DNA from: Onthophagus taurus
Lineage: Eukaryota; Arthropoda; Insecta; Coleoptera; Scarabaeidae
DNA length: 64,000 bases
Direction: 5' to 3'
NCBI RefSeq assembly: GCF_036711975.1
Contig: NC_091972.1
Span: 39,313,001-39,377,000 of the forward strand
Position numbers and translations under genes: made by a program. Below are positions 1 to 64,000 of this stretch, one piece after another. Each line of letters opens with the position of its first letter. Position 1 is the first letter of the stretch. The notes under the pieces are model-generated. The model made no database searches. It saw only the letters and a program-made list of their open reading frames with translations, and was not told where the DNA came from.

Positions 1-366
1 CAAATAACGGTTTATTAGTTTTTTGCATAAAAATTAAACAAAATGCGGAATTTCGCCGGAAAAACCAACGTATCTTCGTTGACTACCTGTCGAGATACAA
101 TGGACCAGGTAAATGGTGGACGGTCAGTTAAATGTCGGTCTACGCTCGGGTTAAGCAAGGTTAAAATCGGCAATTTTTTTAGAAATCTTTTTATGAAAGA
201 ATCAATGTAAGAAAAGAATAAAAAGAAAGTTCTTCTTAAAACTTGTAAGAAAAAATTGTCATAACAACAATTTTAAAGTTTGTAGGTACCTTGAAATTTT
301 GTATTTAAGTCGGCATGCAAATATTTTCTTCATTTCTATCTTTGAATTCTACCCGACCAAGTATAA

Positions 367-1458
367 CCAAAGAAAGGCGAGATCAAAAAGGCTAGAAGGA
401 GTTTAGAGCATAAAATCGAAGCAATTTTAATATTCGCTCGTGCTGACACAAATCTACATGAAACAGAGCGACAATTTAATGAACGATTTCCTGAACATCC
501 AATTAGTCGAAAATATTTAAGAGAACTTGTAAATAAGTTTTTGGAAACTGGAAGCGTCGAAGACCGCAAAAGAACTGGTCGTCGTTCGATTTCTGAAGAC
601 ATACAAGTGCAGATATTAACAGAAGTAGTTAATGCGAACATGATGTCGTCTGCTGCTATCGCATCAACGTGTGATGTGAGTCCAACAACGGCACGGAAAT
701 ATTTAAAGAAGAATAAATATCATCCATATAAAATTAAAATGCTTCATGAATTAACAGAAGATGACCCTGATAGAAGAACAGAATTTTGTAAGCTAATGAC
801 AAATATGGTTGAACGAAATCCATCATACTTGAAACATATTTGTTTCAGTGATGAATGTACTTTCTTTTTGGATGGAAAATTGCATCGGCAAAATGTACGT
901 TACTGGAGTGATGTTAATCTACATGAATATCGCGTAGTTAACACTCCATTTCCTAAGAAAATAAATGTTTGGGCAGGCATATTAGGAAATCACATCGTGG
1001 GACCAATATTCCTAACCGAAAAGTTGACCGGAACATTGTATTTAAGATTATTAGAAGAAGATATTAATCCACGACTTTTGCAAATTGTGCAACAGAATCC
1101 TGACGATTTTGAAATGGAATTAGTGTTTCATCAAGACGGAGCACCTCCACATTATGCGGCAATGGTACGAAATTATTTTGATACAAATTTTAATGGACGG
1201 TGGATCGGTCGACGTGGGCCGATTGAATGGTCAACAAGATCAGCAGATCTGACACCTTTAGATTTCTTTTTATGGGGTTATTTAAAATCCAAGGTATATG
1301 AAAGTCCGCTAGACAGTATTGAGGATTTAAAACAAAAAATTATTGACGTCTGCCAAAATATTGATCATCACATGTTAAGCCGTGTGAGAGAGGAAACACT
1401 GCAAAGATGGTACCACTGCCAAGAAGTTCAGGGTAATCATATCGAACAATTTATTTAA
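367..1458 (+). CDS. Tc1/mariner-superfamily transposase (DUF4817-type HTH plus DDE_3-like core)
   Basis: Cut-and-paste transposase. The open frame runs from after a stop at 364-366 to TAA at 1458. No in-frame ATG occurs before position 640, so the start codon is lost or lies in an unseen upstream exon; frame 541-1458 is the part open from a TTG codon. The N-terminus (ERQFNERFPEHPISRKYL, then FLETGSVEDRKRTGRRS) matches the DUF4817 helix-turn-helix common in insect transposases. A second HTH follows (ASTCDVSPTTARKYLKKN). Catalytic Asp candidates lie in CFSDECTFFLDG, FHQDGAPPHYA and LTPLDFFLWGYLKSKVY. I count 41 residues between the second and third Asp, that is DD41D as in rosa-type elements rather than classical D34D. 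All three acidic residues are present and no internal stops occur. Confidence 0.9.
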   Translation, partial: PKKGEIKKARRSLEHKIEAILIFARADTNLHETERQFNERFPEHPISRKYLRELVNKFLETGSVEDRKRTGRRSISEDIQVQILTEVVNANMMSSAAIASTCDVSPTTARKYLKKNKYHPYKIKMLHELTEDDPDRRTEFCKLMTNMVERNPSYLKHICFSDECTFFLDGKLHRQNVRYWSDVNLHEYRVVNTPFPKKINVWAGILGNHIVGPIFLTEKLTGTLYLRLLEEDINPRLLQIVQQNPDDFEMELVFHQDGAPPHYAAMVRNYFDTNFNGRWIGRRGPIEWSTRSADLTPLDFFLWGYLKSKVYESPLDSIEDLKQKIIDVCQNIDHHMLSRVREETLQRWYHCQEVQGNHIEQFI

Positions 1459-1470
1459 TAGTTTGTTCTT

Positions 1471-1476
1471 AATAAA
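1471..1476 (+). promoter_or_regulatory. Polyadenylation signal of the transposase gene
   Basis: AATAAA lies 12 bases after the transposase stop codon and inside the inverted repeats, the usual arrangement in compact Tc1/mariner-like elements. Confidence 0.5.
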
Positions 1477-1862
1477 TAACATATTCAATAACAACACTAA
1501 GCCAATTTTTCAACCGTTATGTATACTAGCAAAATCTTTGATAAATTTTTTTTTATCTTATCATTTCTTATATTTACTTTGATTTTTTCTTTATAAATAC
1601 TTTTTGATTAAATATGATTAATTCATAAATTTAATATAGGTACTTCCACCCAAAGTTTATTTTATTTCTAAAAAAGATAAGTAATTGAACTAGCAATTTT
1701 AAATCCGTCTTAGCTCGAGCGTATACCGACCATTAACCTACCGTCCACCATTTACCTGGTCGATTGCATTTCGACAGGTAGTCGACGAAGATACGTTGGT
1801 TTTCCGGCGAAATTCCGCATTTTGTTTAATTTTTATTCGTAAAACTAATAAATCGATATTTG

Positions 1863-2265
1863 ATTGTGAGGTACCGTTGGATTCGTATCGTTTTCATCTT
1901 TCTGAAGATACCATTATATACTAGGTGTTCCATTAAAAAAAACGAAGTTGATCCATTTTCCGGAAAAACTAAAAGTGATAGCAAAATTTTCCGTAAGAAA
2001 ATATTTGTGCTGATAAAATATAAAAACTGACGTTTTTTTGTTCATATTGATATCTCAATCTGTTTGGAGGTTAAGAAGGGGGGGGGGGGGGGTTACTTTA
2101 CGCTAGCACTGTATATATTTTCTATATATTCTGGATTAAGTGGAAGAGCAGTTGGTTAATAGCCAAACGGAACTTCGTCCAGAAAATAAGTCTATTTTCT
2201 AAGAATGTATTATTATTTCTTTTCCTTTTTTGCGACTTACTAATAAAGGCATTTATTATTATTAT
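1863..2265. other. Unassigned flank with G-run and probable LINE 3' tail
   Basis: No coding sequence seen. A run of G lies near 2079-2092. From roughly 2130 the sequence looks like a non-LTR retrotransposon 3' end: AATAAAGGCATTTATTATT followed by an ATT microsatellite that abuts the palindromic array. A similar (ATT)n tail ends the Jockey-like LINE at 10477. The LINE assignment is an inference from tail style only. Confidence 0.35.
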
Positions 2266-3045
2266 TCGGGTTTAGCCGTCCTTACAGACGTGTGGCTAAA
2301 CCCAAATGATTCTAGTTTTAGGTATAGTGTTAGGTCTACATAATAACAGTGCTAGTTTTAATTGTTATGTAATGCTAGACCTAAAACTAGAATCATTCGG
2401 TTTTAGCCGTCTTAAGAGACGTATGGCTAAATCCAAATGTTTCTAGTTCTTGGTCTAATGTTAGTTCTAGTGACAGTGCATGTGTAAAACTGGAACTAAC
2501 ACTATACCTTAAACTAGAATCATTTGGGTTTAGCCGTCTTTAGTGACGTGTGGCTAAACCCAAATAATTCTAGTTTTAGGTATAGTGTTAGGTCTACATA
2601 ATAACAGTGCTAGTTTTAATTGTTATGTAATGCTAGACTTAAAACTAGAATCATTCGGGTTTAGCCGTCTTAAGAGACGTATGGCTAAATCCAAATGTTT
2701 CTAGTTCTTGGTCTAATGTTAGTTCTAGTGACAATGCATGTGTAAAACTGGAACTAACACTATACCTTAAACTAGAATCATTCGGGTTTAGCCGTCTTTA
2801 GTGACGTGCGGCTAAACCCAAATGATTCTAGTTCTAGGTATAGTATTAGTTCTACATAATAACTGTGCTAGTGTAAAACTAGAACTAACACTAGACCTAG
2901 AACTATAAACATTCGGATTTAGCTGCACGTCTCTTAATCAGCTAAACCCGAATGATTTTAGTTCTAGGTCTAGTGTTAGTTCTAGTTTGAATTGTTATGC
3001 AGCGCTAGACTAAGCGCTAGATTGTTGTATATTTTTATTGAAGTA
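2266..3045. repeat. Strand-symmetric array of alternating inverted repeats (copy 1)
   Basis: About six hairpin cores of the form GGTTTAGCCG...CGGCTAAACC (near 2270, 2398, 2522, 2658, 2784 and 2922) alternate, every ~130 bases, with a second inverted repeat built from CTAGTTCTAGGTATAGTGTT and its complement. The array ends in an AGCGCTAGATTGTTGTATAT module that recurs at the ends of the arrays at 37870, 39690, 40190, 42300 and 42865. It lies downstream of the SLC9B-like exon on the minus strand, so probably in that gene's first intron. Same family as the arrays at 37760-44490. Confidence 0.85.
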
Positions 3046-3484
3046 GTTGAAAGGTTAAATATACGTATTAGAAAAGTACGTATATTAGATTATATAGCAG
3101 AACTAGAATATACAGATAATAAGTTGTGGTTAAGTTCATAACTTGTAAGTTGTTAAATATACATAGTTGTAGAAGAAAGAGGTGCTTTACTAACACCAAA
3201 AAAATTTAACAATTAGGATAACTTGTAGACATAAATAAGAACTTGTTAAAACTAGATATGTTAAGAAAGATAAAGTAACTACAGAACAAGATTGTGTGTA
3301 ATGGAATTATAATTAAAAATTAATTTTGTATACCAACGGAGAATTTGTATTATTAAGGGTATATTAACATTAAAATTTATGAAAAAATTCATATTGATGA
3401 CTTTGCAAAGTTTTGTTTGCTTAAGAATCGACTTAAAAATCGTTAAAAATAAGTTTAATAAAATATATTAATTAATTAACTTAC
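3046..3484. other. AT-rich presumed intron sequence
   Basis: No ORF, repeat or RNA gene recognised. On the minus strand it begins with the GTAAGT donor of the exon at 3485-3652, so it is most simply the start of that gene's first intron. Confidence 0.4.
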
Positions 3485-3652
3485 AGCTAACTGGAAAATT
3501 TGACTTTGAACTCCAAAAACTTCGCCAAATAAAGAATATCCAATGGCCCAACAACACAAAGCCAAAAAAGTCAATACTAAAATATCGGAATTCTTTTCCC
3601 ATTTTGCTAAAATATTATTTTTCGAAAATTTTTCACTTAATGAAGCCATCAT
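3485..3652 (-). CDS. First coding exon of a membrane protein resembling SLC9B/NHA Na+/H+ antiporters (partial)
   Basis: On the minus strand, tandem ATGs (3652, 3649) open a 56-codon frame with no stop, ending exactly at a consensus donor (TTAGCT|GTAAGT) in phase 0. The peptide has a charged N-terminus (MASLSEKFSKNNILAKWEK) followed by a hydrophobic segment (ILVLTFLALCCWAIGYSLFG) and EVFGVQSQIFQLA. A transmembrane helix with a G-E pair followed by an F-x-L segment resembles the first membrane segment of insect SLC9B (NHA) exchangers; this family call rests on remembered similarity. The remaining exons would lie to the left, beyond the palindromic array and the transposon, outside the window. 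No upstream UTR exon was identified. Confidence 0.5.
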
Positions 3653-4930
3653 CAATTATTTAAAACATTTATTAACTAAAAAAAAGAAATATTTAAACTG
3701 ACTAGGTTGCTCTTTAATTCGAAACTGAAATCAAACTTACTTTAATTGAATCCTTTATACTCACAGCTTGAGTCATAACGCCGCCGCTAACATACCATCG
3801 ATATCACGTGTTTATATTAATAACAACAAACAATTCTTCTTGATTATTAATAGTTAAAACAAAACGCTTGTTTTTATGGTGTTTTAGTACCTGTTTAGTG
3901 CCGTTGTAAAAAAATTATAGACGCAAAATGTGTCGATTTCTTTGTACTTAAAATTCTTGAATAAATAAAACGATTTACACATTGCAGTAGCAATGAACTG
4001 AAAGCGATAATAATACAGATATGAAGGCAAAAAATATTCTGTGACGTCAAGAAGATTGTATAACTTCGATATCTATGTATCTATTACAATATTTTAAATG
4101 TAATACTTTTGTAATACATTTTTTTGAGTTAACTAATGGGTATGATTAAGAACCGGAAAATTTGTAACACAAAAATGAAAAATATTCGCTGATATAATTT
4201 TTGACCGTTTTCAATAAGACAAATTGAAGTTGACCAAAAACATTTATACAAGAAAAAAATTAAATACCTTGGTTTTTTGATACCTTCTATTAGCATTGAA
4301 ATAAATAAACGATAGTGAGAAATTAGAAATGATCCAATAATATCAAGTTGTGAAAATCTGAAATTATTTTAGGAAGTTTATTAAGAATTTCACATTGTTT
4401 GTCAAATTTTCTTGACAGAAAATTAAACAAACTTCAAATATTTGATATAACATCAAGTGTCTATAAATAAATTAAATAATTATGTCGATAACCTTTTTAA
4501 TTTTGGTTCAACCCAATTCGAATTTAATCTTGATCGCGGTGTTTGATAAGTTTATCCGTTCGTTGTGCTTCCATGTCACAATAAACCATGGATTGTGCGG
4601 ACAACATAAAATGCAGTTTCTATGTCTATTAAAATAAATTCGTCGTCTTCTTTACTATTAGTATTAATCATATTCTTTGTATTCTTCAGTTATTTGATTC
4701 ACATTTAATTTGCCTATTATTTTTAAACTTTAGTCTCTTTTGGACAGTGACATAGGAAAATAAGACCGAAAGAAAGGGATGAATCCTTTATTTTCTTTGT
4801 GCATCAGGTAAGCAAGTTTACTAAGTATTGGCATTCTTCTTTTTGTGATCCCAATCCAACCCAACGCAACCCTTTCTTGGTTAAATAGTAGGTATCATAC
4901 TAAATATTTAACATATCACCAAAAAATTCT
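3653..4930. other. Presumed 5' flank of the SLC9B-like gene, no gene seen
   Basis: AT-rich sequence without a convincing ORF on either strand and no repeat related to the rest of the window. A CACGTG E-box-like hexamer lies near 3805, about 160 bases upstream of the minus-strand ATG. It may be part of the promoter, but that is unproven. Confidence 0.3.
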
Positions 4931-5009
4931 TAACTGAATTTATAAAGATTTATAGGTCTCATACAGCTTTGTCGTCGTTGCAAAATCGAAGAAATATGTT
5001 AATAGAAAC

Positions 5010-8000
5010 TAATGGTGGAACGGATATCCGGCAACTATCCGGTATCCGGCCTATCCGGCCATTTTATAAAATCTATGGAATTATCACCAATTATTAATTA
5101 AAGTGTCCTCTTTTTAATGCAACAAGCCGTTTTGAAAAATCACTTTCAGTTCTTGAGAAATAAATTTTTCAAATGATCGACAATTTTTTTGAATCTTGCA
5201 ATTTTCTCCAATTAAATTTTAATAATTCGTATAAAATCGATTTCTCGGAATAAGAGTATGCAAATTTTCCAAAATATTAATAAAAGTGTGCTCTTTCCAA
5301 TGAACCAACACGTTTTGAAAAATTACTTTTAGTTTTTGAGATAACAATATTTGAAGTTTTGATAAAACTGCCGATGTTGCAATAATTTTCATCGATAACT
5401 TTCAAAATTCGCTATAAAATTAATTTCTTGAAGGATCCTTGTGGAATTATCACCAATTATTAATTAAAGTGTCCTCTTTTTAATGCAACAAGCCGTTTTG
5501 AAAAATCACTTACAGTTCTTGAGAAATAAATTTTTCAAATGATCGAAAATTTTTTTGAATCTTGCAATTTTCTCCAATTAAATTTTAATAATTCGTATAA
5601 AATCGATTTCTCGGAATAAGAGTATGCAAATTTTCCAAAATATTAATAAAAGTGTGCTCTTTCCAATGAACCAACACGTTTTGAAAAATTACTTTTAGTT
5701 TTTGACATAACAATATTTGAAGTTTTGATAAAACTTTCGATGTTGCAATAATTTTCATCGATAACTTTCAAAATTCGCTATAAAATTAATTTCTTGAAGG
5801 ATCCTTGTGGAAATATCACCAATTATTAATTAAAGTGTCCTCTTTTTAATGCAACAAGCCGTTTTGAAAAATCACTTTCAGTTCTTGAGAAATACATTTT
5901 TCAAATGATCGAAAATTTTTTCGAATTTTGCTATTTTCTCCGATTAAATTTTAATAATTCGTATAAAATCGATTTCTCGGAATCAGAACATGAAAATTTT
6001 GCAAAATATTAATAAAAGTGTGCTCTGTCCAATGAACCAACACGTTTTGAAAAATTACTTTTAGTTTTTGAGATAACAATATTTGAAATTTTGATAAAAC
6101 TGTCGATGTTGCAATAATTTTCATCGATAACTTTCAAAATTCGCTATAAAATTAATTTCTTGAAGGATCCTTGTGGAATTATCACCAATTATTAATTAAA
6201 GTGTCCTCTTTTTAATGCAACAAGCCGTTTTGAAAAATCACTTTCAGTTCTTGAAAAATAAATTTTTCAAATGATCGACAATTTTTTTGAATCTTGCAAT
6301 TTTCGCCGATTAAATTTTAATATTTCGTATAAAATCGATTTCTCGGAATAAGAGTATGAAAATTTTCCAAAATATTAATAAAAGTGTGCTCTTTCCAATG
6401 AACCAACACGTTTTGAAAAATTACTTTTAGTTTTTGAGATAACAATATTTGAAGTTTTGATAAAACTGTCGATGTTGCAATAATTTTCATCGATAACTTT
6501 TAAAATTCGCTATAAAATTAATTTCTTGACGGATCCTTGTAGAATTATCACCAATTATTAGTTAAAGTGTCCTCTTTTTAATGCAACAAGCTGTTTTGAA
6601 AAATCACTTTCAGTTCTTGAGAAATAAATTTTTCAAACGATCGACAATTTTTTTGAATCTTGCATTTTTCTCCGATTAAATTTTAATAATTCGTATAAAA
6701 TCGATTTCTCGGAATCAGAACATGAAAATTTTGCAAAATATTAATAAAAGTGTGCTCTGTCCAATGAACCAACACGTTTTGAAAAATTACTTTTAGTTTT
6801 TGAGATAACAATATTTGAAATTTTGATAAAACTGTCGATGTTGCAATAATTTTCATCGATAACTTTCAAAATTCGCTATAAAATTAATTTCTTGAAGGAT
6901 CCTTGTGGAATTATCACCAATTATTAATTAAAGTGTCCTCTTTTTAATGCAACAAGCCGTTTTGAAAAATCACTTTCAGTTCTTGAAAAATAAATTTTTC
7001 AAATGATCGACAATTTTTTTGAATCTTGCAATTTTCGCCGATTAAATTTTAATATTTCGTATAAAATCGATTTCTCGGAATAAGAGTATGAAAATTTTCC
7101 AAAATATTAATAAAAGTGTGCTCTTTCCAATGAACCAACACGTTTTGAAAAATTACTTTTAGTTTTTGAGATAACAATATTTGAAGTTTTGATAAAACTG
7201 TCGATGTTGCAATAATTTTCATCGATAACTTTTAAAATTCGCTATAAAATTAATTTCTTGACGGATCCTTGTAGAATTATCACCAATTATTAGTTAAAGT
7301 GTCCTCTTTTTAATGCAACAAGCTGTTTTGAAAAATCACTTTCAGTTCTTGAGAAATAAATTTTTCAAACGATCGACAATTTTTTTGAATCTTGCATTTT
7401 TCTCCGATTAAATTTTAATAATTCGTATAAAATCGATTTCTCGAAATAAGAGTATGAAAATTTTCCAAAATATTAATAAAAGTGTGTTCTTTCCAATGAA
7501 CCAACACGTTTTGAAAAATTACTTTTAGTTTTTGAGATAACAATATTTGAAGTTTTGATAAAACTGTCGATGTTGCAATAATTTTCATCGATAACTTTTA
7601 AAATTCGCTATAAAATTAATTTCTTGAAGGATCCTTGTGGAATTATCACCAATTATTAATTAAAGTGTCCTCTTTTTAATGCAACAAGCCGTTTTGAAAA
7701 ATCACTTTCAGTTCTTGAGAAAAAAATTTTTCAAATGATCGACAATTTTTTCGAATTTTGCAATTTTCTCCGATTAAATTTTAATAATTCGTATAAAATC
7801 GATTTTTTGGAATAAGAGTATGAAAATTTTCCAAAATAGTAATAAAAGTGTGCTCTTTCCAATGAACCAACATGTTTTGAAAAATTACTTTTAGTTTTTG
7901 AGATAACAATATTTGAAGTTTTGATAAAACTTTCGATGTTGCAATAATTTTCATCGATAACTTTCAAAATTCACTATAAAATTAATTTCTTGAAGGAAAT

Positions 8001-8314
8001 ATCGCCAATTATTAATTAAAGTATTCTCTTTTTAGAGTTGCTTTGTTAGTTAAATCAGCATCAAAAAAGTTAATATTTATATCTTGGATCCAAATAAGTT
8101 GACATATCTTGTCAGCTTTCTTATTAATTTCATTTTTATTGTAATATCGCAATAATGTGGTAATGTATAATGGGTATCACTTCAGAAATGCACCAGAAAT
8201 TAGAACCATAATGGATATCCGGATAGATATGCCGGATAACCGTATATCCGGCCGAAGGGCATGCTGAATATCCGGTATCCGGGTTTTCGCAAAATCACAA
8301 TCCGTCCATCACTA
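5010..8314. mobile_element. Non-autonomous hAT element with perfect 8-bp target duplication, carrying a satellite array
   Basis: Left end TAATGGTGGAACGGATATCC; reverse complement of the right end TAGTGATGGACGGATTGTG. The subterminal regions are rich in TATCCGG repeats on both sides (5026-5060 and 8215-8285). Immediately outside is a perfect 8-bp duplication ATAGAAAC (5002-5009 and 8315-8322), the hAT target-duplication length. No transposase is encoded; the interior is almost entirely a ~366-bp tandem repeat. The insertion splits a MADF-domain reading frame, and removing the element plus one duplication restores contiguous homology there. Confidence 0.85.
5068..8035. repeat. Tandem satellite, ~366-bp dimeric monomer, ~8 copies
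   Basis: GGATCCTTGT recurs at about 5437, 5799, 6165, 6531, 6897, 7263 and 7629, a spacing of ~366 bases, with an incomplete unit at each end. Each monomer is itself a dimer of diverged ~183-bp halves: GTGTCCTCTTTTTAATGCAA...GTTTTGAAAAATCACTTTCA in one half aligns with GTGTGCTCTTTCCAATGAAC...GTTTTGAAAAATTACTTTTA in the other. Variants such as the AGAATTATC/GTTAAAGTG unit occur at both 6541 and 7273, 732 bases apart, showing a recent two-monomer duplication. ORFs within it are chance frames. Confidence 0.93.
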
Positions 8315-8722
8315 ATAGAAACTTAAAAAAATTGGGTTATGATAAGTTAATGCAAATTTATCGCAAGGTGGACAAATCTGATCAAGAGCTTGTCTCTAAG
8401 TAAATCCAATCGATGAGAAGCTCGTTTCAAAAAGAGCTGAAAAAATTTGAAAAATTTAACAGAAGTGGCGCGTCTAGTGATGATCAATACGTGCCAACTC
8501 TCTGGTATTTCGATTTAGTAATGTTTACCCGAGAACATGAAACACCTACAGAGAGTTTTGATAGTATGGCAAACAGTCCCTCGTCTCCAGAAGAGATTTC
8601 CGCTTCTGAGATCGTTGACAACCTTGATATACAAAACAGCAAAACTTGTGTCGAAGAAGGATATCCACATGCTGTTCCTATAAAGAAAAAGGAAACAGGT
8701 ATAAGCAATGAAATCTTGTTTA

Positions 8723-8859
8723 GGTCCATTACTACCATCTTTTAGTTAAATTTATCTTATAGATAAACCCATCTACTAGCCAATCAGAGCGCGTAAAATA
8801 ACCGTAACCGTGGTAATAATCCTTTAGATAGCTTAACCAGAAGATGGTAGTAACGAGCC
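8723..8859. mobile_element. Small MITE-like element with ~33-bp inverted repeats
   Basis: GGTCCATTACTACCATCTTT at 8723 is mirrored by the reverse complement of the right end (GGCTCGTTACTACCATCTTC). Similarity extends ~33 bases into the 137-bp element. The flanking trinucleotides are TTA (left) and TAA (right), close to but not an exact PIF/Harbinger-type 3-bp duplication. It overlaps the last codons of the MADF frame. Confidence 0.55.
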
Positions 8860-9765
8860 TAACGAGTGAGATAAAGTCAGAGTCATCTGGCTGGATTATT
8901 ATGTTTCAAATCTCGTAAAAGCGACATGTGACAATATTTTTTTCTGTCAGTCAGCCAACTTTTCTGCCATATATGTATATCGTTTTTTCTTTTTGTCTTT
9001 AGAGACTTTCATGGCCATAACCGCACATGCAACAATACAAATTTTTCTCTTGTTATCTATCACTCAACAGTCAACAAACGACTTGAAGACGCAACGTCGG
9101 TAACGAAAATCACGTTTAAAATTTCTACATGACGACATGCCGATTCAAATGACACGATAAATTTAAATTTTTGGGCCACACATACGATTTTTTCCTTGAA
9201 ACTGTTGTACCAAGCGCAATCACATGCTAAATCGTTTGAATACTTTACCAAGTGTATGGAACATGACGCTTTTTCTGTCATACCGTTCTTTCTCGCATAC
9301 CAACACGCCACGATTTTGAAACGAAAGAACATGTGTGTATGGCCGGCTAATTGCGTAAGTTATGAGTTCAATGCTATTTTTTACATTTCCTTGAAAAAAA
9401 TGCTCTATCAGCAACTACACTAAGATTACCGTTAATCTTTGCTCCATTATTTCGCTTTAGTTTTCAAGTTGTGTTCTTCATAAAATATATCCTTAGCAGC
9501 ACTAACATTAGTACTCTTTACATGTGACATATCCCGAATGAAATATTGAGGGTGTAGATCTCTTTTCATTTTGTCCCGTTGGCAGATTCGAATTTTTGCG
9601 TGATTCTTTTACATCTTCTAGCAAAGAAATCTTTAATTAAATAGTAAAACTTTGCAGATTCTACCATCAATTTCCATGGTAGACAAGAATTTAAAAAGTT
9701 AAGCAAAGCAGTTACTTTGCTTTGCTTATTCAAAACGATTTCAATATTTAATAAAAGCAGTGTTC
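8860..9765. other. No recognisable gene
   Basis: Overlapping open frames of 65-90 codons occur on both strands at 9060-9423, but none shows a recognisable domain, splice pattern or codon preference. The sequence between 9424 and 9765 is AT-rich and unassigned. It lies between the MADF remnant and the 3' end of the RTE-type LINE. Confidence 0.3.
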
Positions 9766-10476
9766 TTTTGTGCATCCTCTTTTATTTTCCACTCGTTTCG
9801 GTTTTGTGCTGGTTGTAGCCAATTCTTCCCAGCTTTCTCCACAACATCATCAACCCAATTCCTATGCGCCACTTGTACATTCTCAATCTCCATGTTAAAA
9901 TCCCAACCCAACCCATGTCCACTTCGCAGTTCTTTCTATCACATCTTCTACTTTTATTCTTCTTCTAATTCTAATTTTACAATTACTAATAACATTATAT
10001 CGATTCCATATGTTAATACCAATAGTATATACATATTTATTCCCTTTTTTCAGGTTTATTGGTATTTTTGGGATTGTAATTATGAATCCCAATTTTCCAG
10101 TAGTTGCTCATCTTAGCCGGATCCTTCTAGTTATTTCAGCCGTCTGGTTCTTTATGCCTAATTTTAATGTATAACCCAAGTATATGTATTCTTGTACATT
10201 TTCCAATGTGTACATTTCCAACTTCTATCCTGATATTTTCTGGAAACATGACTTTTGTTTTTCTTATGTTCATGGAGAGTCTTATTTCTTTCGATGCTAC
10301 TTTAAGTTCACTTAATATCTTTCGTATCGGAGAGGTTATATCTCCCTGCCTCACTCCACGTTTACTAATTATTTTGTTTGTTGTCAAATCTTCTGTAATT
10401 TTAATTTGTATTGTGGCATTATGAAATATACATATATTTCAAGGTGCTTTTATATGTTAGAGTCAGTAGAGAGTTT

Positions 10477-10511
<35 letters not shown>

Positions 10512-10623
10512 TCACTTTATTGCCCAACAAAGATCAATTACAGGACAATATTACAAGAAAAAGAAAATAAGAAATAACACATGCCATAAAACAAATATAA
10601 TTCACATAAACACTCTTACACTA

Positions 10624-12039
10624 TTATTGATTGTTAGTTAGTTTACACATCCTCTGCACCGGGGAGTTGGCTAAAACATTGGATCTGCAATTCCTCAAAT
10701 AAAACTGATTTGTACTACGTGTTGCACGCGTAGGCACCGCGAAAATGATCCGCGACAACAACCAACCACAATCCAATTCACCTTGCACTAACTTCTGCAA
10801 AAACTTGATGCACTGGTCATCTCTTCTTACGTCTAGTGCAGAAAAACTGTGACGCCGCAGCAGGGATGCGTAATCCATTCCACGATCCGGGTATGATCCG
10901 TCCAGGCGTAGAGACAAATATTTGAGAAATCTCCTCTGAATTCTCTCCAATATAAGTCTATGACACACATAATGTGGCGACCAAATTACAGAGCCATATT
11001 CCAATTTGGACAATACAAAGGTCGAAAATAGGGTCTTGTACACACCGATATCAGAAAAAGCACGCGAGGTGCGCAAAACGAAACCAAGCATCCTCGCAGC
11101 AGAAGATGCAATATTTTCGATGTGAGGTACAAAAGACAATTTGCGGTCAAAAGTTACTCCCAGATCCTTGATTGTAGATAATTTCTCAAGAAGAACACCT
11201 TCTATATAATAAGAAGATGGAAGAGGAGACAGCTTGCGTGTAAAACTAACTGCACCGCACTTATTGGCATTAATCTTTAGCTGATAACGGTTACACCATT
11301 CCACCAAGACGTCCAAATCCGACTGAAGACTGACAACATCACGGTCCGCAAAAATAGGTCGGAATAGTTTCAGATCATCCGCATAAGCTAGTACGCTTGA
11401 TGAAAATTTGTCTAGAAGGTCATTCAAGAAGATAACAAATAGTAGGGGGCCTAGATTTGAGCCCTGAGGAACACCAGACCTAGCCGTAAACTCCATAGAC
11501 GCATAACCGTTGTAGTACACATAATTTATACGACCCGATAGGTAAGAGGCAAATAGTTTCATAAACTTAGGAGATAAGCCAAAAGCACTAAGTTTATACA
11601 AGAGGACGTCATGATGTATCATGTCGAATGCTTTAGAAAAATCAGTGTATACCACATCTACCTGACCGCCCCTATCCAAAGATTCACAAATTACCTCAGT
11701 AACCACCGCGAGGTTGGTAATGGTCGAACGACGCTTGATAAACCCATGCTGATATGGTGACACAAATGACTGAACCTGTGGATAAATCATCTTGTAAATA
11801 ATCTGTTCAAATACCTTAGCGAAATTGGACAATAACGATATTGGTCGATAATCAGTAATGTTGGTACGTTCGCCATGCTTGAATACAGGAACAATGCGTG
11901 AGCGCTTCCAAAGTTTAGGAAACGAGCAAGTGCTTAAGGATAGGTTAATTATTAAATGAAGCGGAAGTGCAAAAACTGCACAGCAATCACGAATGAAAAA
12001 TGCAGGAAGATCATCATCACCAGCAGTAAATTTATTAGG
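10624..12039 (-). CDS. Reverse transcriptase of the Jockey-like LINE (ORF2 C-terminal part)
   Basis: Open for ~470 codons from a stop at 12040-12042 to the stop at 10624. Order: TAGDDDLPAFFIRDC, KLWKRSRIVPVFKHGERTNI, TDYRPISLLSNFAKVFEQII (RT motif 1/2), QHGFIKRRSTITNLA, VVYTDFSKAFDMIHHDVLLY (motif A with catalytic Asp), SGVPQGSNLGPLLFVIFLND (motif B), VLAYADDLKLF (motif C, YADD catalytic pair intact), then ECNRYQLKINANKCG-like and thumb regions, ending in a basic tail. From the ATG at 11832 the frame is 402 codons. All catalytic residues are retained, but the protein is separated from its endonuclease part by the stop at 12040. The RNA template would be its own transcript. Confidence 0.85.
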   Translation of the reverse strand, partial: PNKFTAGDDDLPAFFIRDCCAVFALPLHLIINLSLSTCSFPKLWKRSRIVPVFKHGERTNITDYRPISLLSNFAKVFEQIIYKMIYPQVQSFVSPYQHGFIKRRSTITNLAVVTEVICESLDRGGQVDVVYTDFSKAFDMIHHDVLLYKLSAFGLSPKFMKLFASYLSGRINYVYYNGYASMEFTARSGVPQGSNLGPLLFVIFLNDLLDKFSSSVLAYADDLKLFRPIFADRDVVSLQSDLDVLVEWCNRYQLKINANKCGAVSFTRKLSPLPSSYYIEGVLLEKLSTIKDLGVTFDRKLSFVPHIENIASSAARMLGFVLRTSRAFSDIGVYKTLFSTFVLSKLEYGSVIWSPHYVCHRLILERIQRRFLKYLSLRLDGSYPDRGMDYASLLRRHSFSALDVRRDDQCIKFLQKLVQGELDCGWLLSRIIFAVPTRATRSTNQFYLRNCRSNVLANSPVQRMCKLTNNQ

Positions 12040-12858
12040 TTACCTTTTTAGGAAATGAAGAACCTCTTCTTCGGTGACATCGGTAACAAATACTGGAGGA
12101 TACGTAGAGTGTACATCAACCATGTTATAAGCAGAGACACCAGAATATACTCCAGAGAATTGATCTGCAAAAGCATTAACTATTTTTTCAGGATCAGTGT
12201 AGGTGGACTTATCACGCATCATTTTTCCAGGAAGTCGAGAGGTCGTTGTTTTCTGTCTTTCTGTATATAATTCCAAAAGTTACGGGGATCAGAACTAAGC
12301 GATTGTTCAGCACTAATAGTAAAAGAAGTATACGCATCAGAGATTTTCTGTTTAGTCAAACATCTCAGTCTTTTATATTCCGCTGAATAGAAAGCACTAT
12401 TGCTTCTCCTCCACTTCCTCCTATAATACTCTTTCAACTTTAATAGCCGCTTAATTTCTGGGGTGTACCAAATAGGGTATGAGGATCCACGACTCAATCT
12501 CTTAGGAACAAATAAATCCAAAATCTCATACAACTTTTTATAAAAAGCTCACAAAGCATCATCCGCATTAACCTCCACATTTAGAAAAGACCAATCCGTG
12601 TAAAGTAGTTTATCATACATGCCAGGAAAGTTGGCTCTTCGAAAATTATATCGACCACCCAAAGACGGAAAGTTCGGCAAACCATCATTTGCCGTCAGTA
12701 AATTCATTGTAATATCTAAGGCAGGATGGTACTGATCCTCGTAGACGAAGGGACAATCATCATGAACAAGATCAAACTGATGGTCAGTATTTGTCAGAAC
12801 CAAATCCAATAGACGATTGTCACAGTTCAGTACATGATTGAGTTGGCGAAGGTCCAGA
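12040..12858 (-). pseudogene. Endonuclease-end and linker part of the Jockey-like ORF2, broken
   Basis: Continues upstream of the RT. LRQLNHVLNCDNRLLDLVLT and CPFVYEDQYHPALDITMN (12549-12858) form the C-terminal end of an AP-type endonuclease domain (the DQYHPAL region corresponds to the catalytic S/D-H-x-P segment). After an in-frame stop at 12549 comes FYKKLYEILDLFVPKRLSRG and PIWYTPEIKRLLKLKEYYRR (the linker). After a frameshift near 12240-12276 comes DRKQ/ERQKTTTSRLPGKMM and VTEEEVLHFLK. Two lesions plus the stop at 12040 mean full-length ORF2 cannot be made. Confidence 0.75.
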
Positions 12859-13120
12859 AAATCAATTTTCTAGCTTTTAGGTAATTTATTTTTTTTAGAC
12901 ATTTGTTTTGTAGATTTTTCATAGCTTTTGTTGTAGGCGCTTCTCCTAGTTTTAGAATCTCAGTAGTAATACCATCTTCACTTGGTGATCTAGCGTTCTG
13001 CATCTGCATTAAAGCGTACTGTATTTCATTCGTTGTAATGTCAATCTCTCTGCGGCTTAGTTGAGATCTGCACATCAATGGAAATCGAAATATCCTACAT
13101 TTTCTGAAGCTATTGGACAC

Positions 13121-13344
13121 ATTTTTCAGAAGCAGTTATTAGATCGTGTAGATTTTGAAATGTCAGTGTTATTGACTCTCAGTGAAACGAGTTCTCCTCA
13201 TTGTAGTTGTTACTAAGTCGCATAATGTTTCTTAAACACAGTACTGTTTTATTTTTACTTAGTCCTAAAAATGTACAATTAATTATTTTGACAACTGTTT
13301 ACCTGCATAATTTTTTTAGAAAACTTAACTCTATAACCACTTAC
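13121..13344. other. Unassigned
   Basis: Between the LINE and the possible membrane-protein exon. No ORF or repeat was recognised. On the minus strand it would be the start of that exon's intron. Confidence 0.3.
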
Positions 13345-13503
13345 ATGCCAACTAAGAAGATGATGTGGGCCACATAATCCCAATTGTTGAAGAATTACAA
13401 ATAATGCAATACAAATAATTTCTGATATCGTAATACACGTAGTTGGTATTGATACGTAAGGAATCATCTGGTTTTTGTGTATAGAATCATTTATCACCAA
13501 CAT
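13345..13503 (-). CDS. Possible first coding exon of an unidentified membrane protein
   Basis: ATG at 13503 (minus) opens 53 codons that stop precisely at a consensus donor (TGGCAT|GTAAGT) in phase 0. The peptide includes MIPYVSIPTTCITISEIICI, then ALFVILQQLGLCGPHHLL, so one probable membrane helix. I do not recognise the family. It is divergent to caspase A with only 191 bases between the two ATGs, which would imply a shared promoter region. No downstream exon was found; to the left lie LINEs, so the gene may be broken or chance. Support is the ATG-to-donor frame and hydrophobic composition only. Confidence 0.3.
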
Positions 13504-13694
13504 CGTATCTTTTTTTTTATTTTTCCAAGATAAAGGTAAACACTATAGATCAGTCATATCCTGTATTTACTTGAATTATTAAAATTATCTTGATAATGAT
13601 AACGGATTTGTTCGAATAAAACCGTTGTATTGAGTGCAGTTTATTTCATTATTTCAAAAATTTCGACATAATTTTCTAATTTAATAAACAAACT

Positions 13695-14773
13695 ATGTCA
13701 AAAGAATCGGAACATGATAAGTAAGTTATAAAGTGATTAATCTTAACATTTTTGTATTACGCTTCTTTTGTGTCCTTCCTTAATAGCAATTTTTCAATAG
13801 AAATAGACGAGTTGGAAGATGCAAGGCGAATGGATATTAATAACGATAAAGAATCAGGAAATTTTTTACCGTACCAAGCACAGCTGGAGAACGTATTAAA
13901 TATAAAAGTTAAAAAGACGGGATTGTATTATGGGTTAAACACTAAAGTTCCAACTTATAACACACAATCCCCAAACAATCGTGGAATGTTACTATTAATT
14001 AACAATATTAATTTTAAAATGGGTGGAAAGGCAGAAAACGAGGATAACGTAGATCACGAGAATATTAAGGAACTTTTTACACAACTCGGTTTTATTGTTG
14101 TAGAAGCCATAAATAAAACCAAATCAGAAATGGAAGAAATCGTAGTATCGTTGACTACTAATCGAGATTTAGAAAAATACGACATGTGTGCCACTATTGT
14201 TATGAGTCATGGTGAAACAAAAGATGGACAAACCATGATTGAAACTATTGATGGTGAAAATTTAAGTACCAAATGGATTGTAGAACAATTTTATGAAGAT
14301 AAGTGTGAAGGGATGATTGATAAACCGAAAATTTTTATATTTCGGTGCTGTAGGTAAGTTTTTAAAGTGATTTCTTAAAATATGATGTTTTTTAAGTAAT
14401 AAAATTATGTTTTTTTTTAAGAAAATCTTTCACAGACGGTATACATAGCGACGCATATTTGTTTAAACGAAAAATAAAGGATATCCTAATTTGTTATTGT
14501 ACTATAGCAGGTAATTAATTTGAAAAACAACAATTTTATTAAAAACAAATTCTTTTCTTTGTAGATTGTAGTAGTTGTCGGGTTATAACTTCAAGTTCAT
14601 GGTACATCAATGACCTTTGTCAAGTATTTATGGAGAATGCCCATGACACAGACATAGAGAGTCTTTTAAAAATGGTCGATCAGAAACTAAGTGTTCGCAA
14701 TGATGGAAATTATTGGGAAACCAGCTGCTTTCGTAGCATTGGTTTTAAGGTTTGCTATTTAAATCCTTGTTGA
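13695..14773 (+). CDS. Caspase-like protein A (four exons), altered active-site region
   Basis: Exons by splice consensus and phase: 13695-13720, 13787-14353, 14422-14510 and 14565-14773; 296 residues. Cysteine protease of the caspase (C14) family. A short N-terminal prodomain of ~70 residues carries no CARD or DED that I can see. The p20 part has NNRGMLLLINNINF, catalytic His150 in TIVMSHGE, and DKPKIFIFRCCRK with candidate catalytic Cys197. The p10 part has CRVITSSSWYINDLCQVF and ends GFKVCYLNP. Departures from consensus: QACRG is RCCRK, and the usual R-x-GS-x-x-D before the L/I helix is KAENEDNVD. The S1-pocket Arg (of RG) and the p10 Arg are present. The inter-subunit linker is short. Paralogue of the gene at 23205. 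Could be a low-activity or decoy caspase; that is inference. Confidence 0.85.
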
Positions 14774-14934
14774 TTTCTGCTTGTTTACATTAATTTGTTT
14801 TCCTTGAAAAATAAGTACTTTCTATTATAATTGTCTTATTTTATCTTATTTTATAATCACATATTAAAATTTAATGAATGAATTTATAATTTATTAATTT
14901 TACATGTTCGTTTCTTTGTGTAACTTTGAATTTG

Positions 14935-14940
14935 AATAAA
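14935..14940 (+). promoter_or_regulatory. Candidate polyadenylation signal of caspase A
   Basis: First AATAAA downstream of the stop codon, about 160 bases into the presumed 3' UTR and before the RTE-type LINE fragment begins. Confidence 0.45.
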
Positions 14941-14991
14941 ACTTTTTAAAAAGTAAATTTGAAAGTGAAATTGTGTTAATGTTAAATTATA

Positions 14992-15750
14992 GTGATGAAA
15001 TTTAATATATGCATACTAGGCGAGAAGCGATTCGCCCTCATCGAACACATTTACACCAATGCAACACTACGTGTTAAATTGGGCGAGGACATTCTGACGA
15101 AAAAGATTCAGATTGAGAGAGGCGAACAGGGAGACACGATATCACCTAAACTATTCATTGGAGAATATCTTCAAGAAACTATCTTGGGAAAAGAAGGACC
15201 TACCTAAATCAACTGACATTTGCGGATGACATCATACTAAGAGGCAACTACCCAGAGAAGTTGAAGGATATGCTTGAGTAGCTCCATAAAGTATCAGCAG
15301 AAATGGGTCCAAGGATGAACCTCTAAAGGACACAGACGTTGACTCCGGACGCTCTTCAGTTTCCGATTAAAAATCATATCATAGAAGTTGTAGAACACCT
15401 TAGTTAAGATATCAAGCTGAGCAAAAAAAAACAGACCACCGAAATAACAAGAGGGATAGGTTTGACATGGGCAGCATTTGAGAAACTCGGCTTCATCTTC
15501 AAAAATCCAGCTTGCTTATTAACCCGAAGCGGAAAGTGTTCTAATCCTGCATAGTAACAAGATATAGTATTCCAACGCACTCACAAAAAAAAGTGCCAAT
15601 AAGCTAAGTACAAACCAAAAAGCCAAGGAGGGTATAACGCCGGAGATCAATCTTAGAGACAGAGTGTGCGTAATGAGGAGATCTGAAGGTGCATTAAGAT
15701 CACAGATGTACAGGCGAGAATTGCTGGCCTGAAGTTTCGATGGGTGATGA
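14992..15750 (+). pseudogene. RTE-type LINE remnant (RT core and C-terminal part)
   Basis: Translates in shifting frames to EKRFALIEHIYTNATLRVKL and KIQIERGEQGDTISPKLFIG (RT motif-B region, normally RGVRQGDTISP), then LTFADDIILRGNYPEKLKDM (motif C; FADD), EMGPRMNL, and finally VQARIAGLKFRWV (C-terminal R/K-W region). Many stops. The hAT element at 15751 begins directly after FRWV, and similar C-terminal LINE-like sequence resumes after it, so the hAT seems to have inserted into this LINE. Confidence 0.7.
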
Positions 15751-17648
15751 CTAGAGCTCGGATTCTTCGGTACCTAAGTCCAGTCGACCAGTTCACGAAT
15801 GTTGCGTTATTAACGAGTGACGCATAGCCAAGGTCCCGAGTTCTCTGGTTTGCAACGTTGTCATAGTAATCCATAGGCGCGCGTTAGCAAGGGTCTGTAT
15901 TAACGCTAAATAACCAAGTAATTATATATTTTATCATAATTTTTCTCGACTCTCAGTTCCTATTTGGTGAAATGATTGAATAATAATGACTTTTTCTAAA
16001 TTTACTTCAGAAAATGACGACCGTTTGGGTGTTAAAATGTCTTTAAATCTAGAAAATATTCTTTCGACATCACAACTGGTAACTGGCGCAAATTTAAATG
16101 TTGGAACTAACGGGCCATATTTAGAAGATATTTCTTGGTTGGAAAATGAATTGGTTGCAATTTCTTTTAAAATATTATAATTGGGATTGCGTGAAATTAT
16201 TGCATGAATTTTATGCTGCAATTTTGTAGTAAAATCCGCATCTACATTTTTTAATTGGTTCAAAAGTCTCTCAATTTTAAAAATCGACGTAGCAACTTCA
16301 ATATTCTGTCTTTCTAAAAACTGGTGCGTTTCTGGTATTTGTTTAAAATTTTCGTAAATAAACTTGAGATCATTGTGTAAGGTTTCCCTCTCTAAAATTT
16401 TTTTACATACTTTAATACTCATTGCAGTGTCTGTTAACTTTTTTATAAAAGATCGTATGTTCTCAAAATTTTGGTAATAAAAAAAGCAGCAACAACACAA
16501 GTTGGGGAACATTTCTTTATATAAAGATACTCGAAATGGTGCTTTAAGTAAAACTTTTTTAACATTGTTAATTAAGACGTTAACGTCTGGATATGTTTCC
16601 CTGATAAATTCGCAAATCCGATGTAATCCGTGGGCTAAACATGTTAAATGTAATGCATTGGAAAACTGTTGCTGTAAAAGCTTTCCGGCATCAGATACAA
16701 AAAGTAATATTTTTTCCGGAGAATTGGACACGTTCAAAATAGCTTCTTTAATAATCTCAAATATGACCTCTGCGTTTACGGTATTTCTGAATTCCGTCGA
16801 CACTAAATAGGGCCGATAATGTCTCTGAGGATCCAAAATACCTACCACTACGTTGACCACACATCTACCTTTTATTGTTGCAATGGTTTTATCATATTCA
16901 GGTAAAAGGTACGGTTTTCTAATTGTGGATTCATCAGGAAGTTCTCGCCCGGTATATTTTTTAAATAAATCTCGTAAACTAGGATTATTGAGCTTTGAAA
17001 GAGGTATATTCGCCGATACAAAAGCTTGGCAAATGTCTTCAAAAAATTCTTTGCTCGATGGTCCCTTCATGTTTTGCTGATGTTTTTTTGGTATCTATAT
17101 GCACCTGCAATTTCTGCCGCTTTGCAAGAAATCCGAACAGCAGTTGCAAAATGCTACATTATCGTCAATTAATGTGAACGTATCGCCAAAAGTCGCTATT
17201 AAGTGTGCCATTGAAATAAATTATAAAAACTAAAACAATAGGGCTGAATATGGTAATTCAGTTAATAAAAATCAAAAAATTAACTCTTAATAGAAGTAGT
17301 TTTAAACTACAAAACCCAAAACAACAAGGCACTTCTAATTAACAAAAATCAAGAAAATATTCGATGATAATTAAATAAAATAATCAATCGGTTTGAAATT
17401 ATAAAAACTGAAACATTCGTACAATTCTAATTCATAAAAATAAATGGCTTTCACGAAGATAACAAGGATATTAAATGAATACTCGGAACGCAACACGGAT
17501 AAATGCAGGCCTAGCGTGCTTGTAGATGTGTTAGCGATCGGAACGGTATATCGGGTGGTCGGAGTGCATTTACAATCGTGCCCCATAGGTTCTGCGCTGT
17601 CGACGCTACTGAGCCTACTGAGACGGTACCGAAATATCCGAACTTTAG
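15751..17648 (-). mobile_element. hAT-family transposon with decayed transposase
   Basis: Imperfect terminal inverted repeats: CTAGAGCTCGGATTCTTCGG at 15751, and CTAAAGTTCGGATATTTCGG as the reverse complement of the right end (17625-17648). It encloses a minus-strand hAT transposase relic. I could not confirm a perfect 8-bp target duplication (left flank GGTGATGA, right flank TGATAACA). It lies within an RTE-type LINE. Confidence 0.7.
15934..17211 (-). pseudogene. hAT transposase (CGGBP1-like architecture), frameshifted at the N-terminus
   Basis: The main frame of 378 codons (15934-17070) is open. It starts MKGPSSKEFFEDICQAFVSA, has a transposase core with NALHLTCLAHGLHRICEFIR, and ends with the hAT C-terminal dimerisation block FAPVTSCDVERIFSRFKDIL. 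Upstream, an ATG at 17211 starts MAHLIATFGDTFTLIDDNVA then FCNCCSDF, a C-x-x-C BED-like zinc finger. Its remainder (RQKLQVHIDTKK then HQQN) lies in other frames, so at least two small indels separate finger and core. The organisation (finger, then SNIPL-type helical region, then hATC) is that of CGGBP1-like hAT proteins of insects. Long for a relic, so only moderately old. Confidence 0.8.
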
Positions 17649-18639
17649 TGATAACAGATAACCACGAAAAATAGGGGGAGAAATTGGCTAAAATGGGGTT
17701 AGAGAGACATGGAAAATCATGGAAGAGGCTTACATTCAAAGTGGATAGAGGTAAACTGAGAAAGAGGAAAGAAATTAGAAGATTACATCATATCTTTGAT
17801 TTAATTTTTTGTTAGGAAACGTTTGAGATATTATATCTATGGTATTTTGTTTTTCTTAAAAATTCATGGGGAAAGAAATGAATTTTTAAGAAAAACAAAA
17901 TACTATCGTAAAAAGAATGTTTTTAGGATCTCAATAATAAAAAAAAAATGTTGGCATTCCATTTAAAAAAAAAGGTGACAGTCGCCATTTTGAAATAATT
18001 CGTCCAATTGAAAATATGATATCACCATCGTGTAGAGAATGTCCTAAAACCTAAAACGTATTACTGCCAAATATTTTGAAAGTAGTACCCATAATGTGGC
18101 TAAAAAAAAATAAGGCGCTTACTCTGAATCAGGCTGTATACATACCCCAAGAATATTTGAATAATCAAAATTTAATCTGAACCTTTCATTACTTCTGGGT
18201 TATACAAAGTTGTTTTAAACCTGTAATTTGGAGATTTAACCATTAGGAAAGTTTGATGCTGAAACGATAAGCATTTCAGTTCCAAACACACCGTCCAATT
18301 TTCGATTAGGACATAGGCAAATTCATGAATTTTGGGAAAAATCAAAGGTGAGAAATCATTTTGTCAAATCTGCAGCTCGAAGATTTTTTCTGACACAGAA
18401 CAAAGCATCTCAGCAAAATAATTCCATATATACGAATATAAAAGAGACAAGAATGATTACATTTCGCAATTTGCGAAGAAATACAACAACAACATACATA
18501 TCTCGCAAAATAGTTTAAGTCCCGTATCTAAATAATAAAGAACAAAAATGAAAATCCGGTAACTGATGCAGATGATATATTATGTAGATATACTGCCAAA
18601 ATTTATACAAAACAAACATCCATACAAATGAACATATGG
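17649..18639. other. Unassigned sequence with small hairpin
   Basis: The first ~150 bases resemble the continuation of the LINE C-terminus after the hAT. Apart from the hairpin at 17842-17903, no gene is seen. ATTCCATTTAAAAAAAAAGG near 17960 resembles the AAATGGAACACCCTGTAT motif found in the foldback elements further right, so part may be decayed transposon. Confidence 0.3.
17842..17903. repeat. Near-perfect hairpin, 26-bp arms and ~10-base loop
   Basis: GTATTTTGTTTTTCTTAAAA with ATTCAT is followed, after a short spacer, by its complement ATGAATTTTTAAGAAAAACA and AAATAC. It is AT-rich. It could be a terminator-like structure of a small RNA, a tiny palindromic repeat, or a replication-slippage product. 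No terminal features were recognised. Confidence 0.7.
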
Positions 18640-19380
18640 AAATCGAAATATTAAGATCTGAAATAGCAAGAGTCATATTGTACATAAAATCTGCAAATCA
18701 CCCAGACTAGATGGGATACCAGCCAAGGTCTTCAAAGCTGTCGTAAGACAAAAACCAAAAATCATGCAGATTCTATGCTTAAAAATATGGTTAAAAATCA
18801 CTGGTTATAATAATTCATAAAAAAGGCTCACCAGGCTTCAATAATTACAGATCAGATGTTTTGGTTATCAATGAAGGGCTAAAAGCATTTTTGTTTCCAA
18901 GATATCAGAAGAACAAAGAAAAGAACAAATATTAAACATATGGCTGATCATCGATAGGGCAAGAGAACACAACATACGAGATACCTATGCCTCGTAGACA
19001 TGAAGTCCTTCGATTCGGTAGACTGTGGAATATACTCAAGGTAATAGGCACGCCAGATCATTTAGTCATGTTGATTCAACATTTATATGCAAGGAACAAC
19101 AACTATATTGAAACAAACACCACCTTCTTGCCTACACAACATATACAACGAATTTGTCATGAGCCAAGTTTTTGGTTATTGGAACGAGGGTATCTCGATT
19201 GATGGGAAGTAGTTTAGCAAACGGGAAGCCACAGTAAAACTAAGCAAAATTTTGAAAGGCAAACCGAACAGATGGAAAACTTGTAAAGGGAGACAGGTTG
19301 AGAAAATTGACGGGACACCCTATGGACCAGGCCATACAAATATTTGTATGGCTCAGGATCAGGAGGAATAAAGAAGAATA
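18640..19380 (+). pseudogene. LINE reverse transcriptase remnant (RTE-like)
   Basis: Fragments: EIEILRSEIARVI, then PRLDGIPAKVFKAV (G.DGIPAE.FK), then NIRDTYALCLVDMKSFDSVD in neighbouring frames (RT motif A, D.K.FDSVD), and RLWNILKVIGTPDHLVMLIQ then HLYARNNNYIETNT. Numerous frameshifts. The RT would continue past 19210 but only traces remain. The pogo-like transposon is inserted just downstream at 19392. Confidence 0.65.
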
Positions 19381-19391
19381 GTAAACACTTA

Positions 19392-22277
19392 CAAGGGAAG
19401 TGTCACAACTGTGTCTCACCGATTTCGATGCAATTTGGTACAGTCATAGAATGGGCCAAAATAAGGTTCGCACATTTTTTTATACGTGCGGTAAAAGCCC
19501 CTGGGGCGAGTTATAGGGGTTGAAAGTTTGGAGAAAAAGTACGTTTTCACTTATATTTTGAAAACGAAAAGTGCTATCAAAATTTGGTAAATTGTAACTG
19601 ATATTCATTTTAAAAGAGCTTTCTTTTGATGTGTCACACATATAGCAGAGGGTTAAAAAGGGCGAACTACCCCTATTTTTTTGGAATTATTTAAAAACCA
19701 CCCTATCGATTTTGGCGGCATTAAGTATACTTCTAGTGCGTTCAAAAATATTAGTTAAGGGTTTTTTCCCATTCGCCCTAGATCAACCCCAGCGAAGTTA
19801 CGGGGGTTAACATGTAAGCACTTTTCGTAAGAATGATGTGATAAAATTGTCAGGTATTTTGAAAATACTTTAAACAAAACCGTAAATTAGTCGCACAATA
19901 AAATGTTTAGTGTAAAATAAGGCATAATACACCATATAGGGGTTGTTGGGGTTATCCACCCCCTTAAAAATTAATTCTATCCCGGGCGTTATTTGTCGAT
20001 TACGGCGAAATTTGGTACTGTGTTTGTTTTATATTTGAAGTAAAAATTTTTGAAAATGGTTATAAGGGTTACAAATTAGGGGTAGTTTTTTGTTTATACC
20101 TCGAAGATGAAAACTGCCATCGTAACTGTGGTATTGTTTTTTAAAAATCTATCTATCGATGTTCCACGAGGTAAACTACCCTCATTTTCTTTAAATAATA
20201 AATATAAAACTACTAGATAAATAAGATATTTTATTTATTTATGAGTTAAAAAGCAACTGACAAAAAAAATAGTTCAATATACCAAAGAAGTTTATTCTAC
20301 ATTACTAATTGACGTTTTTTATGTATTATATTAATTTTCAATATTAAATTTATTTTTATTCTACGTAGTGTTGGCAAAAATGAAAGTCGTGGAAAAAATG
20401 TTTTAAACATAAGGATTTTTTACACCATGCACATGTTATGACCGCTATATCCCCACAGATATCACACGTTGGCTTCTCACTCGAAAAGCAAACTTCCACG
20501 GGATTTTCAAAATGGTCTGGTCTCTCCTCTATATAGCCACTTGCAAACCATGCGTATTTAAAAACATTTATAAACCGAGGGGAAGCCAACTGGTTATGCG
20601 TCAACGATTGCAATTTTAATATGTTATCCCTCTGATGTAAATTGACATCATACTGGTAAAGAATAATCTGATCAGAGAATCTTCTAATAAAATTTTTCCA
20701 TATTCTGAAACCAAATACATCTAGGGGCTGTATTTGACCTGTTGTCCCTGCAGGTATAGATAAATGTTTAAAATTAGTACCTGATGGAGTTATTTCACTA
20801 ATAACTTCAGGACAATGGCCACTCCAAGAATCTAATAATAATAATGATTTAGAACCAGTATTTGGAAAATATACATTTTGGAGCCAATTTTTCATGTGTT
20901 CTGAAGTTAACTTTCCAGATTTTGATGCCAAAACGTATATATTGTCTGCTTTAAACATTGTATTTGCTACCCTCGGTCCAAAGCTGCCAGAGGGTTCTTT
21001 TAAAACAATAAAAAGTGGAGAAAGAAGTTTCCCATCAGCAGATATTACGGGTTGAATTGTGTAACTGTGCGTTGTAGATGACACCGACTGGACCACACTT
21101 TCTACGGTTTTAACTCCTAAATCGCTTAATGTTCTTCCCGAATGGAATTCCAAGTTAAAACCGCTCTGATCCGAATTGTAGGTGTTTTCAGGTCCATATA
21201 TTTGGATTTGTAGCTTTGCCTCTTTAACGAAATCTTTTGCTAAAGTTTTTACTCGATCAACATTTCCAATTTGTTTTTGGGATAGAAATTTTGTTATTTT
21301 TCGGCTTACTAACCGATTTGCTTTCTTAAAACGTTGCACCCAGCTATGAGATGCTTTGAACAGTTGAGGAGATAAATTCTTTTCATTTCTAGCTTGTATA
21401 GCCCATCTGCGTATATCAATATCATGTAGTGGCAATTTATTATCTACGGCGGCTCTCGCTTGATTAATTACAAATTCGGTAATTTCTGCTAATTTTTCTT
21501 TGTATGTCCCTCTTTCTTCAATATATTTAGACCATCTGTGCAATTGGGTCTTTGACGTTACTTTTCGGTATTTGTTGTTTTTTGGTAGGTGTATTTTTGG
21601 CAACATTATGTAGAATAAAAATAAACTAATAAACTATATAAAACAAACACAGTACCAAATTTCGCCGTAATCAACAAGTAATGCCCGGGATAGAATTAAT
21701 TTTTAAGGGGGTGGTTAACCCCAACCACCCCTAAATGGTGTATTATGCCTTATTTTACATTAAACATTTTATTGTGCGACTAATTTACGGTTTTGTTAAA
21801 GTATTTTCAAAATACCTGACAATTTTATCACATCATTCTTACGAAAAGTGGTTACATGTTAACCCCCGTAACTTCGCTGGGGATGATCTAGAGCGAATGG
21901 GAAAAAACCCTTAACTAATATTTTTGAACGTGCTGGAAGTATACTTAATGCCGCCAAAATCGATAGGGTGGTTTTTAAATAATTCCAAAAAAATAGGGGT
22001 AGTTCGCCCTTCTTAACCCTCTGGTATATGTGTGATACATCAAAAGAAAGCTCTTTTAAAATGAATATCAGTTACAATTTACCAAATTTTGATAGCACTT
22101 TTCATTTTTAAAATATAAGTGAAAACGTACTTTTTCTCCAAACTTTCAACCCCTATAACTCGCCCCAGGGGCTTTTACCGCACGTATAAAAAAATGTACG
22201 AACCTTATTTTGGCCCATTCTATGACTGTACCAAATTGCATCGAAATCGGTGAGACACAGTTGTGACACTTCCCTTG
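19392..22277 (-). mobile_element. pogo/Tc5-like DNA transposon with ~640-bp inverted repeats
   Basis: CAAGGGAAGTGTCACAACTG at 19392 is repeated inverted at 22277. The inverted repeats extend to about 20035 and from about 21640, the inner end carrying ATTACGGCGAAATTTGGTAC and its complement. The arms are highly similar. The only gene is an intact minus-strand transposase. Both outer sides carry TTA (19389-19391 and 22278-22280), an apparent 3-bp target duplication. The element appears recent: intact ORF and well-matched arms. Confidence 0.9.
20356..21606 (-). CDS. pogo/Tc5-like transposase with C-terminal zinc-binding domain
   Basis: 416 residues, ATG at 21606 and stop at 20356, no lesion. 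The N-terminal basic region (MLPKIHLPKNNKYRKVTSKT) is followed by a CENP-B/Tc5-type HTH (DIDIRRWAIQARNEKNLSPQ and FKASHSWVQRFKKANRLVSR). The DDE_1 core has acidic residues in TYNSDQSGFNLEF, LLLLDSWSGHCPEV and IQPLDVFGFRIWKNF; I count 36 residues between the last two Asp. The C-terminus has a Cys/His cluster (CDICGDIAVITCAWCKKSLC then LKHFFHDFHFCQH) that could bind two zinc ions. The family is known to act on its own inverted repeats in the nucleus. The complete frame and catalytic triad suggest an active or recently active element. Confidence 0.9.
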   Translation of the reverse strand: MLPKIHLPKNNKYRKVTSKTQLHRWSKYIEERGTYKEKLAEITEFVINQARAAVDNKLPLHDIDIRRWAIQARNEKNLSPQLFKASHSWVQRFKKANRLVSRKITKFLSQKQIGNVDRVKTLAKDFVKEAKLQIQIYGPENTYNSDQSGFNLEFHSGRTLSDLGVKTVESVVQSVSSTTHSYTIQPVISADGKLLSPLFIVLKEPSGSFGPRVANTMFKADNIYVLASKSGKLTSEHMKNWLQNVYFPNTGSKSLLLLDSWSGHCPEVISEITPSGTNFKHLSIPAGTTGQIQPLDVFGFRIWKNFIRRFSDQIILYQYDVNLHQRDNILKLQSLTHNQLASPRFINVFKYAWFASGYIEERPDHFENPVEVCFSSEKPTCDICGDIAVITCAWCKKSLCLKHFFHDFHFCQHYVE

Positions 22278-22280
22278 TTA

Positions 22281-23204
22281 GTATCACCAAAACCCTCTCA
22301 AGGGAAGAGGTGGAGTGTTAGACCCAAGATCCATGACTTTGTTCATGTTCAGTCGAAAATTAGAAAGTACGTTTAAGATTGAGACACTTATCAACCCACA
22401 CACGATATGTTTGTTGTTGTGTCAAGGGTAGAAAAAGAAATTTAAATTTTTCAGTTTGTAACAGACGAATACAATTTTGTCTTTTTACCTTTTCACTCGT
22501 ATCATCAAATGATTTCGATGGATGTAAAATAATTTACATTCTACATCTCTTCTCAAATTGACATTGAAATCTGTGCTTCTAATTTTTCTTTTAAAAATGT
22601 TATTTTATTCTATGAAATATTTAATTTTGAATGACATCAGGAACCTTTGTTGAATTAACATTTTCTTCAAATAGATTATAACATTCTTCGTATGATATTC
22701 ATGTAGATAAATTTAACAACAAAATAAAATAACAATGAAATTATTTTAATAATAGTTTATTATTTTACTAATAAATTTTATGAGTTTATACTGAGTTTCA
22801 AATGATAGGAAATTTGAAATGTTGCAATATAAATAATCGAACAATAGATTTTCATTTAAACATTTAGTTTGTTGCATAAATTTATGCACGAGTAAATTCA
22901 TTTATTTATTTACTAATAAATCATAAGTTTGCAAGATGTAGACATATTCGGAGAACATAACAACAAAATAATTCGGCCAATCATCATAAACATTGTAGTG
23001 ATAAATAATTGTTGTTAATTGTAAAGGGTTTCAGGGATCAAATGTTGATAAACACTGAGATGATAAGGGTTTCAAAACATTTCATGTTTTCAATGGCAAT
23101 TAAAATTACCTTGATAATATTAGCGTATTTATAAAACGTATGAGTACTGCTTATTTCAGTACCTAAAACGCTTCAATACAGTATTTTAATATATTAAACC
23201 AACT
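22281..23204. other. 5' flank of caspase B, AT-rich
   Basis: No gene seen. Repeated short AT motifs (TTATTTTACTAATAAATTT near 22760 and 22910). The last ~60 bases resemble the sequence just upstream of caspase A (AATAAAC/TTAAAC followed by CAACTATGTCA), consistent with duplication of promoter-proximal sequence. Confidence 0.4.
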
Positions 23205-24350
23205 ATGTCAGAAGAACTAAATCGAGACCAAACTAAGTAAGTTAGAGAATAATTTATTTTATAATCTTGCGATACTAAGATTCCATAAAATTATTTAGTA
23301 TAGTTTCACCTCGAAATGTAACAACCACAACAGATGAATTCCAAACAGTAGCAATGAAAATAAAGTGTTTCCAAGACAAAATAAATCTAAGTAATAATAA
23401 AGAATCGTCATCTTCTCGACATCAATCAGACTCGAAGGACACGTTAAAAATAAAAGTTAAAAAGACGGGATTGTATAAGAATGGTTCGGATTCAAAAGTT
23501 CCAACTTATAACACACAATCGCTAAAAGACCGTGGAAAATTGCTATTGATCAACAATATTAATTTTGAGATGGAAGGAAGGACAAGAAACGGCTCTAAAG
23601 TTGACCAAGAAAATATTGTAGAACTTTTTACACAACTCGGGTTTAGTATAGTCCAAGAGAAAAATAAAACCAAATCGGAAATTGAATCTATCATAAAATC
23701 GTTCGCTTCTAATCAAGATTTAGAGAAATACGACATGTGTGTCACCATTGTTATGAGTCATGGGGGAACAATAGATGGACAAACGGTGATTGAAACTATT
23801 GACGGACAAAGTCTCAGTACCAAATGGATCGTGGAACAATTTTATGGAAGTAGGTGTGAAGGGATGATTGATAAACCGAAAATTTTTATTTTTCAATGTT
23901 GTAGGTAAGTTACTTAAAATAGTTTAATAGAAATGATAAATTCATCTTGTATAATTTAATTTTTTTGTAACTAAGAAATCCTATCGAAATTGACGTAAAA
24001 ATCGATTCACAAATCTACTCATGTCCAGTTCTTCAACAAGGAAAAATAAGAGACGTCTTAATTTGTTATTCCACTTTACCAGGTAATAAATTGGAATAAA
24101 TAGTAAATAGTAATTATAAATAAAAATTATCTTTGTAGGTTTTAGTGCTCATCGAGACACAATCTCAGGTTCGTGGTACATAAACGACTTGTGCCGAATA
24201 TTTATGGATCATGCCCATGACACAGACGTAGAGGGTCTTTTAAAAATGGTCGATCAGAAATTAAGTAATCACGGCATAGATGGGAGTGATTTGCAAACAA
24301 GCACCTATGAAAGTTTAGGCTTTAAAGTTTGTTATTTAAATCCTCGTTGA
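23205..24350 (+). CDS. Caspase-like protein B (four exons), near-canonical catalytic motifs
   Basis: Exons by splice consensus and phase: 23205-23236, 23299-23904, 23976-24082 and 24139-24350; 318 residues. Caspase (C14) family, same exon phases as the paralogue at 13695. A short prodomain of ~85 residues has no obvious CARD or DED. p20: KDRGKLLLINNINF, RTRNGSKVDQENI (R-x-GS-x-x-D region kept), catalytic His164 in TIVMSHGG, catalytic Cys211 in KIFIFQCCRN. p10: LICYSTLPGFSAHRDTISGS then WYINDLCRIF, a classical YST.PG....R.T..GSW block. Odd points: QACRG is QCCRN, so Ala and Gly differ although Gln, Cys and Arg stay. A linker of ~25 residues precedes p10. Likely an active apoptotic or immune caspase; this is inference from motifs. 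Confidence 0.9.
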
Positions 24351-25204
24351 TTTTTATTGATCTGTTAATTAAATTTGCTTTAAAATGGTATTTATTTCAT
24401 GATGATATCTCACTTCGTTGTTGAAATACGATGTTGTAATTATGTTTACTTACTTTAATCTCAATAACCACACAGGTGATTTAAAAGAATTGTATCACCG
24501 GGTTTAATAGGAACGAAGAAAATATTTTTGTTATGTTTAAACTAGATTAAATTTACTATAAAATGTTTTTTAAATAACCTTGATGTTTTAATTAGTTTTT
24601 GAAATATGATTTTTTTAAGATAAGGTGTTTACAATCTTAATCTGTCACAAATGGACGTATTAGAGGCAGTAGCTCAAATATAACAAAGCAATTAGTAATG
24701 GCTTTTCTTAAGTAATAATAAAGTATTTATTGCTTATTTTCAATATTTATGTATTATTAGAAGCCAAGGCAGCCAAGCTACCAGTGCTGCCGCACCGAAG
24801 AAAATAAATGTGCCAAAATTCGTACTGAAAATGAAAAAAAATGTATTAATAACTGATTGTGAGACAAGAAAGTTTTTTTTAAAATAGCAGCTAAACTAAA
24901 AGCTCCTTGTTCAAAAAAAGTGGTATTGCTGAAAAAATGTACTGATTTCAGTACAATTATAACGATTAAAAATTTTGTACTGAATTGCTACTTTCACGTA
25001 CTTTATCCATAAAATCGTACTGAATTCAGTACAATTATATCAAAACGGCAACACTGCATGCTACCAAGGTAGAGGTGAGTGCTTTATTCTATAAAGAGAC
25101 ATGAAAGTTTTTTAGGCAGTGCGTATATTAATAGCTTCCTTCTAACAAAAATTTCTGTTTGATAGGAAACCTGCCATTTGAGTTACACATATTAAATAAC
25201 GCCG
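24351..25204. other. 3' flank of caspase B with dispersed repeats
   Basis: No gene. Near 24660-24780 lies a copy of a dispersed repeat (GAGGCAGTAGCTCAAATATA, ACAAAGCAATTAGTAA) tandemly repeated at 35240-35720. Near 24910-25060 is a short self-complementary repeat based on GTACTGAATTCAGTAC-like words. The rest is AT-rich and unassigned. Confidence 0.5.
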
Positions 25205-25884
25205 TTACATTTCAACAGATTTGAGTCAATTTTGAATTATGTTTAAGTAAAAAAAATATTCAATCGTTTCTGCTTTTTGAGTTACTATCCATTATGATAT
25301 CAATAATAATGTAATGTAATAGATTTACAAGTTTCAGCCCATTAGGTTGGTAAAAATCAATGATGGATGTAAATTGTTTATGAATTATGTATTTTTAGAT
25401 AACTTTGGTATTTACGCAAACAAGATTATTCGTTTGTCTTTACTAGTTGAGTTTTAACTTATCTTATAAGTTATAACCCATTATTATGTCGAAAATAATT
25501 TTGATAGAATTGAAAGTTTGAGTTCGTTAGGTTGGTAAAAATAGATGATGGATGAAAATGGTTTATGGATAACAAATTTTAGGTCAACTATGAATAATAT
25601 TTATGCATAAAAAATTATTTGATCACTTTTACTTTTTGAGTTATAACCCATTATAATGTTAAAAATAAAATTGGATAGATTTGAAAGTTTGAGTCCGTTA
25701 GGTTGGTAAAAATTGATTATGAATGAAATTATCGGTCAATTTTGAATGATAGTTAACCAAACAAAATAATTCCATCCTTTTTACTTTTAAACACATGCAA
25801 TGTTTTGGATTTTGACTTGAAATGTCGGTGATGGATGTTAACCGTTTATGGATTATATACAGGGTGTCTCAGCGAGACCGGTCA

Positions 25885-27786
25885 TTAGACGTTTCTGCTA
25901 AGTTCCCAGCCATCCTCTCTGTTGACGTTATTTTTATGTTGGTGAATCTCTATGGCTTCTCTTGTCAGTCTTTGGTAGTATCTGTTGTCCCTAGCCAGCA
26001 CCTTTGTTTGTTCGAAGTCTATTCGGTGCCCCTCTGCATGGCAATGTTCCACAACCGCCGACTGCTGGATCTTCTTCAGCCTTACATCCCTCTCATGCTC
26101 CTTGATGCGGCACTCGACGTTGCGTCCAGTTTGGCCAACATAAACCTTCCCACAACTACACGATAGTCGATAGACTCCCGCTCCTTTTAATGGAGTTAGT
26201 TTGTCCTTGGCTATCGGGAGTGTGTTCCGAATTTTGCTGACCGTGCCGTACCGCACTACGATGTCGTTCTTCTTGAGGTGCCTAGCAATTCGTTCCGTTA
26301 CACCTGAAACATAGGGAAGACAGATAAATCCAAGTGGTTTTGTACTTACCGTGTCCTCTTTCTGCTTTCGCTGCTTGATGGCCTGGTTGATGTCCCTCGA
26401 AGTGTATCCATTCTTCTGCAGCACGCCTCGTAGAAAGTGTTGCTCCTTCTTCAAGTTCTCTCCTTCACATAGTCTCGCTGCTCGCTGAAATAATGTACGG
26501 ATCACGGACCTCTTCTGTTGGGGATGATGATGTGAACATGCCTGTAAATACCTGTTGGTATGGGTCTTCTTTCGGTATACACCAAGTTCTATATCTCCAT
26601 TTGTCGTCCTGGTGACCAACACATCTAGGAAAGGTAGTTTTTGGGCAGTTTCTGTTTCCATGGTGAACTTAATCATAGGATGTTGAGAGTTCAAGTGATC
26701 CAAGAACTCTTGGAGCCGTTTTTGACCATATTGCTATATCACAAACGTGTCATCCACAGATCGGAGCCATAGTTTTGGTTTCCACTGGCTCTTCTTCAAA
26801 GCGTCCTCTTCGAATAATTCCATGTAGAAATTAGCTATAACTGGCGATAGTGGAGATCCCATGGCTGCCCCTTCGAACTGCTCGTAAAATTCTCCTTTCC
26901 AGCTGAAATACGTCGACGATAAGCAATACTCCACCAGATCTGGCACGTATCCTGGTAAACCCTCCGGAATGAGTTTTCGGCGAAGACCCTCTACAGCATC
27001 CTTAACTGGTACCCTAGTAAAAAGGGATTCCACATCGAAACTTACCAACATATCCCCAGCATCCAGCTTTACACCTTTTACCGATTCCACAAAATGTGTA
27101 GAATCCGTGACATACGATTCCGTGTTACCTGTGAAAGGGGACAGAATCTTTGCAAGATGTTTAGCCAGCTGGTATGTTGGGGAGTTGATGGCGCTGACGA
27201 TAGGGCGGAGGGGGACGTCTGGTTTGTGAATCTTCGGTAGTCCGTAGATTCTTGGTGGTACCGGCGCCTGCACAAACAAACATTTCTGCTGTTCTGCTGG
27301 AATTCCTGTAGATTTTATCAGTTCCTTCATTTTTCTAACGATTTTGTCTGTGGGGTCCCTCTTGATCTTCCTGTAGGTGGCTGGGTCCAGTAAGTTCATC
27401 ATTTTATCGTCGTATTCTTTCCTGTCCATAACAACGGTGGCATTCCCCTTGTCTGCTGGTAACACGACGATTTCTGATTTTTCTTTTATAGATCGGAGTG
27501 CCTTCTTTTCACCAATCGGCAAGTTGGATTTTGGTGGTTTTGCTGACTTCAATACTCTCGCAACTTCTTGTCGGATCTCTTCGGCTTTCAGTGCAGGCAT
27601 CCCTCGAACAGCTGCTTCCACTTCGCAGATGATATCCTCCTTTGGAACCTTCTTCGGGGCGATTGCGTAGTTCAATCCTTTGGCGAGCACAGTGGTTTCG
27701 TCTTTCCTAACTTTACTTTTTGCAATTTGATTCGGCCGTTCTCGAGTTATTCGATTTTTTCTAGAAAAATCTGCTCCAGCAGACAT
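25885..27786 (-). pseudogene. Penelope-type reverse transcriptase-GIY-YIG endonuclease, one stop codon
   Basis: Two frames in register (26734-27786, then 25885-26703) are separated by a single TAG where TGG is expected (FVI*QYGQKRL). RT signatures: VVLPADKGNATVVMDRKEYD, PRIYGLPKIHKPDVPLRPIV, LVSFDVESLFTRVPV (motif A), GAAMGSPLSPVIANFYMELF (motif B), and RSVDDTFVI (motif C, where Tyr-Val-Asp-Asp is usual). C-terminal endonuclease: LKGAGVYRLSCSCGKVYVGQ then TGRNVECRIKEHERD (GIY-YIG core). The first ~26 residues (MSAGADFSRKN...) are not Penelope sequence but are encoded by the invaded foldback element, and the last two codons also come from it. The stop and the altered motif C make it inactive. 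Confidence 0.88.
25897..27708 (-). mobile_element. Penelope-like retroelement, 5'-truncated
   Basis: Boundaries are inferred by comparison with the empty homologue at 55912: similarity to the host element stops after TAGACGTTTCT (25896) and resumes at about 27709. The insert of ~1.8 kb encodes a Penelope-type RT joined to a GIY-YIG endonuclease on the minus strand. It lacks the 5' portion of the coding region and any terminal repeat I can see. Confidence 0.85.
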
Positions 27787-28295
27787 TTGTTCAAAAAATC
27801 AGAGAACACTCGATTTTTGGGATATCAATTTAGGATTGAGAACATGCTTAAGCAACATGATGGAGTATGTTTTGGTGCCGAGAACTGCGGTCTAGAACGT
27901 TTGATCACTTTACTATGGCACGTTAACTTTTCAAAATTTGGAAGTACCATAACTTCATTTTTTTAAATGGCACCCCTCATATTTTATTTTTTAGTCGTCT
28001 TCGGTGTCTCATTCTACATCTTTTATATCGCATATGGCCCATACCTAATATTAATAGTTTGGGAGATAATTAGGGTTTTTTGAAAAATGCACACATATCA
28101 TATGGATATTTAGCCTAGTGTGCCATGAAAAACAAGCCTTCTCAATGAGTTCTTGTCAAAGACTCACTTGTTTACGTCACTTGATGCATGTGAGCTAATA
28201 ATTATCTGTTATGTCCCTTAATATTAGTACTGAAACGAGTTAAAATCGATAACAATAACGAAAGTAATATTTACACAAATCAAGAAATTCTTAAT

Positions 28296-28679
28296 TTAAT
28301 TTTTTTTGCATGAAATGCCCGACAAAGTTCGTAGTATGATTCCCAGATCGTCTTTGGCAGCTCGAATTGAGGTGTTGGGACTGGGCTCGAAATAAGCCAA
28401 GGTATTCACCTCTTCCGTTACATTATCTATTACATTTTTTGGCCAGTTTAACACGTGATTAATTCGTCCAAAATGCAAAAAATTTGCTTCTATTCCTCTA
28501 AATTTACCTTTTGTCATCGGAGATAAATGTGGATAATTTTCATTAAACATTCTTCAAGTTCTACTAAGAACTTTGTCGCACTTTTCGTGCACAAAAAATA
28601 AATTATGGATTTCTTCATTTGTATAAACATTATTTGCGTTATTAATATCCATTTTAACTGGTTTTAGACTCACAAGCAT
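28296..28679 (-). pseudogene. Transposase N-terminal HTH remnant in foldback copy 1
   Basis: From ATG 28679: NNVYTNEEIHNLFFVHEKCD, an in-frame stop, MFNENYPHLSPMTKGKFRGI, EANFLHFGRINHVLN, then EPSPNTSIRAAKDDLGIILR. The order (acidic start, ENYPH for the usual ERFP-type word, F.R.....FGR.NHV, then an NT.SIR.A HTH) matches the DUF4817-type HTH plus second HTH of insect DDE_3 transposases. The catalytic part is absent, so the element is a deletion derivative. The element at 55912 carries the homologous segment. Confidence 0.55.
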
Positions 28680-29588
28680 CAAACAACCTAAATTAGACTT
28701 TGACGTTTATCAATAAGTCATTAAACATTTGTTTTCCATGGCACACTAGGTTAATATCCATATGATATGTGTGCATTTTTCAAAAAACCCTAATTGTTTC
28801 TCAAACTATTAATGTTAGGCATAGGACATGTGGAATATAAAAGGTGTAAAATGAGACGCCGAAGACGACTAAGTAATAAAATATAGGGGGTGCCATTTAA
28901 AAAAATGAAGTTATGGTGCTTCCTAATTTCGAAAAGTTAACGTATCATAGTAAAGTGACCAAACGATCTAGACAGCCGTTCTCGGCACCAAAACATACTC
29001 CATCATGTTGTTTAAACATGTTCTGAATCCTAAATTGATATCTCAAAAATTGAGTGTTCTATGATTTTTTGAACAAATGTCCGCTGGAACAATTTTTTCT
29101 AGAAAAATTCGAATAACTCGAGAATTACCGGTTCAAATTGCAAAAAGTAAAGTTATTTATAAACCTGCAAAACAGACAAATCCAAATGTGTAAAAATGTA
29201 CAGGATGTTCCATTTAAAAAAATAAAGTAGGTGGCGACTTCCGGTATAACCGGAAGTGCTAGAAATCTGAAAATATTTTAGATGAAGAGAACGTAATTGA
29301 TAATACTTAAGTCTGCATTCTCAAATTTTTTGTTTGGCCAGAACCCCAGAAACGTCTAATGACCGGTCTCGCTGAGATACCCTGTATTTTTAGGCAATTC
29401 TAAATGATATTTAAACAAAAAAAATTATTACATCGTTTTTATTTTTTGAGTTATACCCTGTTATTTTCGACATAACAATAATTACAATTGCAATATTTGG
29501 CATTTTGAATCCGTTAGGTTAGTAATTATCAAGGATGGATGAATATCGTTTATAGATTATGTGCTTTACGTCAATTTTGAATAATATA

Positions 29589-29843
29589 CAGGATGATTCA
29601 AACAACCGCTGACAGACTTCTAGGGCAGGCAATACATCAAAAATTAAGATGACAAGTCTTCAGAAATAATGTGTTTATTACTTAAACAATATGTTTATTT
29701 ATGTTCTAATTTTAAATAAACTTTGATCCGCTATATCTCGCCATTTGCGACCCCATGTATATTAATTTTTACTTACTTTTCATCTTAATTTTTGATGTAT
29801 TACCTGCCCTAGAAGTCTGTCAGCGGTTTTTTGAATCACCCTG
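29589..29843. mobile_element. MITE, 255 bp, ~65-bp inverted repeats, TA target duplication
   Basis: CAGGATGATTCAAACAACCG at the left and CAGGGTGATTCAAAAAACCG as the complement of the right end, with continued identity over CTGACAGACTTCTAGGGCAG and ACATCAAAAATTAAGATGA. TA lies on both sides (29587-29588, 29844-29845). Non-coding. The end sequence fits a Tc1/mariner-related MITE. Inserted in the ~200-bp tandem repeat. Confidence 0.9.
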
Positions 29844-30050
29844 TATAAACAACAAAAGTTATTAGTAGTTTCTTTCATAGTTTCTAGGTCTTGAGGTATA
29901 AACCATTATGATGTTGAAAATAATCAAATTTGATATATTTGGAATTTTGAATCAGTTAGGTTGGTAAAAATTAATAATGAATGCAAATCGTTTATGGATT
30001 ACGTATTTAGGGTCAATTTTGAATGATTTGTTTTGAAAGTTATTATTTGT

Positions 30051-30344
30051 GTTTATTTCGGCTCCACACAGACTTGAAATTTGATAATTTCGAGGTGTAT
30101 TCAGTACACTGTGACGTTCTTTATTTTTTGCCGTTTTTGATATCACCATATTGAACAAGATAAAATCCGGTTCTAGATAAAGGAAAAATCAAGCGTTCTA
30201 TTAGTGTTTTTAATATTCCTCTACCTCCGAAGGCAACGAAGATATCATCAAGTAAAGTAGGAGCAAGTAAAAGAATATTATGTTTACATTATAGCACAAA
30301 GTTTTACCAAAATAGCGGAGAAAATATTAACAAAACAATTACAC
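30051..30344. other. Unassigned
   Basis: AT-rich, no gene or repeat recognised beyond the edge of the tandem array. Confidence 0.3.
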
Positions 30345-30640
30345 TTATTATTTGCGCTACAAATTGCAACTGAATTGTGTCATAAATGTAACAAAACACA
30401 GACCAGTTAAAAAGGAAAAAATTAGATTATTTTTGTTAGAATACACTAAAAAATTATTTATTGTGTTGAACACAATACAACCGGATTATAGTTGTCTAAA
30501 GAAAATATTTACACTCCAAATAATTATAGTCTTAAATGTGCCTCATTTATGTAGTAATAATGTGGGGTATTGTTTCTTTATCTAGCGTCAATCGGTTATT
30601 CTTTACACTTTGTTTACTTAAGATAAAGCATCACTCTTAT
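30345..30640. repeat. Direct duplicate of the region upstream of the SLC46-like gene (copy 1)
   Basis: Shares TTTGCGCTA...ACTGAATTGTGTCATAAATG, AAAAAATTATTTATTGTGTT, CGGATTATAGTT and GTGGGGTATTGTTTCTTTAT, then AATCGGTTATTCTT, with 35735-36235 in the same orientation, about 5.4 kb away. The second copy lies ~450 bases upstream of the SLC46-like start codon. Confidence 0.85.
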
Positions 30641-31108
30641 AAATTCATAAATACTTTAAGTTCTATGCAATCTATTACTAAATGCCAAAGCAGCTCTGTT
30701 GCCAGGGTAGTGGCTCAAGATTCACAAAGCAATAATGCGCAAGTCACACTAGGCATGTGCAAGCCGCTACTGTCAGCCATCAATCAGCTTGGTGTGAGCA
30801 TAACGCGACTAACTAGCACCCGCGCGAGCAGCAAAGTCTGATCATTCAAGCAGCGTATAAGCGGCGAGTAAACCAGCACGTGCCACGTGGTCCTTTATTT
30901 ATGTTTGATGTCTGTTCTGTTAACCCACCCTTAACAACTGCTTAATTAATTGTTTACGTGAACCCACCGACGACATGGTTGCTGAAAGCGATTAAACAAA
31001 ATGGCGAGTAGTAGCAGGCAGTGTGACCGTTGCTGCTTGCTGGTGCTACTACCCGCTGCTGATCAGTAGTGGTTGACAAAGAACCAACCCAACCTAACCC
31101 GCATTTAA
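30641..31108. other. Flank with dispersed GCAG-type repeat; no gene
   Basis: 30680-30730 resembles the CCGAGGCAGTAGCTCAAATA repeat. The rest is locally more GC-rich than its surroundings (CGCGCGAGCAGC near 30825) and contains no supported gene. AACCAACCCAACCTAACCC precedes the PIF/Harbinger left end. Confidence 0.4.
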
Positions 31109-31899
31109 GGCTCGTACAGACACGTTTAGTAATTTAGTCGAGTAGCGAGTAGCCACTTACCGTTGGAACCTTTACTAGATGGCAACAAGAAGTGTCTGAA
31201 AAACTTAATAAGCGTATATATGGGTTAGAAAGTGGATAGGAAGAAGAATTTCAATATGGGCATCAAATGCTCTTTTGAAGGAGTTAGAATTAGAAGATCC
31301 AGGAGAATATTCTAATACGTTCAGAATGTCGAAAAGTTCTTTTGATTATTAGCTAAATAAAATAAAATCTAAAACTCAACGGAAAGGTACTCATATGCGA
31401 AGTGCAATTCCAGCAAAAATTAAACTACAAACAGTGTTAAATTTTCTTGCAACGGGAAGCAGCTTATATCGGATTGGAAAGTCAACCATTTCTAATTTTA
31501 TATCAGAGATTTGCGATGAAATCTACGAAGCATTGAAGGAACTTATTCAGTTATGTAAATAATAGTTAATAACAGAACAACGGATTAGTGGTAATAGTTA
31601 TTTTAATCCTGTTGTTGTATGCTCTTGTTGGATCAACGTTGGATCAAAAAAGATGTAAAATAACACAGAAACAAAATAAAACGATTACGTTTATTTAAAA
31701 AACTTAAATTAAAGTAACAAATAATAATGGTTAGTTATTGGTGAAAGTTGGCAGTATTAAAAGCCTGTATAATAATATTATTATTATTATTTGTTGTTTC
31801 ATATTCCACAGTATTCTGATTACTTGCACATGACGGAAATGATGTTGCGAAAATGGCGAAGAATATGAAGATGTACAAATTAGTTGCGATGTTCTGGTT

Positions 31900-32137
31900 T
31901 ATAATTAATTACAACCGTGTTATTCAAATATGTTTGAATATATTGTTGAGCCTACAAAGCTTTTTGTAATGACATTGATTATAATTGATGTTTCTAACAA
32001 AAACCTCAAACTCGTTTTCGTCTACTGTGATATTAACAGATTCACTGATTCCTTTTAGTTGATCCACTATTGTTTTAATGTGTGCTAATCTTCGTCTTTT
32101 ATTTGTAGTATGTGGAGTTGGTACAAACCATGTTATA
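31900..32137 (-). pseudogene. MADF/BESS-type second protein of the Harbinger element (C-terminal fragment)
   Basis: The minus strand reads VPTPHTTNKRRRLAHIKTIV, DQLKGISESVNITVDENEFE, then VFVRNINYNQCHYKKLCRLN and NIFKHI. The E-F-E-V-F ... QL-like ... Q/N-I pattern is the BESS-like tail of the DNA-binding protein that accompanies Harbinger transposases. The upstream MADF half is missing, cut off by the foldback insertion at 32138. Confidence 0.5.
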
Positions 32138-34352
32138 CAGGTGTCCCGTTAAGCGTACGGAGCGGCTGTATCTCAACAACGGTAAGGCCTAGAGGTTTGG
32201 GAAAAAAATCTTTATAAACAAAGTGGGCAAGAGAAATAGCTGGAAATTATTTTGAAGTTCGTAATTCGACCGCTAGGGGGCGTAACTGCCATAGAGAAAC
32301 ATAAAATTCCCGCTATCTCAGAAAGTTAGACGATGAGCTATAACTTTGACAACATCATTTAGTAGCTTGAATAATACCGCATCGCTTTTGTTTTGCAATA
32401 TTTTTCATATCTGTCATAATAAGGGAGGGGGAGGTCAATGCGTTTTCAAATGTTTACATTTTAATATCTCCTGGACCATTCAACCGATTTGAATATTCTT
32501 GGTCTTGTTTGAAAAAGCATTTGATGCTCTTTTAAAAGATATTTTCAGTAAGACCGCTTGGTTTAAAACAAATAAGCTAGAGGGCGTTATCTGCAGCGGT
32601 TACATATTTTTGTGATTTTTGAAAAAAAGTTAAATGGAACGGTACTATTTACTTCACAGACCGTTAATCACCATAAAATTTGCTAAATATTAGTGAAAAC
32701 CGCATCTCGATATCTCCATCCATTCTCGAATTATAAAAGAAAATGTTAAAAATTCGTATATCTTAATCGGATCAAGTTACCTTAGGAAACAAATAAGAGA
32801 TAACAAAAATTTTATTATCTAGAACCTTCCTTCACACTTTATCCAAGCTTAGAACTGCTTCAAAACTACCTTTTGAGGCGTGTTGAAAAGCCAACCGATC
32901 AATGAAACATCAACAATGATAATAAAACAAAATAAACCGAAACACTTAGAATAACTTAAATTTTTGGCAAAAATAGCTCACTAATGTTCGAAATGTCTTA
33001 CATAAACCTCGATGCATTTATTTAATCTAGTTTCGACGAAAAAAAAGCGCTGCTAAGTCTCTTCCCTGGACACGTTTTTACTGGTATTTAGTGTTTTGTC
33101 ATATTTTCCCTGGTTATTGGTTTTTCTTGAAAAGTTAGGTCGTTTAGTCTACCCAATAGATAAAGGGGTGAAAGCAATGTGGGTTTTGCTCGAACCAAGA
33201 ATGCATATTATGCAAGTTTACATCAGCTTGTGGACAGATGCTTCATGCATCTATAGCATTTGTGATAAAAAGTTTGGATTTGCCCAAATCATATTTAAAA
33301 GTCAATGGTAATAGTTCAGTCTGTTATCATAATCGATATCTGTTAAGGCCTGATGTAAAACAACGTGGTGGAGATATTATTCTCTTGAGAACTCTTGTGG
33401 ACAATTGTTTTCGGAGTTCCCAGATTATGTGGGATCACATTGCCCACCAATATGATTTACGAATTCATAGAGACGTCTGAATGGGCTACACGTTGCTAGT
33501 TTTCCGTAATCGCTAAGTCAATCTTAAAAACACTTCTAGAGAAAAATGTCTTTCTTTGTCGTAATTGCATTGCACATTTTTGCCATGCAGTTGCATCGTA
33601 TTCGAAACATTGAAAATAAATCATCATACGCTCTATCATACGCTTCTGCGTTAGTAAATGACATGTTTACAGTTACCATGGTAATGTGATTTGTTTTTCT
33701 CGATGAGGTAACTGGATCCGATTGATGGCACTCGAGTTTTTAACATTTTCTTCTATAACTCGAGAACAGGTGGCGATATCGAGATGCGGTTTTCACTAAA
33801 ATTTAGCAAATTTTAAGGTGACTAAGGGTCTGTGAAGTAAATAGTATCGTTCCATTTAACTTTTCTTCAAAAATCACAAAAATATGTAATCGCTGCAGAT
33901 AACGTCCTCTAGCTCATTTGTTTTAAAGCAGACGGTCTTACTGAAAATATCTTTAAAAAGAGCATAAAATGCTCTTTCAAACAACACCGAAAACATTCAA
34001 ATCGGTTGAATGGTCTAGGAGATATTAAAATGTAAACATATGAAAACGCACTGGCCTCCCCCTCCCTTATTATGACAGATATGAGAAATATCGCAAAACA
34101 AAAGCGATGCGGTATTATCCAAGCTATTAAATGATGATGTCAAAGTTATAGCTCATCGTCTAAGTTTCTGAGATAGCGGCAACTTTATGTTTCTCAATGG
34201 CAGTTACGCCCCTAGCGGTCGAATTACGAACTTCAAAATAATTTCCAACTATTTCTCTTGGTCACTTTGCTTATAAGGATTTTTTTTCCCAAACCTCTTG
34301 GCCTTACCGTTCTAGAGATACAGCCGCTCCGTACGCTTAACGGGACATCCTG
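32138..34352. mobile_element. Long-TIR foldback element (family 2)
   Basis: CAGGTGTCCCGTTAAGCGTA at the left, and its inverted counterpart ACGCTTAACGGGACATCCTG at the right, with TA on both sides (32136-32137 and 34353-34354). Inverted arms of roughly 650-700 bases (for example GGAGCGGCTGTATCTC, CCGCTAGGGGCGTAACTGCC, CTGCAGCGGTTACATATTTT) enclose a ~0.8-kb centre with a decayed transposase frame. The TA duplication and end sequence suggest a Tc1/mariner-related deletion derivative. Confidence 0.85.
32975..33664 (-). pseudogene. Internally deleted transposase in foldback family 2
   Basis: On the minus strand, ATG 33664 begins SFTNAEAYD. The following frame reads MLMIYFQCFEYDATAWQKCA and RQRKTFFSRSVFKIDLA (DUF4817-like HTH). 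Then LGTPKTIVHKSSQENNIS resembles a second HTH, and much later KCIEVYVRHFEH, the typical extreme C-terminus of insect DDE_3 transposases (CIEV.G.HFEH). The DDE core between them is missing. Plus-strand frames at 33096-33480 are shadows. Assignment rests on order and short motifs, so moderate. Confidence 0.5.
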
Positions 34353-34565
34353 TACATGTTATAGTTTCATATAATATAATTTGCAATTAATAATATAACC
34401 TTTTACCATTTTATTTTATCTTTTAGGTTCCAAATGAAAATGACTGGAAAATGATTGAAAATGGATTTCGAGAAAAATTGCAATTTCCTGGACGTTGTGG
34501 AGCTGTGGATGGCAAGCACGATATCAAAGCACCTGAGAATGCCGGAAGTTTATTCTACAGGCTGT

Positions 34566-35170
34566 CCCGCAACGATTGTACAACACTTCATCAACGTATT
34601 CTCTGATCGAAAATAGACAAAAAAAGTCTAATAAACATAGGTCCGAAAATGGACCATTTTCGAGATATTCAAAGGTTTAGTTTCATAAGTTGACCTATTG
34701 TTAACATCATTCATTGTAACGATTTAGATGCAGTAATTATATGATTACCATGGTTAAGATAAAGTTTAATAAACAATAAGTTAATATTAAGTTAATTAAT
34801 ACAGTTCATTAATAATTTAACAAAACAATTAACAAAGATTGTCGAAGAAAATCTTTCTACCAGCATAAAAACAACGAATATTTAACAAATTGGAAAAGAA
34901 TCATAACTGTCTTCTGGTTCGAAGTCTGGTGACTTCGAACCAGAATTTTAATTTAATGAACATTCATGTTTGACATGATCACAAACAAACTTGATAGTAG
35001 TGTTTTCGCTCCATTGCATCGCCCCGACATGATTGTTATTATACTATTGCTAATTCACTAAACAAAATTTATGCATTCGCACGTGTTTAGTGGCAGTTGT
35101 AAGTAGTGGGGATAGTGATACTCTACTGAAAAAATAGAATCAAATGAATCTACTCGACTAAATTGTAATG
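34566..35170. other. Decayed 3' part of the Harbinger element
   Basis: Between the transposase fragment and the right inverted repeat. No coding similarity remains visible. Includes a small hairpin with repeated GGTTCGAAGTC/GACTTCGAACC near 34915-34945. Confidence 0.4.
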
Positions 35171-35239
35171 TCCGCACGTAGCGAGTTACTAAAGTGCTCG
35201 CTACTCGACTAAATTACTAAACGTGTCTGTACGAGCCTA

Positions 35240-35720
35240 TAAGTAAAGGTTTCTATACAGTAGTAATGAATTGTTATAATCCGAGGCAGTAGCTTAAATA
35301 TTACAAAGTAATAAGGAAGATTATCAGTTATCACACTTACATTATTAAGGTATCAACAAAAGCCGAAGCAGTAGCTCAAATATTACAAAATAATAAGTAA
35401 AGATTTTTCTACAGTAGTAATGAATTATAATAATCCGAGGCAGCTTTGCTGCCGAGGTAATAGTTCAAGTTTTATAAAGCAATAAAGGTTTCTATACAGT
35501 ATTAATGTATCATCAAAAGCTGAAGAAGCCCTGCTTCCGAGGCAGTAGCTCAAATATTACAAAGCAATTAGTAAAGATTTCTTTTCAATAGTAATGAAAT
35601 AATCCGAGGCAACTTCGCTATCAAGGTAGTAGTTCAAATATTACACCGTAATAAAGGTTTTTATACAATACCAATGTATTATCAAATGCCGAGGCAGCCC
35701 TGCAAACGTTAAAATAATTT
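35240..35720. repeat. Tandem repeat of ~90-120-bp units (CCGAGGCAG family)
   Basis: CCGAGGCAGTAGCTTAAATA (35281), CCGAAGCAGTAGCTCAAATA (35362), CCGAGGCAGCTTTGCTGCCG (35437), CCGAGGCAGTAGCTCAAATA (35538) and CCGAGGCAACTTCGCTATCA (35613). Each is followed by TTACAAAGCAATAAG-like and TATACAGTAGTAATGAAT-like words. Single copies lie at 24655 and 30680, so the family is spread over the 24.6-36.2 kb interval. Confidence 0.75.
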
Positions 35721-35734
35721 TTACATTAATTATT

Positions 35735-36235
35735 TGCGCTAATAATAGAAACTGAATTGTGTCATAAATGTAACAAAACAATTTTAAAGAAGACGAATAA
35801 AATTATAAAGTTCGAATTACGCTTCCAATAAAAATAAACATTAAGAATATGATTTACAAATCGACTTCAAAATCATCAGAGATGGTAAGTAAAATTAGAA
35901 ATTAGAAGAAAAATTAGATTTTCTTAAGAAATCGGAAAATCGAACGTATTTTTTGACTTTGATAGCTATTATTTAGTGACAGACTACATCAAAATGAAAA
36001 AATTACGATTATTTTTGTTAGAATTAATTGGAACATTAAAAAATTATTTATTGTGTTCAACACAATGCAATCGGATTATAGTTAATTCTAAAGAAAATAT
36101 TTACAATCCAGATAATTATAGTCTTAAAAGTGCCTCATTTATGTGGTAATGATGTGGGGTATTGTTTCTTTATCTAGCACCAATCGGTTATTCTTAACAC
36201 TTTGTTTACTTAAGATAGAGCAAAGAGGTTCTTTT
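35735..36235. repeat. Direct duplicate upstream of the SLC46-like gene (copy 2)
   Basis: Partner of 30345-30640. This copy contains ~140 extra bases (about 35800-35980), and parts of it may belong to the gene's promoter or 5' UTR. Confidence 0.85.
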
Positions 36236-36674
36236 AATTTTTTTTGAGAAAATTCATTAGTCTTATAAGTACACAAATGCATTTAGTTCAGTTAGTGATA
36301 TCAAGGATGTTTTCTTCGTATCTTATTAATTATTTAGGTTAGTACAAAAAAAGATAATTAATATATTTTTTTTAATTTTGAGATTATTTTTGCATTTCTA
36401 AGTCTACATTACAAAGCAGTTCACCTTTTTATTTGAAAAATAAAAATTCAGTACCATAAAATATTCACAAAAACACTCCTATTTCAAGATAAGCAAATAC
36501 TTTTAATCCAGAAGCAAATAATTCCGTTCATTAAATATTAAATAAGTATTAAGTCCGCAAAAAAAGATCTCCATTTAATTAATTACCATCGTTCAAGTTA
36601 AAATCTAACAATTTCAGGCTAGAAATAATCGTAGATGTGAAGAACTTCCGAAGGCTTTAATAAAATTAATCGTC
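36236..36674 (+). promoter_or_regulatory. 5' flank/UTR of the SLC46-like gene
   Basis: No ORF. A possible 3' splice site (CAATTTCAG) at about 36616 precedes the start codon by ~58 bases, so the translated exon may begin there after a 5' UTR intron. No TATA box can be assigned with confidence. Confidence 0.35.
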
Positions 36675-39600
36675 ATGGCTCTTGAAAGATCAAAAAGTAT
36701 CGAAGCCGATATTCATCAATTATCAGTAGCCGTTGGTGAAGGTATGCAACCCAATCAAGAAAAAGATGGTGATGAAGAAAATAAATTGAGTGTATTTGAA
36801 AAAGTGAGATTAATTTTTACCAATATAACGGTAGAACCAATTATGGTATGTTATATTTTACCAAGTGTGATGGCAAGTTTAACTATACAAAATTTGAACT
36901 TAGAGAAAGCTTGTAGAGTTAATTTACATTATAACGACACAATTTGTGATGCTTTAACATCAAGAAATTCATCTGGATATGATGTAACCCACGAACAAAC
37001 CGTACAAAAATTAGTTGCTTCGATGAACGCCTGGAAAAATATCATTCAAAGTTTATTACCATCGATTTTATTGATGTTTATTGGTTCATGGAGTGATCGA
37101 AACAACCGGCGAAAACCTTGCATAATCTTACCGGTAGTTGGAGAATTGATTTCTTGCATAGGATTCTTAATTTGCACTTACTTTTTTTATCAACTCTCCA
37201 TGGAATATTGCGCCCTATCAGAATCGGTTCCTCCATCATTAACGGGCGGATGGTTTTGTATGTACATGGGCGTTTTTAGTTACATCAGTTCGGTTTCGAC
37301 GAAAGAAATGAGAACGTTACGAATCGGCGCTGTAAGTCTTTTTTCAAACGCTTGTTTCACGATTGGAACGGCGCTAAGCGGATTTTTATATCGACAAATT
37401 GGGTTTTATGGAGTTTTCTTTTTGGCAGCGGGAATTTATACGATCGGGTTATTGTACGGTGGTTTTAGATTGAAAGAAATTAAAGTCGATGAGAATCAAG
37501 TTGATAATTTGGAAAAGAATGAATTAAATCGGGATGTGATTAAAGTTGAAAATGGGAAGAAAAAAAATTTTTTTGCAGACTTTTTCGATTTAAAACATAT
37601 TTCGGAAACGTTTAAGGTCGCTTTTAAAACTGGGAGTAAGAGTCGAAAGAAGAGAATTTGTGTAATTATGGTGTTGGTTATGGTTATTATTGGACCTTTA
37701 CATGGTATATATTTTTATTTCAATTTCAACAAAATTAATTAAACATATTGAATTAAAACTAAAATTAACACTAGACCTACTTCTAGAAACAATCGGGTTT
37801 TGCCGTCTTGAGAGACGTGCGACTAAACGTGAATGATTCTAGTTATTGGTCTAGTGTTAGTTGTACTTTTAGTTTAATAAAAATATACAACAATCTAGCG
37901 CTGTATAATAATTAAAATTAGAACCAACACTTAACCTAGAACTTGAATTTTTTTAACTCTAGGTCTAGTGTTAGCTCTAATTTTACACGATCACTAGCAT
38001 TAACACTATACCTAGAACTAAAATCATTTGGATTTAGCCGCACAACTCTCAAAACGGCTAAACCCGAATGGTTCTAGTTCTAGGCATAGTGTTAGTTCTA
38101 CTTTTACACTTGTACTGTCACTAGAACTAACACTAGAACTAAAATCATTTGGGTTTAGCCGCACGTCTATAAAGGCGGCTAAACCCGAATGATTCTAGTT
38201 CTAGTTTTACTCTAGCACTCTTTCTATGTAGAACTAACACTATACCTAGAACTAGAATCATTCGGGTTTAGCCGTACGTTTCTAAAGACGGCTAAACCAG
38301 AATGATTCTAGTTCTAGGTATAGTGTTAGTTTTACTCTAGCACTGTTTCTATGTAGAACTAACACTATACCTAGAACTAGAATCATTCGGGTTTAGCCGC
38401 ACGTCTCTAAAGACGGCTAAATCAGAATGATTCTAGTTCTAGTGTTAGTTCTAGTTTTACACTAGCACTGTTAAGGTGTAAAACTAACACTATACCTAGA
38501 ACTAGAATCATCTGGGTTTAGCCGCACGTCTCTAAAGACGGCTAAACCCGAATGATTCTAGTTCTAGGTATAATGTTAGTTCTAGTTTTACACTTGCACT
38601 GTCACTAGAATTAACATTCGGGTTTAGCCGCACGTCTATAAAGGCGGCTAAACCAGAATGATTCTAGTTCTAGTGTTAGTTCTTAGTTTTACTCTAGCAC
38701 TGTTTCTATGTAGAACTAACACTATACCTAGAACTAGAATCATTCGGGTTTAGCCGCACGTCTCTAAAGACGGCTAAATCAGAATGATTCTAGTTCTAGT
38801 GTTAGTTCTAGTTTTACACTAGCACTGTTAAGGTGTAAAACTAACACTATACCTAGAATTAGAATCATCTGGGTTTAGCCGCACGTCTTTAAAGACGGCT
38901 AAACCCGAATGATTCTAGTTCTAGGTATAATGTTAGTTCTAGTTTTACACTTGCACTGTCACTAGAACTAACATTCGGGTTTAGCCGCACGTCTATAAAG
39001 ACGGCTAAACCCGAATGATTCTAGTTCTAGTGTTAGTTCTAGTTGTACTCTAGCACTGTTTCTATGTAGAACTAACACTATACCTAGAACTAGAATCATT
39101 CGGGTTTAGCCGCACGTCTCTAAAGACGGCTAAATCAGAATGATTCTAGTTCTAGTGTTAGTTCTAGTTTTACACTAGCACTGTTAAGATGTAAAACTAA
39201 CACTATACGTAGAACTAGAATCATCTGGGTTTAGCCGCACGTCTCTAAAGACGACTAAACCCGAATAATTCTAGTTCTAGGTATAGTGTTAGTTCTAGTT
39301 TTAGATTTGCACTGTTACTAGAACTAACATTAGACCTAGAACTAAAATCCTTTGGGTTTAGCCGCACGTCTCTAAAGACGGCTAAACCTTAATGATTCTA
39401 GTTCTAGTGTTAGTTCTAGTTTTACACTAGCACTTTTACTATGTAGAACTAACACTATACCTAGAACTAGAATCATTTAGGTTTTGCCGCTCGTCTCTAA
39501 AGACGGCTAAACCAGAATGATTTTAGTTCTAGGTATAGTGTTAATTTTAGTTTTAGACTTGCACTGTTACTAGAACTAACATTAGACTTAGAACTAGAAT

Positions 39601-42600
39601 CATTTGAGTTTAGCCGCATGTCTCTACAGACAGCTAAACCCGAATGATTCTAGTTCAAGGTATAGTGTTAGTTCCACTTTTAGTTCAATAAAAATATACA
39701 ACAATCTAACGCTAAATAATAATTGGATCCTGTTATACATCACTTGGCTAAGCGACATTTTAACGTTTTTAGAGATTTTCGTGCTGTCTGGTAGGTAAAG
39801 GTGTAACTTATCTTAGAAAAAATGCAGAATACCGAAAGACCTAAAATACTATTTGTTTTAAAGGATAAAGCTAAGCGCCAATCATGTTATTCGATTTCAT
39901 CATACGTCTAAGAACCGACTTAGATCCGATTTTTATTGCACTAAAACTAGAACTAACACTAGACCTAGAACTAGAAAGTTTTGGGTTTAACCGTGCGTCT
40001 TCAGACATGGTATATATTAGACGCCCGGCTAAACGAGAAACTTTCTAGTTCTAGGTCTAGTATTAGTTCTAGTTTTACACTAGCATTAGAACTAACACAA
40101 GACCTAGAACTAGAATCATTCGGGTTTAGTCGTCTTGAGAGACGTGGGACTAGTTAGTTCTAGTGGCAGTGGTAGGTAGCTGTGTTGTATATTTTTATTG
40201 AACTAAAACTAGAACGAGAACTAGAAATATTCGGGATTACTCGTGAAAAAAACTTTCAGTTGCCAAGCTCAACTTTAATTTTATTATTATATTCGTAATC
40301 TTCATAAAAAATCCTTTAAAATGAGTCCAAACTCGACATATTTACCTTTAATATTAACGGAAATAAAATCACTTCCGGTTTGAAACGTCAACGTCAATGT
40401 TGACATATATGTCATCTTCCTTAAAAAGCCTTTAAAATGAGTCCAAAGATGACGCATTTATCTCAAAAAACAAAAAAGTTAGAATAAAAAACATTAAACC
40501 CGAAGTTAGCAACAATGAAAATAGCAATTTAATTTTTAAATTTTAATACCAACCTTAATTTATTTTATTATATTTCCGTTTTTGTGACAAATTTGAATAC
40601 ATTTTATAAAAATTAAGAATATGTCAAAATGACATTGACATTTCAAACCGGAAGTTGGTTATATCTCGAGTAATATTGGAATTAAACGTATCATGTTTGG
40701 ACTCATTTTAAAGGATTTTTTACGACGATTACAAATATGTCAAAATTGACGTTGACATTCTTAACCGGAAGTTGACCATAACTTCATGAATATTGAAGAT
40801 AAATATGTCGTGTTTGTACTCATTTTAAAGGATTTTTAATGAAGATTACAAATATGTCAAAATTGCGGTTGACATTTTAAACTTGAAGTTAGTTATCATA
40901 TAATAAAAGTTTTATAAGTGAAGTTAATCTAGTGTTAGTCACTTTTCCAAACTTTCTTTTTCTTTTTAACATGTTTTTTGGGTCATTTCACATTGATTAA
41001 TCATCGATTCTGGAAATTTTGCCAAGTTTCTTAATATTTCTTTTGTTAAAAAAGAGCGTTCTAAAATTTTAACCTGTAAACTTGTAACACTTCGTCCTTA
41101 ATTTCATTTTACAACTTTTTAAACTTTATTTTGTCAATTAGTAACTAATAATTTGATTGCGACTTTGATATGTGATCTTTTTTAACAAAAGAAAAAGAAA
41201 TAGTAAGAAACTTGTTTGTAAAATGGATAAGATGAGATGTTAATCTATTTGTAGAGTCTGTGAAGATGGCCAAGGGCCGAAACTGGTTAGATTTAAATTC
41301 TATATAAAATAAAAACCAGTTTAAAAGTACAAAATCAAACTCTAGATTATTTTCTTCAAAAACTTTTACACGAATCGTCATCATTTTGTCTTTAGTTTTA
41401 GTGGATAAATTTATGCCACGACTTACAGAAACATCCTGTATAATCGTAAAACATACCAAGCGGCTTCTGTGCTTGTGATAGCTGCCATCAGTGTTATGTG
41501 ATAAAAATGAACAGGCACCAAACAATTTTCAATAGTTTGAGCCTGTCTAATCTGAGAAGTCTTATATTTTTAGAGAGATGAAAACGAAAATCCCGTTTTT
41601 CTCAACAAGTGATATATAACGCGAATTCAATTAAAATTAGAAGAAGACGCACGACTAAACCCGCAACTTTCTAGTTCTAGGTCCAATGTTAGTTCTAGTT
41701 TTACACTTGCACTGTCACTAGAATTAACATTAGACCTAGAACTAGAATCATTTGGGTTTAGCCGCACGTCTCTAAAGACGACTAAACCCGAATGATTCTA
41801 GTTCTAGGTATAGTGTTAGTTCTAGTTTTAGATTTGCACTGTTACTAGAACTAACATTAGACCTAGAACTAGAATCCTTTAGGTTTAGCCGCACGTCTCT
41901 AAAGACAGCTAAACCTTAATGATTCTAGTTCTAGTGTTAGTTCTAGTTTTACACCAGCACTGTTACTATGTAGAACTAACACTATACCTAGAACTAGAAT
42001 CATTCGGGTTTAGCCGCAAGTCTCTAAAGACGGCTTCTAGTTTTACGCTTGCACTGTCACTAGAACTAATATTAGACCTAGAACCAGAATCATTCGGGTT
42101 TACCGCTCGTCTCTAAAGACGGCTAAACCCAAATGATTCTAGTTCTAGGTATAGTGTTAATTTTAGTTTTAGACTTGCACTGTTACTAGAACTAACATTA
42201 GATCTAGAACTAGAATCATTTGAGTTTAGACGCACATTTCTAAAGACTGCTAAACCCGAATGATTCTAGTTCAAGGTATAGTGTTAGTTCCACTTTTAGT
42301 TCAATAAAAATTTACAACAATCTAACGCTAAATAATAATTGGACCCCGTTATACATCACTTGGCTAAGCGACATTTTAACGTTTTTAGAGATCTTCGTGC
42401 TGTCTGGTAGGTAAAGGTGTAACGTATCTTAGAAAAAATGTAGAATACCGAAAGACCTAAAATACTATTTGTTTTAAAGGATAAAGCTAAGCGCCAATCA
42501 CGTTATTCGATTTTAAGCCCGATTTGCATCATACGTCTAAGAACCGACTTAGATCCGATTTTTATTGCACTAAAACTAGAACTAACACTAGACCTAGAAC

Positions 42601-45301
42601 TAGAAAGTTTTGGGTTTAGCCATGCGTCTTCAGACATTGTATATATTAGACGCGTGGCTAAACGAGAAACTTTCTAGTTCTAGGTCTAATGTTAGTTCTA
42701 GTTTTACACTAGCACTATCATTAGAACTAACACAAGACCTAGAACTAGAATCATTCGAGTTTAATCGTCTTGAGAGACGTGGGACTAAATCCGAATGTTT
42801 CTAGTTCTCGGTCTAGTGTTAGTTCTAGTGGCAGTGGTAGGTAGCGCTAGTTAACATAAGATATTACTATGTTGTATATTTTTATTGAACTAAAACTAGA
42901 ACGAGAACTAGAAACATTCGGGTTTACTCGTGAAAAAAACTTTCAGTTGCCAAGCTCAACTTTAATTTTATTATTATATTCGTAATCTTTATAAAATAAG
43001 CTTTAAAATGAGTCCAAACTTGACGCATTTATCTCAAAAAACCAAAAAGTTCGAACATTCAACTTTTAATTTTGACATTTGTCAACTTCATAAAAAATCC
43101 TTTAAAATGAGTCCAACTCGATATATTTACCTTTAATATTAACGGAAATAAAATCACTTCCGGTTTGAAACGTCAACGTCAATGTTGACATATATGTCAT
43201 CTTCCTTAAAAAGCCTTTAAAATGAGTCCAAAGATGACGCATTATTCTCAATAAACAAAAAAGTTAGAATAAGAAACATTAAACCCGAAGTTAGCAACAA
43301 TGAAGATAGCAATTTAATTTTTAAATTTTAATACCAACCTTAATTTTTAATTTTTTTTATTATATTTCCGTTTTTGTGACAAATTTTAACACATTTTATA
43401 AAAATTAAGAATATGTCAAAATGACATTGACATTTCAAACCGGAAGTTGCTTATATCTCGAGTAATATTGGAATTAAACGTATCATGTTTGAACTCATTT
43501 TAAAGGATTTTTTACGACGATTACAAATATGTCAAAATTGACGTTGACATTCTTAACCGGAAGTTGACCATAACTTCATTAATATTGAAGATAAATATGT
43601 CGTGTTTGTACTCATTTTAAAGGATTTGTAATGAAGATTACAAATATGTCAAAATTGAGGTTAACATTTTAAACCTGAAGTTAGTTATCATATAATAAAA
43701 GTTTTATAAGTGAAGTTAATCTAGTGTTAGTCACTTTTCCAAACTTTCTTTTTATTTTTAACGTGTTTTTTTGGATCATTTCACATTGATTAATCATCGA
43801 TTCTGGAAATTTTCCCAAGTTTCTTAATATTTCTTTTGTTAAAAAAGAGCGTTCTTAAATTTTAACCTGTAAACTTGTAACACTTCGTCCTTAATTTCAT
43901 TTTACATCTTTAATTTTGTAAATTAGTAACTAATAATTTGATTTTGACTTTGATATGTGATCTTTTTTAACAAAAGATAAAGAAATATTAAGAAACTTGT
44001 TTGTAAAATGGATAAAATGAGATGTTAATCTATTTGTAGAGTCTGTGTAGATGGCCAAGGGCCGAAACTGGTTAGATTTAAATTATATATAAAATAAAAA
44101 CCAGTTTAAAAGTACAAAATCGAACTCTAGATTATTTTCTTTACAAATTTTTACACGAATCGTCATCATTTTGTCTCTAGTTTTAGTGATTAAATTTATG
44201 CCACGATTTAAAGAAACTTCCTGTATAATCGTAAAACATACCAAGCGGCTTCTGTGCTTGTGATAGCTGCCATCAGTGTTCTGTGATAAAAATGAACAGG
44301 CACCAAACAATTTTCAATAGTTTGAGCCTGTCTATCCTGAGAAATGTTATATTTTTAGAGAGATGAAAACGAAAATCCCGTTTTTCTCAACAAGTGATGC
44401 ATAACGCGATTCATTTGGGTTTAGCCGCACGTCTCTAAAGACGGCTAAACCCAAATGTTTCTAGTTGTAAGTCTAGTGTTAGTCTTAGTGATAGTGTTTT
44501 AATTTTAGTACAAATAAGACCAGTCATGAAATCCTTCATTCTTATATTAATTAAACATTTTTAGGTGAATTTAACGTGATGTATCTTTTCGTACGATACA
44601 GATTCGGATGGGATGAAGTGGATTATGCTTTATACTCAACATTCAACATCATTTTCCACATGATTGGTAAACATTTTTAATCCAAAACAAATCTCATCTT
44701 TCAATTTAATTAATTTTAGGAACACTTTTTTCATTAACTTTCTTCTCAAAATTCTTAAAATTCGACGACGCACTTTTAGGGGTTATCTCAAGCATGAGTA
44801 AAGTAATTTCAGCCGTGGTTTATGCTTTCGCCCCGTCACCGTTTTATTTTTACCTCGGTGCTATTGCTGAAATGTTGAATGGAACGTCTTTTATTGCAAT
44901 GCGATCGATTACATCGAAATTAGTTCCACCCGAGGAACTAGGTAAACTAATTTTACATCAAAATTTTTTTTTAACCAGTATTAGATTGACATTATTGATT
45001 AACAGGGAAAATTAATTCGTTATTTGGAGTGTCGGAAGCTTTAATGCCATTGGTTTATGGACCGATGTATAGCTTGGTTTATCGAACCACAATTAAAATA
45101 TTTCCCGGATCTTTCTTGCTTTTAGGAGGACTTTTAACATTACCTGCAGTTTTTATTTTCTTGTAACAAAAAACATCACGATTTTTTTCGAATTCTTTCA
45201 ATATCCAAATTTTTTTTAGGTGGTTATACAAAGAACATAAACGGGATGAAATAGAAGAAGAATTAAATAAAAAACTATCAGAAAAATTACTTACTAAGTA
45301 A
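36675..45301 (+). CDS. MFS transporter, SLC46/proton-coupled folate transporter-like (five coding exons)
   Basis: Exons by splice consensus and phase: 36675-37704, 44565-44666, 44720-44941, 45006-45162 and 45220-45301; 530 residues, normal for SLC46. Expected to be a 12-helix plasma- or lysosomal-membrane transporter; the substrate cannot be read from sequence. A cytoplasmic N-terminus of ~45 residues leads to helix 1 (VEPIMVCYILPSVMASLTIQ), an extracellular loop with Cys and Asn-X-Ser/Thr sites, and then the MFS motif A GSWSDRNNRRKPCIILPVVG. A charged central loop (residues ~280-330) separates the halves. The second half is encoded by exons 2-5 (GEFNVMYLFVRYRFGWDEVD, SITSKLVPPEELGKINSLFG). 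The start is the first ATG of the open frame. The first intron, ~6.9 kb, carries the palindromic arrays and a ~2-kb duplication; the other introns are ~53-64 bases. No coding lesion is seen. Confidence 0.88.
37760..39720. repeat. Strand-symmetric array of alternating inverted repeats (copy 2, ~15 units)
   Basis: Hairpin A (TTCGGGTTTAGCCGCACGTC...GACGGCTAAACCCGAA, short AAA loop) recurs about every 105-125 bases from 37793 to 39610. It alternates with hairpin B (TTCTAGGTATAGTGTTAGTT...AACTAACACTATACCTAGAA, loop of ~30 bases). Loops vary more than stems. A ~360-bp three-unit block repeats (38390, 38750, 39110), showing recent unit-level amplification. It ends in the AATAAAAATATACAACAATC module at both sides (37876 and 39687). 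Lies wholly in the SLC46-like intron. Confidence 0.93.
39630..41630. repeat. ~2-kb intronic segment, tandemly duplicated (copy 1)
   Basis: Matches 42265-44402 in the same order: GGATCCTGTTATACATCACT, GTTTTAGAGATTTTCGTGCT-like sequence, the minor palindromic unit at ~39940-40150, AAAACTTTCAGTTGCCAAGC, a set of AAAATGAGTCCAAA...CATTT repeats, and a region with an open minus-strand frame of unknown nature (41145-41525). The two copies differ by point changes and small indels, about 2.6-2.8 kb apart. Confidence 0.88.
39935..40255. repeat. Strand-symmetric repeat unit with a different loop
   Basis: ACTAGAACTAACACTAGACC ... GTTTAACCGTGCGTCTTCAG, loop, TTAGACGCCCGGCTAAAC, then the complementary TTCTAGTTCTAGGTCTAG. 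The central loop contains TATATATT. A homologous unit occurs at 42565-42920. Confidence 0.85.
41640..42330. repeat. Strand-symmetric array (copy 3, ~6 units)
   Basis: Same hairpin A/B alternation as at 37760, with cores near 41755, 41880, 42005, 42095 and 42230. One unit near 42035 is truncated within hairpin A. Ends with the CAATAAAAATTTACAACAAT module at 42300. Confidence 0.9.
42265..44402. repeat. ~2-kb intronic segment, tandemly duplicated (copy 2)
   Basis: Partner of 39630-41630, with a ~120-base extra GAGTCCAAA-type repeat near 43010-43110. The minus-strand frame at 44083-44310 (MFGACSFLSQNTDGSYHKHR...) matches that at 41145-41525, but with many differences and no recognised domain. 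Confidence 0.88.
42560..42925. repeat. Strand-symmetric repeat unit (homologue of 39935)
   Basis: GTTTAGCCATGCGTCTTCAG ... TTAGACGCGTGGCTAAAC, plus adjacent TTCTAGTTCTAGGTCTAATG arms and a second core at 42760 (AATCGTCTTGAGAGACGTGG). Confidence 0.85.
44408..44490. repeat. Single hairpin A unit at the end of the intron
   Basis: TTTGGGTTTAGCCGCACGTC, loop, GACGGCTAAACCCAAA, then one CTAGTTGTAAGTCTAGTGTT arm. The next coding exon starts ~75 bases later. Confidence 0.85.
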
Positions 45302-45372
45302 TCACCAACAATATGATTTTAATTATTTATATCATGTAAATACTAAAATTTAATTAAGATACCTTTAAGATT

Positions 45373-45378
45373 AATAAA
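45373..45378 (+). promoter_or_regulatory. Polyadenylation signal of the SLC46-like gene
   Basis: AATAAA 71 bases after the stop codon, in the ~80-base interval between this gene and the convergent minus-strand gene. Confidence 0.6.
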
Positions 45379-45384
45379 ATTATC

Positions 45385-45700
45385 TTAATTTCCTTTCCCT
45401 CTTATTATTGTTATTCCTTTATTATTAGTCATCATCGAATTGAAATTGAAACGCCTTCGTTTTTCGATCTGTTTGTCCATATCAAGAAACTTTCGTCTTT
45501 CGTTACTCATACCTTTGGTTCTACAGGTGAGAGAATTAGCTGTGCGCGTGGGCAGGATTGGATATGTTACATATTTTCCATTTAGTTGACGACGGCGTCG
45601 CGACGAAGAACGTTCATTGTTGGAAAAAAGACGACGCGCTACATCGAACACATGATAAATGTTATAAAAAATAATTTTAGTACACACTTTTTGGAGTCAT
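45385..45700 (-). CDS. Putative small basic protein, two exons, function unknown
   Basis: Proposed exons: 45700-45688 (ATGACTCCAAAAA) and 45638-45385, joined over a 49-base intron with donor GTGTGT and acceptor GATGTAG. The phases agree and give an 88-residue protein. It is rich in Arg/Lys (SSSRRRRQLNGKYVTYPILP, RTKGMSNERRKFLDMDKQIE) with no membrane helix or signal peptide. Without the splice, the frame from 45687 is also open, with its first ATG further upstream. It is tail-to-tail with the SLC46-like gene, only ~84 bases apart. The donor is weak and no family is recognised, so it may be a real small gene or chance. Confidence 0.35.
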
Positions 45701-45990
45701 ATTTTATTTAGAGTATTTATTTACACTCTTATTATTTTAATTTTTAACAGTAAAATTATTTTGAAGTAAAAATCGATCAAAAAACATTTTTTTTATTTTT
45801 TTGCGTATGTGTTTAAAGTGGTTTACATAGTGCAATAATGTTGTAACGTGACCGGCGAGAATCGTGTTAATAGTTCACTTATCGCTCAAAATAGCGTGCA
45901 GACTGATAAAATTTAAGGTAAAGGTAAATTATTTACTAATAACATTTAAAAATAAAATTTTTAATAAACTTATTGTATTACAACATGATC
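45701..45990. other. AT-rich, possible 5' flank of the small gene
   Basis: No ORF or repeat recognised. Confidence 0.3.
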
Positions 45991-46446
45991 AAGGAAGTAT
46001 AAGCTATGAAAATGTTCCAGAAAAAAGTCTTAATGAAACTTGATTAAAAAATCGTTCAAACTTAAGTTATGGAAGATAAGAAACTATTTATATCTCAAAT
46101 TAAAGCTGAAGTATCTATTTTTAGATTACATGATCAAAGAAACATAACCCATTAAAGTATTCATGATTTTCTTTTTTAATAAACTAGTCTATTTTCAATC
46201 TAACTATTAAAAGAGGAAACTTTGAAAAGCTGTTCAAACTTTATTTATGGAAGATAAGAAATGAATTATATCTCAAATTAAAACTAAATTTATGTATTTA
46301 TTGATGACATAATCAAAGTAATTCAACCTGTTAAGATGTTCCAGAAAAAAAATCTCAAAAGCTTGCTAATTTTGATGCTAATAGTTAAACACAAAGAAAC
46401 ATAACCCATTAAAGTATTCCAGAATTTCTTTTTTAATAAACATATA

Positions 46447-48047
46447 GTTGAGCTACGAAAACCACGTAAGCGATACCCATGCTTAAAGTGGATATAGGTG
46501 TTAGTTCGATCAAAATCTGTCCTAGTGTGACAGACAACAATCCACTTAAGCGTCACTTGCATCTTTCTGAGTATTTGAAACTCATAATCGACATCAATGC
46601 TATATCGACCATTGTACGCATCATTGTGTTCATACAAGCAGTTCTACACGAGGATTAATCTAGATTAATCTGTACCTTCACATCCAGCTGTAAAAAGTGT
46701 GGAACACGAAAATTGTGCAGAAGATGCTGACGATGTCGCTTCAAATTCAACCTTTAGGCCTTCTCATGGTGGGTTTGGTAGTGATGCCATCGGAGTTGAT
46801 AATATAGAAGATAATAATACCGACGTGGCTAACCAATCGAATCCCTGTGGAGCGGAGGAACGCGAGCAACAAAGAAAAAAATGCAAAGGTAAAACCTGAA
46901 GGGTGGCAATGTTATAAAACTAAATTTAGAGGTATGAAGGGCGAAGCATATACTGGTGTTCAAAAGGACGAGGCAGAAAAGAAAAGCTACAGTGTGGACA
47001 AAACAGCCAGAAAAATGGGTCCCATTTTTAAAGTCTGTTTGTAAGGTTTTGGCAACACATGGATTGGAAGCAAAGGAAAGTGTATATAAGCAGTCTAGTT
47101 CACTTCAAAGTGAGAAAGCGAATCAGGAAATCTGCAAACGACCCACCACGAAAAAAAGGTACATTACACTACACTCAAAAAATCAATAATGAACCGCACC
47201 CAGTCTGCAAAACTTTGTTTCTATCAACATTTGGATTAAAAGAATGCACAGTAAGAAATAGGGTCATGAAGTGCAAGGATGGTATGCACCAAAATACAAT
47301 AATTACGCATAATAATAATAATAGTGATAATCCCAGAAATGTGAAAACACTTGAAAGAAAAGTGTTTGCTACTACTTTTTTAAATTGACTGCCAAAAATG
47401 CCATCACACTATTGCCAATCTTCCACATCTAAGAAATACTAGAGCCAATAATTGATTCCAAATTTGAACTGCATCGAATTTATCTTCAGACGTGTCAAAA
47501 TGAGTAGAGAGAAACATTGGCTAGAAAGCAGTTTCTTGAGATATTTAAAGACAAGAATCTGGGACTTTTCATCTGGGATATAAACACAAGTAGATGTTTA
47601 AACAACACTATGCACGGCATATGAAGTGTAAGGACGAAAAAGGGAGCAGAAGAAACAGGAAAAAGAGAAAGCAATTAGAGGAGAACAGTTAACATACACA
47701 ATGGATTTGCAGATCGTGAAGGTATCCCCAAAATTATGTGTGCATAATAATACCATTGAGATTAAAATGATGTTTTTTTTCTGAAAGTTGCAAATTTTGT
47801 ATTGCTTCACAATCAATATCAAAACCTCGTATCCGTCAACACTCCACACATTCTCTATAAGAGTAAACCACGTAAGCGACAATTTATTTTTTTCTATTAC
47901 ACGACAAAAAATCATTGTTAATTCATTCAGTATCACAAAAAAAACCATAATGTTCTTGAATTATTTAGCTAATTAACGTTATAAAACAGTTTTATGTGTC
48001 TCCTGTAAAATTATCTTTTGTCGCTTACGTGGTATTCGTAGTTCAAC
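46447..48047 (+). mobile_element. Decayed TIR transposon with 27-bp ends
   Basis: GTTGAGCTACGAAAACCACG then TAAGCGA at 46447, and the complement of the right end GTTGAACTACGAATACCACG then TAAGCGA at 48047. An additional ACCACGTAAGCGAC word lies at 47868. The interior carries fragments of a transposase-like protein in shifted frames. No clear target duplication was identified. Confidence 0.75.
46699..47780 (+). pseudogene. Insect transposase-like protein, decayed, family not named
   Basis: Pieces in order, in different frames: NSNPCGAEEREQQRKKCKG-like basic region, RNASNKEKNAKVKPEGWQCY, HPVCKTLFLSTFGLKECTVR, then LLPIFHI*EILEPI, ELHRIYLQTCQNE, TTLCTAYEV, EKAIRGEQLTYTMDLQIVKV and SPKLCVHNNTIE. 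This order (basic domain, VCK..FL.T.G., YC..S..K.YLEP, Y..YC, C.AYE, FT.DLQ.V, CPK...) is that of a common but loosely characterised insect transposon protein, presumably DDE-type. The YTMDLQ Asp would be the first catalytic residue. Many stops; inactive. Confidence 0.55.
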
Positions 48048-48219
48048 GACGCGACGATGTCTACTTTCAAGATAATTATTAAAAAGGAAACTAAAAAATT
48101 GTTGAAACTATTTATTGGAGATAAGAAATGAATTACATATATCTCAAATTAAAGTTAAAAGTATTTATTTATAAATAACAAACTTAATGAAAAAATAAGT
48201 TCCAAACATAATGAATAAA

Positions 48220-50620
48220 CACTCCCGTCATTTATTAACATGGTGATTATATCTTTGATATCGCTAAATATCTCTGAATATCCTGATATATCTTAACATA
48301 ATTTTTAACATATCTCAGCAATGTCGAAGCTCCCCTCAACATCTTTCCCACAATCTGTCAGCAGCACCTTTGATATCGTTAAATATCTTCCCTTATTTCT
48401 CATTAGCAATCTGATATCACTCAACATCAATCTGGTATCTATCAACATCGCCCTTGATGTCATCGAATTTTGTTTATATTTATTTATGTCAATAATTCCA
48501 GTTGTATTATCATTAAAATTTCTCACCACTACCCGCTTCCCTTGACATATTTCCCATCATCTTTTGGCATAGCCATTGACATAAATTGATATTTTTCCGG
48601 CTTCCGTTAACATCGTATATAACATTAAAATCATCAATGATAAATGTCGACATAATCCGTAGCATTTCTCAATACTGTCCACTTTTTTCTTAATCTTCTA
48701 CCAAATAATCTAATATTTGATAAAGTAAAATATTGTCACTGGTCTTCTTTAATATTGACTGTGAAATCCAAATCGTTTGATGATGTATCTCAACATCGTC
48801 TCTGATATTTTTCAACATCTTCTGTGGTAGAATCTTTGGCATATTTTTGCACAGCCATAGAAAAAGCAACACATTCTGGTATATTTCAATACTATTCTAG
48901 TCCCTCTCAACATCTTCCTCATAATTTACCAATATCTTCTTTGATATCTCTAAATATTATCCCTCGATCTCATTTTTGATATCTTCCACCATTATTTCTA
49001 ACATCTTTCACCATCTCCGCCGATCTTTCACAGTGTAATCTACGGAATATCTTACAACATAATCTCTGATATAACTCAATACTTCGACCTTCGATCTTTC
49101 CCATCATCACGCCATCAACAATGTCGTCCAAAAAGTTGTAGGTATCAATATCGTTTCGGTCACATCTTACATATCGTACATAATTTTTAAGATTTTTCAG
49201 TAGTCCTACTGTTCTAACCTGTCTTAAATTCTATAATCTGATGTCACTGGCTTTCTTCAACATTTCAATACAATCCCTAATTTCTCACACTGTTCTTAGC
49301 TATTTCTAAACATCGTCTCTAGTGTCTACCAATATCTTCCCTGATATCTTCAAATACCGTTCCTGATATCCTCCATCAGTGTCCATGATGATCCTTAACG
49401 TAATCTATTCTTAATAGCTTCTTTGACACTTCTCAAAACGATTTCTGATATCTTTCAAAATCATTCCTGATATTTCTTAACATCGCTCCTAATATCACTT
49501 TCGTTGAACTTCCACAATGTAATTAATAGCATCACTTACACTATCTTTGATATCTGCCAACATATTCCCTTGAATATCTCAACATTATCTTAGTCTTCTT
49601 CAATATCTTCTAACAACACCGCTACACATTGTTACTGATACCTAATTCTCAACGACAATCTCTATAACATTCCAAATATATCTTAATACAGTCTCTAAAA
49701 TCCTGAAATATTTTCCTTATCAATTCTGAATATTATCTATGTCAATAAAATCGTTCCTCATATATCATAACATAATCCCAAAGATCTCTCAACAATATGT
49801 GGCTTCATGTAATAATATTTCCCATCATCTATCAACGTTATTATTATCAACATCATCTCTGATATCTCATAATATCGTAACATCCAACAACGTCGTCGTT
49901 CTTAAGCGGGGGTGTCATCCCCCATTTTTTTCAAATGGGAAGGTTGGTCAAGTGCTACATCATTTTATAGATCTTGTTTTTATTGATACAACACAAAAAA
50001 TTGTTATTTAGAACGATTATTTTCGTCACCTATCAATTTTCACTAAACTTAAAAATATTTCTAATAAGAAGAATTAAAACAGAAACATGTTATTCATTGA
50101 AAAAAGAAGAAATTCTTAACCCTGTATATAATCTATCACACCCCTTTACATATCTGATAGTTTCTTTCATCATGAATCAACACTGGTATTGCTATTGCAG
50201 ATCTTCTGATTGATATCGCTGATCTTCGGATATCTTTCATCATCGACACTAACTTTTCAAATTAGCTTCGCAAACACTCTGCTTCCCAACTAAACATAAC
50301 GATGACTCAGGATAACTTTTGGTATCTCATCTTAACATTTCTCAACAATATAAATACTCAACAATACATATCTCAATAATATCTTGGCTTCTTTTGATAA
50401 CCTCTTCATCATCTATTACCGTCGTTCGCGATATTGCAGATATCTTTTGTTACCAAGATAACTCTACAAACGTCAACTCTGTTATCTCTCAACATAGTCC
50501 TTGATATTTCTCAACATTTCTCCAAATAATCCATCAAGATTGTTTTTGCTATTTTTTAACATTATTTCTCACATCGCGCAACATCGTCCAAGAAATCGCC
50601 CTAATTTTTGTTCTCGGTAA
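48220..50620. repeat. Degenerate ~22-bp minisatellite (TCTTTGATATCTCTCAACAT)
   Basis: For ~2.4 kb, words such as CTGATATCTTTCAACATC, GATATCTCTCAACATTATC and CATCTCTGATATC recur at roughly 20-25-base spacing with many substitutions and phase shifts. At ~49905-50130 it is interrupted by non-repetitive sequence (CTTAAGCGGGGGTGTCATCC...). No coding gene is supported; the short open frames are by-products. Confidence 0.75.
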
Positions 50621-51216
50621 ATGTTTTTTTTTTCAAAATCCCGCTGGATATTGATATTGATTTAGTATTGTCACGAATACGCAATCAGTTTTTTTGAGTT
50701 AGGTCAAGTTCCTGGTGGCGCTTGAATAGCGTGACGAAACAAATTTATTCTTAGGTTTAAAGCACTTATGAAATTAAAAAAAAAATGTATTAATTGTTAT
50801 TTTAATAAATAAATAGGAGTTTGTTTTAAAAATATGGTTACAAAAACCAGTAGATATATTTTAACGTTTACTCGATAAATCTTGCCACGATTTAACCTTT
50901 AGTAGCTGTAAACTAAACCAAAATTTAAATATTCTTATCTAAGTTGCTTTTCAAAGTAACCTTTCGTGCTTCAGCTCATTTAAAAAAAAATCTACATCAT
51001 ATTTTTTTTAACTTTAATCACTTCAACCTACACTTTTTTTAAATTTTTTTTAAATCTTTAACCTTTCAGATGTACTTAGTTAACTGAAACCCTAATAAGA
51101 AACTAACACAATCAACGTAAACGGAAAATAAACCATGACAAAATCTTTCTGTTACCGCCTGGTACCACCATCGATTTTAAAATTAAACCATTAACCGATC
51201 TAAAAAGACACCTAAC
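50621..51216. other. 5' flank of the ZNF474-like gene
   Basis: AT-rich, no ORF. Contains poly-A/T runs and no confidently assigned promoter element. Confidence 0.35.
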
Positions 51217-58864
<7,648 letters not shown>

Positions 58865-60039
58865 GTAAGAATATGATTTTATTTATGTATTGATTAAGGG
58901 GTTAGTGTTCAATGTTAAGGGCATTGACATCGAATAGAACCGATAAATTATTAATCTATTAGGGAAGGCGAAGGGGAATCGATTTCATGTGTCGTGTTTA
59001 TCTACGTCATTTCTTTGTTGGTGAATTCTTTTTCGAAATTAATCGATGTCTACTAAAATCAATGCGTGCTCAAATACTCCAAGAAATATTCGTTGAAACT
59101 TTCACGATAATATGGTAGGAAAATGCAAAAATTTGTCATAAGTTTTACAGTGTCCTACTTTCCGAGCCCTTAATGTCCTGTAATTTGTTTTTGTGTCATA
59201 AAACCCACTTAATGACAACCGTAGTAGTCTAATAAAACAAAAAAAAAGTCTCTGGATATATTTAGCAAAACAAAGTAAATAATAAAACTGAAATTGCCGT
59301 TAAATTAATTAATAACGCAAATTGGTAGGTTTTTAAGCTTTGCAATAATCACCTTTTCATCACTTATTCAAACTTTTATTTTCCTGCAATACAACGTACA
59401 CAGTCCTTGAACTTATAGTACATACCAGCTTATAGTATGTACATCAGATATCATACACGCAAGCTATCGATAAACGAAACAAAATGAAAGGGCATGATGA
59501 TGGTTAATTTAATTTAACGACCGCTTGTCTATTTATTCTTTTTTTTTGCTTTTTATGAATCGAAACTACTAAATTTTATAATTTTTTTTTAATAAAGGTT
59601 TATCGAGAGGTGCTTATAATAGCACGGCTCAATTAGTGTAACACGAAGAGAAATTTTGCAATTAAAATTATATGCAAAATTGTTTTCTATATTTAGACTC
59701 GTTCTGAACTTGAACTCGCGGAACATAATTTTAGACCAATCCGAACTGACGTATGATAAACTACGTTGAAATAAATGAATTTTTTTGATCGATTTTTAGA
59801 TCTAATTTACGTAATGTAATTCCACTTTGTTATTGTAATTTATCATTTGGGGTGGATTTGAGCCAAGGGCGAAATTTGCAATATAACAAAAAATTACAAT
59901 ACAATTATGTGATTTCTTTTTAAGATCGAGACGTCAACCTTGGAAAGAAAATAAATGTTCTTTTGTAAAGTTAATCATTTCATATCGCGTACTTTTTATA
60001 TTTTATATGGTTACAATTATAATTAACTGTGTTAAATTA
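58865..60039. other. Intron sequence after exon 3 of the zinc-finger gene
   Basis: Begins with a GTAAGA donor. No further exon recognised and no repeat of note. Confidence 0.4.
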
Positions 60040-60290
60040 GACTTAGGCAATGTTTCGTTGGATGTTCTTGGAATTCTATTAAAATCTTTGAAAATTGTTA
60101 CTAATATCTGGATATCTGGAATCAATTGATTAGAAATTCTCTGGAAATACTTTTAAATCCTTCCCAAAGCTTTTTGGGAATCTGTAGAATCCAAGACATT
60201 CTAGTCTTCTCAAGGACTAACATATTTTAAGAATCCATGAATCTTGGATTTGCTTAGAAATCCCAAAATAATCTTGATATTTGACCGGCG
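60040..60290. repeat. Degenerate GGAAATC/TTAGAAATTC repeat, left part
   Basis: Words such as GGAATTCTATTAAAATCTTT, TTAGAAATTCTCTGGAAATA and GGATTTGCTTAGAAATCCCA resemble the repeat at 63120-64000. The large palindromic element at 60290 separates them, so it probably inserted into this repeat. Confidence 0.55.
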
Positions 60291-63118
60291 AGACGATAGC
60301 AACAAACCGCCCAGCAACAAACTTTTTCCTTTATATTTTCACCTACTTCTAGGGCCCATATCTTCGTTATCTAGAAACATAGCGAAAAACTAAGCACACG
60401 GTTGGAAAGCTTGGTCAAAATTACCAAATTTCACGGCCTTGTGCAGCCGTTACCAGACGGAAATTCAATAAATGGTTTACATATTCTGAAAGAGCTGATC
60501 TTGGACTATCTTATTCCGATTTTCGTCCGTCAATATCTGTCGGCGTCTGTCAAGAAAACGCTTCTGAAAAGGAGCCTACAGTTGGCAACAAACTTTACTT
60601 TTGTATTTCCATCTATGTACTTTTCGGACGGATATCTTTGTTATTTATAACGCTAGCGAAAAACTAAGCACACGGTTGGAAAGCTTGGTCGTTTTTCTAT
60701 CTTAAACCGATATGTTGATAATGAGTGCAAGAAAAAATAAGAAACGTCGCGCTGCCAGAAATTTTTGCCGCGGCTAAACCACGCTTGGGTCAATAACTCT
60801 CTTATATGACGGGGAGAAAACTCCTAAACTATGTTCATCTTATGGGTAATTTTCTGCTCTTTTCATCGGTATATAACACATCTCCATCACACGCATCTGA
60901 AAAAAGCCCCACCGATGAGAACACGCATATATTTCTTGCACTAATAACTTTCCTATTTGACGGGGAAAAACTCTACCTACAACTATATTCAGCTTATGGG
61001 AAATCTCCTGCTCTTTCCAACGATGTGTGACATACCATGATCACACGTTTGCACAATCCTTTTCTCTAACTATGAACTACCTAAACCACGAATTTTTGCC
61101 GCGGCTAAACCACGCTTAGGTCAATAACTCTCTTGTATGACCAGGAGAACATTCTAGAACTAAATTCATCTTATGGGAAATTTTCTGCTGTTTCCAACGG
61201 TGTGTGACGCACTTCGCTTACGCGTTTGCATACGCGTTTTTTAATTGATGAACTGAGTTATAAACCATCAAAACACAATTCAACAATTCGAGTCTAAAAT
61301 CGCTCAAATTCTTCCAGATTCTGATAAAATAGGTGTAACATGTAATAATCTTTCTGTTTTGAACAGTTTAACATGTTTCTAAACGTAAAACTAAAACTAG
61401 AACTAAAGCTAGAACTAAAGCTAGAACTAAAACTAGAACTAAAACTAGAACTAAAACTAGAACTAAAACTAGAACTAAAACTAGAACTAGAACTAAAACT
61501 AGAACTAAAACTAGAACTAAAACTAGAACTAAAACTAGAACTAAAACTAGAACTAACACTAGCACTATCACTACAACTAACACTAGACCTAGAACTAGAA
61601 ACTTTCGGGTTCCAACTAGTTTTCTGAAGAAGGTTGCGACATGGCACCCGAAACGTCAAACATTTGTTCAAAAAACGTACGGCTCAACCCGAAAGTTTCT
61701 AGTTCTAGGTCTAGTGTTAGTTGTAGTGATAGTGCTAGTGTTAGTTTTAGTTTTATTAACACCGGCCGTGAAAGCCTTCGTACTTTTAAACGGTTTTAAA
61801 TAAATTAAGAGTGAATGAAAAATTATCTGTGAAAATTAACTTTGTTCCAATTTTTCGTTCATCAAATAAGAAAGTTAGGGTAAGAAGTGATTGCGATCTG
61901 CTACCTGTAGGTTGTCTTTCAGGTGCGTTTCTTTTACAGACGCCGGCAGATACTGACGGCGTCTGTAAATGAAAACTCGAAATAAGACAGGCCAAGAGTA
62001 GTTCTTTTCGAATATGTAAACCATTTGTTGAATTTCCTTCCGATAACGGCTGCACAAGGCCTTAAAGTGGGGCAATTTTGAGGTGAATTAAATGAAAAGA
62101 CCAAACTTTCCAACCGCGTTATTAGTTTTTCGCTATTTTTCTAGATAACGAAAATATTGGACCAAAAAGTAGACGGAAATACAAGGGGAAAGTTTGTTGC
62201 TGGGCTGAAAAACGATTGTGCAAACGTGTAATTGAGATGTGTTATACACCGTTGAAAAGAGCAGAAAATTTCCCATAAGATGAATATAGTTCTAGAGTTT
62301 TTCCCTGTCATATAAGAGAGTTATTGACCCAAGCAGGAGATTTCCCATAAGCTGAATATAGTTGTAGGTAGAGTTTTTCCCCGTCAAATAGGAAAGTTAT
62401 TAGTGCAAGAAATATATGCGTGTTCTCATCGGTGGGGCTTTTTTCAGATGCGTGTGATGGAGATGTGTTATATACCGATGAAAAGAGCAGAAAATTTCCC
62501 ATAAGATGAACATAGTTTAGGAGTTTTCTCCCCGTCATATAAGAGAGTTATTGACCCAAGCGTGGTTTAGCCGCGACAAAAATTCGTGGCAGCGCGACGT
62601 TACTTATTTTTTCTTGCACTCATTATCAACATATCGGGTTTAAGATAGAAAAACGACCAACCTTTCCAACCGTGTGCTTAGTTTTTCGCTAGCGTTATAA
62701 GTAACAAAGATATCCGTCCGAAAAGTAGATGGAAATACAAAGGTAAAGTTTGTTGCCAACTGTAGGCTCTTTTTCAGGAGCGTTTTTTTTCAGACGCCGA
62801 CAGATATTGACGGACGATAACTCGGAATAAGATAGTCCAAGGTCAACTCTTTCCGAATATGTAAACCATTTACTGAATTTCCGTCTGGTAACGGTTGCAC
62901 AAGGCCGTGAAATTTGGTAATTTTGAGGTAAATTGAATGCAGCGCGATGTTTTTTATTTTTTCTTGCTTTTATTATCAACATATCGGCGGACGAAAACTC
63001 GGTTTAAGGTAGAGAAAAGACCAAGCTTTCCAACCGTGTGCTTAGTTTTTCGCTATCTTTCTATATAACGAAGATATGGGCCTTAGAAGTAGGTGGAAAT
63101 ATAAAGGAAAAAGTTTGT
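60290..63118. mobile_element. Large palindromic (foldback-like) element
   Basis: Left arm from 60290 (AACAAACTTTTTCCTTTATA, CACCTACTTCTAGGGCCCAT, AAACTAAGCACACGGTTGGA, GGCCTTGTGCAGCCGTTACC, TTATGGGAAATCTCCTGCTC). The right arm reads the same blocks inverted up to ~63118. Blocks within an arm are duplicated (the CACACGGTTGGAAAGCTTGG block at 60399 and 60671; GTCAATAACTCTCTT.TATGA at 60790 and 61120), so the arms are themselves repeat arrays. The centre (61385-61765) is a smaller palindrome. No intact gene; short open frames are arm sequence. Confidence 0.8.
61385..61765. repeat. Palindrome with a 12-bp minisatellite arm
   Basis: ACTAGAACTAAA repeats ~14 times (61385-61555), followed by CACTAGCACTATCACTACAA, then CCTAGAACTAGAAACTTTCG. 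A unique loop (61605-61680) contains GAAGAAGGTTGCGACATGGC and CCGAAACGTCAAACATT. Then come the inverted arms CGAAAGTTTCTAGTTCTAGG and GTGATAGTGCTAGTGTTAGT. The arms use the same CTAGAACTAACACTAGACC vocabulary as the arrays at 37760 but with a different loop. Confidence 0.85.
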
Positions 63119-64000
63119 TTGTATCCGAATAGAAATTCTTGAAATGTTTCTTAATTATTCTTTAAAATTGTTTCTGAAATTCGTGAATGAAACGCTCAGA
63201 AATCCTTGGAAAATGTTTGGTATTTCTAGTTGTGCTGTGAAATCTTTAAAAGTTTTTTAGAAACTCTAGACATGATTGGATCTTATTATACATATAAAAT
63301 TCTAGAAATCTTTATAAATTCCCTGAATATCCTTTGGAAACCTTGGATGAGTTTAGAGATTTCAAGATAACCGTGGTGTTTGGTGGAAATCCTTAAAATT
63401 AAGGTCTTAATTTCTTGAAATAGTTTAAAATTTCTGGTTGTTTTTGAAAAATATATATATATTTTGATAAATATATTCGCGAAATATATTTAGAAATTCT
63501 CTAAATCTGTTTGGAAATATTTAGAAAAACTCTTAAAATCCTGGATACCCTATTTATTATCCTAGACATTGTTAAAAACTCTAAGAAATTACCTCAATAT
63601 CTTATAAAATATTTTTGTAAAACCTTCTAAATTCTCTGAAATTCATTTGGAAACCTTAGATATGCTTAGAAATTCCAAAATACCACAGGTATTCGAGCGA
63701 TATCGTTTAAAATGTTTCTTAATTGCTAAAAATTGTTAGACGTTGTTGGAAATCCGTGAATATTCACGAAAATGACATTATGCTGTTCAGAAATCCTTGG
63801 AAAATGTTTGGCATTTCCAGTTGTGCTATGAAATCTTTAAAAGTTTTTTGGAAAATGTTTGGAAATGGTTAGATCTTATTATACATATAAAACTCTAGAA
63901 ATCAATTGAAATTCAATTTCAAGATAATAGCAGTCTTTGGTGAAAATCCTTGAAATTAAGAAGTCTTAATTTCTTGAAATTGTTAAAAATTTCTGGTTGT
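63119..64000. repeat. Degenerate GGAAATC/TTAGAAATTC repeat, right part
   Basis: Includes a ~110-bp block repeated ~585 bases apart: CAGAAATCCTTGGAAAATGT, TTTGG.ATTTC.AGTTGTGCT and CTTATTATACATATAAAA at 63199-63310 and 63788-63900. The rest consists of diverged 15-25-bp words rich in GGAAA/TAGAAAT. Runs to the window edge. Confidence 0.7.

Follow-up and report, generated by a model that had tools for sequence, protein, structure and literature searches.

Satellite-like repeats carried inside small DNA transposons are exemplified by miDNA4, a Xenopus MITE of the Tc1/mariner type that contains a satellite (Scalvenzi and Pollet, summarized in the review PMC12628747). The summary given there portrays a nonautonomous DNA transposon with internal tandem repeats that differ in copy number and can yield arrays lacking the transposon ends, much like the arrangement we propose here for a repeat family of the beetle Onthophagus taurus, but the unit in our case is palindromic, its interchangeable spacers lie in both orientations, and there are several carrier ends. 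Tandem repeats inside a nonautonomous transposon also seed satellite-like arrays in Tetris/TIR-220 of Drosophila virilis; as described for that element, however, the repeats sit within long TIRs and the target duplications measure 8 to 10 bp (PMC4079207), whereas the TIRs found here are short and follow TA and the arrays are internal. A further parallel is with the satellite-bearing Helentrons of Crassostrea, described as nonautonomous elements that likewise disperse short satellite-like arrays but differ in carrier type (PMC7492417).

Other comparisons concern the inverted organization of the arrays. The dyad-symmetry satellites of Tribolium madens are, in the published account, built of inverted subunits at several scales, as are ours, but their arrays sit within megabase (peri)centromeric regions and are mostly made of two subarrays (PMC13081366), whereas the arrays considered here are dispersed and short and change orientation frequently. 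Template switching at inverted repeats in yeast is reported both to invert spacers and to homogenize arms (PMC8604942), and the segment between inverted arms occurs in both orientations there as it does here; the yeast cases, as reported, are small single events in genes, whereas here segments of 14 to ~58 bp are involved along arrays and arm homogenization is very weak. Small inversions of 5 to 50 bp between inverted repeats of 11 to 24 bp have been described in chloroplasts (Kim and Lee, cited in PMC12928735), where a short segment between inverted repeats flips in a similar way, but at isolated organelle sites, as that source presents them, rather than in a dispersed nuclear array. Our search of the open-licence literature, mostly of titles, found no precedent for palindromic units that adjoin TA-flanked transposon ends and are joined by interchangeable spacers of scrambled orientation, and the letters of the module described below appeared in no relevant paper that this literature search returned. 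We think it rather probable that the arrays are a palindromic satellite borne by several small, TA-flanked, MITE-like transposons with CAGT ends, and that tandem duplication has lengthened them and inversion has scrambled them.

Palindromic unit and arrays in the window

The repeated unit, P, is an imperfect palindrome of ~110 bp, in the order B arm, A stem, 14-base loop, A stem, B arm. Asymmetric spacers join the units: S (~20 to 25 bp), L1 (40 bp, beginning with the module AATAAAAATATACAACAATC), and L2 (58 bp, with its first bases in common with L1). We followed these elements in the window, meaning the whole 64,000-nucleotide stretch of DNA that was analyzed, and in 40 loci around exact L1 copies on contig C1, a sample that is biased toward L1-bearing arrays and drawn from one contig; a locus picked for its paired TIR1 ends (L053, see below) and four transposase loci were fetched in addition. 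Across the window and the 40 loci, the gap between palindromes holds S, L1, L2, or nothing, in either orientation. An earlier note on this DNA had taken the L1 module to mark array borders; it does occur at borders, but it is also an internal spacer and lies either way round. The same note held the array to be palindromic in every register, which does not hold given the asymmetry of S, L1, and L2 and the behavior of the arms: arm direction alternates in 396 of 453 adjoining arm pairs (window plus 40 loci), and the other 57, 8 of which sit in a variant at 61 kb, break the pattern, so that we rejected strict arm alternation.

Between 37757 and 44490 in the window, inverted repeats A (as a hairpin) and B (as arms) alternate, and 26 P cores are annotated between 37.7 and 44.5 kb. 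The alternation first reported for a single array does run through 37757 to 39724 and then through shorter arrays up to 44490, but these make up at least five stretches, partly within a ~2.7-kb duplicated block of other DNA, rather than one continuous array. The main array (37757 to 39724, from annotation and TRF) consists of P units with S spacers and an L1 module at its end; TRF reports a period of 357 with 4.6 copies and 88% matches over 38001 to 39682, and the window array thus has the head-to-tail tandem units of a satellite, whereas the other loci are of mixed orientation. Plus-strand L1 modules lie at 37876 to 37895 and, at the main array's right edge, at 39687 to 39706. Beyond it come a short array of P units and an S spacer at 39945 to 40244, in which the start shared by L1 and L2 reads on the minus strand from 40199; an array of P units with S spacers at 41645 to 42340, whose terminal L1 module at 42303 has one mismatch; another short array at 42574 to 42931, partly a duplicate of that at 39945 to 40244, with an L2 module on the minus strand from 42886; and a lone P unit at the right end (44410 to 44490). 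The duplication (39414 to 44413, plus strand) carries arrays together with other repeats, and its copies are 94.5% identical between 40265 to 41629 and 43047 to 44413 and 91.8% identical between 39414 to 40152 and 42035 to 42787. Tandem repeats of 117 bp with CCGGAAGTTGACC are also present in the duplicated block, at 40618 to 40880 and 43410 to 43682 (2.3 copies each).

A second array of the same family, already recognized near 2266, occupies 2264 to 3039 on the minus strand, with L1 at its right end and six P cores annotated at 2.2 to 3.1 kb. Next to it is a flank, M2 (3040 to 3096, minus strand), that is common to arrays in L012 and L023 (a cluster of 3) and whose end recurs in L014, L015, and L036. 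The variant that had been placed near 61385 belongs to the family as well (61389 to 61755), but it is a single palindrome in which the left B arm is expanded as 12-bp repeats (18.2 copies) and the loop is different DNA. Elsewhere the window contains a tandem array of 366-bp units at 5076 to 7998 (8 copies at 96%, or 16 copies of 183-bp subunits at 69%), a strong GC skew of −0.377 in one 2-kb bin (48001 to 50000), and a 15-bp tandem repeat, AATTCGGGAAATATA, at 52121 to 52281 (10.7 copies).

The arrays at 37757 to 44490 probably lie within an intron of a folate-transporter-like gene. The upstream exon (36609 to 37712, plus strand, exon ends approximate) is an MFS open frame (Pfam MFS_1, E = 1.9e-14) resembling proton-coupled folate transporters, with the transporter 7bc6_A as its sole PDB match at threshold (E = 3.8e-07). 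The intron is no more than probable because the downstream exon, near 44.57 kb, is a candidate picked out by eye and no significant Pfam match was obtained for the open frame at 44710 to 45015.

Genome-wide abundance and transposon ends beside the arrays

Searches of the genome (290.8 Mb, 33 contigs) returned 20,106 exact copies (9999 + 10107) of the 11-base stem core GGGTTTAGCCG, against 38 (19 + 19) for the reversed control, and 606 exact copies (296 + 310) of the end module, against none for its reversed control. A search for telomere-type repeats was uninformative, with 2 overlapping matches against 10 for the reversed control. The palindrome family is dispersed genome-wide in thousands of copies, and its borders recur: 60 of 155 array flanks group into 11 recurrent clusters, the largest with 16, 12, and 11 members, and the remaining 95 are unclustered. 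Hairpin satellite, one of the identities first offered for the arrays, describes them well, with the qualification that the satellite is dispersed and transposon-linked and that its recurrent borders are in other loci.

The three largest flank clusters contain DNA transposon ends, which start with CAGT after TA. Such CAGT ends and a TA target are features of pogo and Tc1 elements. In one of these clusters, TIR1 (CAGTAAAACCTCGATATAACGG, with AATACGGGGAA and GTGTCCGTTATAG often coming after it) groups with the left ends of TIR2 (CAGTGAATTTCACTTAA); another holds M4, and another the right ends of TIR2 (CCGGGAATTTCATATAACTCGC). M4 terminates in L031 and L037 in an oppositely facing TIR1, and TIR1 is nested within TIR2 in L009, L016, L030, and L046. 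Exact copies of TIR1 number 108 + 107 genome-wide (control, 0), and in the fetched loci 23 of 24 TIR1 matches are directly preceded by TA, as at a TA target site. TIR1, TIR2, or M4 matches were found in 34 of 41 sequences (the window plus 40 loci), a count that is only descriptive because some of these loci also went into building the queries, and the window has no match to any of these queries, leaving its own arrays without recognized transposon ends. Paired inward-facing ends surround arrays in 6 of the 40 loci (L009, L010, L018, L030, L034, and L046). In L053, a TIR1 pair 4.5 kb apart surrounds palindrome cores along with copies of L1 and other inserted DNA; TA lies on the left and CA on the right (plus strand, one copy), and the longest listed open frame of this single copy has 141 aa. 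Similar blocks of other repeated DNA were seen by eye inside the same TIR1 element, at ~2040 to 2700 and 3360 to 4200 of L053.

The association of these ends with the arrays exceeds chance. Of the 40 exact TIR1 copies on C1 up to 31.27 Mb, 12 have one of the 100 exact L1 copies within 2 kb; the mean under circular shifts is 0.47, with 0 of 10,000 reaching 12, and local jitter of 20 to 200 kb gives a mean of 0.68 and a maximum of 5. Transposase controls over the same region were seldom this close to L1 (DDE_1, 0/13; DDE_3, 1/18). All 12 of the close TIR1 copies face inward, and the short inward-facing TIRs of a Tc1/mariner/pogo-type MITE are thus present here and in L053, but not around the window arrays. 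The 12 are not all independent, since three of them have an identical 56-bp spacing from L1 and are probably copies of one composite. A junction of the TIR1 end with L1 at 56 bp occurs in L009, L016, L030, and L046, with an outer flank common to all four, and these junctions may descend from one composite.

The best-surviving alternative is that the arrays are a dispersed satellite of the ordinary kind, spread through recombination or repair, and that the transposon links are secondary, the arrays serving as landing sites or holding nested transposons. The 28 exact TIR1 copies on C1 up to 31.27 Mb that have no exact L1 within 2 kb, the majority of flanks that do not cluster, and the window arrays without a recognized TIR are all consistent with this, but the uniform inward orientation of the close TIR1 copies, their number relative to the shifted expectation, and the recurrence of the 56-bp junction (allowing that it may be one composite) argue against it, and we regard it as unlikely. 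In the transposon-borne satellite that we prefer, a transposase acting in trans would disperse the carriers, the arrays would lengthen by tandem duplication and unequal exchange, and decay of the carrier ends would allow arrays to persist without carriers.

Among the matches listed, neither DDE_1 nor DDE_3 led to a transposase partner with the same ends. On C1 to C3, 0 of 100 listed TIR1 copies lie within 6 kb of the 64 listed DDE_1 matches (150 of 1691 candidates scored), the four fetched DDE_1 loci have no TIR1, and, among the DDE_3 matches listed for C1 up to 31.27 Mb, the one nearest to a TIR1 is 14 kb away. We also observed that 17 of 150 DDE_3 matches listed, on several contigs, have the same score of 72.7 bits and that 15 of these 17 have a 363-aa open frame, which suggests a putative, recently expanded Tc1-type family; its two members on C1 are >10 kb from any exact TIR1.

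Orientation of cores and spacers

Cores and spacers occur in both orientations along the arrays. Consecutive cores have the same orientation in 80 cases and the opposite orientation in 35 (59 and 34 without the window), the corresponding counts for consecutive S spacers being 46 and 13 (26 and 13 without the window), and the spacers in the window and the 40 loci are divided between the plus and minus strands as 71/49 for S, 70/47 for L1, and 7/22 for L2. Because core calls in the loci depend on a near-palindromic 34-nt query, we also counted exact core-then-S patterns genome-wide and found 174 in the same sense and 54 in the opposite sense, with no match for the reversed controls; on C1 to C6, for which both sets of matches are complete, the first pattern occupies 93 places in 49 10-kb clusters and the second 33 places in 27, with 8 overlapping pairs. 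In 6 of 37 loci, a loop allele coexists with its exact reverse complement. Orientation triples did not separate isolated flips from block inversions. Plus-strand loop allele counts (21/15) were dropped as evidence of inversion, since the loci lie either way round.

Core orientation could in principle reflect separate deletions, mirrored on the two sides of a formerly perfect palindrome, rather than inversion, as might be suspected from two core forms that are distinguished by the side on which a few bases are missing and from the nearly symmetric core (Ps) that is also found. The loci that pair a loop allele with its exact reverse complement do so with further substitutions included, however, and the asymmetric S, L1, and L2 lie both ways round, which deletion cannot produce; we therefore consider mirrored deletions improbable. 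Inversion between the arms, whether by polymerase template switching or by inverted-repeat recombination, would flip loops and spacers alike in the transposon-borne satellite that we favor.

Conservation of stems, loops, and arms

The arrays can fold, as self-matching and folding checks confirmed: over 1.67 kb, the main array and its own reverse complement agree at 74%, the folding energy of a 381-nt piece is −109.5 kcal/mol, whereas 100 shuffles average −33.9 (z = −19.1), and an 86-nt piece also folds below its shuffled versions (z = −9.8). Stems are better conserved than loops, as the earlier note had stated, but the difference is modest. Mean diversity over 178 near-full units is 0.134 in the A stem, 0.131 in the B arms, and 0.201 in the loop (bootstrap difference between loop and A stem, 0.039 to 0.098), and it narrows to 0.114 for the stem versus 0.137 for the loop once the two commonest polymorphic columns of each are removed; the 19 near-full units of the 37.7- to 44.5-kb stretch give 0.157, 0.105, and 0.186 for A stem, B arms, and loop, respectively. 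Compensatory stem changes, which had also been anticipated, are weakly represented, in that 7834 mirrored cells contain 1046 one-sided changes and 128 two-sided changes (68 of them Watson-Crick), compared with 46 to 65 two-sided and 12 to 21 Watson-Crick changes when the arms are slid by 1 to 3 columns. The majority bases of columns 32 and 79 are unpaired, which adds to both the one-sided and the two-sided classes.

The two arms of a unit show little sign of having been homogenized. Divergence between a unit's own arms is 0.138, against 0.145 ± 0.002 for arms shuffled within the same locus (1 of 500 shuffles as low), and arms facing each other across a spacer are no more alike than shuffled ones (354 of 500 shuffles as low). 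Minor-allele frequencies at mirrored positions of the arms are correlated (rho = 0.52, versus 0.04 to 0.19 when slid), so both arms draw on one variant pool, though variants are weakly linked within a unit; mutual information computed from a single unit of each locus was too noisy to be informative. Among close unit pairs, the match between arms is crosswise, not parallel, in 10 of the 63 pairs within a locus and in 95 of the 386 between loci. These results fit exchange or inversion between arms, with arm homogenization leaving only a trace. Recombination between arms is still a candidate process, since spacer inversion is strong and arm homogenization weak here.

A further reading is that selection on the fold, or copying through it, is the main force on these sequences, with the hairpins kept, for example, as a source of double-stranded small RNA or as a protein site. 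The lower diversity of the stem than of the loop, the excess of two-sided changes over the slid comparisons, and the slight likeness of a unit's own arms point in this direction, but one-sided changes far outnumber two-sided ones, the gap between stem and loop shrinks without the commonest columns, arms are not alike across spacers, and Rfam has no match at the gathering threshold in 37700 to 44600, so that we hold this explanation to be very doubtful. The transposon-borne satellite requires no function of the fold.

Foldback (FB) elements have long TIRs made of tandem repeats and target duplications of ~7 to 10 bp. That the arrays are such termini and move as one unit, in the sense of Drosophila FB, is very unlikely: although the arrays match their own reverse complement, the L1 start occurs on both strands, and Tetris, as described, does have tandem repeats in its TIRs (PMC4079207), the TIRs found here are short, begin with CAGT, and nearly always follow TA, in contrast to the longer Tetris duplications, and the repeats are internal and of mixed orientation rather than forming one tract at each end.

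Implications

Transposon-borne satellites are already known, but this one provides inverted repeats by the thousand, with asymmetric markers separating their arms. Such a system can tell spacer inversion, which is common here, from arm homogenization, which is almost absent here. We tentatively raise a stronger possibility, one that we consider unlikely, that each array is an ongoing germ-line flip-flop in which the cores and spacers between inverted arms invert repeatedly by template switching. If this were true, the orientation strings of the arrays would differ among individuals and would serve as a rapid natural record of replication errors driven by hairpins.
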